Source: Thermoplasmata archaeon
GTDB lineage: Archaea > Thermoplasmatota > Thermoplasmata > Halarchaeoplasmatales > Halarchaeoplasmataceae
Direction of reading: 5' to 3'
Assembly: GCA_003551065.1 (NCBI GenBank)
Contig: PULU01000055.1
Coordinates: 1 to 47,151 of the forward strand
Length of the DNA: 47,151 nucleotides
Shown here: positions 1 to 47,151 of the stretch, piece by piece
How positions within the stretch are numbered: the stretch's first letter is position 1
Layout of the letters: every line of letters starts with the position of its first letter
Position numbers and translations under genes: made by a program
Notes under the pieces: model-generated
The model's database searches: none
Told to the model about the DNA's origin: nothing
The model's input: the letters and a program-made list of their open reading frames with translations, nothing else

Positions 1-903
1 TAATTCCTCTGAATCTAAAAGTGTATCTCCTTCGTAAAGTTCTATCTCCTGAGTTGCCTGTTCTTCTCCTAGGTTCTCTATCGAAGCTAGAACGTCCAGT
101 TCGTCTCCTTCTACCACTTCTATATCTGAACTATCTTCATCTATCGTTACTGCAAAATAATAAGGGGGCTCTTCCAAAGTTACCATCATTGAATTATTAT
201 CTGAAGGATATGGATAGTTTTGGCTTTCAGCACTAAGTAAAATTTCACTGCTATCATCATACTCTGCATCGTCTTCTATAGTTACATTAACTCCAATTTT
301 CTCGGTATCTTCCGACGGTACATCAATTTCATCAGCGACGTCTACAGAAAACTTTTCGGAATCGGAACTCGAGGCTATTAATGAGTAGGTATCATCATAT
401 TCACCATCATTAGTTACTTCATATTCATAAGTATAAGTGCCTATCTCTGTTTCTATCTGGTCTTCTGGTGCACTAACAGAAACGGGCATACCTGTAGAGA
501 ATTCAAGATCTACTCTCTCAGTTTGTCCTCCTTCAAATTCAATACCATCAGGATCCGTCTCTGATACCTCTATCCATTCCCCGTCTTCTTTTCTATAAAA
601 ATCAATAGGTTCCCCAATATCATCATTAGTCCCTTGTACATCAAGATGTCTTAATTCGTCTGGATTACCATAATATCCTGGTTGTTCAGTTGTTATATTT
701 CCACGAGCGACACCATCGATTCTAGCCTGAAGTTCAGTTTCTTCAGAAGCGTTGAATCCATTGATCGTCAATTCACCGTGAAATGAATCAGGTATTGGAG
801 GAATATCATCTGTGTTTTCTGCTAACACAGGCATATTAGCTATAGAAAATACCAAAACTATTGTTATCATCAAAACGCTTATTCTTTTTATTTGCACATT
901 CAT
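1..903 (-). CDS. Secreted CARDB/NEW3-type surface protein, N-terminal part (runs off the window)
   Basis: The reading frame is open from an ATG at 901-903 to the window edge, so only the first 301 residues are visible. Residues 1-28 form a signal peptide (MNVQIKRISVLMITIVLVFS core, cut probably after VLA). Next comes a small beta domain beginning HGELTINGFNASEETELQAR, a type common in archaeal surface proteins. A segment with VTNDGEYDDTYSL resembles NEW3/CARDB Ig-like folds, and another CARDB-like repeat starts near residue 275 (ASIENLGEEQATQEIELYEG). AAGGTG lies 6 nt before the ATG and fixes the start. The gene follows the giant protease on the same strand with a 51-bp gap that holds a T-run on this strand and a new TATA-like stretch, so it is probably transcribed separately. 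It is probably an extracellular structural or adhesive protein. No enzymatic motif is visible in this part. Confidence 0.85.
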   Translation of the reverse strand, partial: MNVQIKRISVLMITIVLVFSIANMPVLAENTDDIPPIPDSFHGELTINGFNASEETELQARIDGVARGNITTEQPGYYGNPDELRHLDVQGTNDDIGEPIDFYRKEDGEWIEVSETDPDGIEFEGGQTERVDLEFSTGMPVSVSAPEDQIETEIGTYTYEYEVTNDGEYDDTYSLIASSSDSEKFSVDVADEIDVPSEDTEKIGVNVTIEDDAEYDDSSEILLSAESQNYPYPSDNNSMMVTLEEPPYYFAVTIDEDSSDIEVVEGDELDVLASIENLGEEQATQEIELYEGDTLLDSEEL

Positions 904-934
904 GTTATACACCTTGTTTATTTAATAAAAATAT

Positions 935-943
935 AAAAAAAAA
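935..943 (-). terminator. Oligo-T terminator after the giant protease
   Basis: On the minus strand nine consecutive T residues lie 11 nt beyond the TAA stop (955-957) of the giant protease. Oligo-T tracts without a stem are the usual archaeal intrinsic termination signal. A TATA-like TTATTAAATA (919-928, minus) follows at once for the next gene. Confidence 0.5.
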
Positions 944-954
944 GGGTTTGGTAG

Positions 955-3900
955 TTATATTGTTCTTCCGGCCAGTGTTGCGTCTTCGTTCATGTATACC
1001 CAGTATCCTTGGTATGCATTGACGGTTATATCAGATATCTCTGGATCTACATGTGTGTATGTCCACGTTTCCATGTTGTAACCTGGGCTGTTGATTGTAC
1101 TCCATGAACCATCAACGCTTGCTAGGAAGCTTTCTATAGTGACTTCTGTTTCAACTGAGGTATCCATATTGGTGCCTACTAAATTCCAACCCTCTTGGAG
1201 TGTGGTCGTAGGTGGAACATCGGTTGCGCCAGGTTCTTCAAACGTTATGTCGATAGTGGTTGGTCTTTCTACGTCGACTAACATCGCTGTAAAGGTGTCG
1301 AATTCTCCTTCATCTACGAGATCGACTGGGTCAGCCCACTGCTGATTATTGAGATCCCAAGCGTGCCAGTTGACTATATGGTCTGTGTCGGCACTCTCGA
1401 TTAAAGACCAATCCTCATGTGGATTTCTCGGCAGTGAAACCATGTTCCAACCTTCAGTTAAAGTTATAATGTCTTCCTCATCAGTTAGTTCTCTCTCAAG
1501 TATATCCGTTCTTAGATTACCATCTTCGTCTTCAACTTCACCGTCAACAGGTCTGACTTCTAGTTCTCCTAGATCATCTTCAAGCACTGTTTGATCGAAT
1601 TCTACTGCAATAATGTTGTGGTCAGCGACATGACTGACATCAACTATCTCCAAATCCGTATCGCCGAATGTGAATTCAAGGTCATCTTCAGTTATTTCCT
1701 CTCCTTCGACATTTCTAACGTTATATCCAAACTCTATCATCGCAGTGTTCATTCCAGTTTGGGCTTCAAAGTTGAGTATGTGTGGATTAGCATAGAGTTC
1801 GATAGTGTCTTCGTCTTCATTGCCCCACTGATCGGTAACGGTCAGTGTCACATCGTAGGATCCCACATGCTCAGGTGTGAAATCAACTTCCATACCAAAG
1901 AGTTCTGTAACCTCTCCTGTTGGATCCTCTATAGTCCAATTGTAGTATTCTAACTGACCTTCTTCAAGTTCATGACCAGATTCATTAGCATTGAGTGTAA
2001 CTTCCAATCCTCTCCAAGCTTCTATATCTTCTCCAGCGTGTGCAATCGGGTTCATTGTATCCAAGTAGAAGTTCCATCCCATCTCGTCTAGCACCGGATC
2101 ACTAACATGTATGACAGCATTTGCGAACATCTGGTTTGCTTCTTCTGTCCAGCCAGGATCGTTGGCTTCGCCGAAGAAACCGATTCCCTTAGCAGGTAGT
2201 AACACTTCGTTCAGATCATCGTTGACACCGACAGCTGGTCCTTCGAATCCTCCGCCGTAATCCTTTTCTGCAAGGATCTCACCGGAATAATCATCGAATA
2301 TAGAACCCCAATTTGTAGTACCGTCGAACATCAAGACATTGTCTCCTGCTTCACCAACATCCTCGAATATCGGATGATCCTCAAGTATTTCTAGGTGTTG
2401 TGGTGGATCCGTACCCAAACTCTCATCATCTCTGAAGCCAGGATCGTTTCTCACATTGTTAAGTCTGTAAACTCCGTCGGAATATGCTTCAGCTGTACCT
2501 CCTTGATTCGTATCAAGATATACAACACCTTGATCATCGTCTTTTTCTTCAAGGAAGTCTTCGGCTAATGTATCCGAACCAAATCTCTGAATCACGAAAC
2601 TGTCATAGTTCTCCATCTCATCAAGCAGTTCGTCAGCTTCAAGTGTATCTACGTTGAACTCGTCTTCTGGTAGATAATCCTCAAGTTTGTATTCAACTTC
2701 GTTCTCCTGCCAATTTTCTTCGTCGACGACTGCAACATTGATTTCACTGCCCATCAACTGTTCTTCAGTTAATTCATATTCGGATTGATCCGGACTTGCC
2801 GGAACTTCAACATGTGCTTCTAAGCCCCATGCAGAGTAAACCATCAGATCTGGTAAAGTATCCCAATCACCAGGTTCGTGTGGATCATCAAAGTTGATCC
2901 AACCTCCGTCGTTTACATCTGGATCGATTGTTCCGAATGTGAATTCATCATCCTCGGCCGGATCGTCTATTTCAATAACGATCCAATAATGGCCTGGATC
3001 TTCTATCTCAACAGACTCTGTAAGTTCGAGTTCTGCCCAAGTTTCACCGCCTACTGGTGTGTATTCTTCTGAGGATGCGATCCATTCTCCTGGTGCACCA
3101 CCATCATCTTCAGCTACATGAGCTTGGACGTGATTCGCAGCAGGATCGTAATCGAAGTATGCAACTTCAGATATGAATCCACCAACATCGTCTGAGAGGT
3201 CCAATATCATTCCACCGTACCAGACTTGTGGATTTGCCGCAGCTAATGCGTTATCTGCTTCGTCGGGTCTATGATCACCTTCGTACAACCAACGCCATTC
3301 ACCTTCTAGATCTCCATCGTATTCGAAGTGTGCTGTTATCTCTTTATCGTCGTCCATTATCACCGTTATCTCTTCTTCAGTTCCTTCGTAATCTCCAGTC
3401 CATTCCATGAATTCCCAATCTTCCTCTGGTATTGCCTCTAGTTCTACTTCTTCGTTTTCAAGGTAATTGGCTTCCTCTGGATAAATTTCGACTGTTCCGT
3501 CTCCTACTACGTTAACATCTAGAGTGTACTGCTCAGGGTTGATACTACCGATGTTGTAGTGCTCATAAGAAACTACTACGTACCAGTAATGATCTCTACC
3601 TCTGTCTTCAGTCTCAAATTCTCTTGTTGCTTCGAGAGTTGTATCCTCAGTAACTCCTGTGAACTCCTCTATCAGGTCATGAGTACCACCGTCAAAAAAT
3701 TCAACATGTAAGTCTTCTTCGTTCTGAGTGAAAATGTCGACTGAAAGCGTCTGCTCTAGATCTATAACTTCTTCACCGGGTTCTGGAGTTGGATTATCAG
3801 CATACGGAACTTCCATTTCTGATACTGAATCCTCATTCATCTCCATATTTTCGACTCTATCGACTGTTCTTACGACGTAGTTCCACAGCTCTCCATCGCT

Positions 3901-6900
3901 TGCCATACCTTCATCGATATAGCTGTATTCATCTAGTCCTTCTGCTTCAACAGTATCGATCATAGTGCTTTCGTCCCATGGACCATCTTCAGATTCGCTT
4001 CTGTAGATAACGTAATGTGAAGCATCATCAGCCCCAGCACCATCATCAGCAGAAGCATCCCATGTTAGCTCGTTACCGGTCACATCCCAAACATCATCGT
4101 CCCAATCAACTGAAAGGTTCTCAATTTGTTCAGGTGCTTCAGTATTTATGTCAGCGGAATCACTCTTCCATACAGGTTCTGGTGTATAAACAGTGAATTC
4201 CCAATCTTCTGAGGTGCCAGTTTCGATTCCATCGTCAACTTCTACATACCACTCGTAAGTAGTATCTGTTTCAAGTAGTGGGAAGAATCCAACAATAGAT
4301 TCTCCATTACCTATTCCAGATTGTGTATGATTGGCTACTTCATCTCCATCTTGATCTAAGATGTAGATAGTCGCCTCGGCGGCTAGATTATGATGAACCT
4401 CTACAGTCGCGTTCAGAACAGGACTGTGTGTTACATCTTCCTGGCCATCAAATGGCTCTGGATCAACTGCGGTAGGTGTGAAATGTTCTCCGACAAAGAA
4501 TCTCTCCTGGAACTCAGTGTTATCTGGGTTAATATCCTCATCATTTAGTGTTTCCATAGTCAAAAGATAGTCACTTGGATATTCTTCTGGAGTCCAATCT
4601 TCGAAATTCAACTCTGTCTGTTCTCCAACATCCAATTGGTCTATCATCATTTCATCATCGTATTCTTCCTCTGTATACTCGTTGGTGATTTCAACATCAT
4701 CTATAGTCCATCGATCATCCTCAAGAGCTTCTTTAGTGTAGAATTCCCAACCGATCATCACTTCCTCTTCTTCAGATGCCCATCTCGTTATATCGTAGGA
4801 GATTTGACCATCAGTGACATTGCTTCCTATTCTCCTGGATGTCTCTCCACCGTCGGTAGATATGAGTAAAGATCTCTCGTTTTCTCCTTCAACTTCAGAG
4901 TAGAATTCGAGCATGACTCTATGTTCACCTAAGCTACTGTCTGCTATTTCGGTCCATAAAACATCATGTTCATGGTCGTCAACAGCATTAACTTCCATGG
5001 TTTCAGTATCCTCATTCCATTCCCATGTATTATCGTTCTCATCTTTATCCTCTACAGTCCAATCTGCTGGGAGACCGTCAGAGAAATCTTCATCAATAGC
5101 TACATCTTCAAGAATCGGTTCGATAGTCATCTCAACAGGGATATCGGTAACTTCTCGATTTCCTAGATTGGTGACTGTACCGATCACTTCTTCCTCATAT
5201 TGGAAAATCGGTTCTTGAGGAGCATCGATACTGGTCGCTTCTAGATCGATAAGTATCTCTTCTACGTTCACCGGCCTTTCTATCGTTGAAGTTTCTGGGA
5301 AATCCTCTTCTGGATGATCTGCCGTCACATTGATCATGTATTCGCCTGTTTCTGAAGGTGTCCAATCCTCTAACTGAGCCGTGACTGTTTCACCGATATC
5401 TATATCGATCTCGACTGCATCTTCGTATTCTGTTATCCAATAGAAAATATCTACCTCAAATATATCCCAATTACAGAATGTTCCCATGTCTTCATCATCA
5501 TCACTGTGCCAAACGAAAGCTATCTGAACTTCATCTTCACCGTCAGCGTGTGCTGAGAGATCGAACTGTTGCTCACCATCGTCATCGTCTTCTTCGTTCC
5601 ATTCTTCTACAAGTTCCCATTCATCTCCATCATTTGTGACCAATAACTCAGCAGTAAATTGTGGATCAGAAAAGCTACTGCCGATTGTATGATCTATCTC
5701 AAGTGTTGTGCTTTCAGCTTCACTAGCATCTATCACTGGGGATATCAACCATTCCTCTTGTACGAATTCCCGGCTCACATCTACTGTAGCCATGTGATCT
5801 CCAGCAAATGTTTCATCCCAGTGCCAGGTCTCTGGTTCATCGCCTTCTCCATCTATAGTCCAATCGTCTGGAATCTCGTCTTCGAAATCCTCGTAAAAGA
5901 TATCATCGCCCATCACTATTTCAGCTTCGACTGGGACATCCTCTACATCAAAGTGACCCTCATTGATCAGATCTGCAGTCACAGGTTGTTCTTCATCCCA
6001 TGCATACTCCTCTGGTGAGGTGATCTCATCTACGACTATGTCAGTGTAAGAGTAAACTTCAAATTCCTCACTAGCATAGTCATTGTCTGGGTTTTCGTCA
6101 GTGTCTAGGTCTGTTTCGATTTCAACAATGTAATCTCCTTCAGAATCCTCGCCGGGCGTCCAGCTCTCAAAGGATATTTCCTTGAATTCTTGGATGTCCA
6201 ATTCAGCAGTTACCGTATCGGAATAAACTTCGTCTCCATCGATTTCTTCGATAGTCGCATGAACATCGAATTCCTCTTGGTAGGTACCGAAGTTTTCGAT
6301 CTCCGCTACAACGTCAGTTTCTAATATGGAAGTCTCATCAACAGGTGATATGACTTCATTGACACCAACGTCATGTTCGTTTTCAACGGTTATGTATTGA
6401 GTTGTATAATCATTTTCTGGATTCTCGTCATCTTCAAGTAAAGTTGTAGAATTTAAGAGATACTCTCCTGTTTCTGATGGATTCCAATCATCAAATTCTA
6501 CTGTTACGTGTTGTCCTTCGGCGATATGTATGGTTGTTTCATCTTCGTATTCTGTTTCTTCTGTGTCCAGATCGATGATCGTCGTCTCGACCGGCACGTA
6601 CATCTGATCATGTTCACCAAAGTTGTGGACGTTGACTTCAACCGAATGTTCGGTTTCACTGTTGACCCTTTCTTGAGGCGAAAGTACTTCAGTAACTCCG
6701 ACATCGTTTCCTAATCGTCCAGATACGAATTCGACCGAATTCGCCAATAGGGTCCAAGATTCTTCTGTCCATTCTGGATCGTCTGGTTCTACGAAGAAAT
6801 CAATACTCATCGCTGGGTACAGAATCTCATTTGCGTCTTCATCGATTCCAAATCCTTGACCAACGTCAGCTCCTTCATCATAACTCACTTCTGCGAGGTC

Positions 6901-9900
6901 TTCGCCAGAATAATCATGATAATGTGATCCGTAAACGATCCCTGTATCATCAAGGATACTGACAACATCACCAGCTTCACCGATATCTTCAAACACTTCA
7001 TGATCCTCGTAAATCTCTAGCTCGATAGGGCCGTTTGAAGAAGCTCCCCACCATTCAGCTGGGTCGTTTCTAACGTTATGTAATCTCGTTACAGCGTCAC
7101 CGTATCCTTCTGCAGTGAAACCTTCATATGAATCTAAGTACACTACACCCTGGTCATCATCTAATTCAGCAAGGAAATCTTCAGCTAAATCGTCACTACC
7201 AAATCTCCAAGGTACGAATCCTTCATAATTCTCCATTTCGTCAATTAGTTCATCAGCAGTCAGAGTGTCAACAGTGAACTCTTCAGAAAGATATTCTTCT
7301 AATTCTGATGCTATTACTCCTTCAAAGTAGTCAGTTTCATCGATCACGGCTATTTTGCTCTCAGCATAGAGACCTTCATTAGTCGATCCAAAGAGATCCT
7401 CATCTTCATCTTCATCTTCGTCTTCAGGAAGTCCAGGATCCTCATCTAAGTACCAAGCAGTTATCTCTCCGTCATGTTCAACGTAAAGGGCATCGTCGTT
7501 TTCATCATCTTCGGTAAGTTGGACTTGACCGTGGAAGAGACCTTCTTCTTCTTCACTTTCGATCAGTTCAACAGTGTAATTCCCTAGTTCATCTCCTTCT
7601 GCGTTAACACTAGAAACATTGATGTCATGAGTACCTTCTCCTTCAAGGATGATATCATTTAATGTGATGTTTGCAACATCTTCACCAGCATATTCGTCTT
7701 CTTCTATCATGATCTCTCCGTCTTTGTCTGGGATATCAACATGCAAGTCAGAAGGCACATTATAAGCAGTAAGTGCATAATCCTGATTAGCTTCTCCGTC
7801 ATTGTTAGAATCTTCAGGTATATTAGTACCAATAACCCTAACAGTATAACTGCCAGATTCTAACTGATCAGGATGGATGTAAACATTCTGAACATTGTTT
7901 ACTTCATCCCAGCCATCATCACTATAGTCAAAGTCTGCCATAACTTCTGCATCAGGGTGAGTAAAACCATCATCACTGACTCCATCACCGGAAAGGTCGA
8001 ATGCATTTCCTCTGATGAGCTCTCCACCTGGTGTTTCCACTTCAAGATCTAAATTATTCTTCAGTGTAGGAGTGCCTCCAGCACTGTCACCTTCGAGAGC
8101 GTTTTTATCAGTCCATGTAAGCGTTATCTTCAATGGTTCATCTTCGTCTTGATGGTTTATATCATATTCATCTACTTCACCGGTAGTCAAAAGTGATTCC
8201 TGATCTTCGAATTGGAAACCGATTGGATCATCTATAGGATATTCCAGCTTGGAAATATCAGGAACTCCCCAACCTTCGTCCCTATTCGGTATATGATCGG
8301 TATCACCTATCTCAGGGTCCATCTCATTAGCCGTATTGATAAGTATGGATTTTACCATCGCTGGACTTGGTGTTTCATCGTAATTTTGTTCGTACCAGTC
8401 AACTACTAGTGTTGCAGCACCAGCCACTAAAGGATTACCAAATGAAGTACCACTTGCTGCTACGTAACCACCACCGTCTAACGGTGTGTTCTGGGATAAT
8501 ACACTCTCGGATGGAGCGATAACATCTGGTTTAACACGGTTATCTTCAGTCCATCCTCTCGAACTTGCTCCATACATCAATTCAGGATTTTCATACCCTA
8601 AACCTGGGTTGTATGGTTGGTTACCTCCAACAGTGATAACATTCTTAGCATTTCCTGGACTACCTGTTTCCTGACTATAATCACCACGACCTCCATCATT
8701 TCCTGCTGAAACAGTTACGACCATAGGTCTGTTTTCGTCAGTATCTCTATCTGCGTCTCTTACAGCCTGATCAAAGATTTCATCCGTATCTACGTATTCA
8801 CCCATGGTTCCAGCTCCCCACGAATTACTATGGATGTATGCATCAGAACGTTGAGCTGGTTCCTCTACAATTGGGTAGTACTCTGAAGGAATGAATCCGC
8901 CACCATCGTCAAATATTTTTGTACCAAATATTTCTGACTCGTATGCTAGACCTTGACCCATATAATAAGGCATATCTCCGTCTTCAAACTCATCCCATGT
9001 CTCTCCAGTGCCGCGGTGTGTATCTCCAGTTACAAGACCAGTACAAGCTGTTCCGTGATAATGGCCATCTTGCCACTCATCTTCTTGTCCAAATCCGTAT
9101 CCACCGATAACTCTATCTGTGAAATCCTCTACACCGGCATCACCGACGGTTCCGTCTCCGACACCTGTATCTGCCGTAGTTATCGTTACGCCTTCTCCAG
9201 AATAGCCTAATTGATTTAGGTACGCACCATAATCTCCGTGCTGTCTGTATGGTTCTTGTGGATCTCCCTGACGTGGTGGAGGTGTAAGATCCTCATTGGT
9301 TGGATATTCATCATCCATAAACCATTGACCACCACCTATCAATTGGATATCCATCTCAGCATACAATTCGGGTTCAATATATGGTGAGATATGATAAACA
9401 TCAGAATCCATTGCAAGCTTTTCTAATTCTTCTATAGATCTTGCAGTTATTGTCAACCTGTATCCGTTATCTTGTAAGTTTTCAGCACCCAAAATATTCA
9501 AATCGGAATCGATCGTATTCAAAGTTGTCTCATCAAAACCGGGTGTTAGTCTTACATTAACAGGCATATCAAGTTCGAGTGCTTCATCTAACTGATGATG
9601 TAGCTTAAATTCAGGTTGATAAACACCTACCCATTCAACGAACTCGAAACTCTCGATATTTTTCGCTTGTTCTGGTGTCATAACTACTTCATAAGCATAG
9701 TTCGGCTGATAGTTTATAATATCTGCACCAGTGTCCTCTATTTCCGTTCTCCACTCTGGATTTACAGGACCTATCATGTCGATGATATATAGTCCTTCAG
9801 TTCCAGGTTCATATTCATCTATCATGAGCTCAGAGTCCAATTCAGGAATATCCATACTTGTATCGATACTACTTGTATCGATGGTATTTCCCTTTATGCT

Positions 9901-10209
9901 GAGTTCATTTCTATTGTCTAATCTTTTGGTATCATACTGTAATTCTAATTCCTCGACTCCTCTCGATGTTGTTCTGAGCAAAACGTTTTGCCCATAGTGG
10001 TCTATGATCTCTCCATATTCTTCTAAAACTTCTAGATCCTGGTCACTATCCAATCGGACCATAACCACTCTTTCTCCATCGCTAGCAGTTTCAAAAAGGG
10101 CAGCCTCGGAATCGTCACTCATCAGCAACATCGCAGGGATGGCTGAGCCGATCACTAGTATCACCGCAATCAACAAAACAGAAAGTACTTTTCTTCGTTT
10201 TTTTTCCAT
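955..10209 (-). CDS. Giant secreted multidomain subtilase (S8) with CARDB, jelly-roll, FN3 and PKD domains
   Basis: A 3084-residue extracellular serine protease. Residues 1-37 form a signal sequence and about 40-290 a long propeptide region. The subtilase domain (about 335-670) has Asp347 (TTADTGVGDG), His385 (HYHGTACTG), an oxyanion Asn near 505 (VSAGNDGG) and Ser589 (GTSFGNPLVAG), so it looks active. A beta-sandwich follows (about 675-800). Then come a DUF4350-like alpha/beta domain (about 955-1160), CARDB repeats (about 1170-1900) carrying two inserted MAM/choice-of-anchor-J-like domains (about 1437-1590 and 1702-1850), an Ig-like domain (about 1910-2015), FN3 (about 2027-2137), an InlB-type repeat (about 2224-2294), a beta domain (about 2300-2474), a second DUF4350-like domain (about 2486-2707), PKD (about 2724-2810), and two C-terminal GWNMVSLP/GWNLVG repeats (2913-3084). 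No C-terminal membrane helix is seen. GAGG precedes the ATG. Catalytic assignment is firm; boundaries and the smaller domain names are by eye. Confidence 0.93.
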   Translation of the reverse strand: MEKKRRKVLSVLLIAVILVIGSAIPAMLLMSDDSEAALFETASDGERVVMVRLDSDQDLEVLEEYGEIIDHYGQNVLLRTTSRGVEELELQYDTKRLDNRNELSIKGNTIDTSSIDTSMDIPELDSELMIDEYEPGTEGLYIIDMIGPVNPEWRTEIEDTGADIINYQPNYAYEVVMTPEQAKNIESFEFVEWVGVYQPEFKLHHQLDEALELDMPVNVRLTPGFDETTLNTIDSDLNILGAENLQDNGYRLTITARSIEELEKLAMDSDVYHISPYIEPELYAEMDIQLIGGGQWFMDDEYPTNEDLTPPPRQGDPQEPYRQHGDYGAYLNQLGYSGEGVTITTADTGVGDGTVGDAGVEDFTDRVIGGYGFGQEDEWQDGHYHGTACTGLVTGDTHRGTGETWDEFEDGDMPYYMGQGLAYESEIFGTKIFDDGGGFIPSEYYPIVEEPAQRSDAYIHSNSWGAGTMGEYVDTDEIFDQAVRDADRDTDENRPMVVTVSAGNDGGRGDYSQETGSPGNAKNVITVGGNQPYNPGLGYENPELMYGASSRGWTEDNRVKPDVIAPSESVLSQNTPLDGGGYVAASGTSFGNPLVAGAATLVVDWYEQNYDETPSPAMVKSILINTANEMDPEIGDTDHIPNRDEGWGVPDISKLEYPIDDPIGFQFEDQESLLTTGEVDEYDINHQDEDEPLKITLTWTDKNALEGDSAGGTPTLKNNLDLEVETPGGELIRGNAFDLSGDGVSDDGFTHPDAEVMADFDYSDDGWDEVNNVQNVYIHPDQLESGSYTVRVIGTNIPEDSNNDGEANQDYALTAYNVPSDLHVDIPDKDGEIMIEEDEYAGEDVANITLNDIILEGEGTHDINVSSVNAEGDELGNYTVELIESEEEEGLFHGQVQLTEDDENDDALYVEHDGEITAWYLDEDPGLPEDEDEDEDEDLFGSTNEGLYAESKIAVIDETDYFEGVIASELEEYLSEEFTVDTLTADELIDEMENYEGFVPWRFGSDDLAEDFLAELDDDQGVVYLDSYEGFTAEGYGDAVTRLHNVRNDPAEWWGASSNGPIELEIYEDHEVFEDIGEAGDVVSILDDTGIVYGSHYHDYSGEDLAEVSYDEGADVGQGFGIDEDANEILYPAMSIDFFVEPDDPEWTEESWTLLANSVEFVSGRLGNDVGVTEVLSPQERVNSETEHSVEVNVHNFGEHDQMYVPVETTIIDLDTEETEYEDETTIHIAEGQHVTVEFDDWNPSETGEYLLNSTTLLEDDENPENDYTTQYITVENEHDVGVNEVISPVDETSILETDVVAEIENFGTYQEEFDVHATIEEIDGDEVYSDTVTAELDIQEFKEISFESWTPGEDSEGDYIVEIETDLDTDENPDNDYASEEFEVYSYTDIVVDEITSPEEYAWDEEQPVTADLINEGHFDVEDVPVEAEIVMGDDIFYEDFEDEIPDDWTIDGEGDEPETWHWDETFAGDHMATVDVSREFVQEEWLISPVIDASEAESTTLEIDHTIGSSFSDPQFTAELLVTNDGDEWELVEEWNEEDDDDGEQQFDLSAHADGEDEVQIAFVWHSDDDEDMGTFCNWDIFEVDIFYWITEYEDAVEIDIDIGETVTAQLEDWTPSETGEYMINVTADHPEEDFPETSTIERPVNVEEILIDLEATSIDAPQEPIFQYEEEVIGTVTNLGNREVTDIPVEMTIEPILEDVAIDEDFSDGLPADWTVEDKDENDNTWEWNEDTETMEVNAVDDHEHDVLWTEIADSSLGEHRVMLEFYSEVEGENERSLLISTDGGETSRRIGSNVTDGQISYDITRWASEEEEVMIGWEFYTKEALEDDRWTIDDVEITNEYTEEEYDDEMMIDQLDVGEQTELNFEDWTPEEYPSDYLLTMETLNDEDINPDNTEFQERFFVGEHFTPTAVDPEPFDGQEDVTHSPVLNATVEVHHNLAAEATIYILDQDGDEVANHTQSGIGNGESIVGFFPLLETDTTYEWYVEVDDGIETGTSEDWEFTVYTPEPVWKSDSADINTEAPEQIENLSVDWDDDVWDVTGNELTWDASADDGAGADDASHYVIYRSESEDGPWDESTMIDTVEAEGLDEYSYIDEGMASDGELWNYVVRTVDRVENMEMNEDSVSEMEVPYADNPTPEPGEEVIDLEQTLSVDIFTQNEEDLHVEFFDGGTHDLIEEFTGVTEDTTLEATREFETEDRGRDHYWYVVVSYEHYNIGSINPEQYTLDVNVVGDGTVEIYPEEANYLENEEVELEAIPEEDWEFMEWTGDYEGTEEEITVIMDDDKEITAHFEYDGDLEGEWRWLYEGDHRPDEADNALAAANPQVWYGGMILDLSDDVGGFISEVAYFDYDPAANHVQAHVAEDDGGAPGEWIASSEEYTPVGGETWAELELTESVEIEDPGHYWIVIEIDDPAEDDEFTFGTIDPDVNDGGWINFDDPHEPGDWDTLPDLMVYSAWGLEAHVEVPASPDQSEYELTEEQLMGSEINVAVVDEENWQENEVEYKLEDYLPEDEFNVDTLEADELLDEMENYDSFVIQRFGSDTLAEDFLEEKDDDQGVVYLDTNQGGTAEAYSDGVYRLNNVRNDPGFRDDESLGTDPPQHLEILEDHPIFEDVGEAGDNVLMFDGTTNWGSIFDDYSGEILAEKDYGGGFEGPAVGVNDDLNEVLLPAKGIGFFGEANDPGWTEEANQMFANAVIHVSDPVLDEMGWNFYLDTMNPIAHAGEDIEAWRGLEVTLNANESGHELEEGQLEYYNWTIEDPTGEVTELFGMEVDFTPEHVGSYDVTLTVTDQWGNEDEDTIELYANPHILNFEAQTGMNTAMIEFGYNVRNVEGEEITEDDLEFTFGDTDLEIVDVSHVADHNIIAVEFDQTVLEDDLGELEVRPVDGEVEDEDGNLRTDILERELTDEEDIITLTEGWNMVSLPRNPHEDWSLIESADTDHIVNWHAWDLNNQQWADPVDLVDEGEFDTFTAMLVDVERPTTIDITFEEPGATDVPPTTTLQEGWNLVGTNMDTSVETEVTIESFLASVDGSWSTINSPGYNMETWTYTHVDPEISDITVNAYQGYWVYMNEDATLAGRTI

Positions 10210-10261
10210 TTTTTAAAACCTCTTTTTGCTAACTTTATTGCAGATATTTCGACCTAATCTT

Positions 10262-10273
10262 AACATATATACC
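10262..10273 (-). promoter_or_regulatory. TATA box of the giant protease
   Basis: GGTATATATGTT reads on the minus strand. A start of transcription about 26 nt downstream (near 10240) would give a leader of about 30 nt containing the GAGG ribosome-binding site. Confidence 0.5.
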
Positions 10274-10278
10274 TCACT

Positions 10279-10290
10279 CTTACATGTAAG
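10279..10290. promoter_or_regulatory. 12-bp perfect palindrome upstream of the protease TATA box
   Basis: CTTACATGTAAG is a perfect palindrome lying about 6 bp upstream of the protease TATA element, the usual place for an archaeal activator or BRE-proximal site. That it binds a regulator is inference. Confidence 0.35.
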
Positions 10291-10334
10291 GGTTGATTTC
10301 AATTTTTTAGAATATGTCTAATCTAATAATAACA

Positions 10335-10351
10335 ATGATATAATATATCAT
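10335..10351. promoter_or_regulatory. 17-bp palindrome overlapping the TATA box of the HTH-AAA-TPR regulator
   Basis: ATGATATA-A-TATATCAT is a perfect 8-1-8 inverted repeat. Its centre also serves as the likely TATA box for the plus-strand gene at 10390, whose GGAGGGG ribosome-binding site is at 10380-10386. A dimer bound here would block TBP, the normal arrangement for autorepression. The palindrome is seen; the binding is inferred. AT-rich palindromes also arise by chance, so confidence is moderate. Confidence 0.4.
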
Positions 10352-10389
10352 GAAAAACTCCTTATATCTCTTATTTTTTGGAGGGGTAA

Positions 10390-13300
10390 ATGAATTTCGA
10401 CGAAGGAAGATATAGAATTCTTTTACATCTTGAGAATCAAAACGATTTAATTGATAATACCAGTGAGGACACTATAAAAAGTGTTTCATATGGAAGGTGT
10501 CAAAAAGGAATAGGTGATGCCGTCGATCTAACAAGACCGAGAATATCTCAGATTATAAAAGATTTGATTGATAAAGATTTAGTAAAAGAAAAAGTCAGCA
10601 GAGTTACAGGTCTAAAAAGGCGTAGAAAAGTATATTATTTAACTCCCGACGGGATGAAAAAAGCAAAAAAAATTCGAAAAAAGCTTGAGAAGAAAAATAT
10701 CATAGTTAAAAAAGAATCTTCAGAACACGAAATTGAATTAGGTAGTATTAGTTCAACATTTGATTTGGATATCTCACTTTTAGAGATTTTGAATAAAATA
10801 AATGGAAATAATGTCCTTGATCTATCAAAATCCGAAAAATTAGGTGATTCTATATTTACTGGAAGAGATTCTGAAATCAAGTTTCTAACTGAAAAATTCA
10901 TGGATGTTAAGAAAGAAGGATGTAACACCATCTTTGTTAAAGGAAAAGCAGGGATAGGAAAAACAAGAATGTTAAATGAGTTTGAAAAAAAGTTATCTAA
11001 TGAAAATTCAATATTTATTAAAGGTTCAGGACACTATGACTTTTCAGAACCATATCTTCCCTTCCAAAAAGCCTTCAAAAATTATCCAGATGAAAAATCT
11101 AATTCACCACTGACATTTTTTGAACATCCATTTGATGATAATCAAAATGAATTAGATGACATTGAAATGAAGCGAAGTTTGATGTTCTCAAAAACGACTA
11201 AAAATATTAAGGAATTAGCTAAAGATAAAACGTTGGTCCTTTTTATAGATGACCTCCAGAGGGTTGACAAATCTTCATTGATACTTTTCCATTACCTCGC
11301 GGATAATCTTAGAGATTCTCCAGTTCTACTTATTGGTGCTTACCGGCCCGAAGACCTTGATAACAATGAATTTTTAAAAGAAATTTTATTAAGAATGAGT
11401 AGAGAGCATCTGTATGAAGAGATAGAGTTAGAAGAACTTACATGGGAAAATATAAAAGAACTTATTAAAGGTTTTTTAGGTAACATTGAGATACCTGATG
11501 AATACGCCCATTTGATCTACAAGATTTCAGAGGGAAATCCACTCTTCTCTAAAGAACTCATAAAACAAATGGTTGATGACGGGATCGTTAAACCAAAGGA
11601 ATATAAATTTCCTTCAGACCTTGATGATATTGAGATTCCAAAAGTTGTGAATGCAATTATAGAAAGTAGGATTGAAAGATTAGACAATGAATGTTTACGG
11701 GTGTTGCAGATAGGAAGTGTGATAGGAGAAATTATCCAATTTGATTTATTACGACACGTTACTGGTCATGAACCCTTCGACCTTTTAGATTTCGTCGAAT
11801 TGCTTATTGATTTGCACATATGGGAAGAATATGAAGGTGAAGATGATTTCTGTTTTACTCATGGATTGATTCAAACAACGGTTTATGAAAGCATATCTAA
11901 TCCCGTGAAAAAAGAGCTACACAGACAAGTCGCAGAATACATAGAAGAGATTTACATAGATGAACTAGAAAATTTCTATTCTAAACTAGGTTACCATTAC
12001 ATGATGTGCGAAGATTTTTCTACAGGCTTTACCTATTTTTATAAAGCTGGTAAAAAAGCTGAAAGGGTATATGCCCAGGAAAATGCTGTGGAAATGTATG
12101 AGGAGGCTTTACTGTTATCGGAAAAAGCTGGTATGGATGATCAACACAATGATACACTGGAGAGAGTTGGAGATGTCAAAATTATATTGGGAGATTATGA
12201 AGATAGTTTAAAATATTACAATAAGATACAAATAAAAAACAAAAGTGTGAAAACACAACAAAGAATCTATCGAAAGATTGCATCTGTCTATCTCAATAAA
12301 ACTGATTTAGATAAAGCTCAAGAAGTTGTGGAAAAAGGTTTAGAAATTCAATCAGAATCGACTGAAGAAACAGCTAGATTACTCTACAAAAGAGGATTAA
12401 TCAATATGCGAAAGGGAGGATATGATTCCGCAGAGGAATATTTTCGAGATGCGTTAAAAGTTGTTAAGGATCATGGTAACGATATCGACCTAGCAAATAT
12501 TTACCATGTTTTAGGTACAAATCACTCTCATAGGAATGAATACAACAAAGCTATAAAATTTTTAGAGAAAGGGTTGGACATTCGAACAAAAAACGATGAC
12601 TTATATGGAAAGGCTTTTTCTTATACAAATATAGGAGTGGTCAATCTACATCTTGGTAAGATAAATGAATCGATAGAATGCTTTAAAAAAGGGATAAAGA
12701 TATTTGAAAAGATTGGAGATAAAGGAAACATGGGTATGCTTTACACTAATATGGGAAACAGTTATATGAGAAATGGAGAGCTACAAAAAGCCTATGAAAA
12801 TCATAAAAAAAGCTACGATATATTCAAAGATATAGGTCGTAAGAGAGGAATAAATATATCTTTAAATAATCTAGGTGACTATTATCTATTGATAGGGGAT
12901 CTAGAAAATGCTGAAAAACATTATGAAAATAGCTTGTGCATGAGCAAAGATATAGGTCTGAATTTTGGAATTGCGATTGGGTATAATAACTTAGGAATAG
13001 TGCAACATCATAGAGGAAATAAAGAAAAAGCAAGAGAATATTATATAAATTCTATCGAGAAGAGTGAAGAGATAGGTAATAAAAAAGTTTTAATTAATGC
13101 TCTTTCAGGCTTAGCAGATACTTATATCAATGAAGATTTTGAAAAAGCATCAAGATTTGCAAATAGAGGTTTGAAGATATCTAAAGAAATCGAATCAGAT
13201 GTTGAAGAAGGTATGATATATAGGACCTTGGGGAAACTATACAGAGAAAATAAAAAGATGGATTTGTCAAAAGATTATTTCGAGAAAGGAAAAAAGATAT

Positions 13301-13479
13301 TAGAAAATACAGATGAAAAGATAGAATTGGCAAAATTGTTATTTGAATATGCAATTTTTTGGAAAAAAAAGAAGAATGATGAAAAATCCAGCCAAACCTT
13401 TAACAAAGCGAATTGTATATTCAAAGAGTTAGGGATAGATCTTTGGACCGATAAGTGCAAAACGGAGTGGGCAAAATAG
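10390..13479 (+). CDS. Winged-helix / AAA ATPase / TPR (STAND, MalT-like) transcriptional regulator
   Basis: A 1029-residue predicted signal-responsive regulator. Residues about 30-105 form a MarR-like winged helix (recognition segment LTRPRISQIIKDLIDKDLVK, basic wing GLKRRRKVYYLTPDG). Residues about 155-400 form an AAA_16-type NTPase with Walker A GKAGIGKT (185-192) and Walker B LVLFIDD (Asp287, Asp288). A helical STAND region follows, and about 545-1000 is a long run of tetratricopeptide repeats (for example KAFSYTNIGVVNLHLGKINE), the usual ligand or partner-binding part. The start is set by GGAGGGG 4 nt upstream. The gene stands alone, divergent from the giant protease, with a palindrome over its own TATA box. 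It is clearly AT-richer than its neighbours (a sampled line gives 19 of 60 GC, against 26 of 60 in the protease), which may mean different ancestry. The inducer and targets cannot be told from sequence. Confidence 0.85.
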   Translation: MNFDEGRYRILLHLENQNDLIDNTSEDTIKSVSYGRCQKGIGDAVDLTRPRISQIIKDLIDKDLVKEKVSRVTGLKRRRKVYYLTPDGMKKAKKIRKKLEKKNIIVKKESSEHEIELGSISSTFDLDISLLEILNKINGNNVLDLSKSEKLGDSIFTGRDSEIKFLTEKFMDVKKEGCNTIFVKGKAGIGKTRMLNEFEKKLSNENSIFIKGSGHYDFSEPYLPFQKAFKNYPDEKSNSPLTFFEHPFDDNQNELDDIEMKRSLMFSKTTKNIKELAKDKTLVLFIDDLQRVDKSSLILFHYLADNLRDSPVLLIGAYRPEDLDNNEFLKEILLRMSREHLYEEIELEELTWENIKELIKGFLGNIEIPDEYAHLIYKISEGNPLFSKELIKQMVDDGIVKPKEYKFPSDLDDIEIPKVVNAIIESRIERLDNECLRVLQIGSVIGEIIQFDLLRHVTGHEPFDLLDFVELLIDLHIWEEYEGEDDFCFTHGLIQTTVYESISNPVKKELHRQVAEYIEEIYIDELENFYSKLGYHYMMCEDFSTGFTYFYKAGKKAERVYAQENAVEMYEEALLLSEKAGMDDQHNDTLERVGDVKIILGDYEDSLKYYNKIQIKNKSVKTQQRIYRKIASVYLNKTDLDKAQEVVEKGLEIQSESTEETARLLYKRGLINMRKGGYDSAEEYFRDALKVVKDHGNDIDLANIYHVLGTNHSHRNEYNKAIKFLEKGLDIRTKNDDLYGKAFSYTNIGVVNLHLGKINESIECFKKGIKIFEKIGDKGNMGMLYTNMGNSYMRNGELQKAYENHKKSYDIFKDIGRKRGINISLNNLGDYYLLIGDLENAEKHYENSLCMSKDIGLNFGIAIGYNNLGIVQHHRGNKEKAREYYINSIEKSEEIGNKKVLINALSGLADTYINEDFEKASRFANRGLKISKEIESDVEEGMIYRTLGKLYRENKKMDLSKDYFEKGKKILENTDEKIELAKLLFEYAIFWKKKKNDEKSSQTFNKANCIFKELGIDLWTDKCKTEWAK

Positions 13480-13501
13480 TGTGATTTTTTCACAAATTTT
13501 T
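13480..13501 (+). terminator. Hairpin plus T-runs after the regulator
   Basis: TGTGA-ttttt-TCACA (13480-13494) is followed by AA and TTTTT, starting 1 bp after the TAG stop of the regulator. This would end transcription before the convergent purN. Confidence 0.5.
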
Positions 13502-13544
13502 ACGGCTTAAAAAGTATAGAACACCATTTGATTCATTTATTCCT

Positions 13545-14162
13545 TTACTCTTCGATCCAGGCCTTACCATCATCAAGTTTGACCTTTCCTTCCGCAAAAG
13601 CTCCAACCACCCAAGGAAGAAGTTCGTGCTCTACCTCTAAAACCCTCTCGGATAAACTATCGACATCGTCGTGAGGTTTTACTTCAACACACCTCTGGTC
13701 GATTATCGGACCCATATCGACTTCGTTCGTAACAAAATGTACCGAACAACCGGTCCTTTTCATACCAGCTTCCAAAACTGATTCGTGAACTTTTTCACCG
13801 TAAAATCCGGGACCTCCGAATAGAGGCAGTAAAGCTGGATGGATGTTGATCAATCTTCCGTAGTATTTATCAACAAAATAATCCGTAAATATCCTCATAT
13901 ATCCTGCTAGAACTATAAGATCTGGATTATACTGATCTATCACTTCTGAGACTTCTTCTTCATGTTCTTCACGACTTTTACCACGATGATCTATCACTCG
14001 GTGATCGATATCGTTTTCTTTAGCCCTTTCGACACAGTAAGCCCCAGGATTGTTACAGATCAATAAGACCACGTTTGCATCGATCTCACTTTGGTTTGAT
14101 GCGTCGATTATCGATTGGAAATCAGTCCCACTTCCAGAAGCCAATACTGCTACGTCGATCAT
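13545..14162 (-). CDS. purN: Phosphoribosylglycinamide formyltransferase
   Basis: A 205-residue cytosolic enzyme of purine synthesis that transfers a formyl group from 10-formyl-tetrahydrofolate to GAR. The N-terminus has the glycine-rich VLASGSGTDFQSIID motif. The catalytic core is visible: Asn106 and His108 in INIHPALLP, and Asp149 in VDMGPII, matching the known Asn/His/Asp triad. Length is normal for PurN. It is convergent with the regulator upstream in the window and divergent from the methyltransferase at 14278, so it is probably a single-gene unit. No other purine genes are nearby. Confidence 0.95.
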   Translation of the reverse strand: MIDVAVLASGSGTDFQSIIDASNQSEIDANVVLLICNNPGAYCVERAKENDIDHRVIDHRGKSREEHEEEVSEVIDQYNPDLIVLAGYMRIFTDYFVDKYYGRLINIHPALLPLFGGPGFYGEKVHESVLEAGMKRTGCSVHFVTNEVDMGPIIDQRCVEVKPHDDVDSLSERVLEVEHELLPWVVGAFAEGKVKLDDGKAWIEE

Positions 14163-14277
14163 GTTTCTCAGAAAGCAAATATACTGATAAAATAAAAAAG
14201 ATTCGGCCGTGTTCTAAATTCCATTCAAAAAGTTAATATCCCTGTTATACCGATGTGATTGTAGAGGTAGAATAAAT

Positions 14278-14934
14278 ATGAGCGATTTCTGGGACGATTT
14301 TGAAGATTATCCACTGAAAAAGGAATACGATATCTGTGACTTTATCGAAAAAATAAAAAACAAAATCGATAAGGAGTTCAGGAAGCTTAATGATGAATAC
14401 CATCCTGCGATTCTAGGGGAGGACAACGGCAATAAGTTATACTCATTGATCAGAGAAAGGGAGCCTGAAGTAGTGGTGGAAACAGGTGTTTGCAACGGTT
14501 TCTCATCTTCTGTGATATTGAAAGCGTTATCGGAGAACGGGAAAGGTAAACTTTATTCGATAGATTTACCGGAATATATCGAACCAGGGGAAGAACCGGA
14601 CGGAAGAACAGGTGCCGTGGTACCAGCCACAAAATATTCCGGGTGGGTAGTTCCAGACAGATTCAGATCCAATTGGACACATATCCTTGGAAACTCGTTC
14701 TACGAAACTCCTAGATTGATGGAAAGAATCTCGAAGATCGATTTATTCATCCACGATAGTGATCACTCCTATGAGGGGATGATGTTCGAATTTTCCATGG
14801 CCTGGAAACACTTGAAAGATAACGGTTTATTGATGGCAGATAACATCGATTACTCCGATGCCTTTGCTGATTTTGCAAATGCTAAAGATAGGACAAAATA
14901 CAGATTGGGTGTGATGGGACTTATAATAAAGTGA
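14278..14934 (+). CDS. Class I SAM-dependent methyltransferase
   Basis: A 218-residue soluble protein with a Rossmann-type methyltransferase fold. The SAM-binding motif I is VVVETGVCNGFSS (about residues 64-76), the acidic end of strand 2 is KLYSIDLPE, and a later strand has IDLFIHDSDHSYEGM, typical of the Methyltransf_24 / CmcI-like group. A GAGGTAG sequence precedes the ATG. The substrate cannot be predicted: relatives act on sugars, small molecules or secondary metabolites. It sits between purN (divergent) and a membrane transporter with its own promoter, so there is no operon context to help. Confidence 0.75.
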   Translation: MSDFWDDFEDYPLKKEYDICDFIEKIKNKIDKEFRKLNDEYHPAILGEDNGNKLYSLIREREPEVVVETGVCNGFSSSVILKALSENGKGKLYSIDLPEYIEPGEEPDGRTGAVVPATKYSGWVVPDRFRSNWTHILGNSFYETPRLMERISKIDLFIHDSDHSYEGMMFEFSMAWKHLKDNGLLMADNIDYSDAFADFANAKDRTKYRLGVMGLIIK

Positions 14935-14950
14935 GATAAATACAGGAAAA

Positions 14951-14960
14951 GATTTAAAAG
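14951..14960 (+). promoter_or_regulatory. TATA box for the DUF401 gene (leaderless or very short leader)
   Basis: GATTTAAAAG is centred 29 bp before the ATG at 14985 and no Shine-Dalgarno is seen between. Confidence 0.45.
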
Positions 14961-14984
14961 AGAGACCCTTTTCCCAGTTTTAGA

Positions 14985-16181
14985 ATGTGGATCAATTGGT
15001 TCGGTTTCTTGTTGGCGATGGTCGTGATCGTTCTTGGTGCCAAATATCATCTCACACTAGCATTATTTTTTGGGAGCATTATACTCGGAATTTTTACCCT
15101 CACTCCAATTGAAATCCTAAATCAGCTTTATATCACTATCACTACTCCAAACACTATTTTTTTAATACTAGCCCTGGGAATAATACCCCTGATAGGTGGC
15201 ATCCTTCAGGAAAGTGGAGGACTCGAAGATATCATCGAAAATCTCAGGATCGGGAAACGTCCATTTTTGGGATCGACTCCGGCTTTCATAGGTCTTTTAC
15301 CCATCCCGGGTGGCGCTCTTTTCTCCGCACCAGTCATAGACAAGGCTGGAAGTGGTTTACCAGGCTACATAAAAACCGGAATCAATGTCTGGTTCAGACA
15401 TATAATTTATTTTATTTATCCCATATCCTATGCGATAATCGTTGCTGCTGATCACGCAAATCTTTCTGTTTTCAATATCATAATATTTCAGACTCCTTTC
15501 TTCATATTCACCATTATCTTAGGTTATTTTTTCCTACTTAAAAAAGCAGATGGTGAAATGATTTATGATTCTGAGATCGATATACCTTCTCTTATCCCTC
15601 CCATGTTAGTACTTCTAGCCGCTCCTGTGATCTGGGCAGGACTGAGTTATGGTGTCGGTATTTCCGAACATTTGGAAAATATCTTCGTATTGATTGCTGT
15701 TTCTATCAGTTTGATTTTAGCGATTTACTTCATAGATAAAGGAAAAAAATCGTTAATAAAAAGAGCTGCGTACGAGATGAAGCCATGGAATTTTATGATA
15801 TTGGTTTTCACGCTTTACTTTTTTATCAACATATTCCATTCCTCAGGCATAGAAGGTATGATAAGTGAGCTAGCTGTCCCTGGGGTTGGATTGTTAGTAG
15901 GGATTGGATTTCTACTAGGTTTTGGAACAGGTAGGATAATGGTACCTGCCTCGATAATAGCTCCAATTTATATTGCCTCAGAAGGTTCTTTTTCTTTGTG
16001 GGCGTTCCAGGCCATGTATGTTGCCATCTTTGCAGGTTATATAGTCACACCTGTGCATCCATGTATCAGTATCTCTTTAGAATACTTCGATGGAGACATG
16101 AACAAGTTCCTAAAACTGATGTTACCTATGTTAGCGATATCTATCGGTGTTGCATCGATACTCTTTTTACTGTTCGGTTAG
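14985..16181 (+). CDS. DUF401 family integral membrane protein, putative transporter
   Basis: A 398-residue, strongly hydrophobic protein with about ten membrane segments. The family signature FIGLLPIPGGALFSAPVIDK lies near residue 102-121, and a related conserved glycine-rich stretch (GFGTGRIMVPASIIAPIY) near 306-324. The two halves resemble an inverted repeat, as in other transporters of the ion-transporter superfamily to which DUF401 is assigned. The substrate is unknown; relatives include gluconate/citrate-type carriers. A TATA box 29 bp upstream supports the ATG chosen. The last 15 bp overlap the convergent nadC coding end. Confidence 0.8.
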   Translation: MWINWFGFLLAMVVIVLGAKYHLTLALFFGSIILGIFTLTPIEILNQLYITITTPNTIFLILALGIIPLIGGILQESGGLEDIIENLRIGKRPFLGSTPAFIGLLPIPGGALFSAPVIDKAGSGLPGYIKTGINVWFRHIIYFIYPISYAIIVAADHANLSVFNIIIFQTPFFIFTIILGYFFLLKKADGEMIYDSEIDIPSLIPPMLVLLAAPVIWAGLSYGVGISEHLENIFVLIAVSISLILAIYFIDKGKKSLIKRAAYEMKPWNFMILVFTLYFFINIFHSSGIEGMISELAVPGVGLLVGIGFLLGFGTGRIMVPASIIAPIYIASEGSFSLWAFQAMYVAIFAGYIVTPVHPCISISLEYFDGDMNKFLKLMLPMLAISIGVASILFLLFG

Positions 16182-16997
16182 ATCTAGTGATATATCGATA
16201 GACCTTATCTGGTGAGTTAAAGCCCCTACCGATATCATATCGACACCGGTTTCTGCAACATCTCTTATATTTTCTATAGTTATACCTCCAGATGCCTCTA
16301 TTATAGCTCTATCTCCGATGATCTCAACAGCTTCCCTCATCTCATCAGCTTCCATATTATCCAACATGATTATATGCGCACCTGCTTCTAGGGCCTCTTC
16401 GATTTCATCAATCGATTCGATCTCCACTTCGATCTTAACAGTATGTCCAGTTTTTACTTTCTCGATGGCTTCTTTGACTCCACCAGCAGAGCGGATATGA
16501 TTGTCTTTTATAAGAACTGCATCATAAAGGCCCATGCGGTGATTCGTACCTCCTCCGACTCTTACAGCGTATTTTTCTAAAATCCGTAGGTTTGGAGTGG
16601 TTTTACGGGTATCAACGACCCTTGCACCTGTTCCTTCAATCTTCTTCACATGATCTCTTGTATTAGTTGCTATACCAGATAATCTTTGTAAGAAATTTAG
16701 AGCTAGTCTCTCCCCTTTTAATATAGACTGAGTTCTACCACTTATTTCTGCAACTTTATCACCGATTTTGACAGTTTCTCCCTCTTCTTTTAAAATAGAA
16801 AATTCTACCTCATCATCGAGTTCCTTGAAAACCAACTCTGCTACAGGTAGTCCTGCAAGTACTCCATCTTCCTTGAAGAATATTTCAGCTTTACTGGTTT
16901 CATATTTTTTGATAACGTTTTCTGTCGTGATATCGCCGGTACCTAGGTCCTCCCCTAGTGCGTTTTTTACGATCATCCTAACCTTCTGCATGTTCAT
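16167..16997 (-). CDS. nadC: Nicotinate-nucleotide pyrophosphorylase (carboxylating)
   Basis: A 276-residue enzyme that turns quinolinate and PRPP into nicotinate mononucleotide, CO2 and pyrophosphate. Family motifs: LGEDLGTGDITTE near the N-terminus, LNFLQRLSGIAT, the phosphate-binding DTRKTTPNLRILEKYAV, HRMGLYDAVLIKDNHI, and the C-terminal barrel segments IIMLDNM and IEASGGITIENI. It is the last gene of nadA-nadB-nadC and overlaps the nadB end by 4 bp, so it is translationally coupled. Its own 3' end overlaps the convergent DUF401 gene by 15 bp. Confidence 0.96.
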   Translation of the reverse strand: MNMQKVRMIVKNALGEDLGTGDITTENVIKKYETSKAEIFFKEDGVLAGLPVAELVFKELDDEVEFSILKEEGETVKIGDKVAEISGRTQSILKGERLALNFLQRLSGIATNTRDHVKKIEGTGARVVDTRKTTPNLRILEKYAVRVGGGTNHRMGLYDAVLIKDNHIRSAGGVKEAIEKVKTGHTVKIEVEIESIDEIEEALEAGAHIIMLDNMEADEMREAVEIIGDRAIIEASGGITIENIRDVAETGVDMISVGALTHQIRSIDISLDLTEQ

Positions 16998-18580
16998 TTT
17001 ACGTACCCCTTGTGATGATTGATATTCAATATAGTATGTTTATCTTTCCATTTAGACTTTGTATCCGGAAAGTCCGAGCGGTAGTGTGCTCCTCTACTTT
17101 CTTCTCTTAAAAGTGCCGAGCGTGTGATCAACATACCTACTCTAAGCAAATTCTTGGCTTCATAAGCATGGGTATTCCAGGAATTGATTGATCCCAAGGT
17201 CTCGATCTTATCTTTGAGCCATGAATCAAGTTCTAAGAGTTTATTCCTGTTTCTTATTATACCTGCATCATCCATCATCTTACTTCTCATATCATCCCTT
17301 AAATCCTTCAGATCTATATCGGGTTCTCCGATATCAGGTATCTCCATAGGACTTTCGATTTCTATAGGCCGATTCAACCCCTCAGCCCTAATATCCTCGT
17401 ATATCCTGTGTCCAAAAACGATCCCATCCAGTAAGGAATTACTAGCTAATCGGTTAGCACCGTGTACTCCGTTACAAGCTACCTCGCCGCAGGCATAAAG
17501 ACCTTGGATAGATGTCCGTCCGTTTATATCAGTTTTAACTCCTCCGATCATATAATGGGCCGAAGGAACTACTGGTATCAGATCTTCAGCCATGTTGATA
17601 CCATGATCCTGAAGTTTGTGATAGATCTTCGGGAAACGACCTTTAAGATATTTTTCATCTAAGTGACTGACATCCAACCATATATTTTCACTTCCGGACT
17701 TTTCCATCTCATGGACCATAGCTCGGGCAACGACATCTCTCGGGGCTAATTCCGCATCCTTGTGATGATCTTCCATGAACCGATGACCTTCTTCATTCCG
17801 TAAGATCCCACCCTCACCTCTGACAGTTTCAGATATCAGAAATGAAACTCCAGCAGGATGGTATAGAGCTGTTGGATGGAACTGAATAAATTCCATATCC
17901 GTGATATCGGCACCGGCCCTATATGCAACTGCAACTCCATCCCCGGTGGTGACACCTGGGTTCGTGGTATTTTTATAGACCATACCGCAACCCCCACTGG
18001 CTAAGATCCCATAGGATGCATGATAAAAGGATAAGGTTTTTTTATCGTGGTCCCAGCACAATGCTCCAGCGAACTTGTTACTCTTTACTTTAAGATCTAT
18101 GAGAAAATTCCTCTCTTTTAATTCTATATTATTATTTCCTCTGACTACATCTGTAAGAGATTCCCTGATCTCCTCACCTGTCGCATCTCCTCTAGCATGC
18201 AGTACCCTTCTCCTACTGTGAGCACCCTCCCTAGCTAGATCCAATTCTCCCTCGATAAAATCGAATCTAGTCCCTAATTCGATGAGTTCCTTGACTCTGT
18301 CCGGACCTTCCTTTACTAAAACTTTAACGGCTTTTTTATTACAAAAATCGTCTCCAGCTTCTAGAGTATCTTCCATATGCAATTCCCAAGAATCGCCCTT
18401 ATCTAGAACAGCCGCTATTCCACCTTGGGCATACTGTGTACTACTTTCTTGAACTTCATCTTTTGTGATTATATGAACGTGACCTAACCTACTCAATTTC
18501 AAAGCTGTGTAAAGGCCAGCTATGCCGCTCCCTACGACTAGAAAATCAGTTTCGATACATTCATGAGTGTTCGATATCAT
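16994..18580 (-). CDS. nadB: L-aspartate oxidase
   Basis: A 528-residue flavoprotein that oxidises aspartate to iminoaspartate, the first step of de novo NAD synthesis. The N-terminal FAD dinucleotide motif VVGSGIAGLYTALKLSRLG (about residues 16-34) is followed by the STQYAQGGIAAV signature near residue 46. The active-site regions MEFIQFHPTALYHP and GACGEVACNGVHGANRLASNSLLDG-type segment (YACGEVACNGVHGANRLASN) are intact, as is the helical C-terminal domain with NLLRVGMLITRSALLREESR. Overlaps of 4 bp at both ends tie it to nadA and nadC. Confidence 0.96.
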   Translation of the reverse strand: MISNTHECIETDFLVVGSGIAGLYTALKLSRLGHVHIITKDEVQESSTQYAQGGIAAVLDKGDSWELHMEDTLEAGDDFCNKKAVKVLVKEGPDRVKELIELGTRFDFIEGELDLAREGAHSRRRVLHARGDATGEEIRESLTDVVRGNNNIELKERNFLIDLKVKSNKFAGALCWDHDKKTLSFYHASYGILASGGCGMVYKNTTNPGVTTGDGVAVAYRAGADITDMEFIQFHPTALYHPAGVSFLISETVRGEGGILRNEEGHRFMEDHHKDAELAPRDVVARAMVHEMEKSGSENIWLDVSHLDEKYLKGRFPKIYHKLQDHGINMAEDLIPVVPSAHYMIGGVKTDINGRTSIQGLYACGEVACNGVHGANRLASNSLLDGIVFGHRIYEDIRAEGLNRPIEIESPMEIPDIGEPDIDLKDLRDDMRSKMMDDAGIIRNRNKLLELDSWLKDKIETLGSINSWNTHAYEAKNLLRVGMLITRSALLREESRGAHYRSDFPDTKSKWKDKHTILNINHHKGYVK

Positions 18581-19488
18581 TCATTTCCTCTTCCTATCCG
18601 GACCATCCGTTCTAAGGGTTTCTTAGCTCTGTGTGCTAGTTCCTCGTCAACGGTCACGATAGGCTCTAGGTTTTCAAGGGATTTGAGAACTTTTTCTAGA
18701 GTTATCTTTTTCATGTTCTGACAGGTTGGATTACCCGGAAAATGATATTCCTTATCTGGAACTTCTTTCTTCAATCTATGTCCCATCTCTTTTTCAGTAC
18801 CGATGATCATATGGTTTTTATCTGATTCATGAGCTCTTCTCAATATCCCCGCTGTGGACTCTGTATAATCTGCCATGTCTACGACCTCTGGCCTGCATTC
18901 GGGATGTACGACTATCTCAGCATCAGGGTATTTATCAACTAATTGCTGTACATCATCCAGGGTGATCTTATCATGAGTACCACAAAATCCATCCCATATA
19001 TCGACTTCTTTGTCTTTTACGAATCTAGTTATGTAATGACCGAGATTCTTATCCGGAACGAAAAGAACCTTCGGTTCATCCACACTTTCAACAACTTTTA
19101 CGGCATTAGAAGATGTGCAGCAGATGGCAGATTCAGCCTTTGTTTCCGCTTTTGTATTGACGTATGAAACCACAGCGGTGTTCGGGTTCTTTTGTTTATA
19201 TTCCAAAAGGTCATCGAGATCCACCATCTCAGCCATTGGACAGCCCGCTTTGAGTTCTGGATGTATGATATTCTTATCTGGGTTAAGTATAACTGCGGAT
19301 TCCACCATGAACTCTACTCCGCAAAAAATAACGTTTTTAACATCTAGTCCGGTCACTTTTTTAGCTAGACCGAAAGAATCTCCTACAAAATCGGCGATAT
19401 CCTGGATCTCTCCGGCCTGATAGTTATGTGCGACAATGACTGCATCATTTTCCTCTTTAAATCCATTGATGCTATCGATCAAAGACAT
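18577..19488 (-). CDS. nadA: Quinolinate synthase
   Basis: A 303-residue [4Fe-4S] enzyme that condenses iminoaspartate with dihydroxyacetone phosphate to quinolinate. The three cluster cysteines match the archaeal enzymes: Cys83 (AGCPMAEM), Cys169 (DGFCGTHDK) and Cys256 (GNPTCQNMKK). VIVAHNYQAGEIQDIADFVG at residues 17-36 is the substrate-binding segment. It leads the nad operon, and a TATA box centred 25 bp before the ATG suggests a leaderless message. Confidence 0.96.
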   Translation of the reverse strand: MSLIDSINGFKEENDAVIVAHNYQAGEIQDIADFVGDSFGLAKKVTGLDVKNVIFCGVEFMVESAVILNPDKNIIHPELKAGCPMAEMVDLDDLLEYKQKNPNTAVVSYVNTKAETKAESAICCTSSNAVKVVESVDEPKVLFVPDKNLGHYITRFVKDKEVDIWDGFCGTHDKITLDDVQQLVDKYPDAEIVVHPECRPEVVDMADYTESTAGILRRAHESDKNHMIIGTEKEMGHRLKKEVPDKEYHFPGNPTCQNMKKITLEKVLKSLENLEPIVTVDEELAHRAKKPLERMVRIGRGNE

Positions 19489-19507
19489 AGATTTCCCATA
19501 TATAACT

Positions 19508-19520
19508 CTATTATAAGTTT
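19508..19520 (-). promoter_or_regulatory. TATA box of the nadABC operon (leaderless)
   Basis: AAACTTATAATAG on the minus strand is centred about 25 bp before the nadA ATG (19486-19488). No ribosome-binding site intervenes. Confidence 0.5.
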
Positions 19521-19541
19521 TTACCTTTTATCATGTTCTAT

Positions 19542-20048
19542 TTATTCGATGGTAACACTTTTTATCTTGATCTTTGATGTCGGTACATCCCCTCTACGAT
19601 CCATAGTTGTAGTGTTCACCGATTCTATCTCGTCAACTACATCCATCCCATCTATGACTTTACCGAATACACAGTAACCTGGAGGATTCTTATCATAGTC
19701 CAATCCTCGGTTGTCGACGGTATTTATAAAGAACTGGCTGGTTGCAGAATGCGGATCCGAAGTTCTAGCCATGGCTATGGTACCTCTTTCATTTCTATGG
19801 CCGCTCTTTTTTGCCTCGTTCATAATTGGTTGGTAGGTTGGTTCTTTAACTTCCAGATTAGGCTTCAAACCTCCACCCTGTATCATGAATCCTTCTATGA
19901 CCCTGTGAAAAATAAGCCCTTCGAAGAATCCATCTTCAGCATATTTGATAAAGTTCTCCACGGTTTTAGGTGCGTCTTCTTTGAACAACTCTAATTTGAT
20001 CGTTCCTTTGTTAGTTTCTATCACAGCTTTTGGATTTTCACTTGACAT
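19542..20048 (-). CDS. Cyclophilin-type peptidyl-prolyl cis-trans isomerase
   Basis: A 168-residue cytosolic folding enzyme of the small prokaryotic cyclophilin group. Core motifs: KTVENFIKYAEDGFFEGLIFHRVI with the catalytic-arginine FHR, GFMIQGGG, GTIAMART, and SATSQFFINT. No signal peptide. An ATG exists 15 bp further upstream (20063), but a TATA box centred 25-26 bp before 20048 favours the shorter leaderless form starting MSSENPK. It lies between the nad operon and the divergent pyrK and is its own unit. Confidence 0.93.
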   Translation of the reverse strand: MSSENPKAVIETNKGTIKLELFKEDAPKTVENFIKYAEDGFFEGLIFHRVIEGFMIQGGGLKPNLEVKEPTYQPIMNEAKKSGHRNERGTIAMARTSDPHSATSQFFINTVDNRGLDYDKNPPGYCVFGKVIDGMDVVDEIESVNTTTMDRRGDVPTSKIKIKSVTIE

Positions 20049-20066
20049 GGATGGGGGAATCATCGT

Positions 20067-20080
20067 GGATAAATAAAACC
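20067..20080 (-). promoter_or_regulatory. TATA box of the cyclophilin gene
   Basis: GGTTTTATTTATCC (minus) is centred 25-26 bp before the ATG at 20048, which decides between the two possible starts. Confidence 0.5.
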
Positions 20081-20114
20081 TTTGTTTTGATTTTGAACAG
20101 AAGTGTACGAAAAA

Positions 20115-20126
20115 CTATTAAATTTT
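20115..20126 (+). promoter_or_regulatory. TATA box of pyrK
   Basis: CTATTAAATTTT is centred about 25 bp before the ATG at 20145. It argues against a GTG start at 20103, which would lie upstream of the promoter. Confidence 0.5.
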
Positions 20127-20144
20127 CAGATATTACCCTATCCG

Positions 20145-20921
20145 ATGAGCAAGATAGATATCGTAACTATAAACGAGGTTAAAATTCAAACTCCAAGTAT
20201 CAAATCATTATTCTTCGATTGGTATAAAGAGATCGATCCAGGTCAGTTCGTAATGATTTGGGTTCCGGGAGTAGATGAAGTTCCCATGAGTTTGTCCCAC
20301 AAGGAAGAAGTGCAGGGTATCACGGTTAGAAATGTTGGTAAAGCCACGGAAGCACTTCATGAGTTTCAAGAAGGAGACAAACTCGGTATTCGTGGCCCCT
20401 TCGGTAGAGGATATTCATTAGAGTCCGATAATGTGTTAGCGGTGATAGGTGGGATAGGAGGTGCGTCTGTAAGACCTGCGATAGTCGATCTGATTTCTAA
20501 GAATAAGAACGTAAAATGTGCCTTAGGCGCTGAAACCAAGGAGGAGCTTCTCTTCGAAGATGAGCTGTCTGATATGACTCATTTACATGTGACGACAGAT
20601 GACGGAACCAAGGGACACGAGGGATTCGTCACCGAGATCATAGAAGATATGATGAATGATATCGATTGTGTGATCACTTGTGGACCGGAGCCGATGATGC
20701 AGAGGACGGTTGAGATAGCTTCTAATAATAGTATACCCGTCCAGGCATCACTGGAAAGGTACATGAAATGTGGTATGGGCCTATGCGATTCCTGCTCTAT
20801 AAACGGGCTTCAGGTGTGCAGAGATGGACCAGTATTTTACGATGACGAAATGAAAAAAATGAAAGAATTCGGTAAGTTCGAAAGGGATAAGAGCGGTAGG
20901 AAAGTTCGCCTCTGCCGATAG
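20145..20921 (+). CDS. pyrK: Dihydroorotate dehydrogenase electron-transfer subunit (PyrK-type)
   Basis: A 258-residue iron-sulfur flavoprotein reductase subunit. The N-terminal FAD barrel includes IDPGQFVMIWVPG and an MSLSH flavin-contact segment, then an NAD-binding domain (VLAVIGGIGGASVRPAI and CVITCGPEPMM). The C-terminal [2Fe-2S] cysteines are in KCGMGLCDSC and a fourth in QVCRDGPVF, the PyrK signature. It passes electrons between PyrD and NAD. No pyrD is adjacent, so the partner must lie outside the window, and a related reductase role is possible. The start at 20145 is chosen because of the TATA spacing; a GTG in frame at 20103 is less likely. Confidence 0.88.
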   Translation: MSKIDIVTINEVKIQTPSIKSLFFDWYKEIDPGQFVMIWVPGVDEVPMSLSHKEEVQGITVRNVGKATEALHEFQEGDKLGIRGPFGRGYSLESDNVLAVIGGIGGASVRPAIVDLISKNKNVKCALGAETKEELLFEDELSDMTHLHVTTDDGTKGHEGFVTEIIEDMMNDIDCVITCGPEPMMQRTVEIASNNSIPVQASLERYMKCGMGLCDSCSINGLQVCRDGPVFYDDEMKKMKEFGKFERDKSGRKVRLCR

Positions 20922-20960
20922 TTAGATTCCCAAAGTTTTATTACCAAGATAATTCTGAGA

Positions 20961-20991
20961 TTACAACGTCAGAGAAGGTTGTAAACTCTGA
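20961..20991 (+). other. Two mutually exclusive hairpins upstream of tRNA-Leu
   Basis: TTACAAC (20961-20967) pairs with GTTGTAA (20978-20984). TCAGAG (20969-20974) pairs with CTCTGA (20986-20991). The stems interleave, so only one can form unless a pseudoknot with 1-nt connecting loops is made, which is sterically unlikely. It lies in the leader between a probable TATA box (TTTTATTA near 20935) and the tRNA. The function is unknown and chance is possible. Confidence 0.3.
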
Positions 20992-20995
20992 AGCT

Positions 20996-21006
20996 TTTAT
21001 CACACT
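20996..21006 (+). repeat. 11-bp direct repeat, left copy, abutting the tRNA
   Basis: TTTATCACACT ends exactly one base before the first tRNA base. An identical copy starts right after the tRNA discriminator base (21092-21102). Confidence 0.6.
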
Positions 21007-21091
21007 GCGGGGGTACCCGAGCATGGCCAAAGGGGCAAGGCTTAGGACCTTGTTGCACAGGCATCCGAGGGTTCAAATCCCTCCCCCCGCA
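21007..21091 (+). tRNA. tRNA-Leu (anticodon UAG)
   Basis: An 85-nt cloverleaf. The acceptor stem GCGGGGG (21007-21013) pairs with CCCCCGC (21084-21090), with discriminator A at 21091. The anticodon stem CAAGG/CCTTG encloses the loop CTTAGGA with anticodon TAG at 21043-21045. The long variable arm (TGC/GCA stem) marks a class II tRNA, and the T arm is GAGGG-TTCAAAT-CCCTC. CCA is not encoded and no intron is present. It reads CUA and, by wobble, other CUN codons. Class, anticodon and discriminator all agree on leucine. Confidence 0.96.
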
Positions 21092-21102
21092 TTTATCACA
21101 CT
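21092..21102 (+). repeat. 11-bp direct repeat, right copy, abutting the tRNA
   Basis: TTTATCACACT directly follows the tRNA discriminator base and is identical to 20996-21006. Flanking a tRNA this tightly it could be a duplication footprint, a processing signal or chance. No integrase gene is near. Confidence 0.6.
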
Positions 21103-21199
21103 TCTTGAACGTATGTGAAAGAAGTTGATAAAGATGGGCAGCGAACGTTAGTGAGTTGCTAGGCACTTTTTTGGGAAAAAACTGCACTAAAAACGTGTG

Positions 21200-21218
21200 G
21201 GGCTATCAGAGATAGCCC
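21200..21218 (+). other. Perfect 8-bp hairpin between tRNA-Leu and wtpA
   Basis: GGGCTATC-AGA-GATAGCCC is a perfect inverted repeat about 125 bp before wtpA. It is followed by TTAAAAAAGG and not by a T-run, so it is not a classical terminator on the plus strand. It could be an operator, an RNA 3' structure or a small-RNA stem. The rest of 21103-21341 shows no open reading frame I can support. Confidence 0.4.
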
Positions 21219-21341
21219 TTAAAAAAGGTTTTCAAAAAATGCTTTTATCATACACTCAACCAAAAATAGCTTCAAATTTCTTCATTCTAGTAAAACTTAA
21301 GTAACATATCGTTATGCTTAATAAAACATAAAGGTGGAGAT

Positions 21342-22367
21342 ATGAAAAGGTTAGTCGCACTCAGCTGTCTCCTATTACTGTCATCGGTATCGATCATCGG
21401 ATGTATAGGATTTGATGATGACGAAATAATGAAAATATATCATGCGGGGTCACTATCCGGACCGTTTTCAGAACTTGAAAGAAAGTTCGAGAAAGAATAC
21501 CCAGACATTGAGGTCAGAAGGGAGATGGCCGGGAGTGTTGAAACGGTCAGAAAGATCACTGACCAAGGCCAAGAAGCCGATATCGTAGGTGTGGCCGACT
21601 ACTCGTTGATATCCGATCTCATGTACGATGATTTCGCCTCTTGGACTATAGAATTTGCGACTAATAGTATGGTTCTAGCTTATACTGAATATAGTAATCA
21701 TGCCGAAGAGATTACTTCAAATAATTGGTTCGAGATACTGCAGAGAGAGGACGTAAAATTCGGTTTCAGTAGTCCAAATCACGATCCCTGTGGATACCGT
21801 TCCCAGATGGTTATCCGCCTTGCTCAGGAGCATTATGAAGAGGAGGACCTGTTCGAAAAACTCATCGAAGGATACACGGATATAAAAGAAGAGGACGGAC
21901 ATATAAGGGTCCCTGAGAACTTAAATCATGACGTATCCAAGATCATGGTCAGACCGGCGGAGATGGAACTGATCTATGGTTTGGAAACCGGTGATATAGA
22001 TTACCTTTTCATATACCAGAGTGTAGTTCAACAGCACGAAAATCTAGATATGGTATCTTTACCTCCTGAAATCGATCTAGGGAGTCCTGAACATGGGGAT
22101 TTTTATGGATATGTGTCATTGACAATGTCTACCGGAAAAACCGTAGTTGGACAGCCGATAGTCTATGGTATAACTATACCCACCACGGTGAGGAACGTTG
22201 AAGGTGCAGAACTTTTTATAGAGTTTTTACTCTCAGAATCAGGTAAGGAAGTGATCCAAGATATGGGACAGGAGCCTGTTGATCCAGCCATTGTAGATAA
22301 CATAGAGGAACTACCTGAAGAGCTTAGAGGATTTGTGATGGAAAAAAATTCAGGTGATTATCCTTGA
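21342..22367 (+). CDS. wtpA: Tungstate/molybdate ABC transporter, substrate-binding lipoprotein
   Basis: A 341-residue binding protein anchored outside the membrane. The signal peptide ends in a lipobox (VSIIGC, Cys near residue 21). The mature part starts IMKIYHAGSLSGPFSELERK, the WtpA/ModA oxyanion-binding loop (HAGSLSGP), and continues with REMAGSVETVRKITDQGQEAD and a GYRSQMVIRLAQ segment typical of the WtpA group. AGGTGGAG precedes the ATG. The end overlaps wtpB (TTGA). Tungstate and molybdate specificity cannot be separated by sequence; the adjacent cofactor genes support either metal. Confidence 0.92.
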   Translation: MKRLVALSCLLLLSSVSIIGCIGFDDDEIMKIYHAGSLSGPFSELERKFEKEYPDIEVRREMAGSVETVRKITDQGQEADIVGVADYSLISDLMYDDFASWTIEFATNSMVLAYTEYSNHAEEITSNNWFEILQREDVKFGFSSPNHDPCGYRSQMVIRLAQEHYEEEDLFEKLIEGYTDIKEEDGHIRVPENLNHDVSKIMVRPAEMELIYGLETGDIDYLFIYQSVVQQHENLDMVSLPPEIDLGSPEHGDFYGYVSLTMSTGKTVVGQPIVYGITIPTTVRNVEGAELFIEFLLSESGKEVIQDMGQEPVDPAIVDNIEELPEELRGFVMEKNSGDYP

Positions 22368-23287
22368 AAAGATCTCTGAGTATAATCTCTATTGTATTAG
22401 TTCTCACACCGATGATAGCTATACTTTATTTCTTAGACCTCTGGGTACCTCTGATCTTATTCTTCGGTTTCTCCCTCATCGCATTATACTTTTTCGGTGT
22501 TAAGAAGGAAGATATCACATTCGTGATCTTCTCTATACTCGGTATGTTCCTGGTGCTCTTCATTTTTCTACCATTGGCTGAATTGATGATTGATGCTCTT
22601 CCTGAACTCAGCCGAGCTGTCGAAGATCCTAACACCATAAATGCCATCATGGTGAGTATGACTGGTGCCTTCGTAGCCACGTTGATAGGACTAATATTCG
22701 GAGTACCGTTAGCCTATACCTTATCTAGAAAAGATTTTCACGGTAAGAATCTAGTTGAAGGACTTATCGATCTGCCTATGGTCGTACCACATACGGTTGC
22801 GGGTATCGCATTGCTGGTTATATTCAGTAGGAAAGGAACTTTGGGGGAACCACTAAGTGCCGCTGGGATAAATTTCGTAGATGCATTTCCAGGGATAGTC
22901 GTAGCTATGCTGTTTGTAAGTATACCTTTCATAGTGAATCAGGTCAGGGAAGGGTTTGAAGATGTAGATCCCAGACTAGAACTAGTGGCTATGAGTCTAG
23001 GTGCAGATAGAAAAAAGGCCTTCTTCACGGTCTCTTTACCTTTAGTGAAAAGGAATCTACTATCTGGTGCTGTGATGGGATGGGCTAGAGCGATCAGTGA
23101 ATTCGGAGCGATAGCGGTTATCGCATTTTATCCACATACCGCTCCAGTATATATCTATAAGGTTTTCACGGAGGTCGGTTTAAGAGCAGCACAACCCATA
23201 GCGGCTTTACTATTACTGATCACTTTATCGATATTCATCATCTTAAGAACCGTCACAAAGGGGGGTAGTATATATGATAAAGATTGA
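22364..23287 (+). CDS. wtpB: Tungstate/molybdate ABC transporter, permease
   Basis: A 307-residue inner-membrane permease with two extra N-terminal helices before the usual core. The binding-protein-dependent transport signature is EAA-like: ELVAMSLGADRKKAFFTVSLP (about residues 206-226) followed by GAVMGWARAISEFGAIAVIA, close to ModB/WtpB. It starts with TTG at 22364, whose bases overlap the wtpA stop, with AGGTGATT about 6 nt upstream, so translation is coupled. The 3' end overlaps wtpC by 14 bp. Confidence 0.92.
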   Translation: MKRSLSIISIVLVLTPMIAILYFLDLWVPLILFFGFSLIALYFFGVKKEDITFVIFSILGMFLVLFIFLPLAELMIDALPELSRAVEDPNTINAIMVSMTGAFVATLIGLIFGVPLAYTLSRKDFHGKNLVEGLIDLPMVVPHTVAGIALLVIFSRKGTLGEPLSAAGINFVDAFPGIVVAMLFVSIPFIVNQVREGFEDVDPRLELVAMSLGADRKKAFFTVSLPLVKRNLLSGAVMGWARAISEFGAIAVIAFYPHTAPVYIYKVFTEVGLRAAQPIAALLLLITLSIFIILRTVTKGGSIYDKD

Positions 23288-24317
23288 AGATATCGCCAGG
23301 AGTTGGGGAGATTTCTTCCTTTCAGATATTTCATTGAATATCGATGATGGGGAATACTTCGTAGTTCTTGGCCCAACTGGAGCAGGGAAGACTCTCTTCC
23401 TTGAACTACTAGCGGGATTTTACGAACCTGAAAATGGTAAGATATACAAAGATGACGTGGAGATCACTCAACTACCACCACAGAAGAGGGGGTTCGGTTT
23501 CGTTTATCAGGATTATATGCTGTTCCCACACCTTAACGTAAAAGATAACATCGCTTATGGGATGAAGATAAACGGAAAATCGGATATAGATAGAAAAGTA
23601 GACGAGTTGGCCAAAAAAGTAAGGGTTTATGACCTTTTAAAGAGAAAACCTTCTACTCTCAGCGGCGGTGAAAGGCAGCGAGTTGCCATAGCAAGGGCCT
23701 TAGCTTTAGAGCCCGATGTTCTTCTCCTGGACGAACCTTTCGGGTCAGTAGATTATCAAACTGGAGAAACTCTTAGAGATATGATGATAGATCTCCATAA
23801 AAGCCTAAGATGTACCATCATCCAGGTGACCCATAACCAAGAAGAAGCGGTCATACTTGGGGACAGGATCGCCGTCATGAAAGATGGGAAAATTAAACAG
23901 GTCGGTAATCCAGAAGATATCATGCGTAAGCCCCGTTCTAAATTCGTTGCAGAGTTCGTAGGAACAGGTAACATCTTCCATGGTACTGCGGAAAGAAAAA
24001 AAGATGTTTCCATGGTAAATCTCGGAGATATAGAAATTGCATCTTCACATGATTTTCACGGAGATGTTACTCTAACCATACGACCTGAAGACATAATCTT
24101 AGCTGAGAATACTTTTGAATCGAGTGCTAGAAATAACTTCAAGGGAAAAGTCAAAGAATTGAATGACAGGGGTATATACCATGAAGTTGTTGTTGATATC
24201 GGAGTCCCGTTGGTGGTATATGTGACTAGGCAATCTATAGAGACTTTGAACCTAAAAAAAGGAAAGGAGATATGGACTATATTCAAGGCTTCCTCAGTGC
24301 ACCTTTTTAAAGAATGA
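23274..24317 (+). CDS. wtpC: Tungstate/molybdate ABC transporter, ATP-binding protein
   Basis: A 347-residue ATPase subunit. Walker A GPTGAGKT is at 33-40, the ABC signature [15 protein letters not shown] begins at 129, Walker [13 protein letters not shown] has Asp153-Glu154, and the switch His is in VTHNQEEA. The C-terminal third is a TOBE/MOP-like domain ([13 protein letters not shown]), usual in ModC/WtpC and possibly oxyanion-sensing. GGGGG lies 8 nt before the ATG. Only 5 bp separate its stop from the end of the convergent moeA. Confidence 0.94.
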
Positions 24318-24322
24318 AGGGA

Positions 24323-25543
24323 TTAAAATAAAACAACCTCGACTTCTTCGCCCTTCTCAACCAACTCAACATTCTCCGGGATCTTGAAGTAACCATCTGC
24401 CTGGGCCATACTGGTTATAGCTCCAGATTGTTTATAAACAGGATAAGCTTTATCTCCTTCCAACTCGACGGTCATGTACTGTTTTCTACCCAAAGAGGAA
24501 GTGATCCTTTTATCAAGGTGAGCACGTGTTTTTCTTTCACACGGAGGAGGTAATGATGCCATCTTTCTAAGAGCAGGTAAAATCAAATGTTGGGCGGTGT
24601 TCAAACAAGATGTAGGATAACCGGGCATACCGAAAACCATGGTTCCGTCTACGATCCCAAATAGCGTCGGTTTTCCAGGTTTGAGTTTAACTCCGTGGAA
24701 TACAACTTTTCCCAGAGAAGATAGAGCGTCTATCAACATATCTTTATCACAGACTGAACTACCTCCAGAAAACAAAACCATATCCATATCTTTGGATTGC
24801 TTCTTGATCTCTTCTTTCAGTCCTTCTAAACTATCCTGGACTACGGTTCCTCTAAAGGCCTTACTTCCATTAGATTCGACCATGCTGGTCAAGGTATAAG
24901 AATTTACGTCGTATATCTGACCGGGTTTTAATTCCTCATCTAGGGGAACGACCTCGTCACCGGTAGGTATTATGCCGACTTTGGGTTTCTCGTAGACCTT
25001 CACTTCTTCCATACCCATGGCGGCTAATGCTCCTATCTGGGCCGGTGATAAAACTTGATCTTTTTTGAGAACGATTTCCCCTTCTTTGATATCCTCACCT
25101 TTTGGGGATACGTTTTCACCTGGATGAACCGGTTTATAGATACTGATAGTATCATCGGCTTTCTCGGTGACCTCGACTTTGACTACGGCATCTGCACCAT
25201 CCGGCATAGGGGCTCCGGTAGCGATCTGAGCACATTCTCCTTCCTCTATCTTTATTGAGGGTTCGTCACCAGCGTGAATGATTCCTATAGACTGAAGTTC
25301 CACTGGATCGAACTTACCTGCTCCGTAAGTATCCTCTGCCTTGACTGCAAACCCGTCCATGGCACCTCTTTCGAAAGGTGGGACATACAGGTCACTTTCT
25401 ACGTTTTCTGACAGTACTCTACCTATAGCTTTTGTTAAATGGATAGTTTCTTTTCGTTTTATTTCATCCACTGAGGTCAATATCTTGTTGACAGCCTCGC
25501 TGAACGGGATCAATTCACCAAAGGGTCTCTGTTCACTCATCAT
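24323..25543 (-). CDS. moeA: Molybdopterin molybdenumtransferase
   Basis: A 406-residue enzyme that inserts molybdate or tungstate into adenylated molybdopterin. Visible motifs are LSENVESDLYVPPFERGAMDGFAV, the TGAPMPDGADAVV segment, GIIPTGDEVV, the substrate-site VLFSGGSSVCDKDM, GVKLKPGKPTLFG and GMPGYPTSC. Length matches a single MoeA without a fused binding domain. It is the last gene of moaA-moaE-moaC-moaB-moeA and overlaps moaB by 4 bp. Two ATGs open the frame (25543 and 25540), and either may be used. Confidence 0.95.
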   Translation of the reverse strand: MMSEQRPFGELIPFSEAVNKILTSVDEIKRKETIHLTKAIGRVLSENVESDLYVPPFERGAMDGFAVKAEDTYGAGKFDPVELQSIGIIHAGDEPSIKIEEGECAQIATGAPMPDGADAVVKVEVTEKADDTISIYKPVHPGENVSPKGEDIKEGEIVLKKDQVLSPAQIGALAAMGMEEVKVYEKPKVGIIPTGDEVVPLDEELKPGQIYDVNSYTLTSMVESNGSKAFRGTVVQDSLEGLKEEIKKQSKDMDMVLFSGGSSVCDKDMLIDALSSLGKVVFHGVKLKPGKPTLFGIVDGTMVFGMPGYPTSCLNTAQHLILPALRKMASLPPPCERKTRAHLDKRITSSLGRKQYMTVELEGDKAYPVYKQSGAITSMAQADGYFKIPENVELVEKGEEVEVVLF

Positions 25544-26031
25544 TTATTCGCCTCGTAAACAAGGTGACCCAATTCAGGTAGGATCAGCTCTTTCATTCCA
25601 AGTTCAACTGCCGACTTCGAACCAGGTAAAGCGAAGACGATCTGACCGTCGTTGACTCCGGCGATAGCCCTGCTTAGAACAGCTGCAGAACCGATCTCTT
25701 CATAACTTAGACTTCTAAACAACTCCCCGAAGCCCGAGATCTCCCTGTCGATGATATCCCTTACTGCCTCAGGGGTCACGTCTCTTTTACTTATACCGGT
25801 TCCCCCATTCAATATGAAAACCTGTGGGTCCTTCAAACGAAGAGCGTCTTTTATCTCAGATATTTCATCCTTCACCAAACGGTATGAAATAACTCCATGA
25901 CCGTTCTCTACTAGCATCTCTCTGATCAACTTCCCGGATCCATCAGATTCTTTATCCCGGGTATCACTGACCGTGATAACTGCGCATCTAACTTCCTTGG
26001 GTGCCTTATGTTTATGTTCTTTCACTCCCAT
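25540..26031 (-). CDS. moaB: Molybdenum cofactor biosynthesis protein B (MoaB/MogA family)
   Basis: A 163-residue MPT adenylyltransferase-like protein. It carries AVITVSDTRDKESDGSGKLI at the N-terminus, the GGTGISKRDVTPEAV signature in the middle, and FALPGSKSAVELGMKELILPEL near the end. In archaea MoaB acts as the adenylyltransferase preparing molybdopterin for MoeA. Overlapped by moeA by 4 bp, with moaC 14 bp upstream, it fits one operon. Confidence 0.95.
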   Translation of the reverse strand: MGVKEHKHKAPKEVRCAVITVSDTRDKESDGSGKLIREMLVENGHGVISYRLVKDEISEIKDALRLKDPQVFILNGGTGISKRDVTPEAVRDIIDREISGFGELFRSLSYEEIGSAAVLSRAIAGVNDGQIVFALPGSKSAVELGMKELILPELGHLVYEANK

Positions 26032-26045
26032 AATTTCTTACCTCA

Positions 26046-26477
26046 TTAAAGCATTGTTTTCTTCTTTTCAGTAACTTTAACATCTTCTATCTTTGTAGCG
26101 GGATACTGACCGTCCTCATCCTTTTCTAAATACTTTACCATATCCCATATTGTCAACAGAGCTGAATTTACACCTGATAGGGCTTCCATCTCGACTCCGG
26201 TTTTATAGATCGCTTTTACTGTGCAACCTATTTTGATACCCCCTTCAAGTATTGTAACATCTACATCGACCGATTCTATTGGTATAGGGTGACAATGAGG
26301 GATCTCATAAGGTGTCCTTTTAACGGCCTGGATCGCAGATATCTCTGCCACCTTTATCGGGTCCCCTTTTTTGACGGTTCCCTCATCGATGGCTTCAAGG
26401 CTTTTCTTACCTAATATTATGGTCCCCTCTGCAGAAGCAGTTCTGTGGACCTCCCTTTTTTCACTGATATCTATCAT
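26046..26477 (-). CDS. moaC: Cyclic pyranopterin monophosphate synthase
   Basis: A 143-residue enzyme that acts after MoaA to make cyclic pyranopterin monophosphate. The family signatures RTASAEGTI, KTRPYEIPHCHPIPI-like segment (KRTPYEIPHCHPIPIE), TGVEMEALSGVNSALLTIWDMVK and the C-terminal KIEDVKVTEKKK are all present. Overlaps the moaE end by 4 bp. Confidence 0.96.
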   Translation of the reverse strand: MIDISEKREVHRTASAEGTIILGKKSLEAIDEGTVKKGDPIKVAEISAIQAVKRTPYEIPHCHPIPIESVDVDVTILEGGIKIGCTVKAIYKTGVEMEALSGVNSALLTIWDMVKYLEKDEDGQYPATKIEDVKVTEKKKTML

Positions 26478-26896
26478 TCCTGTTCACCTAACCATTCTGT
26501 ATCCCCTTCCAAAGTAGTTTCTTTTTTCCATAACGGGACGATTTCCTTCAATCTGTCTATACAATATTTGCATGCGGAAAAAGCAGCGTCTCTGTGAGGA
26601 GCCGTTACAACTATCCCAACTATGTTATCACCAACGTTTAAAAGACCATATCTGTGAACGATAAAAACATCCTCTACCTTGAAATTGTTAATGGTTTCCT
26701 CCCGTACTTTTTTTAATTCCTCTTCTGTCATCTCCGGATATCTCTGTATTTCAAGATTCTTCACTTTTTTTCCTTGGTTGTGGTCTCTAACCACTCCGTT
26801 AAAAACGACGACTGCACCTGAACTATCATCTAAGATCCTATCTTTCAACTCATCGATGTTAAAATCATCCTCAGTGACCAATAAATTATCATTCAT
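26474..26896 (-). CDS. moaE: Molybdopterin synthase large subunit
   Basis: A 140-residue subunit that, with MoaD, puts the dithiolene sulfurs into the pterin. It shows GAVVVFNGVVRDHNQGKKV, YPEMTEEELKKV, VHRYGLLNVGDNIVGIVV and the substrate-site APHRDAAFSACKYCIDRLKEIVPLWKKE region (HRDAAF and PLWKKE visible). MoaD, its sulfur-carrier partner, is not in this operon or window. Confidence 0.95.
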   Translation of the reverse strand: MNDNLLVTEDDFNIDELKDRILDDSSGAVVVFNGVVRDHNQGKKVKNLEIQRYPEMTEEELKKVREETINNFKVEDVFIVHRYGLLNVGDNIVGIVVTAPHRDAAFSACKYCIDRLKEIVPLWKKETTLEGDTEWLGEQE

Positions 26897-26900
26897 ATCA

Positions 26901-27809
26901 TCAACACCAATACGGTTCCCTATTATCTATAGCCGTCATAAATTTATCCTTTAAGTTTTTACCATTATTCAAATCATCTCTTATATCTACATGATTATCT
27001 GTTCGAAGTAAACATGGTTTTAGTTCTGCACTAGATGAGACTCTTAATCGCTTACAATTATTACAAAAAGTACTGTTATGCATCGTCCTTACCAGTTCTA
27101 TCTCAACATCTGGATCTTTAAAGAAATATTTTTTTCTGGCGTGCATCTTTCTCTTTTCAGTTCTATATGCTCTCTTTTCGAATTCCTCAGCGATACCATC
27201 CAGGGGCATATGATGTTTTTTGAAGAATCTTTCATCAATTCCCTCTAAACTGGTTGTCATTTCTATGAGTTGTAAAATAGCTCCTGCCTCTCCGGAGAAT
27301 TCGACTAACTCTTCTATTTCATCTTCGTTTATCCCTTTCATCAGCAATGTATTGATTTTCACCGGATCTAACCCGACTTCAACTGCTTTTTTGATCCCTT
27401 CTTTTACTTCCTCTAACCTATTACATCCCGTAACTTTTTCATAAACATCTGGATCTAAAGTGTCCAAACTCACATTGACCCTATCTAGACCGGCATCTTT
27501 AAGTTCTGAACTCATCTCATTTAACAAAATACCATTGGTAGTCATAGATACATCTTCCATGCAATTGTCAGCGATTTTTACGATCTTTACTATATGTGGA
27601 TGTTGTAAAGGTTCTCCTCCTGAAAACTTGACCTTGGACATCCCCATTTCTTGAGAGATCTCTAATATAGCTTCTATATCTTGATGCGATAAGATATCAT
27701 AACATGCTTTTTTTTCGCCCTCTCTATGACAGTAAAAACAATCAAGATCACATCTCTGGGTTAGTGAAATACGGATATTATCGATTTCTCTACCGAAAGG
27801 ATCTCTCAT
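26901..27809 (-). CDS. moaA: GTP 3',8-cyclase (radical SAM)
   Basis: A 302-residue enzyme opening the cofactor pathway. The radical-SAM cluster cysteines are Cys20, Cys24 and Cys27 in RCDLDCFYCHREGE, and the SAM-binding KFSGGEPLQHP follows. The C-terminal second cluster is FCNNCKRLRVSSSAELKPCL, binding GTP. The protein ends REPYWC and lacks the GG tail known as functional in bacterial and human MoaA. It leads the moa operon. Confidence 0.95.
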   Translation of the reverse strand: MRDPFGREIDNIRISLTQRCDLDCFYCHREGEKKACYDILSHQDIEAILEISQEMGMSKVKFSGGEPLQHPHIVKIVKIADNCMEDVSMTTNGILLNEMSSELKDAGLDRVNVSLDTLDPDVYEKVTGCNRLEEVKEGIKKAVEVGLDPVKINTLLMKGINEDEIEELVEFSGEAGAILQLIEMTTSLEGIDERFFKKHHMPLDGIAEEFEKRAYRTEKRKMHARKKYFFKDPDVEIELVRTMHNSTFCNNCKRLRVSSSAELKPCLLRTDNHVDIRDDLNNGKNLKDKFMTAIDNREPYWC

Positions 27810-27856
27810 AACGTCATGTTTAACTGAGCATATCCGTTATATAATTTGCGCTTTCC

Positions 27857-30049
27857 CTAAAGGATATCGCTGCCCGGTGATATCTTTTTATCAGTACTGA
27901 TCGGACCCAATTCATCCTTCAAGACCATGGCCTTACCGTCTTTAACGATAGATGGTGCTGGACCTTCAAAACTATCTGTGTCCACTGGATCAAATTTTTT
28001 ATTAGCTACTACCTTTCCATCTGAGAATTCAGCTATTTTCAGGTCATGCTTTTGGAAATCGTTGAATGAAATCTGTTCAGCACCTTTCGTTGTACCTGAT
28101 ATCTGGGTGCCTACATCAGCGTTGGGAACCAACAGCGAAACAACATCATCTTCTTCAGCTGCTAACATCATAGCCTCCGAGGTCACACCTCTCAATTTCG
28201 CAGGTTCAAGATTCATCAGTACAACTATTTTCTTACCAGTCAGCTCATCTATATCGTAATAAGGTTTTAAACCAGCTACAAGAGTCCTTTCCTCATCGCC
28301 GATATCGACTTTGGTTATGTACAATTTATCAGCATCTGGATGTTCGGTGACTTGTTTGATTTCACCTACCCGTAAGTCTAACTTTTTCAGATCTGATTTT
28401 ATTTTCTCTTCTGTCATGATATCACTTATATCTATGTTTCTGTACAATGGTTTTGGTTCTTCTATTTCTTTACCCGTTTTAAGTGGTTCGAGGGCATCTT
28501 CCCATCTATGTTCATGAACACTACCCTCTTCTCTCAGATATGTCCATAATTCGTCCATACTTTCAGGTAGATATGGAGCACCAGCAATGGATATGGCCTT
28601 GACGATACTAAGAGCGATATTTAGAGTGGTCTTGCATCTTTCCTCATCCTCTTTGATCTCGGACCAAGGAGCTTGATCGTTGAAATATCGATTGCCTTCT
28701 CTAGAGAGCTCTAACAGAGTCTTGAGCCCGTCTTTGAATCTTCTATTTTCTAGGTTCCTTCCGAGCTTTTCAACCTTATTTTGAATTATGCTTAATATTT
28801 GCTCATCCCTTGGGCTCAATTCATTTGCCTCAGGTATGTGACCAAATTTTGAGTGTGTAAAGGACAAAACCCTATGTACGAAATTTCCTAGGTTCCCAAC
28901 GAGCTCGGAATTGTTCTTCTCTTGGAAATCCTCCCATGTAAAATTGGTATCCTTGAGTTCCGGCATTATCATTGTGACGTAATATCTTACTGCATCGGCA
29001 TCGAAATTTTTCATCACATCCGGCAACGATACGACTTTACCTCTACTAGTTGAAAATTGCTCACCACCGAGCCGCATGTATTGATTACCCGGGACATCGT
29101 ATGGTAGATTCAATCCTTCATCGTAACCCATCAACATCGCAGGCCAGATTATAGCATGAAACGGTATGTTATCTTTAGCCAAAAAATAATAATGCTCGCA
29201 TTCAGGATTTTTCCAAAATTTCTCCCAATCCCCACCTGTTCTCTCCGACCAGAGTATGGATGTTGAAAGATAGCCGATGACCGCTTCGAACCAAACGTAT
29301 ATCTTCTTATCCTCATATCCTTCTACCGGGACAGATATACCCCACTCCATATCTCTAGATATCGGTCTATCTTCTAAACCCCGTTTCAACCAACTTTTAG
29401 TGAAGTTCAGCACATGATTTTTCCAATAATCCTTATCTTCGATATAGTCTTCTAATCTATCCTGAAAAGCGGACAATTTAAGGAAAAAATGTTCACTTTC
29501 CTTGAGATTGGGTTCACCATCACAGAACATACATCTCGGTGAAAGGAGGTCTTCCGGATCCAGTAGTAAACCACATTCGTCGCACTGATCTCCTTTTACA
29601 TCCTCCTGACCACAGTTAGGACATGTACCCACTACATACCTGTCCGGTAGGAATCTTTCACAGTGTGGACAGTAAAATGTCTCCATTGTGTCCAAATATA
29701 TGTATTCCTTTTCGTACAGTGTTTTGAATATGTCCTGAGAGACCCTCTTGTGGGTCGGATTCATGGTGTAAGTGAAGAGAGTGAACTCGACATTCAGATC
29801 ATCAAGTGCTTTACTGTTGATCCTATGATATTTTTCAGCTACCTCTTCTGGTTGGACCCCTTCCTCTTCAGCTTTTACTGCCACCGGGGTTCCATGCTGA
29901 TCAGACCCAGAGACCATAAGAACTTCGTTACCGTTCATCTTGTGATATCTTCTGAATATATCTGGTGGTAGATAACATCCACCGACCTGGCCGATATGTA
30001 TCGCACCGTTAGCATATGGCCACGCAACTCCTATCATTATCCGTTTCAT
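27857..30049 (-). CDS. metG: Methionyl-tRNA synthetase with C-terminal tRNA-binding domain
   Basis: A 730-residue class I synthetase. The HIGH motif is HIGQ (residues 18-21) and the KMSKS equivalent is FSTSRGKVV. Between them are two zinc-knuckle pairs (CPHCERF, TCPNCG, QCDECG, RCMFCDG), the four-knuckle type. Anticodon-binding helices follow, then an EMAPII/Arc1p-like OB-fold about 620-730 (KLDLRVGEIKQVTEHPDADKLY), which raises tRNA affinity. A TATA box centred 26 bp before the ATG implies a leaderless message. Confidence 0.96.
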   Translation of the reverse strand: MKRIMIGVAWPYANGAIHIGQVGGCYLPPDIFRRYHKMNGNEVLMVSGSDQHGTPVAVKAEEEGVQPEEVAEKYHRINSKALDDLNVEFTLFTYTMNPTHKRVSQDIFKTLYEKEYIYLDTMETFYCPHCERFLPDRYVVGTCPNCGQEDVKGDQCDECGLLLDPEDLLSPRCMFCDGEPNLKESEHFFLKLSAFQDRLEDYIEDKDYWKNHVLNFTKSWLKRGLEDRPISRDMEWGISVPVEGYEDKKIYVWFEAVIGYLSTSILWSERTGGDWEKFWKNPECEHYYFLAKDNIPFHAIIWPAMLMGYDEGLNLPYDVPGNQYMRLGGEQFSTSRGKVVSLPDVMKNFDADAVRYYVTMIMPELKDTNFTWEDFQEKNNSELVGNLGNFVHRVLSFTHSKFGHIPEANELSPRDEQILSIIQNKVEKLGRNLENRRFKDGLKTLLELSREGNRYFNDQAPWSEIKEDEERCKTTLNIALSIVKAISIAGAPYLPESMDELWTYLREEGSVHEHRWEDALEPLKTGKEIEEPKPLYRNIDISDIMTEEKIKSDLKKLDLRVGEIKQVTEHPDADKLYITKVDIGDEERTLVAGLKPYYDIDELTGKKIVVLMNLEPAKLRGVTSEAMMLAAEEDDVVSLLVPNADVGTQISGTTKGAEQISFNDFQKHDLKIAEFSDGKVVANKKFDPVDTDSFEGPAPSIVKDGKAMVLKDELGPISTDKKISPGSDIL

Positions 30050-30070
30050 GAAACATACCTAATATTTCTT

Positions 30071-30080
30071 ACAATATAAA
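30071..30080 (-). promoter_or_regulatory. TATA box of metG
   Basis: TTTATATTGT (minus) is centred 26-27 bp before the metG ATG, giving a leaderless transcript. Confidence 0.5.
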
Positions 30081-30137
30081 TCCAATGATTAGCTAGATTA
30101 AATATAAAGACATACGATCAACCTCTATTTCATAATC

Positions 30138-30149
30138 TTTATATAAATA
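30138..30149 (+). promoter_or_regulatory. Strong TATA box before the small GTG frame
   Basis: TTTATATAAATA is close to the archaeal consensus and centred 25-26 bp before the GTG at 30169. Transcription would begin at or next to that codon. Confidence 0.5.
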
Positions 30150-30168
30150 CACATCTTTGCTCAATCTA

Positions 30169-30276
30169 GTGGTTCCCATAGAAGCCATATATCTGATAGC
30201 TTATAATATCCTACTACCTATAATTATTATACCTTTAGCGTGGCATATTTACCAGGAAAAATGGCCCCAAATTTAG
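30169..30276 (+). CDS. Possible 35-residue single-span membrane peptide
   Basis: A short frame starting GTG and ending TAG. It encodes a peptide with an acidic residue near the N-terminus, a hydrophobic helix (IYLIAYNILLPIIIIPLAW) of about 19 residues, and a polar tail HIYQEKWPQI. The support is the near-consensus TATA box at exactly leaderless distance and the clean membrane-peptide composition. It is not recognised as a known family. It lies between divergent metG and the DUF5611 gene. The promoter could instead serve a longer transcript into DUF5611. Codon conservation in relatives would decide. Confidence 0.4.
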   Translation: MVPIEAIYLIAYNILLPIIIIPLAWHIYQEKWPQI

Positions 30277-30410
30277 TTATTCATAATACATAATATGGTT
30301 TTTATCATCAAAATTTCAAGAGATATATAATTCTATCGAAAGAAAAAATGAAAAATTATATGAGTTACTTTACTCATCCCTTCCCAATAATAAATACACG
30401 AAGTGATAAC

Positions 30411-30734
30411 ATGGGAAAGAACAAATATGACGTGAAGAGAGGTCATTTCAAACATATAGAAGGTGACCAGTTAAAAGAATTGATGATCGAGATCTTCGAA
30501 GAAGTTGAAGAGAAAGATGAAAAACTAGTAACATCTTACGGAGCTATCGATCGTCTTGAAATCTGGACTGAAGGCAGGACAGGACTTTGGGTTGATGTCG
30601 AGATGGATGAAGATGCTGACGAACAGGAAGCTATGGAAACCATATCCAAGTGGAACGATTTTTTAGAAAGAGCAACTGGATTCAATGCAAAGAAAAGAAG
30701 AGAAAGAGCGAAGAAGAAAGCAAAGAAGTCTTGA
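30411..30734 (+). CDS. DUF5611 family protein
   Basis: A 107-residue small soluble protein with the family pattern MGKNKYDVKRGHFKHIEGDQ, then VTSYGAIDRLEIW, an acidic middle, and TISKWNDFLERATGFNAKKR, closing with a very basic tail (KKKAKKS). The function is unknown; the family occurs in Thermoplasmatota and methanogens. A longer frame from 30348 is open, but GTGATAAC directly before the ATG at 30411, matching the end of the archaeal anti-Shine-Dalgarno, and the family's usual N-terminus favour this start. Confidence 0.75.
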   Translation: MGKNKYDVKRGHFKHIEGDQLKELMIEIFEEVEEKDEKLVTSYGAIDRLEIWTEGRTGLWVDVEMDEDADEQEAMETISKWNDFLERATGFNAKKRRERAKKKAKKS

Positions 30735-30740
30735 TAAATA

Positions 30741-30751
30741 CTATATATTTG
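30741..30751 (+). promoter_or_regulatory. TATA box of the SatP-type transporter gene
   Basis: CTATATATTTG lies about 31 bp before the ATG at 30777. A leader of only a few nucleotides would result. Confidence 0.4.
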
Positions 30752-30776
30752 AAATATTTTACTCAATCGTGATTGT

Positions 30777-31364
30777 ATGGCTGACGAAAATAAATTGGCA
30801 AACCCCGCTCCCCTTGGTCTGATGGGTTTTGGTATGACTACGGTACTGTTGAATATTTATAATGCACAAAACATCAGCCCAAGTAGTATGATCCTTGCTA
30901 TGGGTATCTTCTACGGTGGTTTCGCACAGCTGATAGCCGGCTGGTGGGAGATCAAACAAAAGAACACCTTTGCAGGGGTAGCCTTCAGTTCCTATGGCCT
31001 GTTTTGGCTTACTTTCGTAGGTTTACGTATTATACCTGCTGTTGTCGAAGGTATAGAACCACCTAGTTATATGGCCACCGCAGCCTATCTTGCCATGTGG
31101 GGACTGTTCACAGGATGGATGTTCATTTCTACCCTAAAATTGAACAGAGCACTACAGGTGGTATTTTCCACCTTGACAATACTATTCTTCCTACTGGCAC
31201 TAGCATACGCTGTAGGTCCTACATCAGATCTAGGCCAGATGATATATACCATCGCAGGTATCGAAGGGATCATCTGTGGATTCAGTGCGATCTACACAGC
31301 GATGGCCGAGGTCACCAATGAGTACTACGGAAAGACCATATTCCCCATAGGACCCGTTGAGTGA
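30777..31364 (+). CDS. GPR1/FUN34/YaaH (SatP) family acetate/succinate transporter
   Basis: A 195-residue membrane protein with six predicted helices. The family signature NPAPLG is at residues 9-14, followed by MGFGMTTVLLN, then FYGGFAQLIAGWWEIKQKNTFAGVAFSSYGLFW, of which GGFAQLIAGWWE and FSSYGLFW are the characteristic elements. Members move acetate or other monocarboxylates. Its TGA overlaps the start of the DUF402 gene, so the two are probably cotranscribed. Confidence 0.93.
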   Translation: MADENKLANPAPLGLMGFGMTTVLLNIYNAQNISPSSMILAMGIFYGGFAQLIAGWWEIKQKNTFAGVAFSSYGLFWLTFVGLRIIPAVVEGIEPPSYMATAAYLAMWGLFTGWMFISTLKLNRALQVVFSTLTILFFLLALAYAVGPTSDLGQMIYTIAGIEGIICGFSAIYTAMAEVTNEYYGKTIFPIGPVE

Positions 31365-31870
31365 TGATGGTTCTAGTTCGATATCACAAACCAAGTGGAG
31401 ATACCAGAGAGTGGGAACAGACACTACTGGCGGATAGAGAGGAAATGATCGTATCCACCTTTCGATTCCGCCTTAAAAAACCTTTTTCACCTTTTGATTC
31501 CCGTATTTTGATCAAAGACGGTTATTATGGAGTTATGTTTGATCTATTTGACAATTGGTATAACGTTGTCAAAGTATACGATAAAAATAAAAATCTAGTT
31601 GGGTATTATTCAGATATCCGAACCCCACCAATAAGGATAAAAAATGGTTATGAAGCTACAGACCTGTTCCTAGACTTTTGGGTTGAACTAGATAGAAGCT
31701 ACATAATTTTAGACCTCGATGAATTTCAGGTAGCTAATTTATCTAAAGATTTGAAGAACCAGGCAAGGGATGTCGCAAAAAAATTGAAAGATATGATAGA
31801 AAACAATGTGTATCCGCCAAAGATTGTTAGTTCGTTCAATATATCTGCAGATGAAATCGGTGAGATTTAA
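31361..31870 (+). CDS. DUF402 (FomD-like) domain protein
   Basis: A 169-residue protein whose second half carries the DUF402 pattern: VGYYSDIRTPPIRI, DLFLDFWVELDRSYIILDLDEF, then a helical QARDVAKKLKDMI. Family members include FomD, a nucleotide-phosphohydrolase, and the C-terminal part of the RNA-binding FAU-1, so nucleotide or RNA chemistry is likely but the substrate is open. The frame opens GTG-ATG-ATG (31361, 31364, 31367), and one of these overlapping the SatP stop is used. Confidence 0.8.
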   Translation: MMMVLVRYHKPSGDTREWEQTLLADREEMIVSTFRFRLKKPFSPFDSRILIKDGYYGVMFDLFDNWYNVVKVYDKNKNLVGYYSDIRTPPIRIKNGYEATDLFLDFWVELDRSYIILDLDEFQVANLSKDLKNQARDVAKKLKDMIENNVYPPKIVSSFNISADEIGEI

Positions 31871-32012
31871 TCTATGAAAATCGATATCTAGGTGTTGACC
31901 GAAAAAGCCGGCGGGTACAAAACTTATTTCCGATTATTTATAATATGTTTTTAATACCCTCGCCTATCTTCTAGTATATAAACCTATATAAAGCGTCATA
32001 CAGTTTCTTTAA

Positions 32013-32036
32013 AATTCCCTAAGGAAATAGACCAGG
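32013..32036 (+). other. Degenerate ORB-like element
   Basis: TTCC-CTAAG-GAAATA followed by GACCAGGAG resembles the stronger box at 32160 in the same orientation, with one extra base in the spacer and a poor G-run. Also a TTCC/GGAA dyad. Confidence 0.3.
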
Positions 32037-32159
32037 AGTTGTCTGACGAAAGCTTTTTTATGGATTAATACATCGTTACATTTCCCTAGCCCGCTCCTTT
32101 AATGCGGTCAAACCGGGTGGAAAGCAGATGCCTTAACAGGTGTATATAGTCCGTTTCGA

Positions 32160-32183
32160 TTTCCACATGAAATAAAGGGGTGG
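32160..32183 (+). other. Origin recognition box (ORB)-like element
   Basis: TTTCCACATGAAATAA continuing into AGGGGTGG matches the archaeal ORB pattern: a TTCCA...GAAA dyad followed by an A-tract and G-rich arm of the type AAAGGGGT. Orc1/Cdc6 winged-helix and AAA domains bind such sites. The box lies 107 bp before orc1. Confidence 0.6.
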
Positions 32184-32289
32184 TTAGGCATAAGCCCTGA
32201 TTATCAAAGTATGGTCATAATCGTATTTAAACGATATCACATACCTTCAAGTCCAGAAGATTGATCATTGATATCAGGGGGAGATAAAT

Positions 32290-33573
32290 ATGGAAGGAAA
32301 CGTATTCAGCACATACATAAGTTCAAAGCCCCTGTTCAAAGGGGATCGGGATATCTTAAGACCATCCTATATACCTGAGGAGTTACCTCACCGTGAGAAA
32401 TACATAAATGATTTAGCTTCAATTATGGTAACAGCTCTTCGAGGTAACAGACCATCTAATGTATTGATATTCGGTAAAACAGGAACTGGTAAAACAGCAG
32501 TAGTTCGCTTTCTAGAAAGGGAGATAAACAGATTGAAGAGAGAATCATCTAAAAGTAATCTTGAAGACGATTTCAACAATGAAAATATAGATAGGGTTCA
32601 ATATGCATATATCAACTGTGAAGTAGTTGATACTCATTATGGCGTTATGAAAAATATAGGTAACAAATTCGTCGAGAAATGGAGCGAACAGATACCTTTT
32701 ACTGGTTGGCCTATGGAAAAAGTCTATGAATCTTTAAAGGAACGAATCGACGAAAAACCTAGGGTCGTCGTTATAATCTTGGACGAATTGGACAAATTAG
32801 TAACTAAAAGCGGAGATTCAGTACTATACCACTTATCTAAAATAAACTCTGAACTTGAGAATAGTAAAGTAAGCTTGATCGGTATATCTAATAATCTGAA
32901 ATTTACAGAATTTTTAGACCCGCGTGTGAGGAGTCGTTTAGGTGAGGAAAAATTGATATTCCCACCCTATAACGCCGATCAACTCAAGGATATTTTATCC
33001 GACAGAGCGAATAAAGCATTCGAGAGCAACGTGATAAGTGAAGAGGTCATATCCCTCTGTTCTGCCTTGGCAGCTCAAGAGCACGGCGACGCAAGGAGAG
33101 CTTTGGATCTACTCAGAGTATCTACCGAGATCGCTGAAAGAGAGAACTGTAAGAACATCAATACTAATCATGTTTACAAAGCAAAGAATAAGATAGAACA
33201 AGATTGTGTCAGAGAAGCAGTTATCACGCTGCCTACTCACTCTAAAATAGTATTGTATTCGATATTATTGAGTGAGAAAAACGGACACGATAAACTGACA
33301 ACTGGAGAGGTTTACACAGGTTACAAAGAACTGTGCATACGCTCTGGAATGGATCCCCTCACCCAAAGAAGGATCACCGATCTCATATCTGAACTAGACA
33401 TGTTAGGTTTGATCAACGCTAGAGTAAAGTCGTTCGGTCGACGAGGAAGGACTAGAGAGATACAAGCTAGTGTACAGAATGGAGATACCATCGATATAAT
33501 AGAGGATGACGAAAGTATAAAATCCGTAGATGGATTATCCCTTTCTTCTGTGAAACAGACAAAACTGATATAG
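32290..33573 (+). CDS. orc1/cdc6: Orc1/Cdc6 origin-binding initiator ATPase
   Basis: A 427-residue replication initiator. Walker A GKTGTGKT is at 62-69, Walker B VVIILDELDKL has Asp165-Glu166, sensor 1 is IGISNNLKF, and the arginine-containing DPRVRSRLGEE and sensor 2 GDARRALDLLR segments follow. A winged helix fills the C-terminal 120 residues (LTTGEVYTGYKELC, GLINARVKSFGRRGRTREIQ). It would bind ORB sites and help load MCM. CAGGGGGAG is 5-6 nt before the ATG. It is convergent with the signal peptidase gene, with T-runs between them. Confidence 0.96.
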   Translation: MEGNVFSTYISSKPLFKGDRDILRPSYIPEELPHREKYINDLASIMVTALRGNRPSNVLIFGKTGTGKTAVVRFLEREINRLKRESSKSNLEDDFNNENIDRVQYAYINCEVVDTHYGVMKNIGNKFVEKWSEQIPFTGWPMEKVYESLKERIDEKPRVVVIILDELDKLVTKSGDSVLYHLSKINSELENSKVSLIGISNNLKFTEFLDPRVRSRLGEEKLIFPPYNADQLKDILSDRANKAFESNVISEEVISLCSALAAQEHGDARRALDLLRVSTEIAERENCKNINTNHVYKAKNKIEQDCVREAVITLPTHSKIVLYSILLSEKNGHDKLTTGEVYTGYKELCIRSGMDPLTQRRITDLISELDMLGLINARVKSFGRRGRTREIQASVQNGDTIDIIEDDESIKSVDGLSLSSVKQTKLI

Positions 33574-33595
33574 GATTTTTTAAAACCTTTACTTT

Positions 33596-34498
33596 TTACT
33601 TTTTTATTATCCTTTTCTTATGTGAATTCCCATTATCATCTTCTTTGAGATCTTTCTTAGTATCTCTTTTATAATGATTTATAGAATATTCTAAAACTAT
33701 GGGTGCCGAAATGATAACTATAATCGAGATTACTAGATTCCGCCATGTATTCGAAGGTATGCTATCGGTTCTACCCATATATATCAATTTGATCGAACCG
33801 AACCAAGGTAATTCTCCTCTAGCTTTACCTTCGATCCACTCTATTTTTACCGGTTCTTGGATATTTCGCAGATTACCTTGATCGTAAATACCCCTACCAT
33901 TCCTGATATTGTTGTCACCCATGGTGATAAAACCATCGTGTCTATAACCATTGTCCTCATCGAGAAAGTTATCTAAGTCTATCTCTAAGATAACATCCCT
34001 GTGCCCATAGTCATAGATTATGATATTCTCTGTAAGACCATAGACTCTTTCACCTTCGTCACTCTCCCAATCCACTCCATAAGTTAAGTCCGCAAGAGTA
34101 GGGACGTCGAATCCATCTGCAGTTTCATTGTATTCTATGTACACCACTGGTCGATGGATAACTGGAGTTTTGTCTTCTGACCCATCTGGACGGAATATGA
34201 TCACATCGCCATACTGGCCATAACTACTATAACCAGAGTGTCTACCCTCTACATAAGAAACAATATCATCACGACAGTTGATAGACTTAACAGCGACTAT
34301 ATCACCGGTGTCTATAACCCCTATTTGACTTGCTGGAGGCTCTCCCTCACCGTGACTCATACTGGGAGATTCGATGACAACCATAGGAGGCCATCGTCCC
34401 GTATAAACATAAAGTGAACTTAATATGATACCTAATATCAAGAGGGCAATAGCTGCGTCCTTCAAAATCGGTATCAATTCATCTTTGAGATCTTCCAT
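33596..34498 (-). CDS. Signal peptidase I, archaeal S26B type
   Basis: A 300-residue membrane protease that cuts signal peptides from secreted proteins. N-terminal helix about 13-31, then Ser46 in ESPSMSHG, His115 in TPVIHR (the archaeal/ER-type His in place of Lys), and Asp195 in MGDNNIRN. A second helix lies at about 253-270 with a basic tail. The two-helix layout and a long insert between His and Asp boxes are within the family's range. The many secreted proteins in the window are likely clients. Confidence 0.92.
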   Translation of the reverse strand: MEDLKDELIPILKDAAIALLILGIILSSLYVYTGRWPPMVVIESPSMSHGEGEPPASQIGVIDTGDIVAVKSINCRDDIVSYVEGRHSGYSSYGQYGDVIIFRPDGSEDKTPVIHRPVVYIEYNETADGFDVPTLADLTYGVDWESDEGERVYGLTENIIIYDYGHRDVILEIDLDNFLDEDNGYRHDGFITMGDNNIRNGRGIYDQGNLRNIQEPVKIEWIEGKARGELPWFGSIKLIYMGRTDSIPSNTWRNLVISIIVIISAPIVLEYSINHYKRDTKKDLKEDDNGNSHKKRIIKK

Positions 34499-34525
34499 GT
34501 CGAAATAATCTACACTACACCTTTA

Positions 34526-35092
34526 TTAAGTATTTTTCTCGAGAATGAACCCAGTTTTAGTCAATTCTTTATAAACTATGTTGATCCCCCTCTCGATATC
34601 CCCAATATTTTTCCCGCCAGTACAAACTACCTTTCCAGAACCAAAAAACAACATAACTAGCTTTGGATCTGACATCCTGTACACCAATCCGGGGAATTGC
34701 TCTGGTTCGTATTCTGTTCTTTCTAATCCCAATGATATAGCTATCGAACTTAGATTGAGTCTATCTTCAAGGTCTGTGGTCGCTACTATATTTTGGATTT
34801 CTATATCAGGTTGTTCCAATACCTCGATGTTATTTTCTTCTAATATTGTTTTGAGATAATCCACCGTTTTATAGATTTGTTCCTCTCGTTTGGCCCCAGT
34901 ACACACCATCTTTCCACTACCAAATATCAATACTGAAGTTCTAAATTCTTTTTCCCTTAACTTATAGATCACACCTCTAAATTTCTCAGGCTCATATTCA
35001 GAACCATCTAACAATTCTACGATCTCATCTAGATCGAAAGAGTTACCTAGTATAACCGAGGCGACTATGTTTTGAACTTCTATCTTGAACAC
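34526..35092 (-). CDS. tbp: TATA-binding protein
   Basis: A 188-residue saddle-shaped general transcription factor made of two direct repeats. Repeat one has IQN-like VQNIVASVILG, PEKFRGVIYKL, and FGSGKMVCTGAKR. Repeat two has IQNIVATTDL, PEQFPGLVYRM, and FGSGKVVCTGGKN. An ATG lies 63 bp further upstream in frame, but the GTG at 35092 is preceded by AGGAGGG at the right spacing and gives the usual short archaeal N-terminus (MFKIEVQNIVAS), so that start is chosen. The gene is divergent from dCMP deaminase. Confidence 0.96.
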   Translation of the reverse strand: MFKIEVQNIVASVILGNSFDLDEIVELLDGSEYEPEKFRGVIYKLREKEFRTSVLIFGSGKMVCTGAKREEQIYKTVDYLKTILEENNIEVLEQPDIEIQNIVATTDLEDRLNLSSIAISLGLERTEYEPEQFPGLVYRMSDPKLVMLFFGSGKVVCTGGKNIGDIERGINIVYKELTKTGFILEKNT

Positions 35093-35182
35093 CAATATCC
35101 CTCCTATATTTATAGTAAATTCTTTTACGTTGATGTTACTATGAAATATATTCAATATTTATAAAACTTCGCTTTTAATACC

Positions 35183-35200
35183 TCTTTCGCAAACGAAAGA
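35183..35200. promoter_or_regulatory. Inverted repeat upstream of the dCMP deaminase TATA box
   Basis: TCTTTCG-caaa-CGAAAGA is a perfect 7-bp dyad immediately before GATAATTAAAG, the likely TATA box. It may be a regulator site in the divergent tbp/deaminase spacer. Confidence 0.35.
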
Positions 35201-35209
35201 TAATTAAAG
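35199..35209 (+). promoter_or_regulatory. TATA box of dCMP deaminase
   Basis: GATAATTAAAG is centred about 28 bp before the ATG at 35232, so the message is leaderless or nearly so. Confidence 0.45.
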
Positions 35210-35231
35210 CAAAAAGGTTTACAGTAGGACG

Positions 35232-35675
35232 ATGAACAGACCTACTATCGATGAGTATTTTATGTCTATGGCCGAATTATCTGCTTCAAGATCAACTTGT
35301 CTTAGAAGAAAGGTAGGGGCAGTGATAGTAAAGGATAAACAGGTTTTGAGCACGGGTTACAACGGTGCTCCAAAAGAACTCCCACATTGTGAAAAGGTTG
35401 GATGCCGTAGAAAGAGGATGAAGGTGAAATCTGGTACTAGACATGAATTGTGCAGAGGGGTTCACGCTGAACAAAACGCAGTTATCCAAGCAGCCGTATT
35501 TGGAGTAAGTGTTAAGAACGCAACACTTTACTGCACACACCATCCATGTGTTTTATGTATGAAGATATTGATAAATGCAGATATAAAAAGGGTGGTTTAC
35601 AAAGAAGGGTATCCCGACGATTTATCACAAGAGATGTTGGAAGAAAGTGAGATAGAGATAGAAAAAATTGATTGA
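35232..35675 (+). CDS. Deoxycytidylate deaminase family protein
   Basis: A 147-residue zinc enzyme predicted to turn dCMP into dUMP for thymidylate synthesis. The zinc ligands are His78 with catalytic Glu80 in GVHAEQNA, and Cys106/Cys109 in HHPCVLCMK. The insert with PHCEKVGCRRKRMK and HELCRG is typical of the ComEB/dCMP group, where it can bind an extra zinc. It stands alone, with its own promoter, divergent from tbp. Confidence 0.92.
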   Translation: MNRPTIDEYFMSMAELSASRSTCLRRKVGAVIVKDKQVLSTGYNGAPKELPHCEKVGCRRKRMKVKSGTRHELCRGVHAEQNAVIQAAVFGVSVKNATLYCTHHPCVLCMKILINADIKRVVYKEGYPDDLSQEMLEESEIEIEKID

Positions 35676-35728
35676 CATATAAATAATAAAATAAAAGTGG
35701 ACCATATTTAAGGCCCGATTAAACTGTT

Positions 35729-35896
35729 TTAAAGGCTAAGTGCATCTACTGGACAGACTTCTATACAGTTTCCACAATCGATGCAGGTCTCCTCGTCTAT
35801 AATTGCTACTTCTTCTACCGTGATGGCTTCTACCGGACATTCCGGTTCACATTGGCCACAGGCAATACAAGCGTCCTCATCTACGTCTACTACCAT
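35729..35896 (-). CDS. 2[4Fe-4S] ferredoxin
   Basis: A 55-residue electron carrier with two complete cluster motifs, CIACGQCEPECPV and CIDCGNCIEVCPV, each followed by the usual EAI/DAL turn. A longer frame is open upstream, but the ATG at 35896 has GTGATAA directly before it and gives the normal ferredoxin N-terminus (MVVDVDEDACIACG). TATATATA at about 35925-35935 (minus) is a likely promoter of its own. It is 50 bp downstream of its paralogue on the same strand. Confidence 0.93.
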   Translation of the reverse strand: MVVDVDEDACIACGQCEPECPVEAITVEEVAIIDEETCIDCGNCIEVCPVDALSL

Positions 35897-35946
35897 TTTA
35901 TCACGGGGGATGTGAGGTATACTATATATAAAAATTTTACTGAAAT

Positions 35947-36114
35947 CTATAGGCTTAGTGCGTCTACTGGACAGACGTCTACACAATCCCCAATATCTTC
36001 GCATATATCGGCATCTACTTTGGCTACATCTTCAATTGTTAACGCATCTACAGGACAGGCTTCCTCGCATAGACCACATGCTATACAGGCATCTTCATCT
36101 ATCTTGACTACCAT
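35947..36114 (-). CDS. Ferredoxin with one complete and one three-cysteine cluster motif
   Basis: A 55-residue paralogue of the next ferredoxin. Cluster motif one is complete (CIACGLCEEACPV). Motif two reads CEDIGDCVDVCPV, where the middle cysteine is Ile, leaving three cysteine ligands. Such a site usually carries a [3Fe-4S] cluster, so this is probably a [4Fe-4S][3Fe-4S] seven-iron ferredoxin of different potential. GTGATAAG precedes the chosen ATG exactly as in the paralogue; the upstream ATG at 36141 is less likely. Confidence 0.88.
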   Translation of the reverse strand: MVVKIDEDACIACGLCEEACPVDALTIEDVAKVDADICEDIGDCVDVCPVDALSL

Positions 36115-36181
36115 CTTATCACGCTGTGAAATAGATAACAAATAATAAAAACCTTTCTGTCAAAACATTCTAGTGTAGAAA

Positions 36182-36191
36182 AATATAATAA
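36182..36191 (+). promoter_or_regulatory. TATA box of the PIN-like gene
   Basis: AATATAATAA is centred about 27 bp before the ATG at 36214. Confidence 0.45.
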
Positions 36192-36213
36192 TTGGCATCT
36201 ATGATTGAGTTTC

Positions 36214-36684
36214 ATGCGGATAATACTCGACGAGAATCTGCCGGCTCAAACAAAAAACGAGATAAAAGAGTCCTATGAGAGTGAAGATATATTAGATGTG
36301 GATGAATCGTATAAAGGTATACTAGATCTAAGACTAGTGGACAAGATGGATGAAAATGATATCATGATCACCAGGGATAAAGAACTTCACAAAAATCTTT
36401 TAGATATAGACAAATACAGCATATATTACGATATACAAAAAAACAATATCGTGGAGATATTGGTTAAAATAAAATATTATCTCAAAGGATATGATCAGCA
36501 GACCATCGAAGCTGGTTCTAAAATGAACAACCATATCACAGATGGAGCTAATTCATTACTTAGAAAAAGATTTGAAGAGCTAAAAAAAGAGAATTCTGAA
36601 CTTAAATGTCGTATGAATGTTCTAGAGGGTAAGTTGGAATCCATATTAAATACTGCAAATTCAGTACTCGATGAAAAAAACTGA
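36214..36684 (+). CDS. DUF5615/PIN-like protein with C-terminal coiled coil
   Basis: A 156-residue protein. The N-terminal 75 residues look like a PIN-like nuclease domain of the DUF5615/Mut7-C type: IILDENLPAQ at the start, a central DVDES, and DIMITRDKEL, giving spaced acidic residues that could bind metal. The second half is a heptad-rich helix (KRFEELKKENSELKCRMNVL) likely to dimerise. Family members are often toxins paired with a small antitoxin, but no partner frame is visible here. Next comes an Sm-like gene, so an RNA-processing role is equally possible. The ATG at 36214 is chosen over a TTG at 36205 because of the TATA spacing. Function is unproven. Confidence 0.55.
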   Translation: MRIILDENLPAQTKNEIKESYESEDILDVDESYKGILDLRLVDKMDENDIMITRDKELHKNLLDIDKYSIYYDIQKNNIVEILVKIKYYLKGYDQQTIEAGSKMNNHITDGANSLLRKRFEELKKENSELKCRMNVLEGKLESILNTANSVLDEKN

Positions 36685-36736
36685 TGAAAAACTTTTAATA
36701 AGTCTAAGTACATATTTTTAGTTGAGAGTGAATAAT

Positions 36737-37171
36737 ATGATGGATTCGTTATTAGAAAAGAAACTAAAAAAGATAATGGAAGGGAGTGTAGTAGTAGTGA
36801 TGGACGACGGGATGTCATTTATAGGTACTCTTAAGGAATTTGATAAAGAAACTCTTGTTCTGAGCGATGTATATCAAGGATCTGCTAGTGAGATAAACTG
36901 GGAAGAGGTCAGTGAAGATAATGAAGAGGACATGAAAGAAAAGATGAAGGATAAAAGCGAGAGATATGGATTTGTTGATTGGACAGCAGTTCATCTCGAA
37001 GAGGTATATATCAGAGTAGAACATATTTCAAGGATATGGCCCTGGAAGATAGTCGAAAAAGTACCTGCTTTAAGTAAAAAATATAGGGCAGGACCTGTTT
37101 ATAGAGACAATCATTCTACTCCAAACATATCTGGAAGTATGGATATACCCGAAAGTATGAGAAAACGATAA
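36737..37171 (+). CDS. Sm/LSm-like protein with conserved C-terminal extension
   Basis: A 144-residue protein. Residues about 5-50 match an Sm fold: KKIMEGSVVVVMDDGMSFIGTL resembles Sm1, and KEFDKETLVLSDVY its centre. An acidic linker follows (SEDNEEDMKEKMKDK), then WTAVHLEEVYIRVEHISRIWPW, which would supply the Sm2 strands (IRVEHISRI). A tail of about 40 residues ends RKR. It probably binds RNA. TTG at 36722 is in frame, but GAGAGTGA before ATG 36737 supports the later start. Convergent with nop5. Confidence 0.65.
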   Translation: MMDSLLEKKLKKIMEGSVVVVMDDGMSFIGTLKEFDKETLVLSDVYQGSASEINWEEVSEDNEEDMKEKMKDKSERYGFVDWTAVHLEEVYIRVEHISRIWPWKIVEKVPALSKKYRAGPVYRDNHSTPNISGSMDIPESMRKR

Positions 37172-37179
37172 TCAAAACC

Positions 37180-38196
37180 CTACCCTTTTATTTTCTTTAC
37201 CTTTTGCTCTAATTCTTCTCTGAGTTCTAAACCTTTATTCTCGCTTCCGAAATAATCTACTCTAGCTGCTATGGCTATCTTGTTTGCAAATAACCTTGCG
37301 ATCTTGCCTCTTTTATCTGCATCCGCCTTGTGTACATATGGATGTTGTAGGAGCAATCCATGTTTAGGTGGTTTTGTTCCCTTACTAAGGTGACTGAATA
37401 GAGCTTTTTCCGCTCCCAAGACCTGTATTGTACTAGAGGGGAGCTTTGCCATCTCTTCCAGCGAGCCGACCTGTGCTATCAATTCCGCACCCAGTTTAAC
37501 ACCAGTCAGTTCAGTGATATTAGGAGCTCTTTCTTTCATCAGATCCTCTACATAATCCCATAATTCATTTCTAAATTCTTTTTTATCCCGTATCAACTTC
37601 GCAAATCTCTGATAATTTTTTCTCTCTATCTCTGATATGTTCCCACCGACTGATTCCTGGACCATACCTGTTTTTTCTTGGATCTGATTCCTACCACCAA
37701 AGTTTGAAACTAATTCTAAAAAATCCTCGTCATCCACGGATTCTTCGAGTTCGGGATAATGGATAGAATACCAGTCCCGCAACCGTTCCATTAGTTGATT
37801 GATAGTTTCGTTAAGGTCTTGGATTGTTTTTACCGCCTTTGCAAGATGTTCACCATGATCTACCGATTCTCTGAGTTCCAACTTACCAAGTCTTGTTAAC
37901 ATTTCTTGAAGTAGATCAGGACCAAAAGAATAGTCCTCTGCTTTTATGAAGCTTGTATCAAATGGCTTCTTTTCCCCAAATTCAGATAACCGATCTTCAG
38001 TCACTTTTAAAGGGGAATGTCTTTCAGCAAGGGTTTTTTCTTCATCTAAAACCTCTCCCTTTTTCATTCTATATCTCTTCTTTGCTAGTACTTTAGGGTC
38101 CTTTTCAAATAGTATCTTATCTAAGACTTCTCTTTGCTTTAAAACAAAAACCCCGAACCACTTCGTGCATAGAAGTCTTTCATCTTCCTTCGACAT
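37180..38196 (-). CDS. nop5: Nop5 (Nop56/58), box C/D sRNP core protein
   Basis: A 338-residue scaffold that joins L7Ae, guide RNA and fibrillarin to direct 2'-O-methylation of RNA. The N-terminal domain starts LLCTKWFGVFVL, a coiled coil fills the middle, and the Nop domain reads ERAPNITELTGVKLGAELIA, SLEEMAKLPSSTIQVLGAEKA and GTKPPKHGLLLQHPYV. The short basic C-terminus is archaeal. A GTG at 38220 and an ATG at 38205 are also in frame; 38196 has GTGAG at better spacing. Fibrillarin, usually adjacent, is absent. It follows nmd3 closely on the same strand. Confidence 0.92.
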   Translation of the reverse strand: MSKEDERLLCTKWFGVFVLKQREVLDKILFEKDPKVLAKKRYRMKKGEVLDEEKTLAERHSPLKVTEDRLSEFGEKKPFDTSFIKAEDYSFGPDLLQEMLTRLGKLELRESVDHGEHLAKAVKTIQDLNETINQLMERLRDWYSIHYPELEESVDDEDFLELVSNFGGRNQIQEKTGMVQESVGGNISEIERKNYQRFAKLIRDKKEFRNELWDYVEDLMKERAPNITELTGVKLGAELIAQVGSLEEMAKLPSSTIQVLGAEKALFSHLSKGTKPPKHGLLLQHPYVHKADADKRGKIARLFANKIAIAARVDYFGSENKGLELREELEQKVKKIKG

Positions 38197-38239
38197 ATCA
38201 ACCATCTCACGGTATGGCACACTTTGCTATAAAATTTAC

Positions 38240-39283
38240 CTAACCTTCATCCTCTATTATATACAGATATCCCATAACCTTGATCACTGGTACTTCATCT
38301 CCCTCGGTCTCAAAATCTTCTGGTTTTAGTAGTGTGACCGTATCATAGCTTTCAGGATCAAGGACTTTAATCTCATCTTTGCTCTCTGAAACTATGACAG
38401 AACGCTGGATCAACTCATCTCCTCCTAAAACCTCGGCGTTTTCTAATCGTTTATAATCCATCAACCTTCTTTCCCCACTTTTTACCACCTTTAAAACGAC
38501 TTTACCACCGCTGTCTTTGAGTTTTTTGACCCTAAATATTTCATTATCTATTTCTATGAAATCGTTCAACTCATAAGCAGGTATCCTCACAGAGTAGGTC
38601 ATCCTGTAAATATTTTGACCGTCTTCTCTTCCAGCCAATTTAGCAGAACTTTTTACACTTCCTCCTACAGCTCTAGATATCTCATAAGCTAGATTCTTTG
38701 TAACGCCCGAATCACTTAGATAAAAATCTAGACCTCCGTGCATCTCTTCTTGTGCTGTCAGAAACACACTCCTTTTTTCGTCTTTTTTAATCTCTATCCT
38801 TTTTTTAACTTTTTCAACAATCAAATTTTTCTGTTCTTCGGTTAATTCTTTGCTGGAGGGTCTTACTTGAAGTATCGCCTCATAGTAATCGCCGTGTATC
38901 CTACTGCAAATTGTACACTGGGTTTTTTTGAAAACTATCTTAGAGGATATATACTTCTCAGTGACCATGTCCCCAGACCTTAATTCTACCGAAATATCTG
39001 CGATTATATTGTATGGATCCTCCTCGTGAAATTCGACATTGAATGAGAACTTTTCTACTTCATACGGCACTGAAATAGACTCATCTATCTTCTTTAACAT
39101 TATAGCTTCCATATCTGGACGTTCTATCCAGTTGCTCTTCCTCTTAACACTACCACAAACGGGACAGATCTCTATCTCGATACGTTCATCTATATCGATA
39201 TTCAATTTCCTTTTTTTGAAACATTCAGAGCATAAGCCATCGAACAATTCATCTGGTTCAGACCCACATTCTACGCAGAACAT
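38240..39283 (-). CDS. nmd3: NMD3 family ribosome-maturation protein
   Basis: A 347-residue protein of the NMD3 group, an export adaptor for large ribosomal subunits in eukaryotes and a 50S-associated factor in archaea. The N-terminal zinc motifs are FCVECGSEPDELFDGLCSEC and EICPVCGSVK, with a further pair CTICSRIHGDYYEA. The middle has EISRAVGGSVKSSAKLAG and a C-terminal beta domain. It lies 4 bp after DUF424 and 19 bp before the longest form of nop5, so all are probably one message. Confidence 0.92.
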   Translation of the reverse strand: MFCVECGSEPDELFDGLCSECFKKRKLNIDIDERIEIEICPVCGSVKRKSNWIERPDMEAIMLKKIDESISVPYEVEKFSFNVEFHEEDPYNIIADISVELRSGDMVTEKYISSKIVFKKTQCTICSRIHGDYYEAILQVRPSSKELTEEQKNLIVEKVKKRIEIKKDEKRSVFLTAQEEMHGGLDFYLSDSGVTKNLAYEISRAVGGSVKSSAKLAGREDGQNIYRMTYSVRIPAYELNDFIEIDNEIFRVKKLKDSGGKVVLKVVKSGERRLMDYKRLENAEVLGGDELIQRSVIVSESKDEIKVLDPESYDTVTLLKPEDFETEGDEVPVIKVMGYLYIIEDEG

Positions 39284-39287
39284 ATCC

Positions 39288-39587
39288 TTATATCCTCACT
39301 ATCTGTAAATGTGGTACACCTTCAATCCAGAGTACATCTTCCTCGAATCCAAATCCATTTTCTATGGCTTTATCTACAGTATTTTTACCAACTAGATTAG
39401 CTATAGTTGCGCATCTAAATTCTTCCTCTATATCATCTAGTTCCTTTTCTCTACCACCGTAGAATGATTCTTTAACATCTAAATGGAGATCCTCTTCTGC
39501 GAATGTTTTTCCTAGCAACTCCTTATCACAGGCAGCTAGTAACTTTTCATTCTGTTGGTCATAAATCTGATAGCTTATCTTCATCAT
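39288..39587 (-). CDS. DUF424 family protein
   Basis: A 99-residue small protein conserved in archaea. The family pattern is visible: VLAACDKELLGKTF-type (LLAACDKELLGKTFAEEDLH), FYGGREKELDDIEEEFRCAT, ANLVGKNTVDKAIENGF and a final VPHLQIVRI. The exact function is not established. Its place between mcm (12 bp upstream) and nmd3 (4 bp downstream) suggests a role tied to replication or translation. Confidence 0.88.
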   Translation of the reverse strand: MMKISYQIYDQQNEKLLAACDKELLGKTFAEEDLHLDVKESFYGGREKELDDIEEEFRCATIANLVGKNTVDKAIENGFGFEEDVLWIEGVPHLQIVRI

Positions 39588-39599
39588 CTACATCTCTTT

Positions 39600-41678
39600 T
39601 TATACAAATTTATACTTTCCCTGTCTTGGCTGCATTATCTGTCCGTTCTGTCTCATCTTCTGTAATTCCTTTCTAACTTTTTCCTGGGATATTCCAGCTT
39701 TTTCACCGCGTTCGATGATCTCATCTTCAGGAGCACCACCGTCATGCAACTGTTCAAGCTCTTTGATAATATCTCGTATGTCATGCATTATAGTTCTTTC
39801 GCTTGAAGATATACCTGAAGCCACAAAATCTATGTCCAATCCACCTTCAGAAGTGGAAGCTACTTCGTTCAAGAAATATCGAGTCACATTGATAGCCCGT
39901 TTTGCATCCTCGTTGGTCACTTTTTTTCTAAGATGAGCTCTAGCACTGGCCTCGGATAACCTTACTAGTGATTCTAATTGTCTTGCAGTGATCGGTATAG
40001 CGTCTTCAGTACCTCCACCTGCTCTTATGTCTAGGTAAAAGCTTTCGAGTTCATCTCTAGCATCATCAGTCATGATCGGGTTGACCGTCTTAGCATAAGA
40101 AACATACTTCTTCAAAAAGTCCTTCTCGAAGGGAGGTACGAACCTCTTCTCCGGTTCATAAGTATCATCATTTATCATCTTCTCACCGACCTGATGCAGT
40201 TCCAATATGTGTTGAGCAATATTTCGGTCTTTTTCTTTATCTGGCTCATCCATTATAGCAAAGATCAGATCGAAACGAGAGATCAACGGAGGTGGTAGTT
40301 TGATCTGCTGGGATATATTTTCATGTTTTTCAAATCTACCTAACTCTGGGTTGGCAGCCCCAAGAACCGCACAACGGGAGTTCAATCTTGCATTTATACC
40401 TGCTTTAGCCACAGATATACTCTGCTGTTCCATAGCCTCATGCATTGCGCTTCGATCTTCATCTCTCATCTTATCCAATTCGTCAACTGCAGCTATACCA
40501 TTATCTGCTAATACCAGGGTACCAGCTTCCAAGATCCATTGACTCTCTCCCATGACTTCTTCCCTGACAGCTGCGGCGGTCAGCCCTGCTCCAGTCGTTC
40601 CCTTTCCCGATGCATACATCCCCCTAGGCGTCAGGTCAGAGATATATCTCAACAACTGGGATTTTGCGGTTCCTGGATCACCTACTAGTAATATGTGGAT
40701 ATCTCCCCTTACATTGCTACCATCCGGTGTCTTTTTCTTTACTCCGCTGAAGAGCTGAAGTGCTAAACCAGTTTTTATCATCTTCATACCCTGTATACTA
40801 GGAGCTATGGAATTCACTAATTTTGAAAATAAACGGGGATCTTTTGATGTGTCCAATATCTCTTTCTTATCCTCATCGGATAACTTAACGTCTTTATACT
40901 CATAATCCTGGACTTCGAAACTATTGAGTCTCATGAAGATATTGAATGTTCTAGATTGAGATCCCCCCGGTCCACTTTTTGGAGTCCCATCTAGGATGCC
41001 GTTCATAACAATTCTATCACCGGGTGAAACCGTACCCACTAGGTCTTCTCTCGTCCAGCCCTTTAATCTTTGTGGCTGCTCCCCTCCCCTAAGGTCTTCG
41101 GGGCTTTCTTGTATCTCCATAGTTTGATAGTCAGTGAACTCAGACTCCTCCAAGATGAGTTTAAAACTGGTTTTATTAGAAGATTTACCACAGCCTTGGC
41201 ATTCCATCGGTTCTTCGATCTTACCTGCACTCTGTTCTAATCTTAAAGTAGCTCCACATCTCATGCACTGGAAAACCGCTGTAGTCAACCTTGGTCGGAC
41301 CTCTGTTGCCTTTCGTACTAAACCTTTCACCCCGATGAATTGAGTGAGGTCGTCTGCCCTTAACTCTCTGATACCTTTATTATGTGCTTCTGGAAGATCT
41401 TTTATCCTAACCCTTATTGGTAATTCATCGTAACTCGAACCAAGTATCTCGTTTATGGCTTCAGTCGCAGCCTCCAAACACACTCTTGGTTTTTCGTGGA
41501 TATATTCCGGAAAATCGACTTCGAAGTGATCCATCAATTCTCCATAAGTTATAACCAATGATCTATCATCCGGATAGTTCTCCGCTATCCTAATTATCTC
41601 TGATGTGAACCCTTCTTCTTCGAAGAAGAGTTTGAAATTTTCCCGTATCTCATCTTCAGAATATTCTTTCATCTTCAT
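39600..41678 (-). CDS. mcm: MCM replicative helicase
   Basis: A 692-residue hexameric helicase. The N-terminal domain includes a zinc site Cys138, Cys141, Cys160, Cys163 (CMRCG and CQGCG). The AAA core has Walker A GDPGTAKS (333-340), Walker B LADNGIAAVDELDKM with Asp399-Glu400, sensor 1 AAANPE-like (LGAANPELGRF) and the arginine finger SRFDLIF. A winged helix ends the protein (EKAGISQEKVRKELQKMRQNG). No intein is present. ATGs at residues 1 and 3 are both possible. It leads the mcm-DUF424-nmd3-nop5 run. Confidence 0.97.
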   Translation of the reverse strand: MKMKEYSEDEIRENFKLFFEEEGFTSEIIRIAENYPDDRSLVITYGELMDHFEVDFPEYIHEKPRVCLEAATEAINEILGSSYDELPIRVRIKDLPEAHNKGIRELRADDLTQFIGVKGLVRKATEVRPRLTTAVFQCMRCGATLRLEQSAGKIEEPMECQGCGKSSNKTSFKLILEESEFTDYQTMEIQESPEDLRGGEQPQRLKGWTREDLVGTVSPGDRIVMNGILDGTPKSGPGGSQSRTFNIFMRLNSFEVQDYEYKDVKLSDEDKKEILDTSKDPRLFSKLVNSIAPSIQGMKMIKTGLALQLFSGVKKKTPDGSNVRGDIHILLVGDPGTAKSQLLRYISDLTPRGMYASGKGTTGAGLTAAAVREEVMGESQWILEAGTLVLADNGIAAVDELDKMRDEDRSAMHEAMEQQSISVAKAGINARLNSRCAVLGAANPELGRFEKHENISQQIKLPPPLISRFDLIFAIMDEPDKEKDRNIAQHILELHQVGEKMINDDTYEPEKRFVPPFEKDFLKKYVSYAKTVNPIMTDDARDELESFYLDIRAGGGTEDAIPITARQLESLVRLSEASARAHLRKKVTNEDAKRAINVTRYFLNEVASTSEGGLDIDFVASGISSSERTIMHDIRDIIKELEQLHDGGAPEDEIIERGEKAGISQEKVRKELQKMRQNGQIMQPRQGKYKFV

Positions 41679-41843
41679 TTCTCCGGATTTTTGTCATATA
41701 TCTTCGGTTATTAACATTTTACTTGAAAACATGGGGGGTTTTAAATATGGAGGTAGGAGATGAATGAAAGTGGTTGATGGAATTATACACAAATCGATTA
41801 TATGGGAAAATCTTTTTTGCTTACTAGTGCGATGTAACTTGAT

Positions 41844-43604
41844 ATGGTAGAAACTCTCTACTCAAAAAAGATTCCAGTTATTTTAATTTTGTTCATATTA
41901 GTTACACCAGCATTAGTATTTATCAATTCAGAAACTCAAGCTTCTGAAATAGGCGAATTTCCATATCCCGGAGACGATTGGTCATGGAGTATGATCGGAA
42001 CCCAATACGCTCATCAGCTCGGTGAAAAAGGTGATGACGTATTAGTGGCGGTACTGGATACCGGTATAGATTATACACATCCTGATCTCGAAGATAAGAT
42101 GTGGGATGGTATCGGATATGATTTTGTTAACGGTGATGAGGATCCTATGGATGAGGATGGGCACGGAACTCATGTGGCAGGTATCATAAGCAGTGTAGCT
42201 CCTGAAGCAGAGCTCATGGCCCTTAAAGTAGTTGAAGAAGAGGGTGGAAGTTGGCAAGAAGTCTCTGAAGCCATCAGATTCGCCAGGGACTACGGCGCAG
42301 ATATAATCACAATGAGCTTTGGAGGAGAAAGATCTCCCCTGTCAAGAGCGGTAGAGATGCAGATAGGTCATGCATATGATAGAGATGATACATTATTCGT
42401 AAGCTCTGCCGGTAATGACAATACTGATAACGAATATTATCCTGCAGCATATGATAACGTGATCGCTGTATCAGCTATAGATTCTAATAAAGAAAAAGCT
42501 AGTTACAGTAATTACGGAGATTGGATAGAGTTGACAGCCCCTGGAGGAGATAGTGGTGATAGGATAATGTCCACTCTCCCGGATGATGGTCACGGAGAAA
42601 AAATGGGCACATCTGTGGCATGTCCCTATGTAGCTGGTGTCGCTGCATTAAGGAAAGGAGCTTTTCCTGGATCGAGTAACCAAGATATACGAGAGTCTAT
42701 TAGGGACACAGCTATCGAACTCGAGGGGCCAAAAGTCCATTTCGGACACGGTCTTGTCAATGCATACCAAGCAGCAGGTGGTGTCACACCTACCCCTCCT
42801 ATGAATCTAAATGGTGAGGCGGGAGATGGTCTGATCGAATTGAATTGGGAAGAACCTTGGGATCAGGGTATAACAGATATAGAAGAGTTCCATATCTATA
42901 GAGGAACCTCCCCAGAAAATATGGATATTATATACGAAACCGAAGAGGCTCATAAAATCGAGTATTTAGACGAAGATGTAATCAACGAACAATTATATTA
43001 TTATCATATAACAGCATTGAATTCAGAAGGGGAAAGTTATCCTAGTGAAGAGATAACGATCATTCCAAGAGAATCACCGACTCATCCTAGTGAACCACGG
43101 AACTTGGAAGCTGAAGAGACAACAGAAGGTATCCGGTTGACCTGGGACAAGCCCTTTGATGATGGAGGTTCTACATTGACTGAATACAGGATATATGTAG
43201 GTACAGAATCGGATGATTTAGACTATATAGCAAGTATCGATTCTTCAGAATCATGGTACCTTGATAGAGATTTAGAAACCAATACTACGTACCATTACGC
43301 TGTCACATCTGTCAATGAAGAGGGAGAAAGTGGTTTTTCGAATCAGATCAGTCAAATATACTCTCTTGAGTTAGATGATGCAGACCCACCTCCAAACGAA
43401 TACCCCCCACTTCAGCCCTACGAAGACTATCCATTGATCCCTTTCGTAAACATGGAACCCATGATATTCATCTTGGTCGTTATATTTTCGATCTCATTGG
43501 CATGGCTAACCTTTGTTTATTATAGAGAATATAAAAGGAAGGTTGAGAGAGAAAAGAAAAAACGTAGAACCCAAAAGTCAGATCAACGAAAAAAATATTA
43601 TTGA
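41844..43604 (+). CDS. Membrane-anchored subtilisin-like protease with two FN3 domains
   Basis: A 586-residue secreted protease. Signal peptide residues 10-34 (VILILFILVTPALVF). The catalytic domain starts at once and has Asp72 (AVLDTGIDYTHPDL), His107 (DGHGTHVAGI), Asn191 (SSAGND) and Ser257 (MGTSVACPYVAG). No I9-type propeptide lies between signal and catalytic domain. Two FN3 domains cover about 315-405 and 410-505, then a proline-rich linker and a helix at about 533-555 with a very basic tail, so the enzyme faces outward on a C-terminal anchor. It is close in type to, but domain-poor compared with, the 3084-residue protease. Confidence 0.94.
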   Translation: MVETLYSKKIPVILILFILVTPALVFINSETQASEIGEFPYPGDDWSWSMIGTQYAHQLGEKGDDVLVAVLDTGIDYTHPDLEDKMWDGIGYDFVNGDEDPMDEDGHGTHVAGIISSVAPEAELMALKVVEEEGGSWQEVSEAIRFARDYGADIITMSFGGERSPLSRAVEMQIGHAYDRDDTLFVSSAGNDNTDNEYYPAAYDNVIAVSAIDSNKEKASYSNYGDWIELTAPGGDSGDRIMSTLPDDGHGEKMGTSVACPYVAGVAALRKGAFPGSSNQDIRESIRDTAIELEGPKVHFGHGLVNAYQAAGGVTPTPPMNLNGEAGDGLIELNWEEPWDQGITDIEEFHIYRGTSPENMDIIYETEEAHKIEYLDEDVINEQLYYYHITALNSEGESYPSEEITIIPRESPTHPSEPRNLEAEETTEGIRLTWDKPFDDGGSTLTEYRIYVGTESDDLDYIASIDSSESWYLDRDLETNTTYHYAVTSVNEEGESGFSNQISQIYSLELDDADPPPNEYPPLQPYEDYPLIPFVNMEPMIFILVVIFSISLAWLTFVYYREYKRKVEREKKKRRTQKSDQRKKYY

Positions 43605-43661
43605 TTTTTTGGGGAGTAACCATAAAAATTAAAAAATTCCTGTAGATTTAGGTATGATAAT

Positions 43662-44033
43662 ATGGGAAGCAAGATCAAAGTCACCGTGGGAGATGTAGAA
43701 CTCAAAGGAGAATTAGCCGATACTGATTGTGCAGAGGTCATCGAAGAGATGCTTCCGTTGGAAAAGAATTTTCAGACATGGGGGCATGAGATCTACTTTA
43801 CTATAGCTCTTGAGATGGAACTGGATGAAACAGCCAGAAAAGAAGTGGAGGTTGGTACGTTAGCCTACTGGCCACCGGGTAAAGCCATAGCACTGTTCTT
43901 CGGTGAAACACCGGATTCAACTACTAAAAAACCTGTAGCAGCAAGTGACGTGAATATAATCGGATCTATCGAAGAAGCTGAAAAATTAAAAAGTGTTAAA
44001 GATGAAGGAACGATCAGGATCGAAAATATGTGA
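43662..44033 (+). CDS. Cyclophilin-like fold protein (DUF369/TM1367 type)
   Basis: A 123-residue protein of the cyclophilin-like group that lacks isomerase active-site residues. It carries the pattern EMLPLEKNFQTWGHEIYFTI, VEVGTLAYWPPGKAIALFFGETP and the closing SDVNIIGSI. The function is unknown. The start is an ATG preceded by GGTATGATA. It runs the same way as nadE, 50 bp upstream of it, but a TATA-like CATAAAAG lies in the gap. Confidence 0.85.
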   Translation: MGSKIKVTVGDVELKGELADTDCAEVIEEMLPLEKNFQTWGHEIYFTIALEMELDETARKEVEVGTLAYWPPGKAIALFFGETPDSTTKKPVAASDVNIIGSIEEAEKLKSVKDEGTIRIENM

Positions 44034-44083
44034 AAAGTTCATAGTACCATAAAAGTAATATCATAAAGGTTTACTTCCAAATC

Positions 44084-44890
44084 ATGACCTCTTCAAATAA
44101 AGACTTCGACGAAACTCTGAATACCATATATAGTTTTATCAGGGACAAGGTGGAGAAAACCGGCTCCGATAAAGTGATACTTGGATTGAGTGGCGGACTG
44201 GATTCTGCAACGGTATTAAAATTATGTATCGACGCACTAGGGAACGATAAAGTTATCTGCCTCATCATGCCAGAATCTGTTTCTCCGGAACAGGACATGG
44301 AAGACGCACGTTGGTTAGCATCAGGATGGGATGTCGAGTATCACGATATCGACATAGATGATATTTTGAATGAATTTCCAGCAGATCCTGATAACCGGAT
44401 GGCTTTTGCAAACCTAAAAGCAAGGATACGAATGTGCCTGGAGTACTACTTTGCAAATGTTGAGAACGGTCTAGTCGTTGGAACAAGTAACAAAAGTGAA
44501 TTGTTATTGGGCTACACTACAAAATACGGGGACAGTGCTGCAGATTTCCTACCTGTTGGAGATATATACAAGAGTGATTTAAAAAAATTAGCCGAAGCCA
44601 TCGAAGTCCCAGAAAGATTTTTAAACAAAGTTCCGAGAGCAGGTCTTTGGGAAGGACAAACCGATGAAGATGAATTGGGATATAAGTACGAGGAAATAGA
44701 CGAAATACTCAAAGGGATCGAAAAAGGATATTCCTTGGAAAGGATCGCTGAGATCAATGGAGTTTCTAAAGAGGCTGTTCAAGATATAAAAACCATGGTG
44801 GAAAAGAATGCTCATAAAAGAAAGATACCCACAGTGGCCAAGTTAAGAAGTGCTACTATCGGAGTAGATTGGAGGGAGTTTTCAGATTAA
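44084..44890 (+). CDS. nadE: NAD+ synthetase
   Basis: A 268-residue enzyme that amidates deamido-NAD in the last step of NAD synthesis. The ATP-pyrophosphatase P-loop is LSGGLDSATV (SGGLDS at 36-41), followed by MPE and LKARIRMCLEYYFAN, then GTSNKSELLLGYTTKYGDSAADFLPVG (GTSNKSE and KYGDSAAD visible), and PRAGLWEGQTDEDELG. There is no glutaminase domain, so it uses ammonia or a separate donor. Twelve bp separate it from the UPF0200 gene. Confidence 0.96.
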   Translation: MTSSNKDFDETLNTIYSFIRDKVEKTGSDKVILGLSGGLDSATVLKLCIDALGNDKVICLIMPESVSPEQDMEDARWLASGWDVEYHDIDIDDILNEFPADPDNRMAFANLKARIRMCLEYYFANVENGLVVGTSNKSELLLGYTTKYGDSAADFLPVGDIYKSDLKKLAEAIEVPERFLNKVPRAGLWEGQTDEDELGYKYEEIDEILKGIEKGYSLERIAEINGVSKEAVQDIKTMVEKNAHKRKIPTVAKLRSATIGVDWREFSD

Positions 44891-44902
44891 GAGGGGATTT
44901 TT

Positions 44903-45439
44903 ATGGTGATGATATTACTTACTGGGATGCCGGGTTCGGGAAAGGAAGAATTTTTAAGAGTAGCAAAAGATCTTGATTTCGATGTGGTCAGGATGGGAGA
45001 TGTCGTGAGAGCTATTGCTAAACAAGAGAACATACTGATGGACGACATAAGCGTCGGAAGTTTTGCACACGATCAAAGAGAAAACTTCCATTTTGGGATA
45101 TGGGCTGAAAGGACATTGAACCGGATCGGAGATAGTAAAACCGTCATCGACGGGGTTAGGAGTTACGAGGAGGTCGAGATTTTCAAATCAGAACTTCAGG
45201 AGAAGATGGTCATAGTTGCGATCCACACATCCCCCGATACGAGATATGAAAGGTTGAAGAAAAGGGGTAGAGAGGATAAACCAGAAGATTGGGAACAGTT
45301 CGTAGAGCGGGATCATCGTGAATTGGATTGGGGGATAGGCAAAATCATCGCCCTAGCCGACAAGATGATAGTTAACGAAGGTACGATCAAGGAGTTCCAT
45401 GACGAGGTTCAGCAATTTTTTAATGACATTCTAGAGTAA
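44903..45439 (+). CDS. UPF0200 family P-loop nucleotide kinase-like protein
   Basis: A 178-residue protein with Walker A TGMPGSGKEEF (residues 7-17) in place of the usual GKS/T, here GKE, a feature seen in this family. VRMGDVVRAIAKQE follows, then VIDGVRSYEEVEIF and a lid-like RGREDKPEDWEQFVERDHRE. It resembles adenylate and dephospho-CoA kinases, but the substrate is not established. It follows nadE on the same strand, so the two are probably cotranscribed. Confidence 0.85.
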   Translation: MVMILLTGMPGSGKEEFLRVAKDLDFDVVRMGDVVRAIAKQENILMDDISVGSFAHDQRENFHFGIWAERTLNRIGDSKTVIDGVRSYEEVEIFKSELQEKMVIVAIHTSPDTRYERLKKRGREDKPEDWEQFVERDHRELDWGIGKIIALADKMIVNEGTIKEFHDEVQQFFNDILE

Positions 45440-45499
45440 TAGACAAAAAAGATATCTGTTTAGTTTCTCTAAGTTAAAAATAATAAAAAAGAAAAGGAT

Positions 45500-45524
45500 C
45501 AGGTGATACCTCAGAGATACCACC
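45500..45524. terminator. Imperfect hairpin between convergent UPF0200 and mscS
   Basis: AGGTG (45500-45504) pairs with CACCT (45520-45524), and ATACC/GATAC segments extend the stem with two mismatches around a TCAGA loop. It lies in the spacer between two converging genes and may end either transcript. Confidence 0.35.
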
Positions 45525-45536
45525 TAAATCCAAATT

Positions 45537-46352
45537 TTACTTATCCAGGTGGACGTCCATCTGTGGATATGGGATGTTCAAACCAGCTTCATCGTATCCT
45601 TCTTTAAGCTGTTTCTGCAGATCAAAGAATGTGTTCCAGTAGTCGTCTGTTTTCACCCACGGTCGTACAGCTAATGTCACTGCAGAATCGTCCATGGATT
45701 TTACTCTAACTTGTGGTTCTGGATTGTCTAGGATGTTAGGGTGCGATTTCAAAATATCTAATGAAGTCTTTATAGCTAGGTTCAGGTCGTCATCATAACC
45801 TACACCGGTTTCTATATCGACCCTTCTAGTCGAGTTCCTAGTATAATTTATTATATTGCTGCCCCAAACCAGTTTGTTAGGTACCACGATGTGTTTGTTA
45901 TCCCTAGTATCTAATTCAGTCAGACTTATGCCTACGGTCTTGATAACGCCTTCTTCTCCGTTGACTTCCACGTAATGTCCAGCCCTGAAAGGCTTTGTGA
46001 TGGCTATCATCACACCGGCTGCTATGTTGCTCAAGGTGTCTCCCAGTGCAAAACCTAGAACGAAACCTAAGACCACTGATAAGCTTACCAATGCTGCTCC
46101 TACCTGTACACCTAAGAACGATAAAGAAACACCGACAACGAAAACATACAGTACGATCCTCAGTATCCGTGTAGTAAATTCAGTAAGTATTTTACGGATA
46201 TTGTTCCTGAGCATTGCTTTCCTAATCATCCTTGATACAACTTTTACAAGTATGAGACCCACCACTAGTGTAATCACGAACAACATCAAATTCCATATAC
46301 TGAACCCTACGTATGGTAACTCTTCTTGCAGCCCGTAACCTGCTATTTCCAT
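45537..46352 (-). CDS. mscS: Small-conductance mechanosensitive channel
   Basis: A 271-residue MscS protein with three membrane helices: about 20-40, 65-82 and the pore-lining GAALVSLSVVLGFVLGFALGDTLSNIAAGVMI (TM3, glycine and alanine spaced, ends in GDTLSN). The beta domain follows (PFRAGHYVEVNGEEGVIKTVGISLTELDTRDN, with VPNKLVWGSNIINYTRN) and then the alpha/beta vestibule domain. It releases solutes on hypo-osmotic shock, in keeping with a saline habitat. Confidence 0.95.
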   Translation of the reverse strand: MEIAGYGLQEELPYVGFSIWNLMLFVITLVVGLILVKVVSRMIRKAMLRNNIRKILTEFTTRILRIVLYVFVVGVSLSFLGVQVGAALVSLSVVLGFVLGFALGDTLSNIAAGVMIAITKPFRAGHYVEVNGEEGVIKTVGISLTELDTRDNKHIVVPNKLVWGSNIINYTRNSTRRVDIETGVGYDDDLNLAIKTSLDILKSHPNILDNPEPQVRVKSMDDSAVTLAVRPWVKTDDYWNTFFDLQKQLKEGYDEAGLNIPYPQMDVHLDK

Positions 46353-46420
46353 ATTATATCACCGGTAAAGGATAGCACTACATCTATTTCAAATCTTTGA
46401 TTTAAACAAAATATGGGAAA

Positions 46421-46432
46421 GTATTTTAATAC
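46421..46432 (+). promoter_or_regulatory. TATA box of the terminal membrane protein gene
   Basis: GTATTTTAATAC is centred 29 bp before the ATG at 46456 and no Shine-Dalgarno is visible. Confidence 0.4.
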
Positions 46433-46455
46433 TACTACTTTTTTTTGCACCTCAG

Positions 46456-47151
46456 ATGGCTAAAAGAAGAAAGAAAGAAGAAGCCGAAGAAGATTACGAT
46501 TATGAATTCCCTGAATTCGATCGAAAAGAATACATGCTGGACGAGATCAGAAAGGGAAAGTGTGTTTACATAAGTGTAGCTATAGCACCAATTTTTTCAG
46601 TTTTGGCTTTATATGTATTCAGATATAGCGGTCATCAAGCTGTTCTCGGATTTTTAGTGGGTTTAGCCGGCCTCGGTGTTCTTAAAACATTATTTCAGGT
46701 AGGAGGCATCGAGATAGATGAATTAGGTTTAAAGGAATGGGCTATCAGTGCCGGGATGTATTTTTTCACCTTTTTGGCGATCTGGGTCGTATTGATGAAT
46801 CCCCCATTCAGTGACTTCGCTCCTCCCGAATTGGAGGATGTAGTTATAGAATTCGAAGAAGATGGAGAGATCATCGCACACGAATATGTTCAAGAGAATA
46901 TATCTGAGGAAAATAAGGAATACAATGTCACCATCATCGCAACCATCACAGATAATACAGAAGTAGATCATGAAAGTGTGCAGATCTATCTAGATGGAGA
47001 TTGGTATTACATGGAGCATGAACCAGATACGCATGAATACCGTTTTGATCTCGGAGAAATTGAGGTAGGGGAGGGACATACAGATATAGCATTCCGGATG
47101 GAAGACATACACGGTAACGAAGCAGAGGTCTCTGAAAGATTAGATGTAAGA
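46456..47151 (+). CDS. Membrane protein with extracellular Ig-like domain, N-terminal part
   Basis: The frame is open from an ATG to the window edge, 232 residues without a stop. The N-terminus is charged and cytoplasmic (MAKRRKKEEAEEDYDYEF), followed by about three membrane helices between residues 36 and 115 (for example VYISVAIAPIFSVLALYVF). Then comes a long acidic outside part with a beta-sandwich look (EYNVTIIATITDNTEVDHES, SVQIYLDGDWYYMEHEPDTH). I do not recognise the family. The remainder lies beyond the window. Confidence 0.75.
   Translation, partial: MAKRRKKEEAEEDYDYEFPEFDRKEYMLDEIRKGKCVYISVAIAPIFSVLALYVFRYSGHQAVLGFLVGLAGLGVLKTLFQVGGIEIDELGLKEWAISAGMYFFTFLAIWVVLMNPPFSDFAPPELEDVVIEFEEDGEIIAHEYVQENISEENKEYNVTIIATITDNTEVDHESVQIYLDGDWYYMEHEPDTHEYRFDLGEIEVGEGHTDIAFRMEDIHGNEAEVSERLDVR

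Follow-up and report, generated by a model that had tools for sequence, protein, structure and literature searches.

Archaeal replication origins are usually predicted from Orc1-binding boxes (ORBs) that lie beside orc1/cdc6. An earlier note on the DNA studied here had proposed a candidate origin in a gene-free gap directly upstream of the initiator gene, and the question is whether this gap is an origin or a control region of orc1. The window, the whole 47,151-nucleotide stretch that was analysed, is contig C96 of a 1.47-Mb assembly (G000) of 166 contigs that is 64% complete. We favour, at a probability of roughly 60%, a reading in which the gap is an autoregulated promoter and leader of orc1 and the chromosomal origin most likely lies at an inverted ORB pair on contig C161 of the same assembly.

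The gap and its neighbourhood

The 419-bp gap was confirmed to be free of genes; it separates a DUF402 gene, which ends at 31870, from orc1/cdc6. The initiator was likewise identified by its Pfam domains, and the MCM gene, placed about 8 kb away in the earlier note, has its near end 7.3 kb from the gap. The features of the window used below are the following.

31871..32289, + strand: intergenic gap upstream of orc1/cdc6, 419 bp; putative orc1 promoter/leader with an Orc1-binding box
31973..31993, + strand: AT-rich tandem TATATAAACC/TATATAAAGC block (direct repeat D4), kept in most family members
31995..32025, + strand: first GTC element, GTCATAC with a downstream T/A-rich tract; putative promoter P1, in 13/15 members
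32041..32061, + strand: main GTC element GTCTGACGAAAGCTTTTTTAT, palindromic GTCTGAC with a BRE/TATA-like tract; putative promoter P2
32160..32183, + strand: ORB with its G-string towards orc1; PWM score 34.8
32290..33573, + strand: orc1/cdc6 initiator gene, Orc1-1 type; Pfam Cdc6_C, Cdc6_lid and AAA
33596..34498, - strand: signal-peptidase-like gene adjoining orc1; 38% (tblastn) to the signal-peptidase-like protein beside orc1 in G017
39600..41678, - strand: MCM replicative helicase gene; Pfam MCM, MCM_OB and MCM_lid

The encoded Orc1/Cdc6 belongs to the ORB-binding Orc1-1 type. Its best solved match was 2qby_A (Cdc6 homolog 1), which we take to be the Sulfolobus protein, followed by 2v1u_A. 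The adjoining initiator gene expected of an oriC is thus present at the gap. A second, divergent Orc1/Cdc6 paralogue (30% identity) was found at C42:194-1267 of the same assembly. The gene at 33596-34498 gave no match of its own in a Pfam search; a signal-peptidase-like neighbour of orc1 was also found in outgroups within the class. The relatives of the window's orc1 are Thermoplasmatota, several of them with names pointing to hypersaline settings; of the named relatives, 'Ca. Saliniplasma halalkaliphilum' is the closest (92% Orc1 identity). The source organism is a thermoplasmatotal archaeon of the Haladaptatiplasma/Saliniplasma type.

The ORB at orc1

With an ORB matrix built from relatives, in which the scored site was itself included, the strong box of the earlier note at 32160-32183 (TTTCCACATGAAATAAAGGGGTGG) was recovered at 34.8 bits, against 14.6 bits for the next best site of the window. 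Of 15 family members, 13 have kept the box; it is degenerate at L038 and absent at L035. By genome, it was missing in G004 (best score -2.1) and degenerate in G008 (12.5), both of which retain the ORB pair described below. The box is far above chance, and Orc1 very probably binds this site.

The gap thus has at least one genuine ORB, with dyad and G-string, as an oriC should. The two inverted ORBs of an oriC were not found, since a search of the 419-bp gap with the matrix gave no inverted partner. A weaker box in the same orientation, proposed earlier at 32013-32036, scored -32.5; no register within 8 bp scored above -2.1 and the site was not conserved as an ORB, and on the matrix and the alignment with relatives it was rejected as a second ORB. 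The inverted repeat said to bracket the strong box does exist (32128-32138/32181-32191, 11 nt, 82%), but the bracketing was not seen to be conserved in relatives.

In six of 15 relatives (L033, L008, L041, L034, L039 and L044) a mini-ORB-like dyad, TCCACNNGAAA, without a G-string, was found some 300 bp further upstream than the orc1 ORB, roughly at positions -334 to -367 relative to orc1. The background frequency of such dyads was 2 in 164 kb. In some species the dyad overlaps or follows the stop codon of the upstream gene. A mini-ORB was absent upstream of the orc1 ORB in the window itself.

Putative promoter elements of the gap

The orc1-upstream DNA of 15 family members was compared for conservation. 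The most conserved feature of the gap is GTCTGACGAAAGCTTTTTTA together with its GTCATAC partner near 31995, both overlooked by the earlier note; the former reads GTCTGACGAAAG-CTTTTTTA from 32041. GTCATAC lies 46-48 bp upstream of the main GTC element in 13 of the 15 members (absent in L040 and L038), and the AT-rich tandem block sits just upstream of it. The order of the blocks is kept in the family: TATA-rich block, first GTC element, second GTC element with its T-rich tract, ORB and orc1. The gene upstream of the gap varies between genera while these elements persist, and the elements therefore belong to orc1.

The main element is private to this locus to a large degree. GTCTGACGAAA (32041-32051 in the window) was present at orc1 in 16 of 16 family genomes; GTCWGACGAAA is single-copy in the window's 1.47-Mb assembly, where it is located at orc1, and with the T-tract it has exactly one copy in each of seven further family genomes. 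In other relatives GTCTGACGAAA has further copies at scattered places. These counts led to the rejection of GTCTGACGAAA as a motif of promoters in general or of a regulon. The tract behind the main GTC element matches the family promoter words AACCTTT, AAACCTT and CCTTTTT (words over-represented at 30-40 bp before the genes of the family), and the two GTC elements are therefore read as putative tandem promoters of orc1. Promoter elements and an initiator box stand together upstream of the initiator gene, with the ORB between the presumed BRE/TATA-like tract and the start codon, as would be expected of an autoregulated promoter.

The spacing from the main GTC element to the ORB was 85-87, 107-109 or 118-121 bp, values about whole helical turns apart. 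This phasing is suggestive only, as a naive p of about 1.5e-4 takes no account of relatedness; it hints that proteins at the GTC element and the ORB touch each other.

Base composition and RNA folding

The AT-rich tracts of the earlier note came down to one 80-bp stretch near 31933 (25% GC). With 37% GC (23rd percentile; window 40%), the gap as a whole is ordinary, and it was the GC-richest of nine gaps compared. A structured leader RNA or small RNA encoded in the gap, of which the conserved blocks would be features, is very improbable. Short complementary arms, such as GACCGGAA...TTTCGGTC, do occur upstream of the ORB in several relatives, but the folding of 15 homologous segments was near the shuffled background (mean z of -0.77 and -0.39) and an Rfam search of the gap gave no match. 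A structured RNA was rejected on both counts.

An inverted ORB pair at gcvT/lpd

The exact ORB core occurs only three times in the 1.47-Mb assembly: once at orc1 (32160-32183) and twice on contig C161 (locus L079), as an inverted, outward-facing pair that flanks gcvT, lpd and a small membrane-protein gene.

5121-5144 of C161, - strand: first ORB of the pair
8172-8195 of C161, + strand: second ORB of the pair

The arms are 3.0 kb apart and each is extended by GGGGYCTCCCCC; the pair ORBs run on into a GGGG-nnn-CCCC inverted repeat. An inverted pair with its G-strings outward and its arms 3.0-3.2 kb apart was found in 15 of 16 family genomes. These genomes have essentially three ORB cores, the single one at orc1 and the pair, with few stray one-mismatch matches. 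The AT-richest 80-bp stretches of C161 lie between the arms, starting at about 6276-6289 (19% GC, lowest 0.06% of the contig), and coincide with the gap that holds the divergent gcvT and lpd promoters.

The two arms of one genome differed at a mean of 1.2 positions in 19, against 2.1 for an arm and the orc1 ORB and 2.2 for arms of different genomes (loci L079, L137-L144, L172 and L174-L176). This likeness suggests concerted change of the arms, which might arise by gene conversion or by co-evolution with Orc1.

Of the features looked for in an oriC, the C161 locus has a retained inverted ORB pair with G-strings and an AT-rich element between the ORBs. It lacks an adjoining initiator: orc1 is on another contig than the pair in every family genome, and in G015 it is at least 51 kb from the pair. 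The interval between the ORBs, of 3 kb and with genes inside, is also long compared with known archaeal origins, which counts against the pair as oriC.

The pair in the class

An ORB pair 0.5-10 kb apart, in all cases outward-facing, was carried by 21 of 35 other genomes of the class, including G042, in which it spans the ends of the single contig. In Methanomassiliicoccales-like families and several others the pair either immediately precedes orc1 or surrounds it; it is away from orc1, as in the window's family, in G018, G023, G026, G028, G038, G047, G055 and G057. The small membrane-protein gene is found at the pair in many genomes of the class and the signal-peptidase-like gene tracks orc1; in G017 and G021 the two genes share one neighbourhood. 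Genomes of group f3 combine the pair with a third ORB, located near -56 relative to orc1, a layout expected of the ancestor. The simplest history, as read from these arrangements, would be a single ancestral locus that broke up, leaving orc1 at one place and the origin at another.

The second ORB of G055 (L200, C64:69459-69482) is inside the protein-coding gene gcvT, and that of G021 (L150 8375, a weaker box) is perhaps inside an M42 peptidase gene.

A broader proposal is tentative and has somewhat less than even odds. The class-wide origin would be a movable module, made of the outward G/C-extended ORB pair and the small membrane-protein gene, that became detached in several lineages; orc1 of the window's family would retain a single ORB together with its own GTCTGACGAAA double promoter, single-copy and helically phased with the ORB, as a dedicated switch for initiator dosage.

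GC skew

In G055 a single 284-kb contig carries both the pair and orc1, with 177 kb between them. The cumulative GC-skew minimum of this contig coincides with the pair (68.5-69.5 kb), at position 69.5 kb, and there was no step at orc1, which speaks indirectly for the pair as the origin. A skew step at the pair was sought in G023, G038 and G018 and none was found, which counts against it. In family contigs the skew around both loci, plain and at third codon positions corrected for gene strand, gave no consistent signal. The uninformative skew of the other genomes tested, those of the family included, fits the low amplitude reported for archaeal skew (PMC12999951).

Origin or promoter

The claim that the gap is a candidate origin holds as far as the genuine initiator-binding box goes; the box is single, the inverted pair is elsewhere, and the remaining conserved features of the gap are promoter-like. 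A bidirectional ORB-type origin needs an inverted pair, and the single-ORB gap is therefore less likely to be one. In the Sulfolobus oriC1 each of the two ORBs is individually required (PMC12141716), and deletion of either ORB impairs the activity of oriC1 of Haloarcula hispanica (PMC3936714). The orc1 ORB was lost or degraded in G004 and G008 and the pair was kept in both, so that the pair is favoured as the origin.

That the orc1-proximal region is nevertheless the origin, or the main one, where Orc1 would bind the single ORB and melt the AT-rich tract, is quite improbable. The region does lie beside an Orc1-1-type gene, with a genuine ORB, an AT-rich 80-bp stretch at 31933 and, in six of 15 relatives, the mini-ORB dyads, and oriC adjoins orc1 in many archaea (PMC4010727). 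Against this, the lone ORB has no inverted partner and is dispensed with or decayed in two species, the gap is not AT-rich overall, a better-formed inverted pair exists elsewhere in the same genomes, and orc1 showed no skew step in G055 and no consistent one in the family. An arrangement of two origins, in which the gcvT/lpd pair would serve as the main one and the orc1 locus as a secondary or dormant one, is also rather unlikely. It would account for conserved ORBs at both loci, and several origins, including dormant ones, are frequent in archaea (PMC4595724). The mini-ORB-like dyads of some members, which make the orc1 locus more elaborate than a plain promoter, speak for it and count against the promoter reading; the missing inverted pair at orc1 and an ORB that two species can dispense with speak against it. 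The orc1 locus is possibly a former origin.

For the favoured reading, an autoregulated orc1 promoter with the origin at the pair, we infer from sequence Orc1 binding, promoter function and autoregulation at the gap, and origin activity at the pair. Two GTCWKAC-plus-TATA promoter elements, private to this gene, would control transcription of orc1/cdc6, and the single ORB would lie between the transcription start and the start codon. Orc1, once bound there, would shut off or adjust the transcription of orc1, like DnaA at the boxes of the dnaA promoter. The chromosomal origin would most likely be the inverted, outward-facing, GGGGtctCCCCC-extended ORB pair at C161:5121-8195. The pair would have stood next to orc1 in the ancestor and become separated from it in the window's family.

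Comparison with known systems

The initiator type of the window is that of the ORB-type oriC1 of Sulfolobus, Pyrococcus and haloarchaea (Orc1-1/Cdc6), and an ORB likewise stands beside orc1 and a signal-peptidase-like gene; the haloarchaeal oriC1 context comprises a GTP-binding protein, cdc6 and a signal peptidase (PMC4010727). The window gap differs in having one ORB without an inverted partner, with the inverted pair at another locus. The gcvT/lpd pair resembles oriC1 of H. hispanica, with its inverted ORBs and G-rich inverted-repeat enhancer (PMC3936714), in its adjoining G/C-rich inverted-repeat extensions. It differs in that a stretch of about 3 kb, with genes in it, separates its arms and orc1 does not adjoin, whereas in H. 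hispanica the G-rich repeat is inside the two ORBs and cdc6A adjoins (PMC3936714). Within the same class, the ORB pairs of Methanomassiliicoccales are near orc1/cdc6.1, with a G-rich extension already noted (PMC4153887); in the window's family the pair is detached from orc1 and flanks gcvT/lpd. In bacterial dnaA autoregulation through DnaA boxes (cited in PMC3936714), an initiator box is likewise in the initiator's own promoter, apart from the origin. The present case would differ in its archaeal Orc1 and ORB and its family-specific GTCTGAC promoter element, with a regulation that is predicted.

If the favoured reading is true, the rule of the ORB adjoining orc1 misplaces the origin in the window's family and in several others of the class, and a genome-wide count of ORBs together with their mutual orientation would point to the likely origin directly. 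The locus would also be an archaeal parallel to dnaA autoregulation, and natural variants of it exist, namely G004 without the ORB and G008 with a degraded one.

Other observations

No relatives were found in a search of viral contigs. At 955-10209 (- strand) the window encodes a protein of 3084 aa with a subtilase domain and PKD/InlB-like repeats.
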